This document shows positions 1-64,000 of a stretch of 64,000 nt of DNA, in pieces. Each line of letters opens with the position of its first letter. Within the stretch, counting starts at the first letter, position 1. The position numbers and the translations under genes are program-made. The notes beneath the pieces are model-generated. The model was not told where the DNA came from, ran no database searches, and worked only from the letters and a program-made list of their open reading frames with translations. This DNA comes from Chromatiales bacterium (GTDB lineage: Bacteria; Pseudomonadota; Gammaproteobacteria; Chromatiales; Chromatiaceae). Location of the stretch: assembly GCA_028280505.1 (NCBI GenBank), contig JANQLO010000014.1, positions 62,001-126,000 of the forward strand, in the 5' to 3' direction.

Positions 1-107
1 CAAGTTCTCGTATCCGAACAGCACGGGGCCTGTCGCGCGGTTAAATTCTGCGCTCGGCTGCCGTTAAATCCAGCAGACAGACAGCACCGCAGGACGCACG
101 CAAAAAA

Positions 108-1397
108 ATGCAACTACATCGTCCGACCCTTCGTTACAAAACCTCAAAAAAAATCAAGATGGCGGTTTCCGAACTGCGTTTAGGAATGTATATCGCCGAA
201 CTCGACCGTCCATGGGAAGAAACGCCCTTTTTGTTCCAGGGCTTCACGATCGAAACCGAACACGATATCCAGGCACTGGCCGAATACTGCGACACCGTGA
301 CCGTCGACATTCAGGCCTCGGTTGACTTCCAAATCGAGAACCGACGGCGACAAGGCAGTGTCTCGAGCACCAAAACAACCTCGGTACACAAACGCCGGGT
401 ACCCGTCGAACGCGAACTTTCCCACGCACAGCGAGCACATGCCGCATCCAGTCGTTTGATCCGGAGCATCATGGACGATATCCGCCTCGGCAAAAGCGTC
501 GACACACCGGCGGCAAAAGAGGCCGTCGCCGAATGCGCCGACAGCATCATCGCCAACCAGGATGCGATGGCGTTGCTTACACGAATCCGCGAGAAGGACG
601 AATACACCTCACAACATTCCATGAGCGTCTCGATCCTCACCATCGCTTTAGGGCGGCATATGGGGATGAATAGAGCACAGTTGATCGACGTCGGCATGTG
701 CGGACTTTTGCATGATGTCGGCAAGCTGCTTACACCCGATCAGATCCTGACCAAACCGGGTCGCCTAACCGACGAAGAGATGGCGATCATGCAGGAGCAT
801 TCGACGCATGGACGCGACATTCTGATGTCGAGCAGCGGAGACGCCATGAAAGCGCTGGACGTCGCACACGCACACCACGAACGCTTCGACGGCAGTGGCT
901 ACCCGCGCGGGCTGATCGAATCGCAAATCAACCAACAAACCCGCATGGTCGCAATCACCGATACCTTCGACGCCATCACCAGCGACCGCGTATACGACAA
1001 TGCGCGCACCAACATGGATGCCTTCCGCATTCTCAGCAAGGGCCGAAAAAACATGTGGGATCCCCGCATGGTGATTCGCTTCATCGAAGCGATCGGCATC
1101 TATCCCGCAGGTACCGCCGTAGAATTGAGCAATGGACTGATCGGTATCGTTATCGAGACTCACCCGACGCTCAAGTTACAACCGAAGATCATATTGACCC
1201 ACGGACCCAACGGCCCGCTCAGGTCGGCGATGATCATCGATCTCGCCTCGCCTAACCACGCCAAGAGACTTCAGATCAAACAGGTTCTGTCACCTCGTGC
1301 CGCCGGTGCCGATCTGCACAAACTGCGCGACAGCGGTGTTCTGGACAATCTCGATCAGCTACCGGAATACGGCCGCATCGCCGCCGTCGGCAGTTGA
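108..1397 (+). CDS. HD-GYP domain protein with N-terminal DUF3391, probable cyclic-di-GMP phosphodiesterase
   Basis: Predicted to hydrolyse cyclic di-GMP, a cytoplasmic second messenger controlling motility and surface attachment. The N-terminal ~80 residues (SELRLGMYIAELDRPW) match the DUF3391 domain that often precedes HD-GYP domains. The HD-GYP domain spans about residues 160-330: HDVGK at 202-206 gives the metal-binding HD pair, HHERFDGSGYP at 256-266 carries the GYP signature, and further metal-ligand candidates are H231 and D285 (AITDTFDAITSDR). All expected catalytic residues seem present, so activity is likely. No transmembrane segment or receiver domain is visible. The ATG at 159 (residue 18) is an alternative start; the Shine-Dalgarno before 108 is weak. 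It converges on clpB with a 39-nt gap. Family assignment is firm; the substrate is inferred from the family. Confidence 0.9.
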   Translation: MQLHRPTLRYKTSKKIKMAVSELRLGMYIAELDRPWEETPFLFQGFTIETEHDIQALAEYCDTVTVDIQASVDFQIENRRRQGSVSSTKTTSVHKRRVPVERELSHAQRAHAASSRLIRSIMDDIRLGKSVDTPAAKEAVAECADSIIANQDAMALLTRIREKDEYTSQHSMSVSILTIALGRHMGMNRAQLIDVGMCGLLHDVGKLLTPDQILTKPGRLTDEEMAIMQEHSTHGRDILMSSSGDAMKALDVAHAHHERFDGSGYPRGLIESQINQQTRMVAITDTFDAITSDRVYDNARTNMDAFRILSKGRKNMWDPRMVIRFIEAIGIYPAGTAVELSNGLIGIVIETHPTLKLQPKIILTHGPNGPLRSAMIIDLASPNHAKRLQIKQVLSPRAAGADLHKLRDSGVLDNLDQLPEYGRIAAVGS

Positions 1398-1436
1398 TCA
1401 TTAAGCGATAAACCCCATACCCGCTGCGCGCAGTAC

Positions 1437-4067
1437 CTAATCGATCAGCTCGCCTTCGATCACGGCACCTTCATCGTCGACATCGACATTGCGGCCTCGC
1501 GAGAAGATCAGGCCGCCGGCATCGGTGTTCACATGGATGACATCGCCCGGTTCGAATACGCCCGCGAGAATCTCCTGCGCCAAGGGATTTTCCAGTTGAC
1601 GCTGGATCGCCCGCTTCAGCGGACGTGCGCCGTACACCGGATCGAAACCGGCCTCGCCAAGGCGGTCGAGCGCACCGTGGCTTACCTCCAAGCCAAGGTC
1701 GCGTTCGGCCAAACGCTTACGTAGATAATCGATCTGGATCTCGGTAATCGCACGGATCTGCTCGCGACCGAGCGGATGGAACACCACCGCCTCGTCGACC
1801 CGATTGATGAATTCCGGTCGGAAGTGCTGACCGACCACCTCCATCACCGAAGCCTTCATGTCGTCATAGCGCTCTTCGCCGGCCAGCGTTTGGATCAAAT
1901 CCGATCCCAAGTTCGACGTCATGACGATCACGGTGTTACGAAAATCGACCGTACGGCCTTGACCATCGGTCAGACGGCCGTCGTCGAGTACCTGTAGCAG
2001 CACATTGAATACATCCGGATGGGCCTTTTCGACCTCGTCCATCAGGATGACGCTGTAAGGTCGACGACGCACCGCCTCGGTGAGATAGCCGCCTTCTTCA
2101 TAACCGACATAGCCGGGCGGTGCACCGATCAAACGGGCCACGGAGTGCTTCTCCATGAACTCCGACATATCGATACGCACCATGGCCTCTTCGGTATCGA
2201 ACAGAAACTCGGCCAGCGCCTTGCACAGCTCGGTCTTGCCGACCCCGGTCGGCCCCAGGAACAGAAAAGAGCCGTTGGGCCGGTTGGGATCGGCCAGACC
2301 GGCACGCGACCGTCGGATCGCATTGGATACCGCACCGACCGCCTCGTCCTGACCGACCACACGCCTGCCGATTTCACTTTCCATTCGCAGCAGCTTGTCA
2401 CGCTCGCCTTCGAGCATCTTGGACACGGGAATGCCGGTCCACTTCGACACCACGCCGGCAATCTCTTCATCGGTGACGTTATTGCGCAACAAATGGGTCT
2501 CCTGCATCTCGGCCTGGCTCGCCATATCGAGCTGACGTTCCAGTTCGGGGATACGGCCATATTGCAACTCCGACATACGCTGCAAATCACCGGCCCGGCG
2601 CGCGGTCTCGAATTCGAGGCGCGCTTGCTCCAAAGCCTCTTTGATATGCGTGGTACCCTGTACCGCGGCCTTTTCGGATTTCCAGATTTCTTCGAGATCG
2701 GCGAACTCGCGCTCCAAATCGGCGATGTCGTTCTCCAATGCGGCAAGGCGTTTCTTCGAAGCCTCGTCGGACTCTTTCTTCAGCGCCTCACGCTCGATCT
2801 TGAGCTGCACCAAGCGTCGATCAAGCCGGTCCATTTCCTCCGGCATGGAATCGATTTCCATACGGATCTGCGACGCGGCTTCGTCGATCAGATCGATTGC
2901 CTTATCGGGCAATTGACGATCGGTAATGTAACGATGCGACAAGGTCGCTGCAGCGACGATCGCCGGATCGGTGATTTCGACACCATGGTGTACCTCGTAG
3001 CGTTCTTTCAAGCCACGCAGAATTGCAATGGTGTCTTCAACGCTCGGCTCCTGCACCAACACCTTCTGAAAGCGTCGCTCCAGTGCCGCATCTTTTTCGA
3101 TGTACTGCCGGTATTCATCGAGCGTGGTCGCACCGATGCAATGCAGCTCGCCGCGCGCCAATGCCGGCTTGAGCATATTGCCGGCATCCATGGCGCCCTC
3201 GGCCTTGCCGGCACCAACCATGGTATGGATCTCGTCGATGAACAGGATGATCTGGCCTTCTTGTTTCGCCAGGTCGTTGAGCACCGCTTTAAGGCGTTCC
3301 TCGAACTCGCCGCGAAACTTGGCGCCGGCGATCAAGGCACCCATGTCGAGCGACAGCAGGCGTTTGTTCTTCAGTCCTTCGGGCACCTCACCATTGATGA
3401 TGCGTTGTGCCAATCCCTCGACAATGGCGGTCTTACCCACGCCGGGCTCACCGATCAGCACGGGATTGTTCTTGGTGCGGCGCTGTAACACCTGAACGGA
3501 ACGCCGAATTTCGTCATCGCGACCGATCACCGGATCGAGCTTGCCTTGCTCGGCCCGCTCGGTCAGATCGATGGTGTACTTTTCGAGCGCCTGGCGTTGT
3601 TCCTCGGCATTCGGATCATTCACCGATTGACCGCCACGTACCTGCTCGACGGCCTTCTCCAATGCGCCCGTGCTGGCGCCTGCCTTGCGCATGACTTCCC
3701 CTAGCGCGCCTTTGTCCTCGCTCGCGGCCAAGACAAACAGCTCGGAAGAGATGTACTGATCCTTACGCTGCTGCGCCAGCTTGTCGGTTTGATTGAGTAA
3801 ACGCCCGAGATCGTTCGAGATGTGTACATCACCGGCCATTCCCTGCACCGACGACAGACGATCCAAGCCGTCACCGAGTGCGGATCGCAATTGATTGACG
3901 TTGACATCGGCCTGGGCCAGGAGATGGCGTACCGTACCGCCCTCCTGATCGAGCAAGGCGGTCATCAGGTGCAAAGGTTCGATGAACTGATGGTCGCGCC
4001 CTACCGCAAGGCTCTGCGCATCCGCCAGCGCCATCTGGAATTTGCTGGTCAATCGATCCATCCGCAT
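1437..4067 (-). CDS. clpB: ATP-dependent disaggregase ClpB
   Basis: Hexameric AAA+ chaperone that threads aggregated proteins through its pore together with DnaK. The 876 residues include the N-terminal Clp-N repeats (1-145), NBD1 with Walker A GEPGVGKT at 206-213, the coiled-coil middle domain (about 405-525, rich in Glu/Lys/Leu), NBD2 with Walker [11 protein letters not shown] near 610 and the C-terminal D2-small domain. The start [14 protein letters not shown] matches the family start, and GGAG lies nine nucleotides upstream. The C-terminus is about 20 residues longer than E. coli ClpB. It is the last gene of the rluD-pgeF-gcvR-def-clpB run, the order also known near clpB in enterics, but has its own heat-shock promoter. 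The middle domain distinguishes it from ClpA and ClpC. Confidence 0.98.
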
Positions 4068-4103
4068 GGGAGAAAACTCCGATAAATTATGTGGTTAACC
4101 CAC

Positions 4104-4131
4104 ATATGGGGGGAGGGAAAGATAATTCAAG
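4104..4131 (-). promoter_or_regulatory. Sigma-32 (RpoH) heat-shock promoter of clpB
   Basis: On the minus strand a -35 element CTTGAA (4126-4131) is followed after exactly 14 nt by a -10 element CCCCATAT (4104-4111). This fits the RpoH consensus CTTGAAA-N11/16-CCCATnT closely. Transcription would start near 4095-4099, giving a roughly 30-nt leader with GGAG before the clpB ATG at 4067. ClpB is a classical RpoH target. A TATGTGG/CCACATA inverted repeat (4088-4106) overlaps the -10 and the predicted start point. Confidence 0.88.
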
Positions 4132-4252
4132 GGTAGCCGAACCGGTCCGGCGCAATGCTGTTTAGGGCCACGACACCGGCCCGGTGCAACGTGAACGGCT
4201 CACATCGAGCCAGAAAGAATGAGGAGCGGATCCGCACCACGGCAAATACCGC

Positions 4253-4774
4253 CTATTTGATTTTTCCGCCTTTTTGATAAACCTTGCGCTTGAACAAATC
4301 GGTCCGCCGGCTGACAACGCGATCGACGAACAACATGCCGTCGAGGTGATCGATCTCATGCTGTGCAGCGCGTGCTTCGTAGCCTTCCATGTCGAACGCC
4401 AAAGACGCGCCTTGGGGGTCTCTTGCGACAAGATGAATACGGGTCGCACGAATCACATTGCCGGTGTAATCCGGCACCGAGAGACAGCCCTCGCGCGCCA
4501 TCTCGTATCCCTCCCAATGCGTGATTTCCGGATTCACCAGAACCAGACGGCCATGGTTGGGCACCGGCTTGCGCGTAGTCGAGCAGTCGAGAATAACGAT
4601 GCGCTGAAAACGCCCGACCTGAGGCGCCGCTATGCCGACCGCAGCCGGGCCGTTACGTCGAGTCTCTTCCAAATCATCGATGAATGCCCGAAGTTCGTCA
4701 TCGAATACCGCAACCGGTTCGGAGACCTGTTTGAGTGCCGGATCCGGCAGGGTCAGGATGTCAAGTATCGCCAC
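4253..4774 (-). CDS. def: Peptide deformylase
   Basis: Removes the formyl group from the N-terminal formyl-methionine of new proteins; a cytoplasmic metalloenzyme using Fe2+ or Zn2+. The three family motifs are present in 173 residues: GIAAPQ (47-52, motif 1), EGCLSVP (95-101, with metal ligand C97) and QHEIDH (138-143, metal ligands H139 and H143, catalytic E140). The start is GTG. It follows the GcvR-like gene by 7 nt, so the two are likely co-transcribed. It is not linked to fmt here, so a second copy beside fmt elsewhere in the genome is possible. The downstream 185 nt before clpB hold a weak hairpin (4197-4211) and the clpB promoter. Confidence 0.95.
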   Translation of the reverse strand: MAILDILTLPDPALKQVSEPVAVFDDELRAFIDDLEETRRNGPAAVGIAAPQVGRFQRIVILDCSTTRKPVPNHGRLVLVNPEITHWEGYEMAREGCLSVPDYTGNVIRATRIHLVARDPQGASLAFDMEGYEARAAQHEIDHLDGMLFVDRVVSRRTDLFKRKVYQKGGKIK

Positions 4775-4781
4775 GCGCTGC

Positions 4782-5306
4782 TCAACCTATGTAGGTCTCG
4801 ATGGGACTGACGTTGACGTCGACGCCATCCTGGCGAAGTGTCTCCAAAGCCTGCTCGATGGCCTCTACGGAAACCTCGGCCACACCGGCGATCTGCATGA
4901 TGTACACCGGTTTGTCTGCCGTACCGGCCACATCGGATTCGAGATCAAGAACATTAAAGCCGGCAGATGCCAATGCAGCGGTGACCTGGGCGACGATACC
5001 GGCGCGATCGGCGCCGCTGACGGTGACCTGAATATTCGGCAACAGATGCTCGTGTAATCGCGCTTTGATCGGATCGATGTGCAGACACATGCCCTGTGCT
5101 TCGATCACCGGCTCCAGCCGTTCACGCAGCCCTGTCTCATCGTCGACGCCATTGACCATCATCATGATGGTGAAATTACCGCCGAGACGCAGCATGGATG
5201 TCTCGCCCAGATTCATGCCCTGTTCGAACAAGGCCTGGGTAATCGCAGCCACGATCCCCGGCTTGTCTTCGCCGATCAGGGTCAACATATACCAATGGTT
5301 CGTCAT
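4782..5306 (-). CDS. Two-ACT-domain protein, glycine cleavage repressor (GcvR) family
   Basis: The 174 residues form two ACT domains, about 5-80 (HWYMLTLIGEDKPGIVAAIT) and 90-170 (NIQVTVSGADRAGIVAQVT), each with the Asp-x-Pro/Ala-Gly-Ile-Val turn typical of amino-acid-binding ACT modules. E. coli GcvR has this architecture and modulates GcvA, but many bacterial relatives have unknown targets, so the symbol is withheld. Start ATG with an upstream AAGAG. It is packed between pgeF (19-nt gap) and def (7-nt gap). No DNA-binding domain is present, so any regulatory effect must pass through a partner. Confidence 0.8.
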   Translation of the reverse strand: MTNHWYMLTLIGEDKPGIVAAITQALFEQGMNLGETSMLRLGGNFTIMMMVNGVDDETGLRERLEPVIEAQGMCLHIDPIKARLHEHLLPNIQVTVSGADRAGIVAQVTAALASAGFNVLDLESDVAGTADKPVYIMQIAGVAEVSVEAIEQALETLRQDGVDVNVSPIETYIG

Positions 5307-5325
5307 AGCGCTCTTCTCATCGAGT

Positions 5326-6066
5326 TCAGGGTCGCAACCAAATCAGGCTGGCCATTCTGCCGGTAATCCCGTCGCGACGGTAGGAAAAGAAGGATTCGGG
5401 TTCACTATAGGTGCAGCGATCTCCACCGCCGATACAGTCGATATCGAGGCCGGCAAGGCGGTCGCGCGCCAAACCGTAAAGATCGGCCAGCCAATGCCCG
5501 CGTCCATGGGCACGAAATCGATCGGCCGCCCGAGGCGAAGCATTCACAAAAACATGACGTACGTCATCGCCGACTTCAAAGGCGTCAGGCCCGATCGCCG
5601 GCCCCAACCAGGCCATCAATTCCCCGGGCGGCTCGCCGAGAGCCGCGACAGTCGCTTCCAGCACACCGCCCGCCAGACCGCGCCAACCGGCGTGCGCCGC
5701 GGCAACCCGCGTTCCGGAGCGGTTACAGAACAGCACCGGCAAACAATCGGCGGTCATAACCACACAAACGCGCCCGGGTCGATCTTCGATACAGGCATCG
5801 GCGCAATCCACCGATTCACCGGGCAGACGCACGCGACTACCGTGTACTTGGCGCAGCCAGTTCGGTTCGGTGGAAAAACCGAGCATATCCGCCAAACGTT
5901 GACGATTCTGCGCAACACATTCCGGCCGGTCGTCGACATGGTCACCCAGATTGAGGCCGGCCCATCGCCCTGCGCTGACGCCGCCGGCGCGGGTCGTACT
6001 GACGGCACATACATTAACCGGTGCGGGCCAGCTCGGCCGAATGAGGTCAATCGTCACGCCAGTCAT
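5326..6066 (-). CDS. pgeF: Multi-copper-oxidase-like laccase domain protein PgeF (YfiH family)
   Basis: Member of the YfiH/LACC1 family, described as purine nucleoside phosphorylase/adenosine deaminase and, for E. coli PgeF, as a peptidoglycan editing factor that removes wrongly incorporated serine-containing precursors. With the start at 6066 it has 246 residues, the usual family size. Conserved metal-site residues are H75 (RQVHG), C108 (TADCLPV) and H125 (AAHAGWRG); GPAIGP and FEVG motifs follow. A longer reading frame upstream exists, but homology begins at the ATG at 6066 (or 6072), inside the end of rluD. That overlap of about 20 nt implies translational coupling. Confidence 0.88.
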   Translation of the reverse strand: MTGVTIDLIRPSWPAPVNVCAVSTTRAGGVSAGRWAGLNLGDHVDDRPECVAQNRQRLADMLGFSTEPNWLRQVHGSRVRLPGESVDCADACIEDRPGRVCVVMTADCLPVLFCNRSGTRVAAAHAGWRGLAGGVLEATVAALGEPPGELMAWLGPAIGPDAFEVGDDVRHVFVNASPRAADRFRAHGRGHWLADLYGLARDRLAGLDIDCIGGGDRCTYSEPESFFSYRRDGITGRMASLIWLRP

Positions 6067-7114
6067 CGTCATCCAATGCGGCAACATCATCGAATCCGAC
6101 AGGGTCGTAATCGGCATCCGGCCAATGGACCGCTGCATCCTCGGCCAGCGCGTCCAGCAGGGCACGCATGTCAGGCGGAATGGCGCAATCGAAACGCATA
6201 GCCCGATGTTCGACCGGATGATCGAACTGCAAACGTTTGGCATGCAAGGCCTGGCGTTTAAAGCCACGCAACATTTGCTTCAAAGACTCGCTTGCCCCTG
6301 TCGGCAACCGCAGCCGGTGACCGTACACCGGGTCACCGAACACGGGGTGACGCAAATGCGCCATATGAACGCGAATCTGATGGGTACGGCCGGTATCGAG
6401 TACAACCTTGAGCAACGTATGGCCGCGAAAATGTTCGAGCACGCGAAAATGCGTGACGGATGGTTTTCCCAACGGATTGACCGCCATACGGGTACGCTGA
6501 GTCGGATGCCGCCCGATCGGTAGGTCGATGGTACCGCCGGCCGGCATGCCGCCGACAACCAAGGCGCGGTACTCACGATGCACCTCGCGTGCCGCGATGG
6601 CATCAACCAGCCGTTTGAACGCGGCCTGCGTACGGGCGACCACCATTAAGCCCGTCGTGTCCTTGTCCAATCGATGAACGATGCCCGCTCTGGGCAACTC
6701 GCTGAGCGTGGGATCGTGATAGAGCAAACCGTTCTGTAAGGTGCCGTCGGGATTGCCGGCGGCAGGATGTACGACGAGATCGGCCGGCTTATTGATGACG
6801 AGGATATGCGCGTCTTCAAACACCAGATCGAGCGGAATCGCTTGGGGAACGCAGGCCACCTGCTCCTCACTGACCGCGCGCAACGTCAAACAGTCCCCCA
6901 ACGCGACTTTGTCGCGCGGGCGACGCGGTTCGCCGTTGACCGTGACCCGACCGTCACGCGTCCAGCTCTGCAGGCGACTACGCGAATAATCGGGAAACAA
7001 GCTGGCAAGGGCCTGATCCAGCCGTGCACCGGCCAAATCCGCGGGTACGGTGACACTGAGCAAGGTCTCGGTTTGATTCTGATCGGACAAGATCCTTCCG
7101 GTATAATCGCGCAT
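6047..7114 (-). CDS. rluD: 23S rRNA pseudouridine synthase RluD
   Basis: Isomerises uridines in helix 69 of 23S rRNA (positions 1911/1915/1917 in E. coli numbering). It has an N-terminal S4 RNA-binding domain (about 25-85, GARLDQALASLFPDYSRSRLQ) and the RluA-type catalytic domain with HRLDKDTTG at 147-155, whose D150 is the expected nucleophile. At 355 residues it is somewhat longer than E. coli RluD, with an acidic C-terminal tail (DAAVHWPDADYDPVGFDD). It lies divergently from bamD with only 27 nt between starts, the same pair as in enterics, which supports RluD over the paralogues RluA and RluC. Confidence 0.92.
   Translation of the reverse strand: MRDYTGRILSDQNQTETLLSVTVPADLAGARLDQALASLFPDYSRSRLQSWTRDGRVTVNGEPRRPRDKVALGDCLTLRAVSEEQVACVPQAIPLDLVFEDAHILVINKPADLVVHPAAGNPDGTLQNGLLYHDPTLSELPRAGIVHRLDKDTTGLMVVARTQAAFKRLVDAIAAREVHREYRALVVGGMPAGGTIDLPIGRHPTQRTRMAVNPLGKPSVTHFRVLEHFRGHTLLKVVLDTGRTHQIRVHMAHLRHPVFGDPVYGHRLRLPTGASESLKQMLRGFKRQALHAKRLQFDHPVEHRAMRFDCAIPPDMRALLDALAEDAAVHWPDADYDPVGFDDVAALDDDDWRDD
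7102..7107 (+). promoter_or_regulatory. Putative -10 element for bamD
   Basis: A perfect TATAAT lies on the plus strand just inside the rluD start. With 17-nt spacing the -35 would be CTGATC (7079-7084), a weak match. A start point near 7114 would leave a roughly 28-nt leader before the bamD ATG. The rluD promoter must overlap this region, since only 27 nt separate the two genes. Confidence 0.5.
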
Positions 7115-7141
7115 CGCTCTCGAATTTGCGGATTATCTCCC

Positions 7142-7960
7142 ATGATGCGTGTTTTCTGGCCAGTTTTGCTCGTCGCCATGATGCTTTCGGGCTGCTCGGC
7201 GCTCGAAGAGAAAGACGAAACCCTAGGCTGGAGTCAGCAAAGGCTGTTCACCGAAGCCACGGACGACATGCGGGCGGGCAATTACGAACAGGCTATCAAA
7301 TACTACGAAATTCTCGAATCACGCTACCCGTTCGGCAAGTATGCCCATCAGGCACAACTCAATGTAGCCTACGCCTACTACCGTTATCAGGAACCGGAAT
7401 CGGCGCTTGCGGCCGCCGACCGCTTCATTCGCCTGCACCCCGGGCACCCGGCAACCGCCTATGCCTACTATCTGCGCGGCCTGGCGAATTTCAACCGCAG
7501 CCTGGGTTTCCTCGACCGCTTCGTACCGACCGACACCGCGCAACGCGATCCCGGGGCGGCGCTCGACTCGTACAAGGACTTCGCCGAAGTGGTGAGGCTG
7601 TTCCCCAATAGCGAATACGCCGAAGACTCGGCACGCCGGATGCTGTATCTGCGTAACAACCTCGCTCGCTATGAAGTGCGTGTCGCACGTTACTATATGC
7701 GCCGTGGCGCCTTTCTCGCCGCGGCCAACCGGGCGGAATACGTCGTACAGAACTACCAACGCACACCGGCGCTGCGTGAGGCATTGGAGATCATGATCGC
7801 GGCCTACGGGAAATTGGGCATGGACGACCTCGCCAGCGACGCACAACGCGTTTTGGCGCTGAACGAGCAAAGCGGCGCGCTCATCCCCGACCCGCAGGAG
7901 ACCGCCGAAAAATCGCTCGGCGTGCGGCTATGGGAATTCTTCGAACTCGACGAAAACTGA
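7142..7960 (+). CDS. bamD: Outer-membrane protein assembly factor BamD
   Basis: Lipoprotein of the BAM complex that folds beta-barrel proteins into the outer membrane. The 272-residue protein has a lipoprotein signal ending in MLSGC, with lipidated C18, then TPR-type helices (ATDDMRAGNYEQAIKYYE; YPFGKYAHQAQLNVAYAYY; ALAAADRFIRLHPGHPATAYAYYLRG) typical of BamD. The start was placed at the ATG pair 7142/7145 because the signal peptide begins there; an open frame upstream overlaps rluD on the other strand and is not homologous. It is followed by a hairpin and then the convergent PII gene. Confidence 0.95.
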   Translation: MMRVFWPVLLVAMMLSGCSALEEKDETLGWSQQRLFTEATDDMRAGNYEQAIKYYEILESRYPFGKYAHQAQLNVAYAYYRYQEPESALAAADRFIRLHPGHPATAYAYYLRGLANFNRSLGFLDRFVPTDTAQRDPGAALDSYKDFAEVVRLFPNSEYAEDSARRMLYLRNNLARYEVRVARYYMRRGAFLAAANRAEYVVQNYQRTPALREALEIMIAAYGKLGMDDLASDAQRVLALNEQSGALIPDPQETAEKSLGVRLWEFFELDEN

Positions 7961-7979
7961 GCCCGGGGTATCCGGGCTC
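7959..7979. terminator. Hairpin between convergent bamD and glnK
   Basis: An 8-bp perfect stem GAGCCCGG/CCGGGCTC with a 5-nt loop begins inside the bamD stop codon. There is no clear T-tract on either side, so it could be a weak bidirectional terminator or only protect mRNA ends. Confidence 0.5.
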
Positions 7980-7993
7980 GAACTGAAAACGCG

Positions 7994-8389
<396 letters not shown>

Positions 8390-8394
8390 CTAAT

Positions 8395-9990
8395 TCAGAA
8401 TCCATTGACAATGGGATAACGGCGGTCGCGACCGTAAGCACGGCGCGTGATCTTGACCCCCGGCGGTGCCTGACGGCGTTTGTATTCACTGCGGTCGACC
8501 ATACGGGTGACACGCTCGACCGTGGCTCGATCGAAACCGGCAGCAACGATTTCGTCGACAGCCTGATCTTCCTCGACATAACGCGCCAGAATCGGATCGA
8601 GAACAGCATAATCCGGCAAACTGTCGGCATCTTTCTGATCCGCGCGCAATTCTGCCGACGGAGGCCGATCAATCACCGCTTGCGGGATCACCTCGCCGTT
8701 ACGGTTTCGCCAATGCGCGAGCCGGTAGACCAGTGTCTTGGGCACGTCTTTCAACGGCGCAAATCCGCCGGCCATGTCGCCGTACAGGGTTGCGTAGCCG
8801 ACCGACATTTCGCTTTTGTTACCGGTGGTCAACAACATGCGGCCACGCTTATTGCTTATCGCCATCAAGATGATGCCGCGACTGCGCGCCTGGATATTCT
8901 CTTCGGTGAGATCGGGTTCGGTACCGGCAAAAGTATCGGTCAAGGTATCCAGAAAGGCCTGAAACACCGACTCGATAGGGATGCTCTGAAAATCCACACC
9001 CATGCGTTCCGCCTGGCGTCTGGCCTCATCGTTGCTGAGCTGCGCGGTATAGCGCGACGGCATCGACACAGCCTCGACACTCTTCGCACCCAAGGCATCG
9101 ACGGCTATCGTCAGGGTCAGTGCCGAATCGATACCACCGGATAATCCGAGCACCACCGACGAAAAGCCGTTTTTGGCCACATAATCACGTGTTCCCGTAA
9201 CCAGGGCACCGTATACCTGCTCCAGTTCGTCCAAAACGGGTTCGACGTTTGCCGGTTTCGGCACACCACGATCGAGAGTGACCAGGGTTTCGCTCTCTTC
9301 GAAGAAAGGGGCACGATGACAAATCTCGCCGCGACGATCGAGCACGAAGGAGCCGCCGTCGAACACCAGTTCGTCCTGACCGCCGACGAGATTCACATAG
9401 ACCACCGAGACGCCGAAACGCGACGCGCGTTCCCCAACCAGCTTTTCACGCTCTTCGGCCTTGTGCTGATAAAACGGTGACGCATTGAGGTTCAAAAGCA
9501 CCTCAGCGCCTGCGGAGGCCGCACGTTGCACGGGGACGTCGAACCAGACATCTTCGCAGATGGTCACCCCAAAACGCACACCACCCTGCTCGAATACGAC
9601 GGCATTGGTACCCGGTTCGAAATAACGCCGTTCATCGAAGACACTGTAGTTCGGCAATTTCATCTTGAGATATTCGGCCGCAACGACGCCGTCACGGAGC
9701 ACACCCGCCGCGTTGTAGCGCAACCCGTCTCGCGTGACCGGATAACCCAACACCAAGGTGATACCACTGGCGACCCGGGCGATCTCCCGCAAGGCGGCGT
9801 TGACACGCACATCACACGCCGGTCGCAACAAGAGGTCCTCAGGCGGATAGCCCGTCAGCGTGAGTTCCGGAAACACTGCCAGATCGGCCTTACCGCGCAG
9901 ACGTTCCGCACAACGCATCACACGTTCGGCATTGCCCTCGATGTCGCCGACCATGAGATTAACTTGTGCCAATGCAACTGTTATCGACAC
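8395..9990 (-). CDS. nadE: Glutamine-dependent NAD+ synthetase
   Basis: Catalyses the last step of NAD synthesis: deamido-NAD + ATP + glutamine to NAD. Domain order in 531 residues: N-terminal nitrilase-type glutaminase (1-260) with catalytic triad candidates E42 (FPELTLTGYPPEDLL), K109 and C145 (TICEDVW), then the NAD synthase domain with the ATP-pyrophosphatase loop SGGIDS at 284-289. The glutaminase domain separates it from the ammonia-only E. coli enzyme. It precedes glnK in an apparent two-gene operon. A partial GG-N10-GC (sigma-54-like) match lies about 63 nt upstream, too weak to annotate as a promoter. Confidence 0.96.
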   Translation of the reverse strand: MSITVALAQVNLMVGDIEGNAERVMRCAERLRGKADLAVFPELTLTGYPPEDLLLRPACDVRVNAALREIARVASGITLVLGYPVTRDGLRYNAAGVLRDGVVAAEYLKMKLPNYSVFDERRYFEPGTNAVVFEQGGVRFGVTICEDVWFDVPVQRAASAGAEVLLNLNASPFYQHKAEEREKLVGERASRFGVSVVYVNLVGGQDELVFDGGSFVLDRRGEICHRAPFFEESETLVTLDRGVPKPANVEPVLDELEQVYGALVTGTRDYVAKNGFSSVVLGLSGGIDSALTLTIAVDALGAKSVEAVSMPSRYTAQLSNDEARRQAERMGVDFQSIPIESVFQAFLDTLTDTFAGTEPDLTEENIQARSRGIILMAISNKRGRMLLTTGNKSEMSVGYATLYGDMAGGFAPLKDVPKTLVYRLAHWRNRNGEVIPQAVIDRPPSAELRADQKDADSLPDYAVLDPILARYVEEDQAVDEIVAAGFDRATVERVTRMVDRSEYKRRQAPPGVKITRRAYGRDRRYPIVNGF

Positions 9991-10083
9991 CTCGGTTTTG
10001 CACCTCGAATCGGTTTCAAAGCAGTCTGCCGGTCACCGACACCCGACTGCCGGCAAGGCTACACCCAAGCCCGGGTAAAATAA

Positions 10084-10106
10084 GACACCGGCCAAAGGCC
10101 GGTGTC
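10084..10106 (-). terminator. Rho-independent terminator of sucCD
   Basis: A perfect 10-bp stem GACACCGGCC/GGCCGGTGTC with a 3-nt loop is followed on the minus strand by TTATTTTA. It lies 29 nt past the sucD stop and is the clearest terminator of this part of the window. Confidence 0.88.
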
Positions 10107-10134
10107 ACGAGATAGACCATCAAATATAGCCGGC

Positions 10135-11004
10135 TCAGGCGAGCAATTCAGCCATTCGCGTACCAATCTGTGCCGGCGAACGGACCGTGGCCACACCGGC
10201 CTCGTCGAGCGCAGCAAATTTCCCGTCGGCGGTGCCCTTGCCGCCGCTGATGATCGCACCGGCATGCCCCATACGTTTGCCCGGCGGCGCGGTCACGCCG
10301 GCAATGTAGGCCACGACCGGCTTGGTCACCTTGTCGGCGATATACTCCGCGGCATCCTCTTCCGCTGTGCCACCGATCTCGCCGACCATCACAATGCCCT
10401 TGGTCTGACGGTCCTTCTGGAACAGCGCCAAACAATCGATGAAATTCATACCGTGGATCGGGTCGCCACCAATCCCGACACAGGTGCTTTGACCCAATCC
10501 CTGCCGCGTCGTCTGGAACACCGCCTCGTAAGTCAGGGTACCCGAACGCGACACAATGCCGATCTTACCCTTCTTATGGATCGAACCCGGCATGATGCCA
10601 ATCTTGCATCCGCCGGGCGTGATCACGCCCGGGCAATTCGGCCCCACCAATCGCACATCACTGCCCGATAAAGCCGCACGCACCTTGAGCATGTCCAACA
10701 CCGGAATCCCCTCGGTAATGCAGACGACAACCTCGATACCGGCATCGGCCGCCTCCAGGATCGCATCGGCCGCAAACGCGGCCGGCACATAGATCATGCT
10801 GGCATCCGCGCCCGTCTCGGCCACCGCATCGTGCACGGTATCGAACACCGGTCGGTCGAGATGCGTCTGTCCGCCCTTGCCCGGCGTTACGCCACCGACC
10901 AGATGGGTGCCGTAGGCAATCGCCTGTTCCGAGTGAAACGTTCCTTGCTTGCCGGTGAAACCCTGGCAGATCACCTTGGTGTTTTTGTTGATGAGGATAC
11001 TCAT
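10135..11004 (-). CDS. sucD: Succinyl-CoA ligase (ADP-forming), alpha subunit
   Basis: TCA-cycle enzyme converting succinyl-CoA to succinate with ATP formation, together with SucC. The 289 residues carry the CoA-binding N-terminal fold ([16 protein letters not shown]) and the phosphorylated histidine H247 in KRMGHAGA. Length and start ([15 protein letters not shown]) match E. coli SucD. It follows sucC by 60 nt and ends at a strong terminator. The pair is not accompanied by sucAB or sdh here. Confidence 0.97.
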
Positions 11005-11064
11005 GAATGCTGTCCGAATAGGTTGTTTGAGGTGTCGGATTCGCGGCCGTTGTTTCCAAGCTGC

Positions 11065-12225
11065 TCACGCGGCGGCAGTCACCACCTTCTCGGCCGCTTC
11101 GGTGAGATCGGAGGCGGTCTCCAAAGCCAGGCCGCTCTCGTCCAGCAGCTTCAGGCCCTGCTCGGCATTGGTTCCTTCGAGCCGGATCACCACCGGCACC
11201 TCGATACCGACCTCGCGCACCGCAGCGATAATACCCTCGGCGATCAGATCACAGCGTACGATGCCGCCAAAGATGTTGACCAATACGGCCTTGACCTTGT
11301 CGTCGGAAAGAATGATTTTGAAGGCCTCGGCAACGCGCTCCGCCGTAGTCCCGCCACCGACATCGAGAAAGTTCGCCGGCGAACCGCCGTGCAATTGCAC
11401 CAGATCCATGGTCGCCATCGCCAAGCCGGCACCGTTCACCATGCAACCGATGTTACCGTCCAAGGTGATGTAGTTGAGATCATGCTCGGCGGCTGCCGCC
11501 TCACGGGGATCCTCCTGACTGATATCGCGCATGGCCAGGAGATCCCTGTGCCGATACAAGGCATTGCCATCGAGATTGATCTTGGCATCGAGCGCCAACA
11601 ACTCGCCCTCGGGCGTCAGCACCAAGGGGTTGATCTCGACCAGGCTGGCATCCTCTCTGTGGAAGAGCTCGATCAACCCGAACAAAATCTTCTGAAACTG
11701 CTTGACCTGATCGCCGTTGAACCCCAGGGCAAATCCCAATCGGCGCGCCTGATAGGATTGCACACCGGCCGCCGGATCGATTAATGCGGTAATGATCTTT
11801 TCCGGTGTTTCCGCAGCAACCTCTTCGATATTCATGCCGCCGGCGCGCGATGCCATCACGAGGATCCTGCGCGTGGCACGATCGACGAGCACGCTCAAAT
11901 ACAGTTCCTCAGCGATATCCGTCGGCTGTTCGACCAAAATGTAGCTCACCGGCAGACCACCGGCACCGGTCTGCTTGGTAACGATGCGGTTGGCCAATAT
12001 GCGCCCGGCCTCCTTCTCCACCTGCTCCACGGAATCGACCAAAACCACACCACCGGCCTTACCGCGACCCCCGGTATGCGCCTGGGCCTTCACCACCCAC
12101 TTGTCACCGCCCATGTCTTCGGCGGCATCGCGGGCCTCCTTCGCCGTCTCGACGGCGTAACCGAAAGGGACGGGGATACCGTAACCGGCAAATAGCTTTT
12201 TCGACTGAAATTCGTGTAGGTTCAC
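11065..12225 (-). CDS. sucC: Succinyl-CoA ligase (ADP-forming), beta subunit
   Basis: ATP-grasp subunit of succinyl-CoA synthetase. Homology begins at a GTG at 12225 giving [16 protein letters not shown], the family start; an in-frame ATG at 12258 would add 11 unconserved residues. From the GTG the protein has 386 residues, against 388 in E. coli. The ATP-grasp domain contains [17 protein letters not shown] and the C-terminal CoA-ligase domain [22 protein letters not shown] lies about 9-13 nt before the GTG. It is divergent from pilS with about 136 nt between starts. Confidence 0.96.
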
Positions 12226-12361
12226 GCTTGGGCCCCATGCAGCATCGATTCCCTGCATTCTGGTTCAGAAAACGGGGAAGCGCAAAAAACTCTAATCAAA
12301 GCTGACTATTAGGCATGGCCCAGAGTACCGTCGGCACAATCGGTAAGACAACACACCGGGA

Positions 12362-13999
12362 ATGACCTTGAAAGCGGCCCGAAAGCAGGCGAAATCAGAT
12401 GGCAGCGATGTACGCAGCCTTGCGAACGAAAGCGCGCATCTAAGATTCTATCTGACATACCGCGTTGCACTTGGCGTCGCGCTGCTCTTGATCTATTTCG
12501 GCATCGACCGCGGGCCGCTGGGCACGCATCTACCCAGTGTGTTCACCGTCGCGGTTCACTTATATATGGTGCTCGCCGTTGCCGCGTTGCTCGCTTATCT
12601 TCGCCGTGTCGGCAATAGCGATCGCCAGGCCCAGCTCGCCGTGTTCGTCGACATCCTGCTGACCACCGTGATGATGCACGCCAGCGGTGGCGTCCAATCC
12701 GGGCTGGGCATGCTGATTGCCATCTCCATCGCGCTCGGCAGTTTGAGCCTGGTCGGCCGTACCGCTTTGTTATTCGCCGCGCTCGCCACCTTGGCGGTCA
12801 TTGCAGAACGCATCTATTCGCACCTTACCGGCGCCTTCGAAAACGCCGCTTATGCTCAGGCGGGCATGCTCGGCATATCATTCTTTGCGCTCGCATTGCT
12901 GGCGCACAGGCTTGGCGCCAGAGCGGCGGAAAGCGCCCAGCTCGCCGATCAGCGTGGAGCCGATCTGGCGAGTTTGGCTCAGCTCAACGACTACGTCATT
13001 CAACAAATGCACGCCGGTATCCTGGTGGTCGACGAGAGCGAGACAATCGCGATCATCAATGAGGCCGCCTGGGCGCTACTCGGCATGCCCGTCGCCATGC
13101 GTCATCATCCGCTGGAAGCCTGCTCACCCGAACTCGCCAAACAATTCCGACAGTGGGCGCATGCACCAAACGACACACTGCCGGACTTTCGCGCAACCTC
13201 GGGCGGACGTGATTTACGTGCAAGCTTTACCCCAATCGGCGGTGGCGCTACCGGCAATACGCTTATCGTTCTCGAAGACACGGCGCAGCTGACCGCACAG
13301 GTACAGCAGCTCAAGCTAGCCTCGTTAGGCCGCCTCACGGCAGGCATCGCCCACGAAATCCGCAACCCCTTGGGTGCGATCAGCCATGCCGCACAACTTC
13401 TCGACGAATCACCGGATCTACCGAATACCGATCGGCGCATGATCGAGATCATTCGTCACAACTCGCAACGGGTCAACGAAGTCGTCGAGAACATTCTCAA
13501 GCTATCGCGCCAGGACAACCCGCATCCCAAACCGTTGATTCTCGCACCTTGGCTGGATGACCAAACGGCAGATATCCGGCAAATTCATCAGCTCGACGAG
13601 TCGCAGTTAAAAACCGAAATCAATCCCGAGCGAACCACCGTATTCGCCGATCCCGGGCAACTGCGACAGGTCATCGATGTCTTGTGCGACAACGCGGTTC
13701 ATCATCACAACGATCCGGCGGGGCACCTGATTATCCGTCTGGTCGGCGGCATCACCCACGAATCCGGTGGACCTTTCCTCGAGCTGCGCGACAACGGACC
13801 GGGCATCCCCAAGGATGCCCAGGCGAATCTGTTCGAGCCGTTTTTCACCACCCGCAACGAGGGCACGGGTCTCGGCCTGTACATCGCACGCCAACTCTGC
13901 GAGGCCAACCGCATTCGACTCGAGTACCTCAGCCAACCGACCGGCGGCAGTTGCTTTCGGCTAAGCTTCCCCAATCCGCAACGCAACAAACCGCTATGA
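12362..13999 (+). CDS. pilS: Sensor histidine kinase PilS
   Basis: Membrane kinase of the two-component pair controlling type IV pilin transcription. Of its 545 residues the first ~190 hold about six hydrophobic segments, followed by a PAS-like linker (about 205-310), a HisKA region with phospho-acceptor H331 (TAGIAHEIRNPL) and a HATPase domain with DNGPGIP and GTGLGLY boxes. Six membrane helices before a PAS are the PilS pattern. The stop overlaps the pilR start (ATGA), so the two are translationally coupled. The Shine-Dalgarno at 12362 is poor, and a slightly later start cannot be excluded. Confidence 0.92.
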   Translation: MTLKAARKQAKSDGSDVRSLANESAHLRFYLTYRVALGVALLLIYFGIDRGPLGTHLPSVFTVAVHLYMVLAVAALLAYLRRVGNSDRQAQLAVFVDILLTTVMMHASGGVQSGLGMLIAISIALGSLSLVGRTALLFAALATLAVIAERIYSHLTGAFENAAYAQAGMLGISFFALALLAHRLGARAAESAQLADQRGADLASLAQLNDYVIQQMHAGILVVDESETIAIINEAAWALLGMPVAMRHHPLEACSPELAKQFRQWAHAPNDTLPDFRATSGGRDLRASFTPIGGGATGNTLIVLEDTAQLTAQVQQLKLASLGRLTAGIAHEIRNPLGAISHAAQLLDESPDLPNTDRRMIEIIRHNSQRVNEVVENILKLSRQDNPHPKPLILAPWLDDQTADIRQIHQLDESQLKTEINPERTTVFADPGQLRQVIDVLCDNAVHHHNDPAGHLIIRLVGGITHESGGPFLELRDNGPGIPKDAQANLFEPFFTTRNEGTGLGLYIARQLCEANRIRLEYLSQPTGGSCFRLSFPNPQRNKPL

Positions 14000-15387
14000 C
14001 CAAACCCCTCGCCTTGATCATCGACGACGAACCCGACATCCGCGAGTTGCTGGAGATCACGCTGGCGCGTATGGGAATCGACTGCTACACGGCAGGATCG
14101 GTCAATGAGGCAATGGTTCAGCTCGACCGGCACCGTTTCGGTCTTTGCCTGGTCGATATGCGCTTACCCGACGGCAACGGCATCGATATCGTCCGCCATG
14201 TCGCGACCAACCACGGTGAGACCCCGATCGCGGTGATCACGGCACACGGCAATATGCAGACCGCGGTCGAAGCGCTCAAGGCCGGCGCCTTCGATTTCGT
14301 ATCCAAGCCGGTCGACCTGCCGGTCCTACGGCGTCTGGTCGAAACGGCACTGAAACTCGACAAACCCGCATCCGACGCTACCGATGAGTCCCGGGAAGGC
14401 GAACTACTCGGCAAATCGCCGGCGATGCAGTCGATCCGACGCTTGATCGACAAGCTCGCGCGGAACCAGGCGCCGGTATTCGTCAGCGGCGAATCCGGCA
14501 CGGGCAAGGAACTCGCGGCACGCGCAATCCATAGTCGCAGTCCACGTGCCGAACAACCCTTTGTCGCCGTCAACTGTGGTGCAATCCCGCAAGAGCTGAT
14601 GGAAAGCGAGTTCTTCGGACATGTGAAAGGCAGCTTTACCGGTGCCGTGCGCGACAAAGCCGGACTGTTTCAGACCGCGAACAACGGCACGCTGTTTTTG
14701 GACGAAGTGGCCGACCTTCCGCTGTCGATGCAGGTCAAGCTGTTGCGAGCGATTCAAGAGAAGGCGGTCCGTCCGGTCGGCGCATCGGCCGAAGAGGCCG
14801 TGGACGTCCGCATTATCAGCGCCAGCCACAAGAACCTGCCGTCAATGGTCGAGAGCGGCGAATTCCGTCAAGACCTGTTCTATCGCATTCACGTCATCGA
14901 ACTCGTCATGACCCCGCTGCGCAAACGGCGCGAAGACATCCCGGTGATGATCGACCACATCCTCGAACGCCTTGCCCAACGCATGCAAGGCACCAAGCCG
15001 AAGGTCGACCGTGCGGCACTGCGCACACTCTATGAATATCCCTACCCGGGCAATGTGCGCGAACTGGAGAATATCCTCGAACGGGCAACCGCCCTCTGCG
15101 ACAACGCCGTCATCGCCTTGGACGATCTCGGCCTGTTGGATCAACCGGCACAAAACGGCGACGCCCTGTCACCGGACAACTCCCCGACATTGCCGCCCGG
15201 TCGGAACCTCGAAGACTATCTCGCCGATATCGAACGCCGGGTAATCACCCAGGCGCTCGACGAGGCACGATGGAACCGCACCGCCGCGGCGAAGACCCTG
15301 GGTATCAGCTTTCGCGCATTGCGATACCGGTTGGAAAAACTCGGATTGGACGAGAACAACCGAACGACTGACGCTGAAAGTCACTAA
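13996..15387 (+). CDS. pilR: Sigma-54-dependent response regulator PilR
   Basis: Transcriptional activator of pilA. A reading frame opens upstream inside pilS, but the protein starts at the ATG overlapping the pilS stop. Domains in 463 residues: receiver (1-120) with phospho-acceptor D54 (LVDMRLPDG) and K104; AAA+ sigma-54 interaction domain with Walker A GESGTGKE (165-172), GSFTGA loop (212-217, a Ser variant of GAFTGA) and Walker B GTLFLDE (231-237); a Fis-type helix-turn-helix at the C-terminus (WNRTAAAKTLGISFRALRYR). A sigma-54 promoter lies before the next gene, pilA, as expected. Confidence 0.95.
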   Translation: MTKPLALIIDDEPDIRELLEITLARMGIDCYTAGSVNEAMVQLDRHRFGLCLVDMRLPDGNGIDIVRHVATNHGETPIAVITAHGNMQTAVEALKAGAFDFVSKPVDLPVLRRLVETALKLDKPASDATDESREGELLGKSPAMQSIRRLIDKLARNQAPVFVSGESGTGKELAARAIHSRSPRAEQPFVAVNCGAIPQELMESEFFGHVKGSFTGAVRDKAGLFQTANNGTLFLDEVADLPLSMQVKLLRAIQEKAVRPVGASAEEAVDVRIISASHKNLPSMVESGEFRQDLFYRIHVIELVMTPLRKRREDIPVMIDHILERLAQRMQGTKPKVDRAALRTLYEYPYPGNVRELENILERATALCDNAVIALDDLGLLDQPAQNGDALSPDNSPTLPPGRNLEDYLADIERRVITQALDEARWNRTAAAKTLGISFRALRYRLEKLGLDENNRTTDAESH

Positions 15388-15522
15388 GTGACGCAATACG
15401 TCAGCCCACATCGGCGGCACTGGGAATCTAATAGCCACAACGCGAACCCGATCCGTGTGATATCCCATCAAAATGTGGAACGGGTCACACAAAGTCCCCG
15501 AAACACCCCATTTCATGGGTCC

Positions 15523-15538
15523 TGGCATGGTTTCTGCT
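15523..15538 (+). promoter_or_regulatory. Sigma-54 promoter of pilA
   Basis: TGGCATGGTTTCTGCT has the invariant GG (15524-15525) and GC (15536-15537) ten nucleotides apart and matches TGGCAC-N5-TTGCW at most positions. Transcription would begin near 15549, giving a leader of about 100 nt. It lies 136 nt after pilR, an activator of exactly this promoter class. The 264 nt between pilR and pilA contain no gene. Confidence 0.85.
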
Positions 15539-15651
15539 GCTTATTGGGCACAGGTCGACGGATAGATACCTACCCGAACAACGACCCTAAAGTATCAAAC
15601 CGATTGGCCGTTAGCTCATGCGACCGCTGATCTGAACCATGGAGACCCGCA

Positions 15652-16218
15652 ATGAAGAAGCAATCAGGCTTTACACTTATCGAACTCATGATCGTCGTCG
15701 CGATCATCGCGATCCTCGCAGCGATTGCGATCCCGGCGTACAACCAGTACATCACTGAAGCGAACGTGACCAAGGTCAACACCCATTTCACCGAGGCGGT
15801 GAATGCGGTCAAGGCCGAACAGGCCCGCTTGACGGCCATCCGTTCGCGCCTGGGTGACGCCTTCGACATCACAACCAGCCCCGGATACGATGCTAGTACT
15901 GACGCAGGTTGGATTGCCAATGTTATCAACCCGGATGGGGTAGCGGCACCTGGAGCCGATGCTGCCTTTGTTGCAGGCGGTGCTGCCGGAGACACGACTG
16001 GCGTGGTCGGTGTAGAGGTCACCGCTACCGGGGACATCGTAGTAGTTGAACTGACAAGGCCCGCATACGATCCTGCGGATGACAACAGTGGCTTCATTGC
16101 ACAGGCAGAATGGACCATTGACGAAAACAGCAAGGTCACTAAACCCGCCAGCAGCGGCGGTGGCGACAGCAGCGGCGGTGGCGACACCAGCGGCGGTGGC
16201 GACACCAGCGGTGGTTAA
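15652..16218 (+). CDS. pilA: Type IV major prepilin (PilA-like) with a Gly/Ser/Asp repeat tail
   Basis: Structural subunit of type IV pili. The leader MKKQSG is cut before F+1 of [22 protein letters not shown], with E+5 present, by the prepilin peptidase encoded downstream. The mature part is acidic and contains no cysteine at all, so the usual C-terminal disulfide loop is absent. The last 23 residues are built from an [12 protein letters not shown] repeat (18-bp units at DNA level). GGAG lies 7 nt before the ATG. The gene has its own sigma-54 promoter and terminator, which mark it as the abundantly expressed pilin. Function as the major pilin is inferred from position and regulation. Confidence 0.88.
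16150..16215 (+). repeat. In-frame 18-bp tandem repeat at the 3' end of pilA
   Basis: Three full 18-bp units (16150-16167, 16168-16185, 16186-16203) and a partial fourth encode (S/T)SGGGD. Units one and two are identical in sequence; unit three differs only in its first codon (ACC for AGC). The unit length is a multiple of three, so copy-number change by slippage would alter pilin length without a frameshift. Confidence 0.9.
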
Positions 16219-16244
16219 TAAGCACTGCTGAAGTGAACCACCAA

Positions 16245-16280
16245 GGTACTGGCCCCGATAAAAGGGGTCAGTACCGTTTT
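16245..16280 (+). terminator. Rho-independent terminator after pilA
   Basis: A 12-bp stem (16245-16256 with 16264-16275, one G-T pair) with a 7-nt loop is followed by GTTTT. It lies 26 nt after the pilA stop and should separate the strongly expressed pilin from the second pilin and pilBCD. Confidence 0.85.
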
Positions 16281-16309
16281 AACGAAACCCTTCGTTCGGG
16301 CAGCAGACC

Positions 16310-16759
16310 ATGGCACTACACACAAAAGGTCTCACCATTGTCGAACTCATGGCCGTACTGGCCATCCTGTCGATCTTAGCGGCAATCGCCATACCCGCCT
16401 ATAACGGTTACTTACGCGAGTCCCGGATCAGCGTCGCACAGATCAACGCCAATTCGCTACGGGTCGTGCTGGAAGACCATTTCCTCGAAAACAGCTCTTA
16501 TGTCGTCGGTGGAGACACCAGCTACACCAAGGCTGAATTGGAGACCAATTTCGGCTGGACGCCGGACGGCGACAAGGGCGCCTACAGCTATGCGGTAGAC
16601 GTCGAAAACCCGGATACCGTCACCGATCGAACCTGGCATGTCACCGTCGAACACATTGCATCCGGCACCTGGATCCGTTGCGAAAATCGCATCTCGAATT
16701 GTTGCGATATCGATACGCCCGGCGCCACCAAGGAAGCCTGCACTGCACCGGAAGAGTGA
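16310..16759 (+). CDS. Second type IV prepilin-like protein (minor pilin or pseudopilin)
   Basis: The N-terminus MALHTKG followed by [24 protein letters not shown] is a class III signal with E+5 but Leu instead of Phe at +1. The 149-residue protein resembles PilE-like pilins; four cysteines in the last 30 residues (RCENRISNCCDIDTPG...EAC) could form a disulfide-bonded D-region, unlike the cysteine-free pilin upstream. It lies between the pilA terminator and pilB, 180 nt before pilB, so it may have its own promoter. It could be a minor pilin, an alternative major pilin, or a subunit with a special role; the sequence does not decide. Confidence 0.85.
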   Translation: MALHTKGLTIVELMAVLAILSILAAIAIPAYNGYLRESRISVAQINANSLRVVLEDHFLENSSYVVGGDTSYTKAELETNFGWTPDGDKGAYSYAVDVENPDTVTDRTWHVTVEHIASGTWIRCENRISNCCDIDTPGATKEACTAPEE

Positions 16760-16939
16760 ACGTTTTGTTTCGGCTAACGGATAAGACACAAAACCTGAAC
16801 AGCATCGTGCATCGGCGCTTGCAACGCATGTAAACAACGGAAATGAGAGCGCGGCACTTACGATCCCGTCAGGCAAGACGTCTAGGGTATACTTGCACAG
16901 GTTTGAAATCCGTAGCCCTCGTTAAAAAGACATAGTCCT

Positions 16940-18658
16940 ATGGCAACCACGAACCCGATCGCGCAACTCGGTGGCTTGGCTCGGCGACTGGTTCAGGACG
17001 GCCTGTTGTCCGAAGAAGACGCGGGCATTGCCAGCCAAGAGGCGAACGAAAACAAGCGCCCGCTGATTACCCATTTGGTGCATGCCGGCCTCGTGGGCTC
17101 ACGTGAAGCGGCCGTGGCCGCGTCGCAGGAATACGGCGTACCCCTGTTCGATCTCGACGTCATCGACCCGGCGAATATGCCCGCCGGACTGGTCGAAGAA
17201 AAACTGGTCCGCAAACACCATGCCCTGCCGCTGATCAAACGTGGCAATCGGTTGTTCCTCGCGGTATCCGACCCGACCAATCATCAGGGTCTGGACGAAA
17301 TCAAGTTTCACACGGGATTGACCACGGATGCGGTACTAGTCGAAGAAAACAAGCTCGCCGCCGCAATCGATCACGCGCTCGATGTCGAAGATACCAGCAT
17401 GTCCGAGTTGCTCGACGAGGACCTGGAAAACCTGGACATCGGCGCCGGCGACGAAGAAGACAACAAGGAAAAAGAGTCCAATCTCGATGTCGACGACGCG
17501 CCGGTCGTGCGCTATGTCAACAAGATTCTGCTCGATGCCATCAACTCGGGCACATCGGACATCCACTTCGAGCCCTACGAAAGATCCTACCGGGTACGCT
17601 TTCGCCAGGACGGCATGCTGCACGAAAGAGCCAACCCGCCGATCAATATCGCCGCACGACTCGCCGCACGACTCAAGGTCATGGCACGCATGAACATCGC
17701 CGAGCGCCGGGTCCCCCAAGACGGTCGCATCAAGATGAATCTGTCGCGCAATCGCTCGATCGATTTCCGTGTCAACACCTGCCCCACGCTGTACGGTGAG
17801 AAGGTCGTGTTGCGTATCCTGGATTCATCGGCGGCGACGCTCGGCGTCGAATCGCTCGGTTTCGACAGTCGCCAGAAAGAGCATTTCCTCGACGCGGTGG
17901 CGAAACCCTATGGCATGATTCTGGTCACGGGTCCGACCGGTTCGGGTAAAACGGTCACCCTGTATACCGCGCTGAATCTGTTGAATGAGTCCGAGGTGAA
18001 TATCTCGACGGCGGAAGACCCCGTCGAGATTCAGGTCGCAGGCATCAACCAAGTCAACGTGAACCCCAAAACCGGCCTGACCTTCGCCGAGGCGTTACGT
18101 GCCTTTTTGCGTCAAGACCCCGACATCGTCATGGTCGGCGAGATCCGGGATCTGGAGACGGCCGAGATCGCGGTCAAGGCCGCGCAGACCGGTCACCTGG
18201 TGCTGTCGACGCTGCACACCAACGATGCCCCGCAGACCCTGACTCGCCTGGCCAACATGGGGATCCCCGCATTCAATATTGCATCGTCCGTGAATCTGAT
18301 ACTGGCGCAACGGCTGGCTCGGCGTCTGTGCGAACACTGCAAGACGCTCGACGACGTGCCCCACGATACCCTACGCGAAGAAGGTTTCAGCGACGAAGAG
18401 ATTCGCCAGGGGGTAACGGTATACAAGCCGGTCGGTTGCGACAAATGCACCAAGGGCTACAAGGGCAGGGTCGGCATTTTCGAGGTGATGCCCGTCAGCG
18501 ATGCCATGGGCAAATTGATCATGGAAAACGGCAATGCCATCCAGATCAGGGACCTGGCGAAATCCGAGGGCTTGCAGGACCTGCGGGCGTCGGGATTGGC
18601 AAAGGTCAAACAAGGCATCACCAGCCTGGAAGAAATCAACCGGGTCACCAAAGACTAA
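16940..18658 (+). CDS. pilB: Type IV pilus assembly ATPase PilB
   Basis: Hexameric cytoplasmic ATPase driving pilus extension. The 572 residues include the N-terminal MshEN-type domain (about 40-150), an Asp/Glu-rich linker (148-187) and the GSPII_E core with Walker A GPTGSGKT at 331-338, the Asp/Walker B region (DPDIVMVGEIRDLETAEIA, about 393-411) and a His box (LSTLHTNDA). A tetracysteine zinc site is formed by C464/C467 and C500/C503. Length matches Pseudomonas PilB. It opens the pilBCD unit, with pilC 12 nt downstream. A TATACT at 16888-16893 may be a -10, without a good -35. Confidence 0.96.
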   Translation: MATTNPIAQLGGLARRLVQDGLLSEEDAGIASQEANENKRPLITHLVHAGLVGSREAAVAASQEYGVPLFDLDVIDPANMPAGLVEEKLVRKHHALPLIKRGNRLFLAVSDPTNHQGLDEIKFHTGLTTDAVLVEENKLAAAIDHALDVEDTSMSELLDEDLENLDIGAGDEEDNKEKESNLDVDDAPVVRYVNKILLDAINSGTSDIHFEPYERSYRVRFRQDGMLHERANPPINIAARLAARLKVMARMNIAERRVPQDGRIKMNLSRNRSIDFRVNTCPTLYGEKVVLRILDSSAATLGVESLGFDSRQKEHFLDAVAKPYGMILVTGPTGSGKTVTLYTALNLLNESEVNISTAEDPVEIQVAGINQVNVNPKTGLTFAEALRAFLRQDPDIVMVGEIRDLETAEIAVKAAQTGHLVLSTLHTNDAPQTLTRLANMGIPAFNIASSVNLILAQRLARRLCEHCKTLDDVPHDTLREEGFSDEEIRQGVTVYKPVGCDKCTKGYKGRVGIFEVMPVSDAMGKLIMENGNAIQIRDLAKSEGLQDLRASGLAKVKQGITSLEEINRVTKD

Positions 18659-18670
18659 TCGAGGCGATTT

Positions 18671-19918
18671 ATGGCAACGAAAGCGGCAACGGCACCCAAG
18701 CCGGACAAGGCATCGATTTTTACCTGGGAGGGTACCGACCGCAAAGGCAACCGGGTTAAAGGCGAAACCCGTGCCGCGACCATCGCGCTCGCACGCGCCG
18801 ACCTGCGTCGCCAGGGCATTACGCCGCTTAAGCTGAGAAAGAAAAGCACCTCGATCTTCAGCAACCGAAAGCAAAAAATCACCACCAAAGACATTGCGGT
18901 GTTTTCGAGACAGCTCGCGACCATGATGTCGGCAGGCGTACCCATGGTGCAGGCCTTCGATATCGTCGGACGCGGACACAACAACCCCTCGATGCAGGAA
19001 ATGGTGCTGTCGATCAAGGGCGATGTCGAGGGCGGTACGTCACTCACCGCCTCTCTACGCAAACATCCTTTGTACTTCGATGACCTGTTTTGCAACCTGG
19101 TCGAGGCCGGCGAACAGGCGGGTGTCTTGGAGACCCTGCTCGACAAGATCGCAACCTATAAGGAAAAAACCGAATCGCTCAAGGGCAAGATCAAAAAGGC
19201 CCTGTTTTATCCGGTCGCCGTTATCGTCGTCGCCATCGTGATCACCGCGATCATCATGATTTTCGTCATCCCGCAGTTTAAAAACCTGTTCAGCAGCTTT
19301 GGCGCCGATCTACCGATGTTCACGGTCGTGGTAATGAACATCTCCGATTTCGTGGCCGCATGGTGGTGGGCGATACTCGCCGCGGTCGTCGCGAGCGTCT
19401 TTGCCATGTCCAATGTCTGGAAGCGCTCGCCCAAGTTTCGTGAAACCCTGGATCGCATGTTGCTGAAAGTTCCCGTCATCGGCGCCATCATGCACAAGGC
19501 GGCACTGGCAAGATTCTGCCGAACGACGTCGACCATGTTCGCGGCCGGTGTGCCGCTGGTCGAGGCCTTACAGTCGGTCGCCGGCGCAACGGGTAGCGCC
19601 GTGTACGAAAAGGCCGTATTGATCATGCGCGACGACGTCGCTACCGGCCAGTCGCTGCAGTTGGCCATGCGCCAGCAAGGCCTGTTTCCGCATATGGTGA
19701 TCCAGATGGTATCCATCGGCGAAGAATCGGGCGCGCTCGACGACATGCTGGCCAAGGTCGCGGATTTCTACGAGGAAGAGGTCGACAATGCCGTCGACGC
19801 ACTGAGCAGCCTACTGGAACCGCTGATCATGGTTGTACTGGGCACTGTGGTCGGCGGCCTGGTGGTTGCGCTTTATCTTCCGATTTTCCAGTTGGGCGCG
19901 GTCGTATCCGGAAACTGA
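18671..19918 (+). CDS. pilC: Type IV pilus inner-membrane platform protein PilC
   Basis: Polytopic platform protein that couples PilB to pilin insertion. The 415 residues hold two T2SSF domains (about 85-210 and 290-410), each with a cytoplasmic helical part followed by membrane segments (FYPVAVIVVAIVITAIIMIF; WWWAILAAVVASVFAM; LIMVVLGTVVGGLVVALYLP). The N-terminus TWEGTDRKGNRVKGE is typical. The stop is separated from the pilD ATG by one nucleotide. Confidence 0.95.
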   Translation: MATKAATAPKPDKASIFTWEGTDRKGNRVKGETRAATIALARADLRRQGITPLKLRKKSTSIFSNRKQKITTKDIAVFSRQLATMMSAGVPMVQAFDIVGRGHNNPSMQEMVLSIKGDVEGGTSLTASLRKHPLYFDDLFCNLVEAGEQAGVLETLLDKIATYKEKTESLKGKIKKALFYPVAVIVVAIVITAIIMIFVIPQFKNLFSSFGADLPMFTVVVMNISDFVAAWWWAILAAVVASVFAMSNVWKRSPKFRETLDRMLLKVPVIGAIMHKAALARFCRTTSTMFAAGVPLVEALQSVAGATGSAVYEKAVLIMRDDVATGQSLQLAMRQQGLFPHMVIQMVSIGEESGALDDMLAKVADFYEEEVDNAVDALSSLLEPLIMVVLGTVVGGLVVALYLPIFQLGAVVSGN

Positions 19919-19919
19919 T

Positions 19920-20792
19920 ATGCTTGATCCGGCCGTCTTAGCGGCGACGGCTCCGTACGGCGCATTGCTGCTGGGCCTGATCGTCGGCAGCTTCCTTAAT
20001 GTCCTTATCCTACGCTTGCCCAAGCGTATGCAGGCCGAACTCGGTGAGGCCTGCGCCGAACAACGCGGCGAGCCGGTCGAACCGCTTCCAAGCCGGTGGT
20101 TCGGTCTCGATTATTTGATTACGCCGGGTTCGACTTGTCCTCAATGCAATCATGCGATTCGCGCTTGGGAGAACATCCCCGTTGTCAGCTATCTGATATT
20201 GCGTGGCCGCTGCAGCGCCTGCCGAACCAAGATCGGCCTGCGCTATCCCATCGTCGAAGCGCTCACCGGCCTGCTGAGCTTGGCCGTGGTATTGCATTTC
20301 GGTGCGACAATCCAGGCAATACCGGCGTTAATACTCACCTGGGGGCTGCTCGCCCTGACCGTCATCGACCTGGACGAACAACTGCTTCCGGACCAGATCA
20401 CCCTGCCGCTGCTATGGCTCGGCCTGCTGGTCAATATCGATGGCATGTTCGTCGATCTGGCTTCCGCGGTCATCGGGGCGGCTGCCGGTTATCTGAGCCT
20501 GTGGTTCGTATTCCAGCTGTTTCGACTACTGACCGGTCGCGAGGGCATGGGCTATGGCGATTTCAAACTGCTCGCGGTGTTCGGCGCTTTTCTCGGTTGG
20601 CAGTTGCTGCCGCAAATCATCCTGGTGTCTTCTTTCATCGGTGCCGCGGTGGGTATCGGTCTGGTGGTACTGCGTGGCCGTGACCGCCAAATCCCGATTC
20701 CCTTCGGCCCCTATCTCGCCGGTGCCGGTCTGATCGCGCTTTTCTGGGGCGAAGAAATCAATCGCGGCTATTTGCAGCTCGCGGGCATCTGA
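19920..20792 (+). CDS. pilD: Prepilin peptidase / N-methyltransferase PilD
   Basis: Inner-membrane aspartic protease that cuts prepilin leaders and methylates the new N-terminus. The start is the ATG at 19920, one base after the pilC stop; an earlier in-frame ATG lies inside pilC. In 290 residues the methyltransferase zinc site is C73/C76/C98/C101 (CPQC...CSAC), and the protease aspartates are about D150 (VIDLDEQLLPD) and D214 (MGYGDFK). About eight membrane segments are visible. Substrates include the two pilins upstream. Confidence 0.96.
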   Translation: MLDPAVLAATAPYGALLLGLIVGSFLNVLILRLPKRMQAELGEACAEQRGEPVEPLPSRWFGLDYLITPGSTCPQCNHAIRAWENIPVVSYLILRGRCSACRTKIGLRYPIVEALTGLLSLAVVLHFGATIQAIPALILTWGLLALTVIDLDEQLLPDQITLPLLWLGLLVNIDGMFVDLASAVIGAAAGYLSLWFVFQLFRLLTGREGMGYGDFKLLAVFGAFLGWQLLPQIILVSSFIGAAVGIGLVVLRGRDRQIPIPFGPYLAGAGLIALFWGEEINRGYLQLAGI

Positions 20793-20794
20793 AT

Positions 20795-21391
20795 GTGTTC
20801 AAGATCGGCTTGACCGGCGGCATCGGCAGCGGCAAGTCCGCCGCCTCGGATCATTTCGCCAAACTCGGCGCCGAAGTCATCGACACCGATCTATTGAGCC
20901 GCGAGTTGGTGGTCCCGGGAAAACCGACCCTCAACGAGATCATCGATGCTTTTGGCGACGATATCCTGGCCGAATCCGGCGCCCTGGACAGAAAACGCCT
21001 GCGCAACCGAATCTTCGCCGACCCCGAGGCCCGCAAACGCCTGGAGCGGATTCTTCACCCACGCATTCGCGAGGCCATGCTCGAACGCGCACGCCGGTCC
21101 CGGGCCCCGTATGTGGTGTTCGTCATACCGTTGTTGATTGAAACCGGACAACAGACCCTGGTCGACCGCGTCCTGGTCATCGACCTGCCGGAAAGTCTGC
21201 AACGTCAACGGGTCGCTGCCCGCGACGGGCTCGACGAACGGCAAATCGAGCAGATTCTGGCCGCCCAGGTGACTCGCGAACAACGCCTGCAAACCGCAGA
21301 CGACGTGGTATGCAACGGCGGTACCCTCACCGATTTACAGCGGGAAATCGAGAGTCTGCATCACAAATACTTGCGCCAATCCCGGGATTGA
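20795..21391 (+). CDS. coaE: Dephospho-CoA kinase
   Basis: Last enzyme of coenzyme A synthesis, phosphorylating the 3'-hydroxyl of dephospho-CoA. The 198 residues start with the P-loop GLTGGIGSGKS and contain the family DTD (34) and LIET motifs. The start is a GTG two nucleotides after the pilD stop. The order pilD-coaE-zapD-yacG is the standard gammaproteobacterial one. A small CGGCAC hairpin (about 21397-21414) follows the stop. Confidence 0.95.
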   Translation: MFKIGLTGGIGSGKSAASDHFAKLGAEVIDTDLLSRELVVPGKPTLNEIIDAFGDDILAESGALDRKRLRNRIFADPEARKRLERILHPRIREAMLERARRSRAPYVVFVIPLLIETGQQTLVDRVLVIDLPESLQRQRVAARDGLDERQIEQILAAQVTREQRLQTADDVVCNGGTLTDLQREIESLHHKYLRQSRD

Positions 21392-21567
21392 GCGGCCGGC
21401 ACTTTACCGTGCCGACGTGCTGACCGACAATGCGCGACTATCGAATTCAAGACGACAGTGCCGAAATGTCCGGCGGAATCGTTCGCGACGTCGCCGTGGT
21501 AACGGGCGGTCACCCCGCTTGAAGCCATGCATCGGCCAATCATTCGCCCATATTTAAGGATGCCCCA

Positions 21568-22335
21568 TTGTCTGACACGACCATCTTCGAGCACCCGCTG
21601 AACGAGAAGTGCCGAACCTGGCTGCGCTTGTCACATCTCTTCGAGCAATTCGAGTTCCATCTGCCCTATGGCGAAGAATGGCATGCCCGCGCCTGCATAA
21701 CCGCTTTGCTCGACATCGCCAACGTATTGGCCCGCGCGGATATCAAATCGGAACTGCTCAAAGAACTGGACCGCTACAAGCAATCCCTGTCGCGCATGGC
21801 CAATAGCCCCGGCGTCGACAAGGATCGCCTCGAGCATATCCTCCAAGAGCTGCAACAGACCTGCGACGGGGTTCGTGAGATCAACGGTCAGCTGGCGCAG
21901 TCGCTACGTGGCAACGACTTTCTCAACAGCATCGTGCAACGCAGCAGCATCGCCGGCGGTAGCTTCGATTTCGACCTGCCTCAGTACCACTATTGGTTAC
22001 AGATGCCGCAAAGCGAACGCAGCCTGCAGCTCGACGATTGGCGGCACGAAGTCAGCGCGGTGCAGAATGCGGTCGAACTGTTGCTCAACCTCATTCGCAA
22101 CAGTGCGGTACCCGCCCGCGAACGGGCGACCAACGGCTTCTATCAGAAATCCGTACCGGGCAACGTGACCGCACAGCTGGTACGAGTCGGTATACCGACA
22201 TCCGACAACATGTACGCCGAAATCAGCGGCGGCAAACACCGCTTCAGCGTCCGTTTCATGGCATGCGCCGATTGGCAACACCCCACTCAGGTCGACCGGG
22301 ATATCGCCTTTTCATTGAGTATTTGTGCGATATGA
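21568..22335 (+). CDS. zapD: Cell division protein ZapD
   Basis: Cytoplasmic FtsZ-interacting protein that bundles protofilaments. The 255 residues match the ZapD/DUF1342 family: [21 protein letters not shown] at the N-terminus, an all-helical first half and a beta-rich second half ([16 protein letters not shown]). The start is TTG at 21568, with AAGGA seven nucleotides upstream. Its stop overlaps the yacG start (ATGA). The 176 nt before it contain no other gene. Confidence 0.93.
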
Positions 22336-22520
22336 ACGACTCGGTCCAGGAAGTCGCCTGCCCCACCTGCGGACGCACGGTGATCTGGAACAAGACACAA
22401 AAATGGCGTCCGTTTTGCAGCGAGCGCTGCAAGCTGATCGACCTCGGCGAATGGCTGACGGAAGAAAAACGCATCCCCGGCGAGCCGGCCCCTATGCCGG
22501 ACAACCCCGAATCGCATTGA
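22332..22520 (+). CDS. yacG: DNA gyrase inhibitor YacG (zinc protein)
   Basis: A 62-residue zinc-ribbon protein that in E. coli binds GyrB and inhibits supercoiling. Ligands C10/C13 (CPTCG) and C29/C33 (CSERC) give the CxxC-X15-CxxxC pattern, followed by the conserved IDLGEWL. It starts within the zapD stop (ATGA). It is convergent with the next minus-strand gene, with a 3-nt gap and no terminator. Confidence 0.93.
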
Positions 22521-22523
22521 CGT

Positions 22524-22946
22524 TCAGTTCGGGAAATCGGCCACGGTGACGTCATGATTGCCGACAACCCGAACCCGCAGCGAACCGCTGGCTTCCGCGA
22601 AATCCCGTATCAGCCAATTGCCGTTTTTCGCATCGAGTTGACGTTCGCCGACAAGCGTACCGTCAGGCGCCAGCCATTGCACCTCGACCCGAATAATCCC
22701 GTCCGCGTCAAAGCCCGTCTGCCGTAACAACAATCCGTCGGCACCGGGCCCCAGCACCAGGGCGCGATCACGCGCCACCGCCGCGCATGGCGTCCGCGCC
22801 GGTGCACATCCGGGCTCAACGACGAGATAGACGACCGGATCTTCCTGCAGCACCCGTTCGGCCTTACGCCCCACCTGACCCCAGCTCAACGCGAGACCGA
22901 CCGCCACGATCACGAAGAATATCCAGTATTTACCCAGACGACTCAT
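22524..22946 (-). CDS. Hypothetical membrane-anchored protein
   Basis: I do not recognise a family. With the start at 22946 it has 140 residues: MSRLGKYWIFFVIVAVGLALSW is a single N-terminal membrane segment or uncleaved signal, and the remainder is a predicted beta-rich periplasmic domain with two cysteines (PGCAPARTPCAAVA) that could form a disulfide. GGA precedes this ATG; a longer frame up to 22988 lies inside mutT and is less likely. It overlaps the mutT end by 17 nt, so it is probably co-expressed with the Nudix/ThiE gene, without any visible functional link. Confidence 0.65.
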   Translation of the reverse strand: MSRLGKYWIFFVIVAVGLALSWGQVGRKAERVLQEDPVVYLVVEPGCAPARTPCAAVARDRALVLGPGADGLLLRQTGFDADGIIRVEVQWLAPDGTLVGERQLDAKNGNWLIRDFAEASGSLRVRVVGNHDVTVADFPN

Positions 22947-23886
22947 CGTTCCAGAGCCCGCGAATACCTGCAATGCCCTGAGCGCCATGCGCCCACGCGG
23001 TCTTCAACAACCCGTTATGCATACCGCCAAGGGCATAGACCGGCAGTTTCGCGCTGTCGACCCAATCGGCGAATCGAGCCCAACCGAGCGGCTCGGCATC
23101 CGGATGACTGCGAGTCGGCATGACCGGCGACAGCAGGGCGAAATCGGCACCGACCGCCTCAGCCTGTCGTAGGTCTTGCAGCGTGTGGCAGGATGCCGCG
23201 ATCAAGCCGTCGGCCGATGTCCGTTCATGCGACCACTGATGCAACTGTCGGCTGTTCAGATGCAAGCCATCCGCGCCCATGGCGGCGGCCAGCCGTGGGG
23301 AACCGTTGAACAGCACCCGCGCATCACGCACATGACACACATTGCAGACCTCGCGACCAATGTGCAGCAACTCGTCCTCTGCAAGATCGAAAAGACGAAG
23401 CTGTAGCAAACGCACACCGGCATCCAAGGCCTTGTCCAGTTGTCGCATGAAGTCTTCGGCATTGCGTATTTGCGGCGGCGTAATGAGATATACCGGCGGC
23501 AGTTGCAAGGCCGTTACGATCGGCACGTCGGCCGCGGGCATCGGATAATCGCCCAGGTTTTCGGGCCGCACCCATGCGAGAGGCTGGCCCTCGCGTCCCA
23601 CCGGCTCGCCCTGCCAGGCCGTCACCACATGCACATCCAACAGCACCGATCGATCGTCATAATCGTGGCGCACCCGGATCAGCGGTCGGTGCGCGACGAC
23701 ATCGATGCCCAGTTCCTCGTGCAGTTCACGTACCAAGCCGATCGCCGCACTTTCATCCGGTTCCAACTTGCCGCCGGGGAACTCCCACAGACCACCCTGA
23801 TGGCTGTCCTGATGCCGCTGTGCGAGCAATATGTTGCCGTCTGGGTCGATGAGGGCCCCGGCGGCGACGTGGACGACGGTAGTCAT
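22930..23886 (-). CDS. mutT: Nudix hydrolase (MutT-type) fused to a ThiE-like domain
   Basis: The first ~130 residues are a MutT-like Nudix domain: the Nudix box spans 38-60 (GGKLEPDESAAIGLVRELHE, then ELGI) and retains the catalytic glutamates, consistent with sanitising 8-oxo-dGTP. Residues ~130-318 form a thiamine-phosphate-synthase-like barrel (LLQLRLFDLAEDELLHIG; ADGLHLNSRQL; DFALLSPVMPTRSHPD). This fusion is found in many gammaproteobacteria at the secA/argJ locus, and the role of the ThiE part is not established. Whether it makes thiamine phosphate is doubtful, because several ThiE substrate residues cannot be confirmed by eye. It lies three nucleotides after argJ. Confidence 0.88.
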   Translation of the reverse strand: MTTVVHVAAGALIDPDGNILLAQRHQDSHQGGLWEFPGGKLEPDESAAIGLVRELHEELGIDVVAHRPLIRVRHDYDDRSVLLDVHVVTAWQGEPVGREGQPLAWVRPENLGDYPMPAADVPIVTALQLPPVYLITPPQIRNAEDFMRQLDKALDAGVRLLQLRLFDLAEDELLHIGREVCNVCHVRDARVLFNGSPRLAAAMGADGLHLNSRQLHQWSHERTSADGLIAASCHTLQDLRQAEAVGADFALLSPVMPTRSHPDAEPLGWARFADWVDSAKLPVYALGGMHNGLLKTAWAHGAQGIAGIRGLWNDESSG

Positions 23887-23889
23887 GAA

Positions 23890-25074
23890 TCAGGTGCGGT
23901 ACTCGGCGTTGATCTTGACGTAATCGTAGGAAAGATCGCAGGTCAGCACCTCGCTTACCGCATCGCCGCGATTCAATACGATACGTATTGTAATGTCGCT
24001 ACCCGCCATCGCCGCCTGACCGGCCGCCTCGGTATAGGCCGGATCACGTCCGCCGCCACTGACGATACAAGTCTCGCCCAACCAGATGCGGATCGATTCG
24101 ATCTCCAGCGCATCGACGCCCGCTCGGCCCACCGCAGCGAGAATGCGACCCCAGTTGGGATCGGAGGCGAACAACGCCGTTTTGACCAAGGGCGAGTGAG
24201 CAACCGTGTAGGCCACTTCTCGTGCTTCGGTTTCGTCGCGCGCAGCCTCGACCCGAATACGCACCAGCTTGGTCGCACCCTCGCCGTCGGCAACGATCAT
24301 CTCGGCCAACTCGGCACAGACCGCATTCACCGCTTCGCTGAAACGCTGCCCGTCGGGCGTATTGAGATCAACAACCTCAACCGACTGACCACTGGCCAAC
24401 AACACGCAGGCATCATTGGTCGAGGTATCGCCATCGACGGTGACCGCATTGAACGAACCGGCGACCGCACGGCGCAGGATCTCGTCGAGCAAATCCGGCG
24501 ACACCGTGGCGTCGGTCGCGACATAGGCCAGCATGGTCGCCATGTCCGGACGGATCATGCCCGATCCTTTCGCGATCCCCGTTACGGTCACGACACCGCT
24601 GGAAAGCTCGACGCGGCGGCTGACCAGTTTGGGTACCGTATCGGTGGTCATCATCGCCGTTGCCGCGCGAGGCCAATGGTTTTCGTCAAGCCCGGACAAC
24701 AGCCCGGGTAACGCCTGAGCAAAGGGGGCGACCGGCAGGTCTTCACCGATGACCCCGGTCGAAAACGGCAATACCTGGCTCATGGCACAACCCGCCATGT
24801 CGGCGAGCGACCGACAGGTCTCTCGCGCCGCCCGCAAGCCGGGTTCACCGGTGCCGGCATTGGCATTGCCGGCATTGATCAAAAGATAACGCACCGACCC
24901 CTTGGCCAAATGCTCACGCGCGACCACCACCGGCGCGGCACAAAAGGCATTCTGGGTGAACACCGCGGCACAGCTACCGCCCTCGGCCATCTCGATCAGA
25001 ACGAGATCGTCACGGTTCTCATAGCGAATACCGGCCGCGGTCGCGGCTAGGCGGATCCCCGGGACAAGGTTCAT
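23890..25074 (-). CDS. argJ: Bifunctional glutamate N-acetyltransferase / amino-acid N-acetyltransferase ArgJ
   Basis: Transfers acetyl from N-acetylornithine to glutamate in arginine synthesis (and may also use acetyl-CoA). The precursor self-cleaves before T180 in KGSGMIRPDMATMLAY, giving alpha and beta chains. The 394-residue frame starts at ATG 25074 (MNLVPGIRL); a TTG two codons earlier is possible, and neither has a clear Shine-Dalgarno. It sits 52 nt after secA on the same strand, the conserved secA-argJ-mutT order. Confidence 0.95.
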   Translation of the reverse strand: MNLVPGIRLAATAAGIRYENRDDLVLIEMAEGGSCAAVFTQNAFCAAPVVVAREHLAKGSVRYLLINAGNANAGTGEPGLRAARETCRSLADMAGCAMSQVLPFSTGVIGEDLPVAPFAQALPGLLSGLDENHWPRAATAMMTTDTVPKLVSRRVELSSGVVTVTGIAKGSGMIRPDMATMLAYVATDATVSPDLLDEILRRAVAGSFNAVTVDGDTSTNDACVLLASGQSVEVVDLNTPDGQRFSEAVNAVCAELAEMIVADGEGATKLVRIRVEAARDETEAREVAYTVAHSPLVKTALFASDPNWGRILAAVGRAGVDALEIESIRIWLGETCIVSGGGRDPAYTEAAGQAAMAGSDITIRIVLNRGDAVSEVLTCDLSYDYVKINAEYRT

Positions 25075-25126
25075 GGACAAACTTGAAAACCGAAATTCAA
25101 AGACCGAACACTACCGCTGGAAAACC

Positions 25127-27934
<2,808 letters not shown>

Positions 27935-28140
27935 GCGCCTTAGGCCTTTCGAATCGGACAAACCCGCTTGTGCATCATGCGTCGAAACCTACGAAAACGC
28001 GCCCGGGGAAAATCGGACAACCGAGGTTTGGGCAAATAGGGCGCCATCGAATAAAGCGAAGCCGCCTTTCTGCCTACGCGGGCAAAAACAAAGGTCGGAA
28101 TCATACCTCAAACCGAACAGCTTACGGCCGGGCAGATACG

Positions 28141-28162
28141 AAAAAACCCGCCACAGCGGGTT
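28141..28162 (-). terminator. Rho-independent terminator of the M23 peptidase gene
   Basis: On the minus strand AACCCGC-TGTG-GCGGGTT (28145-28162) runs into six consecutive T. It lies 26 nt past the peptidase stop and separates the envelope gene cluster from secA. Confidence 0.9.
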
Positions 28163-28187
28163 CTTACAAATACTTGGCCTATCCCGG

Positions 28188-29114
28188 TCAGCGCGATTTC
28201 ACGAATCTGATCGGGTCGACGATCTTACCGTTCCGGTGCACTTCGAAATGCACGTGCGGTCCGCTCGATCGCCCGGTGCTACCGAGCAGGGCAATGGTGT
28301 CGCCTTTGGTGACAACATCACCGGTCTCAACCAGGTTTTCCTGATTGTGGGCATATAGCGTGCTGTAACCGTCGGCGTGCTTAATCTCGACCAAATTGCC
28401 GTAGCCCTTGGTCTTCTTCGAACGCAGCACAACACCTGACGCAACGGCAATCACCTCCGTACCCGGCTTACCGGCGAAATCCACACCGCGATGGAACGTC
28501 TTCTTACCGGTAAAGGGATCGGTACGTTTGCCATAACGTGACGACATCCAACCTTTGGCGACCGGCCGTCCCGACGGGGTGACTTCGGCCATGACCTCAC
28601 GCGTCATCAGCATATGTTCGAGCACCGCCAGCTTGCCCTCGCGATCGTCCAGCAACTGGGTGATACGATCCATATCGACGCTCAGCTCGGACGGTTCAAT
28701 GCTCTCACCCGGATGCGCCTCGTCGATACCGCCCATAGGCGGCGGAGAAGCAAAATCGAATTCTTCCTTGTCCAGCTTACCGACATCGACCAAGCGATCC
28801 CCGAGCGCATCGAGCCGTATCAGGCGCGCCTGCAGCTGAGCGACCTTCGCCGCCAGCGCATCCAAATGCGCACGCTGCTCGGCCTTGGCATCGGCGATAA
28901 CGCGACGCTCGGTGACCAACAGCTCGCGCAACTCTGCAGCCTCGCTGTTTACCATGGCTTCGCGGGTCTGCTTTTCTCCCAGAAAATAGCCCCCACCGAT
29001 GGCCGCCGCCAGCGTACCCGCGACCGTCAGACCGGCCAATACGGCCGCCCGCGGAACACAGATATCAATGCTGCCGGTCCATTTGCAGAAGCTTGAGAGA
29101 AAAATGATCTTCAT
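28188..29114 (-). CDS. M23 family zinc metallopeptidase, membrane-anchored
   Basis: Predicted LytM-type peptidoglycan endopeptidase in the periplasm. The 308 residues have one N-terminal membrane segment (about 23-45), a coiled-coil stretch (55-115) and a C-terminal Peptidase_M23 domain with all four functional residues: H208 and D212 (FHRGVDFAG), H256 (LYAH), and H287/H289 (GPHVHFEV). Because the zinc ligands are intact it is probably an enzyme, not only an EnvC/NlpD-like activator. This gene sits between lpxC and secA in many gammaproteobacteria. It is divergent from dciA (84-nt gap). Confidence 0.9.
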   Translation of the reverse strand: MKIIFLSSFCKWTGSIDICVPRAAVLAGLTVAGTLAAAIGGGYFLGEKQTREAMVNSEAAELRELLVTERRVIADAKAEQRAHLDALAAKVAQLQARLIRLDALGDRLVDVGKLDKEEFDFASPPPMGGIDEAHPGESIEPSELSVDMDRITQLLDDREGKLAVLEHMLMTREVMAEVTPSGRPVAKGWMSSRYGKRTDPFTGKKTFHRGVDFAGKPGTEVIAVASGVVLRSKKTKGYGNLVEIKHADGYSTLYAHNQENLVETGDVVTKGDTIALLGSTGRSSGPHVHFEVHRNGKIVDPIRFVKSR

Positions 29115-29198
29115 GGTTCAAATCCAGCTCTTTCCCGCTTATCGTCTCCTGAAGGTTTACCCTTTAGCCCGTCAATTCACCGCTGAGACATCGTTCAC

Positions 29199-29648
29199 AT
29201 GGCCCATCGCCCGAAGCCCGTCCGCCTTCTGATCAAAGATCGGCCTGTACTCAGCCGCCTCGAACAAGAGGCCGATGCCCAGCTGGCATTACTGCATCTC
29301 GTTCGCCGGCATCTGCCGGAAGAGCTTGCGCCGCATTGCGTCGGCGCGCGTCTCCACGCCCACCGGCTTGTGCTCCACACCGATTCGCCGGTCTGGGCGA
29401 GTCGCCTGCGTTATTTGGCCAAACAGCTGCAAAGTTTACTTGAGCGGCATCATCCAGAATTGCGCGAGATCAAAATTCGGCTAATCATGCCCGACTCGGG
29501 ACCGCCGAAGCGACAATCTGTCGCACGTCGCTCCGACCGGGCGGCCGCCATCATACAGGACTGTGCTACAGATACCCGAGCAGGGCCGCTCAAGACAGCC
29601 CTTTCACGTCTCAGTCGCGCACTAAAAACTGACGAATCAGATAGTTAG
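29199..29648 (+). CDS. dciA: DciA family replicative helicase loader (DUF721)
   Basis: DciA loads DnaB helicase in the many bacteria lacking phage-derived DnaC or DnaI. The 149-residue sequence has the DUF721 core ([43 protein letters not shown]) in the first 95 residues and a basic, low-complexity C-terminal tail ([16 protein letters not shown]-like). It is the only plus-strand gene inside the 26-kb minus-strand block, and its stop overlaps the lpxC stop by 4 nt. Presence of DciA suggests that no dnaC exists in this genome. Confidence 0.88.
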
Positions 29649-30559
29649 GCGGACGCCTGAGCCGGTTTCATATATGAAATCGGTGCCAGCTCGGCGTCGT
29701 CGAACGTCACTTCTTCCCAGGCTTCCGGCTGCGCAATGAGCGCCCGCAGCAAGCGGTTGTTCAGTTCATGACCGGATTTGTAGCCGCTGAATGCACCGAT
29801 CAGACTGTGGCCGAGCAGATAGAGATCACCGATGGCATCGAGAATCTTGTGCTTGACGAACTCGTCCTCGTAACGCAATCCGTCTTCATTGAGCACTCGG
29901 AAATCGTCGACCACGATTGCATTGTCCATGCTGCCACCCAAGGCGAGACCGTTTCCACGCAGCATTTCGATATCACGCAGAAAACCGAAAGTCCGCGCGC
30001 GGCTTACCTCTTTGACGAATGAGGTCGATGAAAAATCGATGACCGAACGCCGGCGTTCGGCACTCATGGCCGGATGATCGAAATCGATACCGAAACTCAC
30101 CTTGAAACCGTTGAACGGCTCAAATCGGGCGACTTTGTCGCCTTCCTTCACCTCGACCGGCTGCTTGATACGGATGAAGCGCTTGGCGACGTTCTGTTCC
30201 TCGACGCCAGCGGATTGAATAAGGAATACGAAAGGCCCGGCGCTGCCGTCCATGATCGGCACTTCCGGCGCACTGACGTCGACGTAGGCATTGTCGATGC
30301 CCAGACCGGCAAAAGCCGACAGCAAATGCTCGACGGTCGAGATACGCACACCGTCTTTGACCAGCGTGGTCGATAACCGCGTGTCGCCGACATTTTCGGC
30401 CTTGGCGGGAATGTCGACCGGCGAGTCGAGATCGACCCTGCGAAACACGATACCGGTATCAGGCAGCGCCGGACGAAGCGTCAAATAGACCTTCTCGCCC
30501 GTGTGCAGACCGACACCGGTGGCGCGAATCACGTTTTTCAACGTGCGCTGTTTAATCAT
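29645..30559 (-). CDS. lpxC: UDP-3-O-acyl-N-acetylglucosamine deacetylase
   Basis: Committed step of lipid A synthesis, cytoplasmic zinc enzyme. The 304 residues retain zinc ligands H78, H237 and D241, with E77 and H264 as catalytic residues ([33 protein letters not shown]). It ends the dcw cluster behind ftsZ, as in most gammaproteobacteria. The 196-nt gap from ftsZ contains a conspicuous inverted repeat (separate entry), and GGAG lies about 10 nt before the ATG. In E. coli LpxC level is set by FtsH proteolysis; the C-terminal tail here ([10 protein letters not shown]) ends in small, uncharged residues compatible with such turnover. Confidence 0.97.
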
Positions 30560-30576
30560 TGACCTGGGCTCTCCGA

Positions 30577-30631
30577 GTCAAAATTCCTTTATATTTCAGC
30601 TAAATAGCTTACTACATCGCGGAATTTTGAC
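30577..30631. repeat. Perfect 11-bp inverted repeat in the lpxC leader
   Basis: GTCAAAATTCC (30577-30587) and GGAATTTTGAC (30621-30631) are exact complements separated by 33 nt. Nested in the loop is a second palindrome AGCTA-AA-TAGCT (30597-30608). The structure ends seven nucleotides before the lpxC Shine-Dalgarno region. It may be an operator pair or a 5'-UTR RNA structure; nothing in the sequence chooses between these. Confidence 0.75.
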
Positions 30632-30755
30632 GACGCAGTAATTCGGTGATCCCCCGAGGACTGCTTAGGGAATACCCTTATTTTCAACTTTTATGACCGT
30701 TTGATCAAGTAAAAAAGTCACTGCCTTTCCCGCGATGTGCTCCCGGTAACACCGC

Positions 30756-31934
30756 TCAATCCGCCTGACGGCGCAGGAAAGCCGGAATGTCGAGGTACTC
30801 CATATCATCGGTGCCGTTGCCCTTAGCGTAGCCGTTTGCGGTCTTGGGATTACGGCGAATATTGGTCGGTACCTCAAGCTTATTGTAATCGAGTTCTTCT
30901 TGTTGCTGCTCAGACTCGCTGTCAACCAGGCGCACCGGCTTGATCGCCACCTCGGGTTGCGGCACCACCACGGGCACTTCTTCACCCAAACCGGTCGCCA
31001 CCACGGTCACCCGAATCTCGTCGACCATATCGGGATCGATAACGGTACCGATCACCACGGTCGCATCCTCACGAGCAAACTCCTTCACGGTATTGCCGAC
31101 CTCGTCGAACTCACCGATCTCGAGATCGAGCCCGGCGGTAATGTTAACCAGAATCCCGCGCGCACCGGAAAGATTGATGTCCTCGAGCAGCGGGCTGCGA
31201 ATGGCCAGCTCCGCCGCCTCGCGAGCACGCTGATCGCCGCTCGCCTTGCCGGTACCCATCATCGCAACACCCATCTCCGACATCACCGTGCGCACGTCGG
31301 CGAAGTCGACGTTGATCAAGCCGGGTTTGGTGATCAGCTCGGCAATACCCTGCACCGCGTTCAGCAATACATCATTGGCTGCCTTGAACGCATCCAACAA
31401 CGATGTCGTCTTACCCAATACCGACAACAATTTCTCGTTCGGAATGGTGATCAACGAATCGACATGCTCTCCGAGCCTGGCAATACCCTCTTCGGCGATT
31501 CGCAGACGTTTGCCACCTTCGAAGCTGAACGGTTTGGTCACCACGGCTACGGTGAGAATACCGAGCTCTTTGGCAACCTCGGCCACCACCGGTGCCGCAC
31601 CGGTACCGGTACCGCCCCCCATGCCGGCGGTGATGAAAACCATATCGGCACCTTCCAGTGCCTCGTACAAACGATCGCGATCCTCCATCGCCGCTTCGCA
31701 ACCGCGCTCCGGGTTGGCCCCGGCCCCCAAACCACGCGTGACGTTGGAACCGAGCTGCAGGGCCGTGCGCACCTCGGTGTTCTTCAACGCCTGGGCATCG
31801 GTGTTGGCACAAATGAACTCGACCCCTTCGATGGTCGAGCGCAACATATGATTGACGGCGTTACCGCCGCCACCTCCCACACCGATCACCTTGATGACCG
31901 CGTTCTGACTATCTACATCCATTAACTCGAACAT
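30756..31934 (-). CDS. ftsZ: Cell division GTPase FtsZ
   Basis: Tubulin homologue that polymerises into the Z-ring. The 392 residues contain the tubulin signature GGGTGTG at 106-112, the T7 loop ([11 protein letters not shown]) and, after a variable linker, the C-terminal conserved peptide [14 protein letters not shown]-like segment ([11 protein letters not shown]) that binds FtsA, ZipA and ZapD. GGAGGAT lies just upstream of the ATG, a strong ribosome site. It follows ftsA by 54 nt. ZapD is encoded about 9 kb away. Confidence 0.98.
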
Positions 31935-31988
31935 GTGTTTATCCTCCGACTACAGACCCGCCCGGCACCGGGACGGCATCTCACTTAT

Positions 31989-33224
31989 TTAAAAATTTCC
32001 CTGGAACCAGCTTTTCATGCGGTTCCAAACCGATTTCATTCCCCCGTTACCGGACAGCTCCGGCACACGCACCGCGCGATTTCGATGACCAAACAACAGC
32101 AAGCCCACGCCGGTGGCGTGGATCGGATTACGAACAACGTCGACCAGACCGGTCACGTACTGCGGTATCCCCAGCCTGACCGGCATGTGAAAGACTTCTT
32201 CCGCAAGATCGATCAGTCCTTCCATCTTCGAACTGCCGCCGGTCAGCACCACACCGCCGGCAACCAGATCCTCATAACCGGAACGCCGCAGCTCCATCTG
32301 TATCAAGGTCAGCAATTCCTCGTAGCGCGGCTCGACCACCTCGGCCAGGGTTTGACGCGACAACCGTCGCGGCGGCCGATCACCAATACTCGGCACCTCG
32401 ATGGTCTCGTCCGGGCTGGCCAGCTGCGTAAGCGCGCAGGCGTATTTGAGCTTGATTTCTTCGGCATGCTGGGTCGGTGTACGCAAGGCCACCGCGATAT
32501 CGTTGGTGACTTGATCACCGGCGATCGGAATAACCGCGGTATGCCGAATGGAACCGCCGGTGAATACCGCGATATCGGTGGTTCCGCCGCCGATGTCGAC
32601 CAGACAAACGCCGAGATCCTTCTCGTCGTCTTCCAACACCGAATAGCTCGACGCCAGCTGCTCCAGGATCAGATCCTCGACTTCGAGACCGCAACGGCGT
32701 ACACACTTGATGATGTTTTGCGCCGCACTGACCGCGCCGGTGACCATGTGTACCCGCGCTTCGAGACGCACACCGGACATACCCACCGGATCGTGAATGC
32801 CTTCCTGGTTATCGATAATGAATTCCTGTGGCAAGATATGCAGAATTTTCTGATCGGCCGGAATCGCTACCGCACGGGCCGCATCGATGACACGTTCGAC
32901 GTCGCTGTGCGACACCTCGCCGTCCTTGATCGGAACGATGCCATGTGAATTCAGGCTCGAGATATGGCTGCCTGCGATACCGGCGAAGACCGAATCGATT
33001 TCGATGCCCGCCATCAACTCCGCCTCTTCGACCGCGCGTTGAATCGACTGCACCGTCGATTCGATATTCACCACGACACCCTTCTTCAAACCGCGTGACG
33101 GATGCGAGCCGATACCGATAATCTCGATCTCGTCGTCCTGCCTCACTTCGCCGACGATCGCGACAACCTTGGAGGTACCGATATCCAGGCCGACGATGAT
33201 GTTCTTGTCACTGCGTTTGACCAT
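31989..33224 (-). CDS. ftsA: Cell division protein FtsA
   Basis: Actin-fold protein that tethers FtsZ to the membrane. Start placed at ATG 33224 (MVKRSDKNIIVGLDIGTSK), which overlaps the ftsQ stop by one base and has AGGGA upstream; the open frame extends further but within ftsQ. In 411 residues the phosphate-1 loop (GLDIGTSK), the phosphate-2 region (CLVDIGGGTTD) and the adenosine motif (GGVVLTGGSSKMEG) are present, and the C-terminus (KSVWNRMKSWFQGNF) is an amphipathic membrane-targeting helix. Confidence 0.97.
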   Translation of the reverse strand: MVKRSDKNIIVGLDIGTSKVVAIVGEVRQDDEIEIIGIGSHPSRGLKKGVVVNIESTVQSIQRAVEEAELMAGIEIDSVFAGIAGSHISSLNSHGIVPIKDGEVSHSDVERVIDAARAVAIPADQKILHILPQEFIIDNQEGIHDPVGMSGVRLEARVHMVTGAVSAAQNIIKCVRRCGLEVEDLILEQLASSYSVLEDDEKDLGVCLVDIGGGTTDIAVFTGGSIRHTAVIPIAGDQVTNDIAVALRTPTQHAEEIKLKYACALTQLASPDETIEVPSIGDRPPRRLSRQTLAEVVEPRYEELLTLIQMELRRSGYEDLVAGGVVLTGGSSKMEGLIDLAEEVFHMPVRLGIPQYVTGLVDVVRNPIHATGVGLLLFGHRNRAVRVPELSGNGGMKSVWNRMKSWFQGNF

Positions 33225-34012
33225 CAGACATTTCCCTGCGGTTTTGCGGTTCCAGCAGCAACATCGGTAGCCGGCGGTTCCTGCCAACGCACCGCGAAGC
33301 CGTGCGCATAACGCATATCCACCCGCGCCGGCCGACGGTCGGCCTGCGACATCAAACTGGGATAAACACGAAAGAACTGAGCCAGACGCCGATCGACATC
33401 ATCGCGCCCGAGCGAAACGATCAAACCGTCAGCGAAACGCAGCCACCAATGCCGCCGCTCGTCCAATTCGACCTCGCTGATCTGTAAGCCGCGCGTACGG
33501 GCCGGTGCAACCGCGCCCTGCAAGAACGCAACCACACGTTGTTCGCTGCCCTCGGGTCCGGAAAGCCTGACCAGTCCGGCGAAATCGTCCAGCGAGATCG
33601 GGCGGAAAACGTCTGCGGTCACGCTGATCAACGAATCCTTGCCCCAACGCGCCAAGGGTACCTGCTCGGTCACGAGCATATCCAGCCGATCCGGCCAGCT
33701 GCGACGAATGCTGACATCCTCGACCCATGGCATCGCGAGTACCGCGGTTCGCAGCTTGCCCATATCGCATGTAAAAAAGCCGCCGTCGATCGCGGACATC
33801 ACCGTACGCTGAATGGCATCGGGTCTGAGTTGCTGGAATTCACCGCTGACCTCAATCACCTGCAACGGTAAACGACCCGGCTGGCTGAGATAGTGATAGC
33901 CGCCCAACAGCACGGCGCCGACCATCGACAATCCGAGCAATGGCGCCAGCCAAGGCCGGTGCAATGGCGCGGCTTTGGCACGGACGCGCCGTTTGTCACG
34001 TTTGACGGCCAT
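33224..34012 (-). CDS. ftsQ: Cell division protein FtsQ
   Basis: Bitopic divisome protein linking FtsA/FtsK with FtsB-FtsL. The 262 residues show a basic cytoplasmic tail (1-20), a membrane helix (about 22-43), a POTRA domain (LPLQVIEVSGEFQQLRPDAIQ onward) and the FtsQ beta domain. Start overlaps the ddl stop by one base (TGATG). The C-terminus is extended and proline/alanine rich (PPATDVAAGTAKPQG). Confidence 0.95.
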   Translation of the reverse strand: MAVKRDKRRVRAKAAPLHRPWLAPLLGLSMVGAVLLGGYHYLSQPGRLPLQVIEVSGEFQQLRPDAIQRTVMSAIDGGFFTCDMGKLRTAVLAMPWVEDVSIRRSWPDRLDMLVTEQVPLARWGKDSLISVTADVFRPISLDDFAGLVRLSGPEGSEQRVVAFLQGAVAPARTRGLQISEVELDERRHWWLRFADGLIVSLGRDDVDRRLAQFFRVYPSLMSQADRRPARVDMRYAHGFAVRWQEPPATDVAAGTAKPQGNV

Positions 34013-34935
34013 CAGACCGCCTCCAGGGTCTGCGCGAGAATACGCCAGACCAGTTCGTCGAAATCGATACCGACCGCCTTGGCCGCCATCGGCACCAGGC
34101 TATGTCCGGTCATGCCGGGTACGGTGTTCACCTCGATCAGCCAAGGACGCTGCTGCTCGTCGACCAGGATATCGACCCGTCCCCAACCGGTCGCACCCAA
34201 GACATCGAAGGCGGATTTCGCCAATGCCTGCAAGTTCGCCTCGGCAGCCTGATCCAGACCACAGGGGATCAGATAACGGGTATCGTCGGCAATGTACTTG
34301 GCATCGTAATCGTAAAATGGATGATCGGTCTCCAGCTTGATCAACGGCAGCGCCTGATCGCCGAGGATAGCGACGGTGTATTCAGCGCCCGTGATCCAGC
34401 GTTCGGCCATCACCGGGCTGTCATACTCGGCAGCCTTGGCCCAGGCGGTGCGTAATGCACCGGGATCGTCCGCGCGTGACAGACCAATGCTCGAACCCTC
34501 CAGCGCCGGCTTGACCATCAAAGGAAAACCCAACGCGCAGGCAGCGTCGAAATCCGATTCACCGGTGATCAAGGTAAAATCGGGTGTGGGCAATCCCGAC
34601 GAACGGAACAACAACTTGCTGCGATACTTGTCCATACTGATCGCCGAACCCATGACACCGCTGCCGGTGTAGGGCAGCCCCAAAACCCCGAGCACGCCCT
34701 GGATGACGCCGTCCTCGCCACCACGCCCGTGCAACACGTTGAACACACGATCGAAACGGCCGCCGGACAATACGTCGAGGACATCGCGGCCCACATCGAT
34801 ACCGTGCGCGTCCACGCCACGCCGGCACAACCCGTCGAGCACCGCCTTGCCGCTAACCAAAGAAACCTCGCGCTCGGCGGCCCAGCCGCCCATCAACACC
34901 GCCACACGCCCGAAGTCCTGCGCACTGATGCTCAT
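34012..34935 (-). CDS. ddl: D-alanine--D-alanine ligase
   Basis: ATP-grasp enzyme making D-Ala-D-Ala for the peptidoglycan stem peptide. The 307 residues contain the N-terminal GGWAAEREVSLVSG motif, the ATP-binding PLMVKPALEGSSIGLS segment and WLIEVNTVPGMTGHSLVP at the active site. The position between murB and ftsQ identifies the DdlB-type copy of the dcw cluster. Its start overlaps murB by 4 nt. Confidence 0.96.
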   Translation of the reverse strand: MSISAQDFGRVAVLMGGWAAEREVSLVSGKAVLDGLCRRGVDAHGIDVGRDVLDVLSGGRFDRVFNVLHGRGGEDGVIQGVLGVLGLPYTGSGVMGSAISMDKYRSKLLFRSSGLPTPDFTLITGESDFDAACALGFPLMVKPALEGSSIGLSRADDPGALRTAWAKAAEYDSPVMAERWITGAEYTVAILGDQALPLIKLETDHPFYDYDAKYIADDTRYLIPCGLDQAAEANLQALAKSAFDVLGATGWGRVDILVDEQQRPWLIEVNTVPGMTGHSLVPMAAKAVGIDFDELVWRILAQTLEAV

Positions 34936-35828
34936 AACGGTTCCCCCACGGCATGCACTTCGGTCTGTAGACGAATACCCTGTAGGCGCTCGACCTCAGC
35001 GCGCACATGTTTGATCAGTGCCTCGATATCGGCTGCGGTCGCGTCGCCGGTATTGATGATGAAGTTCGCATGCTTGGTCGATACCTCGGCACCACCGATG
35101 CGATAACCTTTGAGTCCGCAGGCCTCGATCAAGCGGGCGGCAAAATCACCCTCGGGATTACGGAAGGTCGAACCACAGCTCGGCTGGCCGGTCGGCTGGG
35201 TCTCGGCACGGCGATCCAGCAAGGCACGAATCGCTTGTTGCTCCGCCGCCGCATCGCCGGGAACGAGCCGTAGTCGACAATCGACGAACCACTCCTCGGC
35301 AGGCCCCTCGACCTCGCGATAAGCCACGCGATATTCAGACGGCGAACGCCGGTACATACGACCACTTCGATCGATGGTGCGGACCGCGCTGACGATGCGC
35401 CAGGTCTCACCGCCGAAAGCCCCGGCATTCATCGCCAAGGCACCGCCCATGGTGCCGGGGATACCGGCCAGGAAGGCCGCCCCGGTCAATCCCGCGCGCG
35501 CACACGCCCGTGCCACTTTGGCGCAGGCGACCCCCGCCTCGACCGCAACCTCATCGTCTTCGATCGCCAAATGACGCAAGCGCCCCTGCAGCAGGATCAC
35601 GGTACCCGCAAAGCCCTCGTCCCGGATCAACAGATTGCTGCCCAGTCCCAGCCACAACAACGGCTCATTCGCTGGCAGCGTCGACAGAAACAATGCCAGA
35701 TCCTCGCTATCGGCCGGCAAGTACATCTGACGCGCCGGCCCACCCACGCGCCAGGTGTTGTAGCGCTTGAGCGACTCGTCGAGACGCCACTCCCCGCGCA
35801 ATGCCGGTTGTTGCGGTGCCGCCATCAT
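34932..35828 (-). CDS. murB: UDP-N-acetylenolpyruvoylglucosamine reductase
   Basis: FAD enzyme reducing enolpyruvyl-UDP-GlcNAc to UDP-MurNAc. The 298 residues have YNTWRVGGPA and GIPGTMGGALAMNAGAFGGE in the FAD domain and STFRNPEGDFAARLIEACGLKG with AEVSTKHANFIIN in the substrate domain, the shorter type II MurB. Two successive ATGs (35828, 35825) are possible; the first overlaps the stop of a 49-codon small ORF (ATGA), and AAGGA lies 8 nt upstream. Unlike most dcw clusters it is not immediately adjacent to murC. Confidence 0.96.
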   Translation of the reverse strand: MMAAPQQPALRGEWRLDESLKRYNTWRVGGPARQMYLPADSEDLALFLSTLPANEPLLWLGLGSNLLIRDEGFAGTVILLQGRLRHLAIEDDEVAVEAGVACAKVARACARAGLTGAAFLAGIPGTMGGALAMNAGAFGGETWRIVSAVRTIDRSGRMYRRSPSEYRVAYREVEGPAEEWFVDCRLRLVPGDAAAEQQAIRALLDRRAETQPTGQPSCGSTFRNPEGDFAARLIEACGLKGYRIGGAEVSTKHANFIINTGDATAADIEALIKHVRAEVERLQGIRLQTEVHAVGEPL

Positions 35829-35974
35829 CGCCTGTCCTTACCCACCTTGCCCGGCACACATTTCGAACGACCACGACGCAGACCCGTCATGCGCGACCGT
35901 TGCAAAGGCAACCTGGCGGTCAGTGCCTCACCGCAGCCCATGTGTAAATGCAATGGATCGATCGGGCGTCTCAT
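35825..35974 (-). CDS. Small basic ORF (49 aa) coupled between murC and murB
   Basis: Not a recognised gene. The ORF begins [20 protein letters not shown] and ends GKVGKDRR. Its ATG overlaps the murC stop (ATGA) and its own stop overlaps the murB ATG (ATGA), the same coupling as at most junctions of this cluster. GGAGGA lies nine nucleotides before the start, among the best ribosome sites here. The product has 13 Arg/Lys against 3 Asp/Glu, two cysteines and no membrane segment. Codon use is less biased than neighbouring genes (AGA, TTA and two AGG codons), which argues for a young or regulatory ORF. Alternatives: a translational relay with no functional peptide, or a remnant of a longer MurB N-terminus. 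Translation is likely; a function is unknown. Confidence 0.6.
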
Positions 35975-37401
35975 GGGCACAGTTCCTCCGCCATTGCGGC
36001 CGCGACCTGGCCGATGTTGCCGGCGCCCATGGTGACCACGATGTCACCGTCGGCGACGATACCTGTCAGCACGGTGGGTAGATCCTCGATCTTTTCGAGG
36101 AACACCGGATCGACCTGCCCCCGGGCACGGATCGCACGACTCAGCGCACGCCCGTCGGCACCGACGATAGGCGCTTCGCCCGCGGCATAAACTTCCGACA
36201 ACACCAACACGTCGGCTTGCGACAACACGGTGACGAAATCCTCGAAGGCATCTTGGGTCCGGCTATAGCGATGCGGCTGGAAGGCCAACACCAAACGACG
36301 GTCCGGCCAGCCGGCCCGCACTGCGTCAAGGGTCGCCGCGACCTCACGCGGGTGATGCCCATAGTCGTCGACCAGCATCACGTCGCAACCTTCGACACAG
36401 CAACCGTTTTTGGCCTGGAAGCGTCGACCGATACCCTCGAACTTGCTCAATGCGGCCTGGATTCGTTCGATCGGCACGCTGAGTTCGTATGCGACAGCGA
36501 TCGCCGCCAAGGCATTCAAGACATTGTGCAGACCCGGCATGTTCAACGTGACCGAAAAGGGCGTCTCGTCGCCCATCGCAACCTCGAATCGGGTGGTCAT
36601 CCCTTGCTGTTCGATCGCCAGGGCACGGATATCGGCATCCTCATGCGTACCGTAGGTGACCACCTTACGGGTCACCTCAGGCAACAACTCACGGACATGA
36701 TCGTCGTCGATACACATCACCGCCTGACCGTAGAAAGGCAGGTGATGCAGAAACTCGAGAAAGGTCGCCCTGAGACGTTCGAAATCGTTGCCGTAAGTGA
36801 TCATATGGTCTTCGTCGACATTGGTGATCACGGCAAGCATCGGCTGCAGGTACAGAAAAGACGCATCGCTTTCATCGGCCTCGGCAACCAGGAACTCGCC
36901 CTCGCCCAGATGGGCATAGCTGCCACGCGAATTCAGTCGCCCGCCGATCACATAGGTCGGATCGAGATCCCCTTCGATCAATAGACTGGCAATGAGGCTG
37001 GTAGTGGTCGTTTTGCCATGGGTGCCGGCAACCGCGATGCCGTAACGGAAGCGCATGATCTCGGCCAACATCTCGGCCCGCGGCACCACCGGGATACGCT
37101 CACTGCGCGCGGCGGTCACTTCAGGGTTATCGTCCTTGACCGCGCTCGATATGACCACGGCGTCCGCACCATGCACATGCCCCTCGGCATGACCGATATG
37201 AATCTGCGCGCCCTGCTCGGCCAGACGTTCGGTGGCCGCATTCGGCTTAAGATCGGAACCCGAGATTTCATAACCGAGGTTCAGCATCACTTGTGCGATG
37301 CCGTTCATGCCGGCGCCACCGATACCGACGAAGTGCAGACGGCGCATTCGTCCCATGGTCTCGGCGGCATAGCGTGGGCTGGTCATCGGTCTTTCGGTCA
37401 T
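35971..37401 (-). CDS. murC: UDP-N-acetylmuramate--L-alanine ligase
   Basis: First amino-acid-adding Mur ligase. Start at ATG 37401 overlaps the murG stop (ATGA); an earlier in-frame ATG lies in murG. The 476 residues have the N-terminal UDP-binding [11 protein letters not shown], the P-loop GTHGKTTTT (around residue 120), the central ligase domain and the C-terminal domain with FQPHRYSRT. Its end overlaps the small ORF at 35825-35974 rather than murB. Confidence 0.97.
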
Positions 37402-38468
37402 GCCGCCAACTCCGCACAAGCATCGGCCACACGTTGTGTCGCATCGCGGCGTGCCAAGCCATAGGCCTTCATCGCCATCGCCTGCAGACGACGACGATCG
37501 CCAAACAAATATTGCAGCCGCCCCGCCAGGAACGCCGGATTCAGTGCGTCTTGTTGAATGACCTCGGCCGCACCGGCCTCGCTCAAGAAACGCGCATTGG
37601 CCGTCTGATGGTCATCGACCGCAAACGGGAAAGGCACCAATATCGCAGCAACGCCCGCGGCCATGAGTTCGGACACGGTCAACGCCCCGGAACGACAGAT
37701 CACCAAATCGGCCCAGTCATAGGCCTCGGCCATCTCGTCGACAAACTCGGTAACCTCGGCCTCGATACCTTGTGCGCGATAGGCGTTGGCGGTTACGTCG
37801 GCTTTGCCCCGCCCGGCCTGATGACGTACCTGCGGCCGTTGCCCGTCCGGGATCGATGCCAGGGCCAGCGGCACGCGTTCGTTCAAAGCCTGGGCGCCGA
37901 GCGAGCCGCCCACGATCAATAAATGCAATGGACGATCATCACCGATCTCGGCAGGTGCCGGCATAAGACCGATGGCCTGACGTAGCGGATTGCCGGTGGC
38001 TTGAGCGCCGACCGATGCGGGGAAGCTACCGGGAAAACCTTCGAGCACGCGCGCGGCGATACGTGCCAACCAACGATTGGTCAAACCCGGGATGGCATTT
38101 TGTTCGTGGATAACCAGAGGTGTGCGGCGTAAGCGGCTAACCAGGCCACCGGGGCCGGACGCGAAACCGCCCATGCCCAATACGACCTGCGGCCGCTGTC
38201 GCCCGAGTACCGACCAGGCCTGCGACAAGGCACGCAACATCTTGAACGGCGCCTTGAGCAAACTGGTCATGCCCTGTCCGCGCAATCTGAAGGATGCAAT
38301 GGTATCGAGTTCGAAACCCTCGGCCGGCACGACCCGCGATTCGAAGCTGTCGGGCGTGCCCAGCCAGCGTACCTGCCAACCGCGAGACTTGAGTTCGTGA
38401 GCGACCGCCAATGCCGGAAACACATGCCCCCCGGTGCCGCCGGCCATGATGGTTATACGCGCTGCCAC
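37398..38468 (-). CDS. murG: Lipid II synthase (GlcNAc transferase) MurG
   Basis: Peripheral membrane GT28 glycosyltransferase that adds GlcNAc to lipid I. The 356 residues start at a GTG ([20 protein letters not shown]), with AAGGAGGGG upstream, and carry the glycine-rich loops MAGGTGGH and [11 protein letters not shown]. It overlaps ftsW by 16 nt and murC by 4 nt. Confidence 0.96.
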
Positions 38469-39625
38469 TGCCCCTCCTTGCCGCCGTCGGCGGACCGATT
38501 CTCATGGCAAATGCGCAACAACATGGCGACGGTGATGCAACACACGATCAGGCTGTTGCTACCGTAGCTGACGAAGGGCAGCGTGAGTCCCTTGGTCGGC
38601 AACAAACCGACATTCACACCGATATTGATAAAGGCCTGCATGCCCAGCCACAGACCCAGACCATAAGCGACATAGGCCGCATAACGATCGCCCCGCCGCT
38701 CGGCACGGGTACCGATCGCATACGCACGCCAGACGATCAGCGCAAACATACCAATGACCAACAGGGTACCGACCAGACCGAACTCCTCGCCGATCACGGC
38801 CATGACGAAGTCGGTATGTGCCTCGGGCAAATAGAACTGTTTCTGGATGCCGTTACCGAGCCCGACGCCCGTCCATTCGCCACGTCCAAAGGCAATCAGC
38901 GCCTGGGCCAGTTGATAACCCGCGTCTTGCGCATGTTCCCAAGGGTTGAGAAAAGTCGTCACCCGCTCCAGGCGATAGGGCGAGACCCAGACCAAGGCCA
39001 TCAAGGCACCGATCGCCAAGGACAACAACACGGCGAACTGCCATAGCGGCGCGCCGCCGAGAAACAACATGCCGAAAGCGGTCATCAACAAAACCGCGGT
39101 CGTGCCGAAATCCGGCTGAAGCATCAACAGGGCGCAGGCGATGATCAGTAAGATGATAGGTTTTACGAAACCCCATAGCGTATGGGCGACCTCGATCTGC
39201 CGCCGCACCAGATAACCGGCCATATACAAGACGACGAAGATCTTCATAAACTCGGAGGTCTGCAAACTCAGCGGACCTGCGGCAATCCAGCGCAATGCCC
39301 CGTTCGCCTCACGTCCCAGACCGGGCACGAACACCAGCGCCAACAAACCCAGACCGACGAAATACAACGCGGTACTGCTTTTGTGCCACCAGTCACTCGG
39401 GGTGAGAAAAACCAAAACCGCCGCCACCAAACCGATCACCAAGGCCAGGATGTGACGACCGACGAAACGCATAGCGCCGCCGTCCGGGCCAGCCAGATGC
39501 AAAGATGCCGACGCCACCATTACGATGCCGAAACCAATCAGGAGCAGCACTGCAATCGACAAAACCGGATCCAAGCCCGGCAGACGCAGCTCGCTGACAC
39601 CACGCGGTCTCGCCATCGCCGTCAT
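38453..39625 (-). CDS. ftsW: Peptidoglycan glycosyltransferase FtsW
   Basis: SEDS-family polymerase of septal peptidoglycan, working with FtsI. Start placed at ATG 39625 (MTAMARPRGVSELRLPGLD), overlapping the murD stop (ATGA); a longer open frame runs back through murD. The 390 residues hold about ten membrane helices and the SEDS signature near the C-terminus (LLPTKGLTLPFVSYGSNSL). Position between murD and murG distinguishes it from RodA. Confidence 0.95.
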   Translation of the reverse strand: MTAMARPRGVSELRLPGLDPVLSIAVLLLIGFGIVMVASASLHLAGPDGGAMRFVGRHILALVIGLVAAVLVFLTPSDWWHKSSTALYFVGLGLLALVFVPGLGREANGALRWIAAGPLSLQTSEFMKIFVVLYMAGYLVRRQIEVAHTLWGFVKPIILLIIACALLMLQPDFGTTAVLLMTAFGMLFLGGAPLWQFAVLLSLAIGALMALVWVSPYRLERVTTFLNPWEHAQDAGYQLAQALIAFGRGEWTGVGLGNGIQKQFYLPEAHTDFVMAVIGEEFGLVGTLLVIGMFALIVWRAYAIGTRAERRGDRYAAYVAYGLGLWLGMQAFINIGVNVGLLPTKGLTLPFVSYGSNSLIVCCITVAMLLRICHENRSADGGKEGQWQRV

Positions 39626-40983
39626 GCCGCGAGCTCCTTGACCGCCTGAATGAAGCGATCCCCGCGTTGCGCATAATCGGCAAACATATCGAAGCTGGCA
39701 CAGGCCGGCGACAGCAATACCCGGTCCCCCGGCAGGGCCATCGCAGCCGCTTTGGAGACGGCATCTTTCATATCCGTCGCGTTGACCTTCGGCAATGCCG
39801 GCGGCACTACCGCAGCGATCCGGTCCGCATCGCGCCCGATCAACACCACGCCGCGCGCGCAATTGGCGAGGACCTCACCCAGCGCAGAGAAATCTGCATC
39901 TTTACAATCACCACCGGCAATCAACACGGTGCGACTGGCATCGCCATGATCCAGACCCAGCAAAGCCGCGACTGACGCACCGACATTGGTGCCCTTGCTG
40001 TCGTTGTACCAACTGACGCCGGCGAACTCGATGACGAACTCAGTGCGATGCGGCAGTCCCTTGAACGTGCGAAGCACATCGAGCATGGCATTCAATTCGA
40101 AACCCAACGCGACGCCCATGGCCAGCGCAGCTAATGCATTCGCACGATTATGCGAACCGGGAATTTTCAGCTCGTCGACTAACATCAACGGCTGCTCGCC
40201 GCGACACAAATAGGCCTGACCATCGATTCGGTTGACCCCGAACATCTTGTCGTCCTGTGACTCGCCCAGGGTGAAACGCCAGACATCGTCGGCACCGAGC
40301 ATCCCCGCCACGATGGGATCATCGGCATTCAACACACCAACTCCGGCACCGTGCATCACGCGCGCCTTGGCTGCGGCGTAGTGTTCCAACGAGGGATAAC
40401 GATCCATATGATCCGGGCTCACATTGAGCACCCCCGCAACCGCCGCCTGCAGTGACCAGGCCGTTTCGAGTTGAAAACTCGACAGCTCCAGCACATACAA
40501 CTCGACATCGTTTCCCAAAAGATCGAGCGCCGGGATACCGAGGTTGCCGCCTACCGCTGCCCGTACGCCACTGGCCTTGGCCATCTCCCCAACCAGCATG
40601 GTCACGGTACTCTTTCCGTTCGAGCCCGTGATCGCTACGACCGGCGCACGCGCAGCCTGGACAAACAACTCGATGTCTCCGACGACCGGCACACCGCGCA
40701 GACGCGCCGCCTCGATCTGCGGAGTCGAAACCGGCACCCCGGGGCTGACCACCAGACGTTCGGCGCTATTGAACAATTCATCGTCGAAAGGCCCGAGAAA
40801 AACGGCAATGTCCGGCAACTCGCTGTTTAGTGCCGCCAAGCCCGGCGGCTCGGCGCGGCTGTCGGCGACCGCGACCTGTACGCCTTGCGAGGCCAGGTAA
40901 CGCACGCACGACAGACCGGTGACACCGAGTCCGACGACCAGGGTCTTGGCTGTTGCGTCGCGAGATGACATCACCGGGCTCAT
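39622..40983 (-). CDS. murD: UDP-N-acetylmuramoylalanine--D-glutamate ligase
   Basis: Second Mur ligase, adding D-glutamate. The 453 residues have a Rossmann-like N-terminus (VVGLGVTGLSCVRYL), the P-loop ITGSNGKSTV (about 116-125) and the late motifs YNDSKGTN and AGGDCKDAD. An AGGTGA Shine-Dalgarno seven nucleotides before the first ATG supports 40983; an ATG four codons later is an alternative. It lies nine nucleotides after mraY. Confidence 0.96.
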   Translation of the reverse strand: MSPVMSSRDATAKTLVVGLGVTGLSCVRYLASQGVQVAVADSRAEPPGLAALNSELPDIAVFLGPFDDELFNSAERLVVSPGVPVSTPQIEAARLRGVPVVGDIELFVQAARAPVVAITGSNGKSTVTMLVGEMAKASGVRAAVGGNLGIPALDLLGNDVELYVLELSSFQLETAWSLQAAVAGVLNVSPDHMDRYPSLEHYAAAKARVMHGAGVGVLNADDPIVAGMLGADDVWRFTLGESQDDKMFGVNRIDGQAYLCRGEQPLMLVDELKIPGSHNRANALAALAMGVALGFELNAMLDVLRTFKGLPHRTEFVIEFAGVSWYNDSKGTNVGASVAALLGLDHGDASRTVLIAGGDCKDADFSALGEVLANCARGVVLIGRDADRIAAVVPPALPKVNATDMKDAVSKAAAMALPGDRVLLSPACASFDMFADYAQRGDRFIQAVKELAA

Positions 40984-40992
40984 CGCATCACC

Positions 40993-42075
40993 TCAACGGA
41001 TCTTCAGGCTGGCCAAACCAACCAGTACCAGGATGACGGTGATGATCCAGAAGCGCACGATCACGCGCGGCTCCGGCCAACCCTTGAGTTCGAAATGATG
41101 ATGCAGGGGCGCCATGCGGAAGATTCTCCGGCCGGTGAGCTTGAACGATGCGACTTGCAACATCACCGACACGGTCTCGACCACGAATACGCCGCCCATA
41201 ATGAATAGCGCGATTTCCTGATTGACCGCGACCGCCAGCGTGCCCAATGCAGCACCGAGTGCGAGGGCACCGACATCACCCATGAACACCTGCGCCGGAT
41301 AAGCGTTGAACCACAAAAAGCCCAAGCCGGCGCCAACCAATGCGCCGCAGAGCACGGTCAGCTCGCTCACCCCCGGCAGATGAGGTATCAACAGATAACC
41401 TGCGATCTGCACATGGCCGGTGGCATAGGCGAACACCCCCAAGGCACCGGCCACCAACACGGTTGGCAAAATCGCCAGACCATCCAGACCATCGGTCAGA
41501 TTGACCGCATTCGACGACCCGACGATGACGAAATACGCCAGCAGGATGAACCACGGGCCGAGATCGAACACCAGGTCCTTGAAAAAAGGCACCAACAATT
41601 GGGTCTCGATCGGCGAAACCGAAGTGGTATAGAGCGCGATCGCCGCCGCGAAACCGAACACTGACTGCCAAAGATACTTCCAACGCGCGGCCAGGCCTTT
41701 AGCATCTTTGAGCACCAATTTGCGGTAGTCATCCCACATACCGACCGCACCGAAAGCCAAGGTGGTCAATAGCACGATCCAGACGTAACGATTACCGAGA
41801 TCCGCCCAAAGCAACGTCGCGACGGCCACCGCAACCAGGATCAGGGCACCTCCCATGGTCGGCGTACCCGTCTTGACGAGATGCGATTGCGGACCGTCGT
41901 CGCGCACCGTCTGGCCAATCTTGTAACGACTGAGTCGACGGATCATCGCCGGACCGACGATGAACGAAATCAACAAGGCGGTAAGTACCGCGAGGATGGT
42001 TCGCAGCGTAATGTAGCGGAAGACCAGAAAGCCGCTGTCGAACTGCGCCAGGTAATCGGCAAGCTGGATCAGCAT
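40993..42075 (-). CDS. mraY: Phospho-N-acetylmuramoyl-pentapeptide transferase MraY
   Basis: Integral membrane enzyme making lipid I from UDP-MurNAc-pentapeptide and undecaprenyl phosphate. Exactly 360 residues, as in E. coli, with about ten membrane helices and the conserved aspartate-rich motifs [10 protein letters not shown] and [11 protein letters not shown], plus [11 protein letters not shown]. The start overlaps murF by 7 nt. Confidence 0.97.
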
Positions 42076-43439
42076 GCGGCCTCCTGTCGACGCAGGGCAT
42101 CGGCTACCTGATCCATGCGGGCCAAACGCGAGCCCTTGACGAGCAAACTGTCCTCGGCCGATACGGATCTCAGTAAAGCTTCGGTCAAAGCCGTGCGCTC
42201 GGCGAAATGCCGATGCTCACCATCGAACCGATCGCCGGCCGCCGCACTCAACTCACCGACGGTGAATAAACGATCGATGCCGAAGTCTGTGCATTGCTCA
42301 CCCAGTTGGCGATGCAGTTCCAAAGCCTCGTCGCCGAGTTCTCCGAGATCTCCCAACACCATGGTGCGCCTGCCCGGTGCCGCCGACAACACACGCAGGG
42401 CGGCGATTACCGAATCCGGATTGGCGTTGTAACTGTCGTCGATCAGCCGCGAACCGTTCGTACCCGCCAGCGGACACAGCCGACCGGCGACCGGCGACAC
42501 GCCGGCGAGTGCGGGCACGGCATCGCCCAATTCGGCACCCGCGGCAATGCTCGCCGCAATGGCGGCCAAAGCATTCATTCGATTGTGTTCCCCGGCCAAC
42601 GGCAGACTGACCTCGACCTCGCCCTGCTCGCACACGACCGGAAAACGTGCGAGAAAACGCTCGTCTTGCCACTCGATCACATAGCCGGCGGCCGGGCTGG
42701 ACACATCGGCCGGATTGAACACACCGAAGCTCAATTGCCGTCTACCGGCAGCCAAACCGTGCCATAACTCGGCAAAGCAATCGTCGGCATTCCGTATGAA
42801 GGTACCGCCTGCACGCAGGCCGTTGACGATCTCGCCCTTCGCCCGCGCAACACCTTCAAGGCTGCCGAAACCCTCGAGATGGGCACGACCGGCGTTGTTC
42901 AAAACAGCGACATCGGGGCAGACCAGACCGCTGAGATAATCGATTTCGCCCGCATGATTGGCCCCCATCTCGATCACGGCAAAGGGCTCCTCGCGCAAAC
43001 GGCTCAGCGTCAGCGGCACACCGATGTCGTTGTTCAAATTGCCGCGCGTTGCGAGAACGCCGCCACGCCGCGCGAGAATCGCGGCGATCAGTTCTTTCAA
43101 CGTCGTCTTGCCGTTGCTGCCGGTGATGGCCACAACCCGCGCGGGGCAACGCAGGCGCCATTGCTGCGCCATGCGACCGAGGGCGAATTTGGCATCGCCA
43201 GTCTGCACCGTCGGCAACGGGTGTTCACCACGTCGGTCGACCAGCGCACCGACCGCACCGCGCTCACGGGCGACGGAAAGATAATCATGTCCATCGAAGT
43301 TGGGACCGCGCAATGCAACGAACAACTCGCCCTCGCGCAACGTCCGGGTGTCGGTACTGACGCCATCGAAGCCGACATCCCGGCCATTCAATCGGCCATC
43401 GACCATGACCGCCACCTCGGACAAGTGCAGAAAACTCAT
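42069..43439 (-). CDS. murF: UDP-N-acetylmuramoyl-tripeptide--D-alanyl-D-alanine ligase
   Basis: Adds the D-Ala-D-Ala made by Ddl to complete the cytoplasmic precursor. The 456 residues have [16 protein letters not shown] in the N-terminal domain, the P-loop [13 protein letters not shown] (about 107) and the Mur ligase [10 protein letters not shown] motif. Overlaps murE by 4 nt. Confidence 0.96.
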
Positions 43440-44959
43440 GCGGCACCCCCACGCAAGGCCGTATACACTTGCTCGACATCGCTGTAGGGCCGGCGATGAC
43501 CGGCAATCTCTTGGTAGTCCTCGTGGCCTTTACCGGCAATCAACACGAGATCATCGACCTCGGCAGCACCGATCGCGACCTCGATGGCCTTCGCCCGATC
43601 GTGCTCGACATGCGCCTTGGTCGTATCGTCGATCCCCGCAAGTATCTCGTGGATGATCCGCTCCGAAGCCTCGCCGCGCGGATTGTCGTCAGTGAGAATC
43701 ACCCGGTCGGCAAGGCGTTGCGCCACCGCACCCATTTGCGGTCGCTTGCCGCGATCACGATCGCCACCGCAACCGAACACGCAGATCAAACGGCCAGCGA
43801 CGTGTGCCCGCAAACTCTCCAACACCTTCTCCAGCGCATCGGGAGTATGTGCATAATCGACGACGACCCTGGCCCTGTCACGCGCAACGAAAGTCATCAT
43901 GCGCCCGGGCACCGGCTGAACTTGCTCGAGTGCGGCGACTGCCGTCGCGACCGGCATATCCCATGCCAGCAGCACCGCGAGCGCCGCCGCCAGATTCTCC
44001 GCATTGAAAGCACCGAGCAAACGGCTTTGCAGTTCACCGTCGCCCCAGCTCGACGCAAAGCTAATCCGCAAACCGTCGACACGCGATTCGATCGCCTCGA
44101 TACGCACATACCGGTCGCCGAGACGCACGACCTCAGCACCGCTACCGACCGATACCGTAAAGATACGACGGCGCATGCGCGCCGCGAGTTCGGCACCGAA
44201 AGCATCGTCGGTGTTAAACACCGCCGTGCTCAGACCCGCCCGCTGAAACAAACGTGCTTTGGCTTCGGCATAGGCCTGCATGCTGCCGTGATAGTCCTGA
44301 TGGTCGCGGCTCAGATTGGTAAACACCGCGGTATGGAAAGGAACCCCACCGACTCTATCCTGATCGAGCGCATGCGACGACACCTCCATTGCAACGGCAC
44401 GCGCACCACGGGCAAACAATTTGCTCAAGGTTGCGTGTAGATTCACCGCATCCAAGGTCGTATGGCTGGACACCTCCAAATCGCCGGGAAACCCATTACC
44501 CACGGTACCCAAAACCGCGGTCGGTACGCGCGTGGACAATGCCTGCGCAAGAAAATGCGCAACACTGGTCTTGCCGTTTGTGCCGGTCACGCCAACGATG
44601 CGCATCGCCTGCGCCGCCTGACCGAAAAAACGAGCGGCGATCTCGCCGGCCTGACGCCGCAACCCGGGCAGCGCCAGAATGGGCAGTTCACTCGCAAGCC
44701 GCGAGATACGATCACGATCCCAGTGGCCACCGGGCTCGGCCAACACCGCGACGGCACCTCGCGCACGCGCCTCGGCCAGGTGCTCCAATGCATGAGTACG
44801 ACTACCCTGCAGTGCCAACCACAGCGCACCCTGCTCGACCTCACGACTGTCCAGCGTCAGGGCATCGACCGGCTGATGCGTCGCCCAATCGAGAGCCGAT
44901 AATCCCGGTACAAGATCAGCCAACAACATGGCCTTACCATCATCGCGACGCGGCATCAT
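43436..44959 (-). CDS. murE: UDP-N-acetylmuramoyl-tripeptide synthetase MurE (meso-diaminopimelate-adding)
   Basis: Third Mur ligase. In 507 residues the P-loop VTGTNGKTSVAHFLA and the substrate motif DDNPR are visible; DNPR marks the meso-diaminopimelate-adding type found in Gram-negatives, whereas lysine enzymes carry other residues there. Two consecutive ATGs at 44959 and 44956 overlap the ftsI stop, with GTGGAG just upstream. Confidence 0.96.
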   Translation of the reverse strand: MMPRRDDGKAMLLADLVPGLSALDWATHQPVDALTLDSREVEQGALWLALQGSRTHALEHLAEARARGAVAVLAEPGGHWDRDRISRLASELPILALPGLRRQAGEIAARFFGQAAQAMRIVGVTGTNGKTSVAHFLAQALSTRVPTAVLGTVGNGFPGDLEVSSHTTLDAVNLHATLSKLFARGARAVAMEVSSHALDQDRVGGVPFHTAVFTNLSRDHQDYHGSMQAYAEAKARLFQRAGLSTAVFNTDDAFGAELAARMRRRIFTVSVGSGAEVVRLGDRYVRIEAIESRVDGLRISFASSWGDGELQSRLLGAFNAENLAAALAVLLAWDMPVATAVAALEQVQPVPGRMMTFVARDRARVVVDYAHTPDALEKVLESLRAHVAGRLICVFGCGGDRDRGKRPQMGAVAQRLADRVILTDDNPRGEASERIIHEILAGIDDTTKAHVEHDRAKAIEVAIGAAEVDDLVLIAGKGHEDYQEIAGHRRPYSDVEQVYTALRGGAA

Positions 44960-46716
44960 CGTGCTCCACCCGCTTGCGCCATACGCAGTGCGGGATCAAT
45001 CACGCTGTCCGGCGAGACGTTCAACAGACGCAGAGTCTCCGCCATGACCGACGAAAACACCGGGCCGGCCACTTTGCCGCCATAAAAACGACCGGTGCGG
45101 GGTTCATCGATCATCACGACCAATGCCACACGCGGATCACGTGACGGCGCCATGCCGGCAAACAACGAAAGATAACGGTCTTCGCTATAACCCTCTGGAC
45201 CGAACTTCTTCACCGTACCGGTCTTGCCGGCAACCCGATACCCCGTCACCGCCGCCTCGGGCGCCGTGCCGTCCACCCCGACCACGGATTCGAGCATACG
45301 GCGCACGGCCGCCGCGGTCTCCGCAGAAAACACCCGCTCACCCCGAGGCGGCAAATCGCGTTTGAGCAAGGTCACCGGCAGACGTACACCGTCGTTTGCC
45401 AGCACCGCATAAGCCTGCGCCAACTGCAACGTCGTTACCGCAATCCCGTAACCGAACGACAACGTCGCCTGATCGATTTGCGCCCAGCGTCGGTAATCGC
45501 TGAGCTGACCACCAACCTCACCGGGAAACCCGGTATCCGCACGCTGGCCGAAGCCGAGTCGGTCCATGACCTTCCACAACTCGTGTTTCTCCAAACCCAG
45601 GGCGATCCTGCTGGCACCGACATTGCTCGACCGACTCAACACGGTCGCGACATCGATGACACCGAGGTTTTTCGAATCCTTGACCCGTGCCGCACCGAGA
45701 TGGAAATAGCCCGGCCCGGTATCGATCAATGAATCGGGGCGGATGCTGCCGTCGTCGAGTGCCGCCGCGATCGTGAACGGCTTCATGGTAGAGCCGGGTT
45801 CGAATACGTCTGTCAGTGCACGATTGCGCAGGCGCCCGGCCCGGTTCGCGCGACTCCCGTTAGGGTTGAACGACGGCTGATTGACCATCGCCAAAACCTC
45901 ACCGGTCTTGACATCCAACAACACCAGCGAACCCGAGAGCGCACGGTGACGTTTCACCGCGGCCTTCAATTCACGGTAGGCAATAAACTGCAAACGCTGA
46001 TCGATACTCAGCGCAAGGTGCTTACCGGCACGCGGCGAACGAATATTCTCGACGTTATCGACCGCCTGCCGCCGACCGTCACGCAATACGCGCTTGGCAC
46101 CGTTCTCACCGCGCAGCGCAGCATCGTAGGCCAATTCGAACCCCTCTTGCCCTTTGTCGTCGACATCGGTGAAACCGACAACATGCGCGAACACCTCTCC
46201 GGCCGGGTAATAACGTTTGTATTCCCGTTCGGTATGAACGCCACGGATATCATGTGCCTTGACCACGTCCATGACATGCGCCGCCTCCGCGGGAGGCAGC
46301 CGGCGCTTCAAATAAACGAAACGCCGGTGGCTGTAACGTGCCAGACGATCACGCAATGCCGCCGGCTGAACCTCCAACGCCTTGGCCAGCGCGACCAGCT
46401 GTTTGGTATCGGTACTCATGACACGCGGATTGGCGGCAACCGAATCGACCGGCGTACTCAGCGCCAATACATCACCTCGTCGATCGGTAATCAGCCCACG
46501 ATGGGCCGGCATTTCGACTTGTGCGAGATAGCGGTCCGCACCTTCCGATTGCAGAAAGTCCTTTTCCAAGATCTGCTGGTCAACCGCCCGCCAGACCAAC
46601 GCGGCAACCGCAACGACAAATAGGCTGAGCACCGTGTAGCGCCGACCGTTATAGCTCGGCAAAGCCTTTTCCTCACGCTTGACCTGACGTGCTCGTTTGT
46701 CGCGTCGTGCCGCCAT
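44956..46716 (-). CDS. ftsI: Septal peptidoglycan transpeptidase FtsI (PBP3)
   Basis: Class B penicillin-binding protein of the divisome. Start placed at ATG 46716 ([18 protein letters not shown]), overlapping the ftsL stop by one base; an open frame continues upstream without homology. The 586 residues show a basic cytoplasmic tail, one membrane helix (27-43), the pedestal domain, and a transpeptidase domain with active-site S309 in GSTMKPF, an SSN motif and KTGT near residue 500. Confidence 0.96.
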   Translation of the reverse strand: MAARRDKRARQVKREEKALPSYNGRRYTVLSLFVVAVAALVWRAVDQQILEKDFLQSEGADRYLAQVEMPAHRGLITDRRGDVLALSTPVDSVAANPRVMSTDTKQLVALAKALEVQPAALRDRLARYSHRRFVYLKRRLPPAEAAHVMDVVKAHDIRGVHTEREYKRYYPAGEVFAHVVGFTDVDDKGQEGFELAYDAALRGENGAKRVLRDGRRQAVDNVENIRSPRAGKHLALSIDQRLQFIAYRELKAAVKRHRALSGSLVLLDVKTGEVLAMVNQPSFNPNGSRANRAGRLRNRALTDVFEPGSTMKPFTIAAALDDGSIRPDSLIDTGPGYFHLGAARVKDSKNLGVIDVATVLSRSSNVGASRIALGLEKHELWKVMDRLGFGQRADTGFPGEVGGQLSDYRRWAQIDQATLSFGYGIAVTTLQLAQAYAVLANDGVRLPVTLLKRDLPPRGERVFSAETAAAVRRMLESVVGVDGTAPEAAVTGYRVAGKTGTVKKFGPEGYSEDRYLSLFAGMAPSRDPRVALVVMIDEPRTGRFYGGKVAGPVFSSVMAETLRLLNVSPDSVIDPALRMAQAGGAR

Positions 46717-46985
46717 TACTTCACCACCACGATGTCTTGTGCGGAAGGTGCACGCATCTGAAGCCGCTCTTCGGCAATGCGCATCACGCGACCAAGGGCA
46801 CCGCGAGTCGCCAGTTCGAGCTGCAGGCGTCCCCATTCCATATCGGCCCGGTCGCGTGCCGCGCGCACCTCCTGCAATTCGACGAACAAGGCGCGCGACA
46901 GATACTTCGTGTAAACCACACCGACCCCGCTACCGATCACGGCAATGATTAAAACGGTCATCCAAAGCAAATGGCCGCGCGTCAT
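46716..46985 (-). CDS. ftsL: Cell division protein FtsL
   Basis: Small bitopic divisome protein that pairs with FtsB and FtsQ and activates FtsWI. The 89 residues comprise a short cytoplasmic end, a membrane helix (about 6-26) and a periplasmic coiled coil (30-75, heptads in [21 protein letters not shown]). Sequence similarity in this family is low, so position between rsmH and ftsI is the main support. Overlaps rsmH by 4 nt. Confidence 0.9.
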
Positions 46986-47920
46986 GCCGTCACCTCGGCG
47001 ATTCGCAAAACCGCGCTGCGTGCACGTGGATTGGCCGCAATTTCGTCGTCCGAGGGTCGCTGCGATTTGGCAATCACACGTAAACGCCCACGCTGCTCGC
47101 TGTGGCGTACCGGCAACCCTTTCGGCAGTTTCGGACCACGCTCGGCATCACGCATAAAACGTTTGACGATCCGGTCTTCGAGCGAATGAAAACTGATCAC
47201 GACGAGCCGGGCACCAAGGGCCAGTATCTCGAGCGAATCGCGCAGACAGGCCTCCAGATCGTCGAGTTCACGGTTGATGAAAATCCGGATCCCCTGAAAG
47301 GTGCGGGTCGCCGGGTGCTTGTGTTTTTCCTTTATCGGGCAAGCGCGGGCCACCAGATCCGCCAACTCGGTCGTGCGCTCCAGCGGTGCCTGCGCACGAC
47401 GCGTAACGATCGCGCGCGCAATCCGGCGAGCAAAACGCTCTTCGCCGTAGTCACGCAATACCGCCGCAATCTCATCTTCCTCCGCCTCGGCCAGCCACTG
47501 GGCCGCACTGCGGCCGTGCGAACGGTCCATGCGCATATCGAGTGGACCGTCTTGTAAAAAACTAAAGCCACGTTCCGGGTCATCGAGTTGCGGCGACGAC
47601 ACTCCGAGGTCGAGTAACAAACCGTCGACCTTTTTCGCCAAACCACGCTCGACGATTACCGTGGCCAACGCCGCAAAGCTGGCATGTACGATGCCGAATC
47701 GCCGATCGTCGCCAAAACGCTGCTCGGCGACGTCCACCGCATCCGCATCCTTGTCGAAGGCCAACAAACGCCCCTCGGCACCGAGCAAGCCGAGGATTGC
47801 GCGACTGTGGCCGCCACGGCCGAAAGTGGCATCGACGTACAGACCGTCGGGCCGCACCGCCAGCGCCCGTACCGCTTCGTCACGCATCACCGGGATGTGA
47901 CCGCCAGCTACCGGCGTCAC
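46982..47920 (-). CDS. rsmH: 16S rRNA N4-methylcytidine-1402 methyltransferase RsmH
   Basis: Methylates C1402 in the ribosomal P-site; the partner RsmI, which adds the 2'-O-methyl to the same nucleotide, is encoded only about 1 kb upstream (49139-49984). The 312 residues contain the SAM-binding [16 protein letters not shown] and the conserved [21 protein letters not shown] region (catalytic DLGVSSPQ). Overlaps mraZ by 4 nt. Confidence 0.96.
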
Positions 47921-48381
47921 AGCGTCATGCCTCCGAGTTCCTCCGACAGCCCCGCATCATCCGCCAAAGCCTGGCTGAGCCATTGTTCGCGACTGCCGGC
48001 CCAAACCTCCTCATCCCAAATCTCGAATTTATGCACCTGACCGACCAAAGCGACGCGCTTGCCGAGATTGGCGTACTCACGCAACTCGGTGGACAGCAAA
48101 ATGCGACCTTGTGCATCGAGCTCGACTTCGGAGGCATGCCCCAATACCAAGCGTTGTATCAATTGATTCTGGCGTTTCATGGTCGGCAAACGGGACAGTT
48201 TGCGGGCAATCTCACGCCATTCGTTCTCAGGATAAAGCCACAGGCACTGATCTTCGGGGTTGGGATTGATCGTGACGACCACGCGCGACGCGCAGCACTG
48301 GGCCAGCGCATCCCGGTGCTTAGCCGGAATCGCAAGCCGCCCTTTGGCGTCAAGATTCAGCGTGTTGACCCCTAAAAACAC
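47917..48381 (-). CDS. mraZ: Transcriptional regulator MraZ
   Basis: First gene of the dcw cluster and its repressor. The 154 residues contain two SpoVT-AbrB-like DNA-binding domains ([26 protein letters not shown] and [20 protein letters not shown]), which assemble into a ring. The start is GTG at 48381; the nearest Shine-Dalgarno (GGGGGAG) lies rather far upstream, about 11 nt. Its expected operator, three TGGG-type repeats at 10-bp spacing, lies 30-60 nt upstream (separate entry), so autoregulation is directly supported. Confidence 0.96.
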
Positions 48382-48410
48382 CGTAGTGCCGACTCCCCCT
48401 CAGGATGGAC

Positions 48411-48440
48411 AATACCCCCCAAGTCCCCACAATTACCCAC
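48411..48440 (-). promoter_or_regulatory. MraZ operator: three TGGG repeats at 10-bp spacing
   Basis: Reading the minus strand: GTGGGTAATT, GTGGGGACTT, GGGGGGTATT, exactly in 10-bp register (48431-48440, 48421-48430, 48411-48420). MraZ of E. coli and other bacteria binds such TGGGN-N5 direct repeats. The site begins just past the predicted transcription start, so binding would block initiation or clearance. Confidence 0.88.
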
Positions 48441-48450
48441 TTCTTAGAGC

Positions 48451-48479
48451 ATGTTAGGCGTATACCCCCACATGGTCAA
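48451..48479 (-). promoter_or_regulatory. Sigma-70 promoter of the dcw cluster (PmraZ)
   Basis: Minus strand TTGACC (-35, 48474-48479), 17-nt spacer, TAACAT (-10, 48451-48456). Transcription would begin near 48444, immediately before the MraZ repeats. No equally good promoter is seen inside the cluster down to ftsZ. Confidence 0.8.
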
Positions 48480-48721
48480 GCCAGTAAAATGAAAAAAAGC
48501 TTACGTCTCAGTGACTTAGGCAAAAATTCACAGAAATGGGAAAAAGTTACGAAAACAGTCGACTAAATGAGCGACTTAAAGTGAACTCTAAAGAAGGACC
48601 GGCCCACGCCACAGGCGAGACGAATGAGATTCCGATCACGATTTGGTGGAGGCATCGGCAACGAATAAAAGTTTTACCGCAAGCCAAATGGTCGCAAGCT
48701 TCAGGAAGGCTGCTGAACGGA

Positions 48722-49091
<370 letters not shown>

Positions 49092-49097
49092 CCGAAC

Positions 49098-49126
49098 AAG
49101 TTAAGGCAAGACCCTTAAAGCCGCAA
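49098..49126 (-). promoter_or_regulatory. Putative rnpB promoter
   Basis: Minus strand TTGCGG (49121-49126), 17-nt spacer, TAACTT (49098-49103). Both boxes are partial matches, but the predicted start point falls exactly at the 5' end of helix P1. Only 47 nt separate rnpB from the rsmI stop, so there is little room for any other promoter. Confidence 0.55.
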
Positions 49127-49138
49127 GCCATTGGCCGA

Positions 49139-49984
49139 TCAGTCGTCGTTGATCTCCAGGGCCCGTTGATAGAAGAGGTTCTTTTTACCGCCGCTAATCC
49201 GTGCCGCCAAATGGGCCGCCTGTTTCAACGGCATTTCCTCGAGCAACGTTCGCAACAGGCTATCGGTGGATATCTGTACGCTGTCGCCAGCGGTTTCGGT
49301 ACCGGCCAGCAGCAGCACGAACTCACCCTTGCGCTGGTTTTCGTCAGCCTCGACCCAGGCCAGCAGATCGCCCAACGGCGCCGATTTCACCGTCTCGTGC
49401 AGCTTGGTCAACTCCCGGGCCATCACCCCGATACGTTGCGGACCAAACACCTCAACCATATCTTCGAGGGTCGCCAATATCCGATGCGAAGACTCATAGA
49501 ACACCAATGTCGCCGGCCCGTGCGACAACGATTGGAGTTGGGCCATACGCGCTGCCTGCTTTCGCGGCAAAAACCCTTCGAAGCGAAAATGATCGGTAGG
49601 CAGGCCGGATACCGAAAGCGCCGCGACCAACGCACTGACACCCGGTATCGGAACGACCTTGAAACTACGCTCACGGCAGGCACGCACCAATGGAAAGCCG
49701 GGGTCATTGATCAGCGGCGTGCCGGCATCCGAGACCAAAGCCAGCGACTCACCGGTCTCGAGCAGACTCAACACTCGGGCCGTTGCGTCATCCTCATTGT
49801 GTTCATGCAGGGCCAACATCGGGCGCGCGATACCCAGGTGATCGAGCAACCGCCGGGTGTGACGGGTGTCCTCTGCAACCACTCGGTCGACCCGACGCAG
49901 CACCTCGATCGCACGAAGTGTGATGTCATCGAGATTTCCGATCGGTGTCGACACGATATACAGACAAGCAGAGTCGTTTGACAC
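49139..49984 (-). CDS. rsmI: 16S rRNA 2'-O-ribose C1402 methyltransferase RsmI
   Basis: Adds the 2'-O-methyl of m4Cm1402, complementing RsmH. I place the start at GTG 49984 (MSNDSACLYIVSTPIGNLDD), because GGAG lies 6 nt upstream and homology begins there; a TTG at 50014 also opens the frame. The 281 residues show the tetrapyrrole-methylase fold: STPIGNLDDIT, VVAEDTRHTRRLL, LVSDAGTPLINDPG. Divergent from lpoA with about 55 nt between starts. Confidence 0.94.
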   Translation of the reverse strand: MSNDSACLYIVSTPIGNLDDITLRAIEVLRRVDRVVAEDTRHTRRLLDHLGIARPMLALHEHNEDDATARVLSLLETGESLALVSDAGTPLINDPGFPLVRACRERSFKVVPIPGVSALVAALSVSGLPTDHFRFEGFLPRKQAARMAQLQSLSHGPATLVFYESSHRILATLEDMVEVFGPQRIGVMARELTKLHETVKSAPLGDLLAWVEADENQRKGEFVLLLAGTETAGDSVQISTDSLLRTLLEEMPLKQAAHLAARISGGKKNLFYQRALEINDD

Positions 49985-50039
49985 CTCTATCTCCACCTTT
50001 GATACTCGACGCAATCATCCTGACCCCAGCCGTTCCCGC

Positions 50040-51980
50040 ATGCAAGCCGTTACACTTTCTCGCCTCGTCGTCATGGTCTCCGGGCTACTGGTGATCACCG
50101 CCTGTACTCAGTTGCCCGAACGTCCGCCGCCGACACCGGCCGACCCCGATGTCGCGCGTGCCGCCGAACTCCTGGCAAACCAGCAGTATTTGGCCGCAGC
50201 CGATCTCTATCGCCAACTGGCGGCCCGTACGGCCAACCCCGAACGCCGGGTGGATTATCTGATCCAAGCCGCCGAGGCCGCCCGTACCGGCAGCGATTGG
50301 GACAGCGTCCGCTCGATTCTGCAGACGCTCGAAGGCTTACCCATGGTGGGCGACAACGCGCTACGCCGACAACTGTTGCTGGCCGAGCTGATGCTGCAGG
50401 AGATGCGTCCCGCGGATGCCCTGATCGCGCTCGCCGAACCTCCCGACCCGGCAAGCGATAGCGGACTTCAGCTGCGCTACTACCGCGACCTGGCCGATAT
50501 CTATCGCCAGAGCGGCAATTTGTTGGAGTCCGCCAATGCCCTGCAATCGTTAGATGCCTTGCAACTCGACCCGATACAGCGACTGGAGACACAGACCGAC
50601 ATCCTGCGCACCTTGGCGCTGCTCAACGAGCAGGTTTTGATCAATCTACAACCCTCGCCACCGGGCGTAACCGGCGGCTGGATGCAATTGGCGCTGTTGG
50701 TCAAACGTTACGGAGCGGACCCCGATCAACTCGCCGTCCCACTGGCCGAATGGCGCCAGCGTTTCCCGCAGCATCCGGCATTACCTGAACTACTGAGCAG
50801 CTATCAGCAACAACTGCAGAGCCAATTGCAGCGCATATCGCGCATCGCCGTTCTGCTACCACAATCGGGCAGGCTCGCCGAGGTCGCGGCGGCAATTCGC
50901 AACGGCATCATGATCAGCCTTTACGAGCTGCCGGCCGACAAACGGCCGCAGTTGCGTTTCTACGACGCAACCGATCCGGCGGGTATCTGGCCGCTGTATA
51001 ACAGCGCGGTCGGTGACGGGGCCGAGTTGGTGATCGGGCCATTGCAAAAAGATGCTGTCGCCCAGTTGATGCGCGCCGGCGAACTGCCTATCCCGGTGCT
51101 CGCACTCAATCAAGTGCAAATCGAAACCATCCCGCCAATCAACCTGTTCATGTATTCCCTGTCACCCGAAGACGAGGCGCGCCAAGCCGCCGAGCGCATC
51201 TGGCTGGATGGCGGGCGCCGCCCCATCGTATTGACGCCGCAAGGCGAATGGGGCGATCGTATCGTCGGCGCATTCGCTACCCGTTGGAGCGACTTGGGCG
51301 GCGAAATTGCCGCTACCGGACAATACGACGGCAAAAGTCACGACTACAGCGAAACCATCACGCGAACCCTCAACCTGGATCGCAGCAAGGCACGTCATCG
51401 TGAACTGCAAGGCTGGCTGGGCCAGCGGCTCGAATTCGAACCGCGTCGTCGCGGCGACGTTGACGCGGTGTTCATGGCCGCACGACCGGTTCAGGCGCAA
51501 GGCATCCGCCCACAACTCCAGTTTCATCGCGCCGGCGATCTACCGATCTATGCCACCTCACATGCCTGGCTGGGCCAGCTAACACGTGGCCAGATCGAAG
51601 ACATGAAGGGCATCATGCTGGCCGACATCCCCTGGCTGTTGACCGTCGAGGACGGTCGCATCAATCGCGCCGAAGTCGCACGTTACCTACCCAAAAGCGG
51701 TTCGGCCTATGGGCGTCTGTATGCCATGGGCATGGATGCGCTAAGACTGGTGCCACACCTCAATCGTCTGCGCAGCAGTCGCTTCGAATCGCTCGACGGC
51801 AGCACCGGCAACCTCTATATGGACGCGGCGAATCAGGTGCATCGTCAGCTCATCTGGGTCGAATTGGACGAACAGCCGAGGATCATCGGTTATTCGCCGA
51901 GGCTCGATCTGCAATATCAGGACGACACCCAAGCCGTACCATTCGACGGCGACGGCGCGGAATCCATTCCGGCCTCCTGA
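50040..51980 (+). CDS. lpoA: Outer-membrane lipoprotein LpoA, activator of PBP1A
   Basis: Reaches from the outer membrane through the peptidoglycan to stimulate PBP1A. Start set at ATG 50040, where a lipoprotein signal begins (LSRLVVMVSGLLVITAC; lipidated cysteine near 20); an upstream open frame overlaps rsmI antisense. The 646 residues contain an N-terminal TPR-like helical domain (ARAAELLANQQYLAAADLYRQ) and a C-terminal periplasmic-binding-protein fold (RIAVLLPQSGRLAEVAAAIRNG; FMAARPVQAQGIRPQLQF). The same order rsmI/lpoA/yraN/diaA/dolP occurs in E. coli. Confidence 0.93.
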   Translation: MQAVTLSRLVVMVSGLLVITACTQLPERPPPTPADPDVARAAELLANQQYLAAADLYRQLAARTANPERRVDYLIQAAEAARTGSDWDSVRSILQTLEGLPMVGDNALRRQLLLAELMLQEMRPADALIALAEPPDPASDSGLQLRYYRDLADIYRQSGNLLESANALQSLDALQLDPIQRLETQTDILRTLALLNEQVLINLQPSPPGVTGGWMQLALLVKRYGADPDQLAVPLAEWRQRFPQHPALPELLSSYQQQLQSQLQRISRIAVLLPQSGRLAEVAAAIRNGIMISLYELPADKRPQLRFYDATDPAGIWPLYNSAVGDGAELVIGPLQKDAVAQLMRAGELPIPVLALNQVQIETIPPINLFMYSLSPEDEARQAAERIWLDGGRRPIVLTPQGEWGDRIVGAFATRWSDLGGEIAATGQYDGKSHDYSETITRTLNLDRSKARHRELQGWLGQRLEFEPRRRGDVDAVFMAARPVQAQGIRPQLQFHRAGDLPIYATSHAWLGQLTRGQIEDMKGIMLADIPWLLTVEDGRINRAEVARYLPKSGSAYGRLYAMGMDALRLVPHLNRLRSSRFESLDGSTGNLYMDAANQVHRQLIWVELDEQPRIIGYSPRLDLQYQDDTQAVPFDGDGAESIPAS

Positions 51981-52330
51981 TGACTCGCAAACAAACCCTC
52001 GGCAAGGAGGCCGAGCACCGCGCCGAACAATGGCTGGCGCGGCGAGGCCTGCAGACTGTGGCGCGCAACTACCGCTGCCGTGGCGGCGAAATCGATCTCA
52101 TTATGTATGACGACGAATCCCTGGTGTTCGTTGAAGTGCGCTGTCGCACGGGCAGTAGCCACGGCGGGGCGCTCGCCAGTATCGGCACCGGCAAGCAAAG
52201 ACGCCTCATGCTTGCCGCGCAGCACTATCTCCAGACCAGCGGCTGGCAAGGCCCGTGCCGATTCGATGTTGTCGGCTTCGAACCCGATAACGAAGCACCC
52301 CAATGGGTACGCAACGCATTCGACGTCTGA
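51980..52330 (+). CDS. yraN: UPF0102 family protein YraN
   Basis: Small protein with a predicted endonuclease-like fold and no established role. The 116 residues carry the family motif GGEIDLIMYDDESLVFVEVRCR, in which the acidic residues and the E-x-K/R-type pair resemble restriction-type nuclease sites. The start overlaps the lpoA stop by one base (TGATG), so it is translated from the lpoA mRNA. Confidence 0.9.
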   Translation: MTRKQTLGKEAEHRAEQWLARRGLQTVARNYRCRGGEIDLIMYDDESLVFVEVRCRTGSSHGGALASIGTGKQRRLMLAAQHYLQTSGWQGPCRFDVVGFEPDNEAPQWVRNAFDV

Positions 52331-52395
52331 CATCGACCCGAGACCGCGGTCATGCGACACTTGGTGATCCATCGTTTCCAACGACCCGAATCACC

Positions 52396-52983
52396 GTGGA
52401 CCCACTCGAACGCGTCGCCGTAGCATTTGCCGATAGCGCGCGCATCAACGCCGAAGCCGCTCAAAGCCAGGCCGAGTCAATCGTCGCCGCAGCGCAATGT
52501 ATCGTCGGCAGCCTGCTTGGCGGCGGCAAACTGCTGAGCTGCGGCAACGGCGGTTCAGCAGCCGACGCCCAGTATTTTGCCGCACAGATGCAACATCGCT
52601 TTGTACGGGAACGTCCCGGCCTGCCGGCTGTCGCACTTAACTCCGACACCGCGGTATTGACGGCAATCGCGCTCGACGATGGCTTCAGTGAAATTTTTGC
52701 CAAACGTGTCAGCGCATTGGGTCACCCTGGCGATGTATTGTTGACCCTTAGCCTAAACGGCACGGCCAGCAATACCATCGCGGCCGTTGCCGCGGCACAG
52801 GAAAGACAGATGCGCGTGGTCGCATTGACCGGGCGTGGCGGAGGCAGCCTGGCCGAGATGATGCGACCGAACGATACCGAGATTCGTACCCCGGCCGACG
52901 ATCTGGCGCGCATCCTGGAGAATCACCGGCTGGTACTGCACTGTCTGTGCGATTTGATCGATCTTCAATTGATGGGTGGATGA
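52396..52983 (+). CDS. diaA: SIS-domain protein DiaA (DnaA initiator-associating)
   Basis: DiaA tetramers bind DnaA and promote orderly replication initiation in E. coli. The 195-residue frame from GTG 52396 matches DiaA length; the ATG at 52303 lies inside yraN and gives unconserved sequence. The SIS domain shows SCGNGGSAADAQYFAAQ and LALTGRGGGSLAE-like loops. The paralogue GmhA (sedoheptulose-7-phosphate isomerase) is similar, but position between yraN and dolP favours DiaA. No clear Shine-Dalgarno precedes the GTG. Confidence 0.85.
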   Translation: MDPLERVAVAFADSARINAEAAQSQAESIVAAAQCIVGSLLGGGKLLSCGNGGSAADAQYFAAQMQHRFVRERPGLPAVALNSDTAVLTAIALDDGFSEIFAKRVSALGHPGDVLLTLSLNGTASNTIAAVAAAQERQMRVVALTGRGGGSLAEMMRPNDTEIRTPADDLARILENHRLVLHCLCDLIDLQLMGG

Positions 52984-52989
52984 CTGACT

Positions 52990-53583
52990 ATGAAATCGAA
53001 CATTTTGATAACGCGGGGCCTGGTCGTTGGCCTATTGGCCCTGATCCTCAGCGGCTGCGGCGCGGTCGTGGTCGGTGGCGCGGTGACCGGCGTCGCGGTG
53101 GCACACGACCGGCGCACGACCGGCACCTTCGTCGAAGACCAGGAAATCTTTCTACGCGCAATCACGATCCGTAACCGCGATGCCGAACTGAAACAGAAGA
53201 CCAACATCAACGTCGATGTCTTCAATATGCAGATCTTGTTGACCGGCCAGGCCGAAAACATGGAAATCGTCGAACGTTATCGCCAACAGGTCGCCCAAAT
53301 CGCGCGCGTACGCACCGTATTCAACGAAGTCACCATCGGCGCCGAATCGACCTGGGGCGAAGCAACCGCCGATGCCTACCTCACCTCCAAGGTTAAAGTT
53401 GCGTTGTTCAACGTAAAACTCAAGGGTTTCGACCCAACTCGGGTCAAGGTATCGAGCTCGCTCGGTAGCGTATACCTGATGGGGCTACTGACCCCGACCG
53501 AGGCCGACGCGGTTACCGAAGAGGTTCGTTTCGTAAGCGGCGTCAAGCGCGTGATCAAGCTGTTTGAATACATCGATGAGTGA
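52990..53583 (+). CDS. dolP: BON-domain outer-membrane lipoprotein DolP (YraP)
   Basis: Lipoprotein that supports outer-membrane integrity and BAM function and locates to the division site in E. coli. The 197 residues have a lipoprotein signal ending LILSGC (C near 23) and two BON domains (about 45-115 and 120-195; NINVDVFNMQILLTGQAEN, RVKVSSSLGSVYLMGLLT). It follows diaA by 6 nt. Its 3' end overlaps the start of the next gene. Confidence 0.93.
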   Translation: MKSNILITRGLVVGLLALILSGCGAVVVGGAVTGVAVAHDRRTTGTFVEDQEIFLRAITIRNRDAELKQKTNINVDVFNMQILLTGQAENMEIVERYRQQVAQIARVRTVFNEVTIGAESTWGEATADAYLTSKVKVALFNVKLKGFDPTRVKVSSSLGSVYLMGLLTPTEADAVTEEVRFVSGVKRVIKLFEYIDE

Positions 53584-54979
53584 GGATCCGGCAACACCGC
53601 CGTTACCGACCGAACTACTCCATGAACTCGAACGCCTGTTCGGCGATCAACTCCTGACGGCCGCGGCCGACTGCTGGGCCTATGGCTACGACAACAGCCG
53701 CCAACATGCATTGCCGCAAGCGGTCTGTTTCGGACATGACGAACAACAGATAAGCGCACTGATAAAGCTCTGCCGTAAACACCAAACCCCTTTGGTGACT
53801 CGCGGTCGCGGCACCGGCACGACCGGTGCGACTGCACCGCTGCGCGGCGGCATTGTGCTATCGATGGAGCGTATGCGCGAAACGCTTACTGTCGATCCGG
53901 CAAATCGAATCGCCATCGTCTCGCCAGGCTATACCAACCAGGAATTGCAGGAGGCTGCCGGCGAACACGGCTTCTTCTGGCCTCCCGATCCCACCAGCGC
54001 AGCGGTGGCGACTGTCGGCGGCAATTTGGCCTACAACTCGGCCGGACCACGCGCGGTCAAGTACGGCACCCCCCGCGAGAACACCCTCGGCCTGCGTGCC
54101 GTCACCGGTGCCGGCGACCCGATCAAGACCGGCGTCAGCACCAGCAAAGGCGTTGTCGGCTATGACCTCACCCGCCTGATAATCGGTTCCGAAGGCACCC
54201 TGGCGGTGATCACCGAGGCGACAATCAAACTCACGCCGCTGGCTGAGAGCAAACGGACCCTCCAGGCGATCTACCGTGATATCCATGCCGCCGCCCGTGC
54301 CGTCTCGAACATCATGGCGCAGCCGACGATACCCTGCGCACTGGAGTTCATGGACGGCACGGCGATAGACATGGTACGCAACTATTCCGATCTCGGCCTG
54401 CCGGACGCGGCCGGCGCGTTGCTCATGATCGAAGTCGACGGACCCGAAGCCGGTATCGAAGCGGCGAGTCAACAGATCGCGGAGGCGGCTCGAATCGACG
54501 GCTACCTGACGGTCGACCAGGCATCCACCGACGAAGATATCGCGCGCCTCTGGCGCACACGCAAGGCCCTATCGCCGGCACTACGTAACGTCGCGCCGAA
54601 AAAGATCAACGAAGATATCGTGGTGCCGGTCTCACAGATCCCCGCCCTGATCGACGGCTTGGAAAAGCTGTCGAAAGAACACGGCATCACCATCGTCAAC
54701 TTCGGCCATGCCGGTAACGGCAATATTCACGTCAACCTATTGGTAGACCCGGACGATGCAGCACAAATGGCCGCGGCAACACCCTGCCTCGATGCGGTAT
54801 TCGATCTGGTTTTATCGCTCGACGGCACCCTATCCGGCGAACATGGCATTGGCTGGGTAAAGCGCATGTTCGTCGATCGGGAACTCGATCCGGCCAGCCT
54901 GAAACTCATGGCGGCGATTAAGCGTCAGTTCGATCCGGACAATATATTGAATCCGGGAGTCGGTTTTCCCGACGATTGA
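53576..54979 (+). CDS. FAD-linked oxidase of the GlcD / D-lactate dehydrogenase type
   Basis: Oxidises a 2-hydroxy acid, probably glycolate or D-lactate. Of 467 residues the N-terminal FAD_binding_4 domain shows TRGRGTGTTGATAPLRGG and PDPTSAAVATVGGNLAYNSAG; the C-terminal FAD-oxidase_C domain shows NFGHAGNGNIHVN and SGEHGIGWVKR, which carry the active-site histidines. Start at ATG 53576, overlapping the dolP stop by eight bases; an ATG four codons earlier is possible. No glcE or glcF follows, so it may act alone. In a Calvin-cycle organism glycolate is a plausible substrate, but D-lactate or D-2-hydroxyglutarate are not excluded. Confidence 0.85.
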   Translation: MSEDPATPPLPTELLHELERLFGDQLLTAAADCWAYGYDNSRQHALPQAVCFGHDEQQISALIKLCRKHQTPLVTRGRGTGTTGATAPLRGGIVLSMERMRETLTVDPANRIAIVSPGYTNQELQEAAGEHGFFWPPDPTSAAVATVGGNLAYNSAGPRAVKYGTPRENTLGLRAVTGAGDPIKTGVSTSKGVVGYDLTRLIIGSEGTLAVITEATIKLTPLAESKRTLQAIYRDIHAAARAVSNIMAQPTIPCALEFMDGTAIDMVRNYSDLGLPDAAGALLMIEVDGPEAGIEAASQQIAEAARIDGYLTVDQASTDEDIARLWRTRKALSPALRNVAPKKINEDIVVPVSQIPALIDGLEKLSKEHGITIVNFGHAGNGNIHVNLLVDPDDAAQMAAATPCLDAVFDLVLSLDGTLSGEHGIGWVKRMFVDRELDPASLKLMAAIKRQFDPDNILNPGVGFPDD

Positions 54980-55076
54980 AGCGAACCGGGCATTTTTGCT
55001 ATCGGTCAGTGCGTGTTGCCTATGCGTAACAGCAATTCACGGTAAGCATACGAAGCACATCAGCGATATCCGAAAG

Positions 55077-55577
55077 TCAATCTTCCTGGTCTTCGGCCAT
55101 CTTCGCGACCTTACCCATCACCATTTCCTCAAGATCGGCTTTGTATTTCGCGACGCGGTCGAGTAGTTCACTGTCGGACGCGCCGAGAATTTGCGCCGCG
55201 AGAATACCGGCATTTTTCGCCCCATTGATCGCGACCGTTGCAACCGGCACGCCGGCCGGCATTTGAACGATCGACAACAGGGAATCTTCGCCACTCAGCG
55301 CTGAACTTTTGACCGGCACACCGATCACCGGCAAGGGCGTCAACGCAGCCGCCATACCCGGCAGGTGTGCCGCACCGCCCGCACCGGCGATGATCACCCG
55401 CAGACCGCGTTCCCGGGCACCTTGAGCATATTCGTACAGGCGCGTCGGGGTACGGTGCGCGGATACGATGGTCATCTCATAAGCGACGTCCAATTTGCGC
55501 AGCATCTCGGCCGCACCCTCCATCACCGGAAGGTCCGAATCGCTGCCCATGATGATGCCGACCAATGGGTCCGTCAT
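55077..55577 (-). CDS. purE: N5-carboxyaminoimidazole ribonucleotide mutase PurE
   Basis: Moves CO2 within N5-CAIR to give CAIR in purine synthesis. The 166 residues have [22 protein letters not shown] and a conserved [11 protein letters not shown] loop; co-occurrence with purK identifies a class I PurE. Overlaps purK by 4 nt. It converges on the FAD oxidase with a 97-nt gap that holds no clear terminator. Confidence 0.96.
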
Positions 55578-56734
55578 GTTGAATCTCCCAAAATCTTAAT
55601 AAGCGATTTGACTTGTTCCGCCTTGGCACAGGCCGCGTCGATATCTTCGTCGACCACCGTCACATGACCCATCTTGCGCCCGGGCTTGGTGACTGCCTTG
55701 CCGTAGATATGAACGCAGACACCGGGAATGCGCAGCACTGCAGACAACCCCGAAATCAACGGACGCCCCCGGTAACCGGGCTCGCCGAGCAGATTGACCA
55801 TGGTCGCCGGAGACAGCTGCCGGGTATCGCCCAGCGGCAGATTGAGGATGGCGCGCAAATGCTGTTCGAACTGATCGGTCACACAAGCCTCTATGGTGTG
55901 GTGTCCCGAGTTATGGGTCCGTGGCGCAACCTCGTTGACCAACAGCTCGCCATCACGCGTCAAGAACATTTCGATCCCGAATACCCCGACACCGTCCATG
56001 GCCTGCACGGTACGGATCGCCAAGGTCTCGGCCTGATGAGCAAGTTCGTCGCTCACCTGGGCCGGCGCGAGCAGGTAATCGAGCACGTTATCGTCGGCAT
56101 GAAAACGCATCTCGACCGTCGGATAGGCGACACAGTCGCCGTTGACATTCCGCGCGACCATTACCGCGAGTTCTTTGTGCGCTTCGATGAAACGCTCGAC
56201 ATAACCGGGTACCGGCAAGTGGCTGTCGAACAGGTCCGCATTCGGCATCACCACAACACCACGGCCGTCATAGCCGCCACGCTTGGCTTTCTGAACCAAG
56301 GGATATCCGAATGCCGCAAAGGCCTGCGCATTCGGCGTCGGCATATCGACGAAATCCGAGGTCGGAATGCCGGCATCACGCAAAAAACACTTCTGGCGAT
56401 ACTTATCCTGAATGGTCGCCAACAAGGCCGGCCTTGGGTGAATTTTGTGCCCTTCCGACTCCAGGCCGATCAAGGTTTCGGTCTCGATGTCTTCCAACTC
56501 GAAGGTCATGAGGTCGCAGGATTCCGCCAACTCGCGCAGCTTGGCCGGATCACTGTAATCACCGACGATCTGGTGGCCGGCAACCTGCGCTGCCGGCGAA
56601 CCGGGCACCGGATCGAGCACCACGCAGGTGCAGCCCAGGCGTTTGGCCGCCTTCACCATCATACGGCCAAGCTGGCCACCGCCGATCAGGCCGATGCGCG
56701 CAACCGGAAAGGGATAAAGGTCTTCTGTCGACAT
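55574..56734 (-). CDS. purK: N5-carboxyaminoimidazole ribonucleotide synthase PurK
   Basis: ATP-grasp enzyme carboxylating AIR with bicarbonate. Start placed at ATG 56734 ([26 protein letters not shown]), where homology begins; the frame is open further upstream. The 386 residues include GGGQLGRMM, the ATP-grasp [16 protein letters not shown] segment and [16 protein letters not shown]. First gene of a purKE unit. Confidence 0.95.
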
Positions 56735-57198
56735 GGTCGAAAAGTCGTATCTCGAACGCCACGGCGCAAACTCACGTCGGATACGTCGGCACGAAAAACA
56801 CCTTTCGGCCCAACGGGTTCGCGGCGGCAAATCGGTAAGGATAACCCGGAAAGCCTCTGCGAAGACGATCGATTTTGCTTTCGCAAACCCGATCTCGGGC
56901 CTGGATCAAACGTTTTTTTCTTGAGATCAAGGATATAGCAGCGCGTCCTCGGATTGTGGCGGCGATCCTTCGTTTACACGGCTGCAAGATGAAATCCGGA
57001 CGAAATCCGGGGGGGACGACCCCGGATAGCCGTACGGAAGGGCTGTGATATAGTCGAGCACAGCATTAAATTAGGAAGTGCTGAAAAACAGCCTGTGAGC
57101 GACCGGCAAGATCCTCATGTGTCACCGGGAACACAACCCTACACGACAGCTTCCTGATCGCTAAACAAAACAGAGAGCTAAGAATCAGGGGGGCATTC
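56735..57198. other. 464-nt intergenic region between divergent purK and phosphoribulokinase
   Basis: No gene is visible. Noted structure: a GATCTC/GAGATC inverted repeat (56891-56896 / 56923-56928) enclosing CAAACGTTTT and a T-run; a GC-rich CCGGGG/CCCCGG hairpin (57007-57025); an extended -10 element for the phosphoribulokinase gene (57046-57054); and a roughly 138-nt leader before the ATG at 57199, in which AGGAAG (about 57073) and CTTCCT (about 57150) are complementary. Confidence 0.7.
57046..57054 (+). promoter_or_regulatory. Extended -10 promoter element for phosphoribulokinase
   Basis: TGATATAGT is a TGn-TATAGT extended -10; no -35 is recognisable at 17 nt, which extended -10 promoters can tolerate. 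The transcript would start near 57061. I could not identify a convincing CbbR (LysR-type) box by eye. Confidence 0.5.
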
Positions 57199-58068
57199 AT
57201 GTCCAAGCAGCATCCCGTGGTCGCGGTCACCGGTTCGTCCGGTGCCGGCACCACTACCGTCAAACGCGCCTTCGAGCACATTTTCACCCGTGAGGGCATC
57301 AATGCCGCTGTCGTCGAAGGCGACAGTTTCCATCGCTACGAGCGGAACGAAATGAAGGTCAAAATGACCGAGGACGGCCTGAGCCACTTCGGCCCCGAGG
57401 CCAACCGTTTCGACAAACTGGAAGAATTGTTCAAGACCTACGGCGAGACGGGCACAGGCGAGAAACGCTACTACCTACATAGCGAAGAAGAAGCCGAAGA
57501 ACACAACACGCGACTCGGTATCGACAAGCAGCCGGGCGAGTTTACCCCCTGGGAGCCTATTCCCGAGGGCACCGATTTGCTGTTCTACGAGGGTTTACAC
57601 GGCCTGGTGACGACCGACGAACACAATGTCGCCGAACACGTCGACCTGGGCATCGGCGTGGTACCGATCGTGAACCTGGAGTGGATCCAGAAGATCCATC
57701 GCGATAACGCCGAACGCGGCTATTCGCCCGAGGCCGTCGTCGACACCATCATGCGGCGCATGCCCGACTACATCAACCACATCACGCCGCAGTTCTCACG
57801 CACGGATATCAACTTCCAGCGGGTCTCGCTAGTCGATACCTCGAACCCTTTCATCGCTCGCGACATTCCGACACCGGACGAGAGCTTCGTCGTGATTCGT
57901 TTCGCCGATCCGAAGAAGTTCGACATCGATTTCCCCTATCTCCTGTCGATGGTGCACGGCTCGTTCATGTCGCGGCGCAACAGTATCGTTGTGCCCGGCG
58001 GCAAGATGGGCTTTTCCATGGAAGTCATCTTCGGCCCCATCATCGACAAAATGATGGACGAGCGCTAG
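57199..58068 (+). CDS. prk: Phosphoribulokinase (proteobacterial type I)
   Basis: Makes ribulose-1,5-bisphosphate, the CO2 acceptor for RuBisCO. The 289 residues match the short octameric proteobacterial class: P-loop VTGSSGAGTTT (12-20), EGDSFHRYER, and SHFGPEANRFD, with LLFYEGLHG downstream; the redox-regulated cysteines of plant-type enzymes are absent. GGGGGG lies before the ATG. No rbcLS or other cbb genes are in the window, so autotrophy rests on this gene alone. Confidence 0.95.
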   Translation: MSKQHPVVAVTGSSGAGTTTVKRAFEHIFTREGINAAVVEGDSFHRYERNEMKVKMTEDGLSHFGPEANRFDKLEELFKTYGETGTGEKRYYLHSEEEAEEHNTRLGIDKQPGEFTPWEPIPEGTDLLFYEGLHGLVTTDEHNVAEHVDLGIGVVPIVNLEWIQKIHRDNAERGYSPEAVVDTIMRRMPDYINHITPQFSRTDINFQRVSLVDTSNPFIARDIPTPDESFVVIRFADPKKFDIDFPYLLSMVHGSFMSRRNSIVVPGGKMGFSMEVIFGPIIDKMMDER

Positions 58069-58083
58069 ATCAATAAGCCGGCA

Positions 58084-58112
58084 ACCGGTGGTGGCCGGGC
58101 GCCGCCACCGGT
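58084..58112 (+). repeat. 12-bp stem hairpin between prk and the FIST gene
   Basis: 58084-58095 pairs with 58101-58112 (one G-T pair) around a 5-nt loop. There is no T-tract, so it is not a typical terminator. It ends 14 nt before the FIST ATG and may stabilise the prk mRNA 3' end or limit FIST translation. Confidence 0.7.
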
Positions 58113-58126
58113 AACATGCCGGTCTC

Positions 58127-59245
58127 ATGAGCATCTTCACCAGCATCCATGTCGATGGCGACGACTGGCAAGCGCTTTGCGATCGGATTCTGGCCGCAAA
58201 ACCGCCGGGAAACGCAGGCGACCTTGCGTTCATCTATCTGGCCGAGGAGCTGGCCGGCGACAGCGACCGCATCATCGACTACCTGCGCGACAAAAGCGGC
58301 ATCACCCACTGGGTTGGTTGTGTCGGGATGGGACTCTGCAGTACCGGCCGCGAAAGTTATGAACAAGCGTCAATGGCGGTATTGCTGACCCCTTTCGCCA
58401 CAGACGATTTCCATATCATCCCCGCACTCGACGAAGCACTCGATCAATGGCTGGAGGCGACCCAGGGTTGGCGCGAGCGCAACCTGGCATCGGTTGCGGT
58501 CGTCCATGCCGACCCCAACAGTCAGCTGCTACCGCAGCGGCTGCTCGAGCTCAGCCGGGGACTGCAAAACGGTTTTCTTGTCGGCGGTATCGCATCGGCA
58601 CAAGAGCTGGCGGTGCAGATCGCGGATCGCGCCGTCGGCGGCGATCTGTCCGGCGTCTTGTTCAGCGGCAACTGTCAGATCAGTACCGGTCTGAGCCAAG
58701 GGTGCGGCCTGATCGGACACAAGCACGAGATCACCGAGTGCCAGCACAACATTATCAAGCGTATCGATGGGCGATCGGCGCTGGACGTATTCAAAGAAGA
58801 CATCGGCGAGGTATTGGCACGCGACCTCAACCGTGTCGGCGGCTACATCTTTGCCGCATTGCCGATCAAAGGTTCGGATACCGGCGACTATCTGGTGCGC
58901 AATCTGATCGGTATCGACCCCGACCAGGAACTGATCGCCATTGGCGACCTGGTCGAAGAGGGGATGGAGATTCAGTTCGCACGACGCGACGCCGAGACCG
59001 CACGCGAAGACCTGGCACGCATGATCACAAACCTGAAGGCACGCCTACCGGGGCCACCCAAAGGTGCCTTGTATCACTCCTGTCTGGGACGCGGCCGCCA
59101 TCTTTTCGGCGACGATTCGGCAGAATTGAAACTCGTCAATGAACTGCTGGGCGACGATGTCCCACTGATCGGCTTCTATGCCAATGGCGAAATCTCACAC
59201 GACCGGCTTTACGGCTATACGGGAGTCCTCACCCTTTTTAGCTGA
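58127..59245 (+). CDS. FIST domain protein (FIST_N and FIST_C)
   Basis: FIST domains are predicted small-ligand sensory domains, often fused to or encoded beside signalling proteins. The 372-residue protein has FIST_N (about 30-220; HWVGCVGMGLCSTG, GFLVGGIASAQ) and FIST_C (about 225-360; YHSCLGRGRHLFG, IGFYANGEI) and no other domain, so its output would need a partner. No good Shine-Dalgarno is seen and a hairpin lies just upstream, so expression may depend on prk translation. Downstream dxs is convergent with a 14-nt gap. Confidence 0.88.
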   Translation: MSIFTSIHVDGDDWQALCDRILAAKPPGNAGDLAFIYLAEELAGDSDRIIDYLRDKSGITHWVGCVGMGLCSTGRESYEQASMAVLLTPFATDDFHIIPALDEALDQWLEATQGWRERNLASVAVVHADPNSQLLPQRLLELSRGLQNGFLVGGIASAQELAVQIADRAVGGDLSGVLFSGNCQISTGLSQGCGLIGHKHEITECQHNIIKRIDGRSALDVFKEDIGEVLARDLNRVGGYIFAALPIKGSDTGDYLVRNLIGIDPDQELIAIGDLVEEGMEIQFARRDAETAREDLARMITNLKARLPGPPKGALYHSCLGRGRHLFGDDSAELKLVNELLGDDVPLIGFYANGEISHDRLYGYTGVLTLFS

Positions 59246-59259
59246 GGCAAACAAGAAGC

Positions 59260-61158
59260 TCAGGCCCGCGCAGCCTGATCCTGGTTTGCCGCGGCATTCA
59301 GCGCGGTTCTGATCCGTGATTCGATCTTTTCCACCGACAAGCCGGCTATTTCGAGCTGTTCGGCCTGGGTGCCTTGTTCGATGAAATGGTCGGGCAATCC
59401 AAGATTGAGTACCTCGGCGTTGATTCCGGCCGCGTGCAAAGCCTCGTTGACCGCAGAACCGGCCCCTCCCTGCACCACATTCTCTTCCAGTGTCACCAAC
59501 AGACGATGACTCGCCGCGAATTCGAGGACGAGTTCATGATCCAAAGGTTTAATGAACCGCATATTGGCCACACTCGCACCCAGGCGGTCGGCCACCCGGC
59601 GTGCGGTGTCGAGCAAGGTACCGAAAACCAATAGCGCAACCTCCTTGCCCCGGTGCAAGACTTCGCCTCGACCCCACGGCAGCGTTTCCAGGTCGGTCCC
59701 GACCGCGGCACCTATCCCGACACCGCGTGGGTAACGGACCAGGGCCGGACCGGGATGCGCGTAGGCGGTCTGCAAAAGCAGACGGCATTCGGCTTCATCG
59801 GCCGGCGCCATGACCGCCATATTCGGGATGCATCGGGCGTAACTCAGATCGAAGCTACCCGCATGGGTCGCGCCATCGGCACCCACCTGGCCCGCGCGAT
59901 CGACCGCGAAAGTCACGTCGAGATCTTGCAGGGCGACATCGTGCAGCAACTGATCGTACGCCCGCTGCAAAAAGGTCGAATAGATCGCCACCACCGGCTT
60001 GAGACCTTCGCAGGCCATACCGGCAGCAAAAGTCACCGCATGCTGTTCGGCGATTCCGACATCGAAATAGCGTCGCGGAAAACGCTCGGCAAACGCGACC
60101 AACCCCGAGCCTTCGCACATCGCCGGCGTCACCGCGACCAAACGTTCATCCTCGGCCGCGCAGTCGCAAACCCAATCGGAAAACACCTGGGTGAAGCTTT
60201 TACCGGCGGCCTTCTTGGCCATCTGCCCGGTAGAGGGGTTGAATGGTGTAACGCCGTGGTACACACAGGGATCGCCTTCGGCAGGCGCATAGCCTCGACC
60301 CTTCTGGGTCACGACATGCAGGAAACGCGGCCCATGCATGGCCTTCATGTTGCGCAGGGTATTGACCAACAAAGGCATATCGTGACCGTCAATCGGGCCG
60401 ATGTAGTTGAAACCGAGTTCCTCGAACAACGTGCCGGGCATCACCATGCCCTTCATGTGTTCTTCCCAGCGGTGCACCAGGCTCTTCATGCCCGGCATAC
60501 CGCTGAGCACATGTTTACCACCCTCGCGCACCCGGTTGTAGAAACGGCTGGACAACACCCTTGCCAAGTAATTGCTGATGGCACCGACCGGCGGTGAAAT
60601 CGACATATCGTTGTCGTTCAGGATCACCAGCAGATCGAGATCGAGCGCGCCGGCATGGTTCAGCGCCTCGAAGGCCATACCCGCCGACAATGCGCCGTCG
60701 CCGATTACCGCGATGTGTTCGCGCTGCTCGCCAGCGGATTTGGCCGCGACCGCCATACCGAGTGCGGCACTGATCGAGGTACTGGAATGGCCTGCACCGA
60801 AGGCATCGAATTCCGACTCGTCACGCTTGAGAAATCCTGACAGGCCATCCTTTTGTCGCAGCGTGCCCATGCGTTCACGCCGACCGGTCAGAATCTTGTG
60901 CGGATAGGCCTGATGACCGACGTCCCAGATCAGACGATCGTTGGGGGTGTTGAAGACGTAATGCAATGCCACGGTCAGCTCGACGACACCCAAACCGGCC
61001 GCCAGATGGCCGCCGGTCTGTGAGACCGTGTTCACCAGAAAGCGTCGCACCTCGCTTGCCAAAGCCGGCAATTCGGCTGCCGCCAACGCGCGCAGGCCAC
61101 CCGGCGATTCGATCTCGTCGAGCAGCTCATAGGGAGCACCGGGAAGCGAATGCGGCAT
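59260..61158 (-). CDS. dxs: 1-deoxy-D-xylulose-5-phosphate synthase
   Basis: Thiamine-diphosphate enzyme condensing pyruvate and glyceraldehyde-3-phosphate, first step of the MEP isoprenoid pathway. The 632 residues show [20 protein letters not shown], the ThDP motif [18 protein letters not shown] with a downstream [10 protein letters not shown], and the transketolase-like pyrimidine domain with [11 protein letters not shown]. Start matches the family. It stands alone, without ispA or xseB beside it. The start codon lies inside a 7-bp inverted repeat (61154-61186) and no Shine-Dalgarno is obvious. Confidence 0.96.
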
Positions 61159-61186
61159 CGAGACAATCTACAAAAAAACCGATGCC
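61154..61186 (-). promoter_or_regulatory. Hairpin enclosing the dxs start codon
   Basis: GGCATCG and CGATGCC (61154-61160 and 61180-61186) are perfect complements with a 19-nt loop containing a T-run on the minus strand. The ATG of dxs (61156-61158) is part of one arm, so folding of the mRNA would mask it. Confidence 0.55.
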
Positions 61187-61274
61187 TATTCTAACGCACC
61201 ACAATGCACGATTAGGGCCTAAATCTGGCAAATCGGCGCACGGCTAATCTTGAATTTTTCACTAATGACCCTGT

Positions 61275-61333
61275 CTAGGGTCCCGTCCGGCTAATCCGCT
61301 GAAATAATGCGGATTAGCCGGACGGGACCCTAG
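61275..61333. repeat. Perfect 25-bp inverted repeat with 9-nt loop
   Basis: Arms 61275-61299 (begins CTAGGGTCCCGTCC) and 61309-61333 are exact reverse complements. The element lies between the divergent genes dxs and olsB, so a terminator function is not expected there, and no T-tract follows on either strand. Its 59-bp size and perfection suggest a mobile palindromic unit (REP- or MITE-like) or an unusual cruciform. I saw no second copy in the window. Confidence 0.9.
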
Positions 61334-61375
61334 ATGCTTGACCGAGCGACCTGGACGCGCAAAATCGCAATGTTT

Positions 61376-61419
61376 CTGTCATGCTGATGACAAAGGGATG
61401 TCACGCCCCTGTCTTAAGG
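61376..61419 (+). promoter_or_regulatory. Row of four PhoB-like half-sites before olsB
   Basis: Four 11-bp units are in register: CTGTCATGCTG (61376), ATGACAAAGGG (61387), ATGTCACGCCC (61398), CTGTCTTAAGG (61409). The PhoB box is two CTGTCAT-type heptamers in 11-bp register; units 1, 3 and 4 match at five to seven of seven heptamer positions, unit 2 at four. An AT-rich -10 region (TATTTATATA, 61431-61440) follows, 20 nt before the olsB ATG. The spacers are GC-richer than in E. coli boxes. Confidence 0.6.
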
Positions 61420-61459
61420 TGCGCCCAACTTATTTATATACCTGCATGGATGACACGCC

Positions 61460-62230
61460 ATGAGCGTCGTACCTGAACTCGAAGCCCGCCGGTCGCGCAG
61501 CCGGTTGGTCGTGGAACTGGCGACCACGATCGACGATATTCGCGCCTCGCAATCACTGCGTTACCGCGTATTTGGCGAGGAACTCGGCGCCGAATTGCAC
61601 AGCGACGGCAGCGGGCTCGACGAAGACCGCTACGATCCGTATTGCCAACACCTACTCGTTCGGGATGCGGCAAACGGTCGAGTCGTGGGTTCTACGCGAC
61701 TCATGCTCGACGGGCAGGCACGTAAAGCCGGTGGCTTCTATTCGGCAAGCGAGTTCGAACTTGGCCCGCTGCTCGATCTACCCGGTCGGCGGCTGGAGGT
61801 CGGTCGCACCTGCATCGATCCGGCTTACCGCCAAGGCGCAGCCATCGCGGTATTGTGGTCCGGGCTGGCCGACTACATCAAAGAAAACCGCATCGACATG
61901 TTGTTCGGTTGTGCAAGCATCGAAATGGATGACGGTGGCGTCGTCGCGCAAGCGATCATGAACCGGATCCGCCAACACGCAATGACCGCACCGGATTGCC
62001 GGGTGACCCCGAAAAATCCGTTGCCGCCGTTACCCGAGGGTGCCGAAGAAACCGTTGCCGCGCCGCTCCCGCCGTTACTTAAAGCTTACTTCAGACTCGG
62101 CGCACGGGCATGCGGCGAGCCGTGTTACGACCCGGCATTCAATTGTGCCGACGTATTGGTGCTGGTGAATGTCAACGATATCGATTCGTCTTACACACGC
62201 CATTTTCTCGATCGTGTCATGAAGGGCTGA
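61460..62230 (+). CDS. olsB: L-ornithine N-alpha-acyltransferase OlsB (GNAT fold)
   Basis: Transfers a 3-hydroxyacyl group from acyl carrier protein to ornithine, first step of ornithine lipid synthesis. The 256 residues match the OlsB/hemolysin-like GNAT family: ASQSLRYRVFGEELGAEL, DPYCQHLLVRD, VGSTRLMLDGQARKAGGFYS, LEVGRTCIDPAYRQGAAI. Autoinducer synthases share the fold, but the following olsA-type acyltransferase supports OlsB. The olsA gene starts 6 nt after its stop. PhoB-like half-sites lie upstream. Confidence 0.87.
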   Translation: MSVVPELEARRSRSRLVVELATTIDDIRASQSLRYRVFGEELGAELHSDGSGLDEDRYDPYCQHLLVRDAANGRVVGSTRLMLDGQARKAGGFYSASEFELGPLLDLPGRRLEVGRTCIDPAYRQGAAIAVLWSGLADYIKENRIDMLFGCASIEMDDGGVVAQAIMNRIRQHAMTAPDCRVTPKNPLPPLPEGAEETVAAPLPPLLKAYFRLGARACGEPCYDPAFNCADVLVLVNVNDIDSSYTRHFLDRVMKG

Positions 62231-62236
62231 ACACCG

Positions 62237-63013
62237 ATGATCTGGCGCGTGCTCCGACGCACGTCACTGTTGAGCTTGCATATCGTATTCGGGCTGCTAT
62301 TGACGCCGCTCTTTTTGACCCGCAGCAACGGTGATGTCCTGCGCACCCATCCCCACGTCACGTCCTGGTGGCACAATCGGCTGGCCGACATCCTGGGCGT
62401 CAACATTACGGTATCCGGGCATCGGCCGCAGGCGCCGGCACTGATCGTCAGCAACCATATCTCATGGCTCGATATCATCGTCCTGGGCGGCCTCACCCAT
62501 ACCGACTTTCTGTCCAAATACGAAGTGCGCAAATGGCCCGTCGTCGGTTGGCTGGCGGCACGCGCCGGCACGGTATTCATTCGCCGCGGTGACGGCCAAG
62601 CCAGCGAAATCAGTCGTCATATCGCCGATCGTTTGCGCAAACAGGGCCTGCTGACGCTGTTTCCCGAAGGCACCACCACCGATGGCCGCTCGGTCAGGCC
62701 CTTCTTCTCGCGCCTATTCGCGGCAGCTATCGATACGGGTACCGACGTTGTACCGGTCGCGCTGCGCTACCACATCGACGGTGAACTCGACCCGATCGCG
62801 CCTTACACCAACGAGCAATCGCTGTCGGAAAACCTGCGTGGCCTGATCTGCCGTAAAAAAACGGAAGTCCACGTGGTGTTTGGTGACCCCATTTCTCTGA
62901 GCGACCACACGCGACGCGAAGTCGCCGAACTCGCACGCAACGCCATAGTGCAATCTCTCGATATGCCCAATCCCGTGTTGACCGCCCGACCGGCTGCGGC
63001 CCCGGCCGGCTGA
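62237..63013 (+). CDS. olsA: Lyso-ornithine lipid O-acyltransferase OlsA (PlsC family)
   Basis: Adds the second acyl chain to lyso-ornithine lipid; the family also includes 1-acylglycerol-3-phosphate acyltransferase PlsC. The 258 residues have one N-terminal membrane segment (about 8-30), the acyltransferase motif NHISWLD with H74 and D79, and FPEGTTTDG (142-150). Pairing with olsB identifies the likely substrate; a general PlsC activity is the alternative. The C-terminal 15 residues are Ala/Pro rich. Confidence 0.85.
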   Translation: MIWRVLRRTSLLSLHIVFGLLLTPLFLTRSNGDVLRTHPHVTSWWHNRLADILGVNITVSGHRPQAPALIVSNHISWLDIIVLGGLTHTDFLSKYEVRKWPVVGWLAARAGTVFIRRGDGQASEISRHIADRLRKQGLLTLFPEGTTTDGRSVRPFFSRLFAAAIDTGTDVVPVALRYHIDGELDPIAPYTNEQSLSENLRGLICRKKTEVHVVFGDPISLSDHTRREVAELARNAIVQSLDMPNPVLTARPAAAPAG

Positions 63014-63097
63014 ACGCCGGCACGGGATCACCAGGCACCATGACGCGGGATCCCAACGAGCCGACGAATCCAGACCGATGAACATGGGCAGCAAGAT

Positions 63098-64000
63098 ATG
63101 AACATACTGCTAGTTACCGAAACCTACCCGCCGGAGATCAACGGTGTGGCGCGCACACTGGCCCAAATGGTTCACGGTCTCGCCGGCTTGGGTCACCGTA
63201 TCACCTTGTTACGCCCCCGCCAGAGCAACGAACCCGAGCATCCCGACGGCCCTGCGGAAACGTATCGGGTTCGCGGCATCCCCCTTCCCGGTTATCCCGG
63301 TTTACAGTTCGGTCTGCCGGCCTATCGGCGTCTTTGCACGTTGCTCGATCAAAAGGCCATCGATGCCGCCTACATCGCGACGGAAGGTCCACTCGGTCAC
63401 TCGGCCATGCGTGCCTGTCGAAACAAGGGCGTGCCGGCACTGTCGGGTATGCATACGAATTTTCATCAGTACAGCGGGCACTACGGGGCCGGCCTGCTGG
63501 CACCCTTGTTGTTGCGCTATCTACGTCGTTTCCACAACAGCTTGGCGGGGACCCTGGTACCTACCGCCAGCATGGCCGATATCCTGAGCACCGATGGGTT
63601 TCACAACCTCCACGTGTGGCCGCGCGGGGTACATACCGATCTATTCAATCCGGAAAAACGTTCGCCCGAGTTACGACGTGCCTGGGGGCTGGCAGACGAC
63701 GACCTGGCCGTGCTCTATGTCGGTCGCTTGGCGCCGGAAAAAAACATCGACATCGCATTCAAGGCCTTTGCCGCAATCCACGAGCGCGCCCCCCGAGCCA
63801 AATTTGTGCTGGTCGGCGCCGGACCGGCAGAGCAACGCCTACGAAAGGCACACCCGGACGCCCTGTTCGCCGGCCCGAAGATCGGCGAGGCCTTAGCCCA
63901 TCACTATGCCAGCGGCGATTTGTTCCTGTTCCCCAGCCAGACCGAAACCTTCGGCAATGTGACTCTCGAGGCGATGGCCAGCGGCCTGCCGGTCGTGTCT
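63098..64000 (+). CDS. GT4-family glycosyltransferase, truncated by the window end
   Basis: The first 301 residues are read without a stop to the window edge. The N-terminus NILLVTETYPPEINGVARTL and the C-terminal domain with VGRLAPEKNIDIAFKAF, VLVGAGPAEQRL and the E-x7-E motif in QTETFGNVTLEAMASG place it in the GT4 family, close to MgtA/Agt/Sqd2-like enzymes that glycosylate diacylglycerol or lipid acceptors. The start at 63098 has only a weak ribosome site. The gap from olsA is 84 nt with no promoter or terminator seen, so it could share the olsBA transcript. The acceptor is not determinable from sequence; a cell-envelope glycolipid is a reasonable guess from context. Confidence 0.82.
   Translation, partial: MNILLVTETYPPEINGVARTLAQMVHGLAGLGHRITLLRPRQSNEPEHPDGPAETYRVRGIPLPGYPGLQFGLPAYRRLCTLLDQKAIDAAYIATEGPLGHSAMRACRNKGVPALSGMHTNFHQYSGHYGAGLLAPLLLRYLRRFHNSLAGTLVPTASMADILSTDGFHNLHVWPRGVHTDLFNPEKRSPELRRAWGLADDDLAVLYVGRLAPEKNIDIAFKAFAAIHERAPRAKFVLVGAGPAEQRLRKAHPDALFAGPKIGEALAHHYASGDLFLFPSQTETFGNVTLEAMASGLPVVS

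What the first reader, a model, noticed from the sequence alone, without database searches (positions are those of the whole stretch)
35825..35974. A 49-codon basic small ORF exactly bridges murC and murB with ATGA overlaps at both ends
In most dcw clusters murC and murB abut. Here a 142-nt gap is filled exactly by an ORF whose start overlaps the murC stop and whose stop overlaps the murB start, preceded by GGAGGA at nine nucleotides. The product has 13 Arg/Lys, 3 Asp/Glu and two Cys in 49 residues. It is probably translated: if only to carry ribosomes into murB it is a translational relay, but a basic micropeptide acting on peptidoglycan precursor synthesis is possible. Rare codons (AGA, AGG, TTA) could slow translation.
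Basis: partly seen in the sequence, partly recalled or inferred. Interest (0 to 1): 0.8.

Follow-up and report, generated by a model that had tools for sequence, protein, structure and literature searches.

The report
Overlooked small gene before murB
Between two cell-wall genes of many purple-sulfur and symbiotic bacteria lies a tiny protein gene, about 50 amino acids long, with an almost unchanging Gly-Cys-Gly-Glu core; it is absent from the protein family libraries we searched and most likely works with the cell-wall enzyme MurB.

Summary
A profile of the small protein matches 96 of 195 genomes sampled from the window's order; in all 96 the gene lies between murC and murB. It also occurs in 8 other gammaproteobacterial families. 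The 129 distinct proteins share an N-terminal core, roughly R-L-H-[MQ]-G-C-G-E-[SP]-L (Cys 129/129, Glu 124, Leu 128), and a variable, mostly basic tail. Within genera the core has pN/pS 0.03, the tail 0.48, MurB 0.15; synonymous sites in the core are free. So the peptide itself, not RNA or relay, is selected. It abuts murB (129/129 within 22 nt, 90 overlapping). In two lineages it is fused in frame to MurB; three variants have extra DNA between it and murC but not murB. Presence changes often on the tree, read as many losses. Pfam, NCBIfam, PHROGs, PDB and Rfam give no credible match; seven paper searches listed nothing on it. Best reading: a small MurB partner or regulator using a Cys-bearing glycine loop. 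That mechanism is inferred, not shown.

The parts
35825..35974 (-). small gene between murC and murB, 49 codons plus stop
35921..35947 (-). codons 10-18, LHMGCGEAL: the conserved core
   Evidence: alignments; residue counts; pN/pS 0.03; best-modelled block (residues 11-20, mean pLDDT 82)
35828..35920 (-). codons 19-49: variable basic tail, likely disordered
   Evidence: pN/pS 0.48; mean pLDDT 55-60 in blocks 21-49
35984..35989 (-). GGAGGA Shine-Dalgarno site of the small gene, inside the murC 3' end
   Evidence: sequence; hybrid energy -9.5 kcal/mol
35971..35974 (-). ATGA overlap of murC stop and small-gene start
   Evidence: same offset in 98 of 129 distinct relatives
35825..35828 (-). ATGA overlap of small-gene stop and murB start
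   Evidence: same offset in 90 of 129
35831..35839 (-). AAGGACAGG, probable murB Shine-Dalgarno site lying inside the last codons of the small gene (may be part of why the tail ends in Lys/Arg; inference)
   Evidence: sequence; hybrid energy -6.4 kcal/mol
34932..35828 (-). murB, 298 aa, nearer to S. aureus-type (type II) MurB than to E. coli MurB
   Evidence: chain 1hsk E 1e-55; 1mbb E 2e-20; which species these chains are and the type naming are recalled
35971..37419 (-). murC (longest ORF; true start not determined)
   Evidence: tblastn

Best explanation
It is a small protein-coding gene of the division and cell-wall cluster. Ribosomes finishing murC restart on it and then restart on murB, so it is made in step with MurB. 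The peptide has a short Gly-Cys-Gly-Glu loop and an extended basic tail. The loop most likely binds MurB, or the MurB reaction neighbourhood, and tunes or localises the enzyme; the tail carries the murB ribosome-binding site and may serve as tether or spacer. Shown: the gene is widespread, selected at the protein level in its core, and tied to murB in position and twice by fusion. Inferred: that it is translated as drawn, that it contacts MurB, that the Cys is used, and the direction of the effect.
For: Core conservation in 129 distinct proteins. pN/pS core 0.03, tail 0.48, MurB 0.15, with core pS 0.37 not reduced. Within 22 nt of a murB-frame start in 129 of 129, 90 overlapping, while three variants have 145-644 nt between murC and the gene. 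In all 96 genomes of the order sample with a profile match, the gene is read between murC and murB (95 separate, 1 fused). Two lineages carry it fused in frame to MurB: L190/G521, whose congeners L194, L280, L286 and L291 have separate genes, and L155=L196/G227 of another family. In L190 the core joins MurB with no start codon between them, so the tail is dispensable in cis. AlphaFold gives confidence only to the core.
Against: Each fusion is known from one draft genome and could be recent and neutral. No residue of MurB (16 columns tested) or MurC (8 columns) changes significantly with presence of the gene over independent pairs: the best are MurB position 109 (same way 4.3, other way 0.5, median p 0.125; the window itself is an exception there) and 260 (4.1 against 1.1, median p 0.375); the MurB GLCG cysteine is clade-driven. 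Presence changes often (28 changes on the tree, at least 13 forced by well-supported branches), so it is not essential everywhere. No complex could be modelled. No expression data were seen.
Confidence: 0.45

Rival explanations
1. Only a translational relay: any open 30-60 codon stretch would do, carrying ribosomes from murC to murB.
For: Overlaps at both ends in most copies. L007, in the same genus, kept a 30-codon relay ORF with overlaps and no core. The murB ribosome-binding site sits in the tail.
Against: Core amino acids are fixed while their synonymous sites vary. A relay needs no Gly-Cys-Gly-Glu. Many relatives without the gene couple murC to murB directly (gap -4 in 21 of 96 rows).
Confidence: 0.06
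2. An independent small protein (thiol, metal or redox function, or a partner other than MurB) that uses the operon only for expression.
For: Invariant Cys in a glycine loop. No significantly co-changing residue found in MurB or MurC. Many named carriers belong to sulfur-oxidising groups (names; the lifestyle is recalled).
Against: No convincing copy away from murC-murB: all 96 order hits lie there, 13 of 14 class hits do, the last, L157 (E 8e-4, one internal stop), looks like chance, and the phylum sample gave only the window's own genome. Weaker hits (up to E 1) were not followed one by one. Two fusions to MurB. Several relatives with names of sulfur oxidisers lack it (Halochromatium L078, Chromatium L134, Halothiobacillus L109).
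Confidence: 0.27
3. A regulatory nascent peptide, like an antibiotic-type leader: the core stalls the ribosome near codon 18 in response to a metabolite and so sets murB translation.
For: Conserved short N-terminal core in a leader-like ORF just before murB, variable remainder.
Against: No excess RNA structure over shuffles in the ORF or at the murB start (mean z +0.26 and +0.41 against -0.02 in a murC control, 41 of 129 sequences). Total ORF length varies 41-83 aa. The fused MurB forms keep the core as part of the protein.
Confidence: 0.12
4. The core is a copy or mimic of the MurC N-terminal UDP-binding loop ([14 protein letters not shown]) and acts on MurC or binds nucleotide sugars.
For: Visual likeness of MRRLH plus a glycine loop; the MurC N-terminus is the best-scoring MurC region in 117 of the 145 with any match, of 197 MurC examined (these sequences are related, so not independent).
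Against: Scores are negative (best -0.9, median -2.6) and -0.9 is reached by 3.1% of 1000 shuffled sequences; only 9 of 129 peptides hold MRRLH.
Confidence: 0.05

Closest known systems
Overlapping (ATGA) gene pairs and translational coupling in the dcw cluster (general knowledge)
   Same: Start and stop overlaps, Shine-Dalgarno site in the upstream gene
   Different: Here an extra, selected protein is inserted between murC and murB
Leader peptides with N-terminal stalling motifs such as ErmCL (recalled)
   Same: Short ORF before the regulated gene, conserved short motif near the N-terminus
   Different: No RNA structure signal, variable length, fused to MurB in two lineages
Accessory protein regulators of early peptidoglycan enzymes, e.g. 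CwlM and ReoM acting on MurA (recalled)
   Same: Would be a dedicated modulator of a soluble precursor enzyme
   Different: Different enzyme (MurB), sequence relation not tested, encoded inside the cluster itself
Class I methyltransferase motif I 'LHLGCG' (recalled) and MurC 'HFVGIGG' loop
   Same: Similar letters, glycine-rich loop after a short strand
   Different: No Rossmann domain follows; the PDB profile search gave only trypsins at E 0.2; MurC likeness not significant against shuffles

Membership tests
Any curated family in Pfam, NCBIfam, PHROGs | Match at the library's threshold | tested here: not met
   best E 0.025 (PHROG of unknown function, 2 of 51 members) and 0.29 (NCBIfam, 1 of 19); nothing in Pfam (window protein, and 19 members)
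Rfam RNA element | Covariance model match | tested here: not met
   no match up to E 1 in window 35300-36500
Small-gene family before murB (this report) | [LF]-x-[MQL]-G-C-G-E-x-L core near the N-terminus | tested here: met
   window residues 10-18
Small-gene family before murB (this report) | Position between murC and murB, abutting murB | tested here: met
Pure translational relay | No amino-acid constraint beyond openness | tested here: not met
   core pN/pS 0.03
Nascent-chain leader peptide | Stable or alternative RNA structure around the downstream start | tested here: not met
   no excess stability in 41 sequences; alternative structures were not modelled
Nascent-chain leader peptide | Ribosome stalling at the motif | not testable with these tools
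   needs toeprinting or ribosome profiling
MurB partner or subunit | Physical contact with MurB | not testable with these tools
   only single chains can be modelled; the natural fusion L190 lies outside the stated allowed sources and was not sent
MurB partner or subunit | Gene fusion with murB in some lineages | tested here: met
   L190 and L155=L196, one genome each
MurB partner or subunit | Residues of MurB that change together with presence of the gene | tested here: inconclusive
   16 MurB columns, lowest median p 0.125
Class I SAM methyltransferase | Rossmann domain after motif I | tested here: not met
   49 aa only

The most novel reading that the evidence does not exclude
It is the first dedicated protein partner of MurB: a mostly disordered micro-subunit whose invariant Gly-Cys-Gly-Glu loop docks on MurB and uses its thiol to adjust the first committed steps of wall synthesis to redox or reactive-sulfur state.
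Probability: 0.13. Interest if true: 0.85.

Novelty: new variant of a known kind. Interest (0 to 1): 0.64.

Why it matters
The dcw cluster is among the most studied gene clusters in bacteria. A widespread, strongly selected gene inside it with no family entry in Pfam, NCBIfam or PHROGs is a surprise. If it controls MurB, it would be a new point of control on an antibiotic-relevant pathway, and its many natural absences and two natural fusions make it directly testable.

Tried and rejected
Relay-only reading: rejected by codon analysis. RNA element: no Rfam match, no excess RNA structure (an earlier, larger run, timed out without output), free synonymous sites in the core. MurB or MurC residues that change with the gene: 16 MurB and 8 MurC columns, none significant (whose output was cut, repeated compactly; lowest median p 0.125 at MurB 109). 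MurB GLCG cysteine (59 of 134 rows with the gene against 3 of 96 without): clade-driven, pairs 1.1 against 1.1. MurC N-terminal mimicry: not significant against shuffles. Known fold: AlphaFold mean pLDDT 63.5, pTM 0.24, only residues 11-20 confident as a block, so no fold search was run. Papers: search listings with abstract starts only; no paper was opened and none listed appeared to be about such a gene.

Rows dropped or biased: ORFs were picked by 'GCG' and by a core profile (score over 6), so invariance of G-C-G is partly by construction. L232/G070 reads SVGCGEPF by eye but is counted as lacking. Five loci could not be classified (L117, L157, L197, L262, L281). The family count of 114 of 159 genomes is biased upward: it contains all 96 profile-positive genomes, many fetched because of the hit, and 63 others from several samples (18 with, 45 without); low-scoring MurB places that one search did not list were mostly not fetched. 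In the order sample 13 of 195 genomes had no MurB match at the cut-off. The second hit of G556 (contig end) was not read. Rows of the tree hold some genomes twice. The pN/pS pairs within genera are not independent.

Full report
The feature. On the minus strand of the window the order is murC, a 49-codon ORF, murB. The gap is 142 nt.

Conservation. I searched murB in 56 related genomes, got 30 loci, and read the murC-murB junctions. In the window's genus 8 of 9 genomes have an ORF in the same frame with the same kind of overlaps and the M-G-C-G-E motif (one starts with GTG). The ninth, L007, has an 85-nt gap with a 30-codon ORF that keeps both overlaps but not the motif. Many other genera of the family carry the motif; others have murC and murB abutting. 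An alignment of 19 proteins and then of 51 shows an N-terminal core and a variable tail. Profile searches at E <= 1e-3 found it in 96 of 195 genomes of an order sample, and reading the junctions puts the gene between murC and murB in all 96 (95 separate, 1 fused). In a class sample 16 of 369 genomes matched: two in the window's family and 14 in other families, of which 13 lie between murC and murB; the last, L157, does not and looks like chance. In a phylum sample 1 of 398 matched at E <= 1e-4, the window's own genome. The profile misses some: 18 further genomes of the family carry it on reading. Over everything fetched and classed with a core profile, 114 of 159 readable genomes of the family carry it (31 of 48 genera, 7 of them mixed), a figure biased upward because many junctions were fetched for a hit. 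One more (L232) reads SVGCGEPF by eye. Of 79 classified named loci 23 carry it. They include Sedimenticola, Candidatus Thiodiazotropha, a Solemya gill symbiont, Thiohalobacter, Thiohalocapsa, Thiodictyon and Lamprocystis records; many are MAGs, with names as in the record titles.

Protein-level selection. In 129 distinct proteins (41-83 aa, median 56) Cys is kept in 129, the Gly before it in 128, Glu in 124, the Leu two after Glu in 128, the Leu three before the first Gly in 118, Met or Gln just before that Gly in 113, His in 94 (selection by motif makes the Gly-Cys-Gly part of this circular). Lys+Arg exceed Asp+Glu in 128 of 129. All four glycine codons and both Cys codons are used. Within genera pN/pS is 0.03 for the core (14 non-synonymous, 131 synonymous differences summed over non-independent pairs), 0.25 for the N-terminus, 0.48 for the tail and 0.15 for 100 codons of MurB, and core pS (0.37) is no lower than that of MurB (0.31). 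This speaks against both a pure relay and an RNA element as the reason for conservation. RNA folding is not more stable than shuffles (41 of 129 sequences), and Rfam has no match.

Link to murB. The start overlaps the murC stop by the ATGA-type arrangement in 98 of 129, and ribosome-binding-like pairing of -5.7 kcal/mol or stronger precedes 50 of 51 checked (no shuffled control). The stop lies within 22 nt of a murB-frame start in 129 of 129, 90 of them overlapping by ATGA. In three variants (L099, L202, L212) 145-644 nt lie between murC and the small gene, yet it still abuts murB. In two lineages the small gene is fused in frame to MurB. L190 (G521) reads ...SQLAMGCGESLRGEWRYEEPLSRHTSWRVGG..., while congeners L194, L280, L286 and L291 have separate genes; comparison with L194 suggests a deletion of about 160 nt at a CTGCG microhomology that removed the tail and the murB start. 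There is no start codon between core and MurB; the Met of the core itself could in principle serve. L155=L196 (G227, another family) reads MMALAGKRLCMGCGESLGGG...CGEPLSRHTTWRVGG, with GTG codons in the linker that could also start MurB. Each fusion rests on one draft genome.

Evolution. On a FastTree of part of MurC (231 rows: 135 with, 96 without) presence needs 28 changes, at least 13 on well-supported branches (shuffled mean 73.6). I read this as an old gene lost repeatedly, though the method cannot tell gain from loss. Many junctions that lack it have murC and murB overlapping or nearly so (gap -4 in 21 of 96).

Shape. AlphaFold on the window protein with 23 relatives gives mean pLDDT 63.5 and pTM 0.24; residues 11-20 average 82, with bridge residues at 11 and 17 around Met-Gly-Cys-Gly-Glu, and the other blocks are 55-64. 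So: a short Cys-bearing glycine loop in an otherwise extended chain.

Mechanism. Shown: an overlapping gene with a protein core under very strong selection and a constant tie to murB. Inferred: the core works on or with MurB, which here is closer to the S. aureus-type than to the E. coli-type enzyme (species of the chains recalled). Coupled translation would keep peptide and enzyme in step; the tail carries the likely murB ribosome-binding site, which would help to explain its Lys/Arg ending. I put 0.45 on this. The main rival is a small thiol or metal protein with another partner that merely uses the operon (0.27); nascent-chain control of murB is possible (0.12); a pure relay is unlikely (0.06).

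Results against my reading. None of 16 MurB and 8 MurC columns changes significantly with the gene; the MurB GLCG cysteine follows clades. The gene is often absent. No expression evidence was seen. No contact with MurB could be tested. A likeness to the MurC N-terminal loop was not significant.

Novelty. No family in Pfam, NCBIfam or PHROGs, and nothing credible in the PDB. Seven paper searches (listings only) showed no paper that appeared to describe it; the library lacks most subscription papers, so prior mention cannot be excluded. Whether genome annotations already call this ORF as a hypothetical protein was not checked.

Noticed in passing
L007 (=L064), murC-murB gap of 85 nt: Same-genus relative in which the core is gone but a 30-codon ORF with overlaps at both ends remains: a natural relay without peptide core.
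   Followed up: partly
L190:846-1784 (-): Small gene fused to MurB, apparently by a deletion at CTGCG microhomology relative to congeners; no MurB start left after the core.
   Followed up: partly
L155=L196:3449-4414 (+): Separate fusion of the small gene to MurB in another family, with a Gly/Ala-rich linker.
   Followed up: partly
L099 (=L276), L212, L202 murC-murB gaps: Extra DNA of 145-644 nt between murC and the small gene; in L099 its frames read as short repeated units (VRKYVST-like).
   Followed up: no
L072, L241 murC-murB gaps: Relatives (L072 is Halochromatium roseum) without the core but with a MurB-frame N-terminal extension made of repeated short units; origin unknown.
   Followed up: no
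MurB of L056, L022 and others (alignment column 141): A Gly-Leu-Cys-Gly cysteine in MurB is common in carriers (59 of 134 rows) and rare in non-carriers (3 of 96), but this follows clades.
   Followed up: yes
L291 (G523): Copy with Asp in place of the first Gly of the core (MDCGESL) and a short tail: perhaps an early stage of decay.
   Followed up: no
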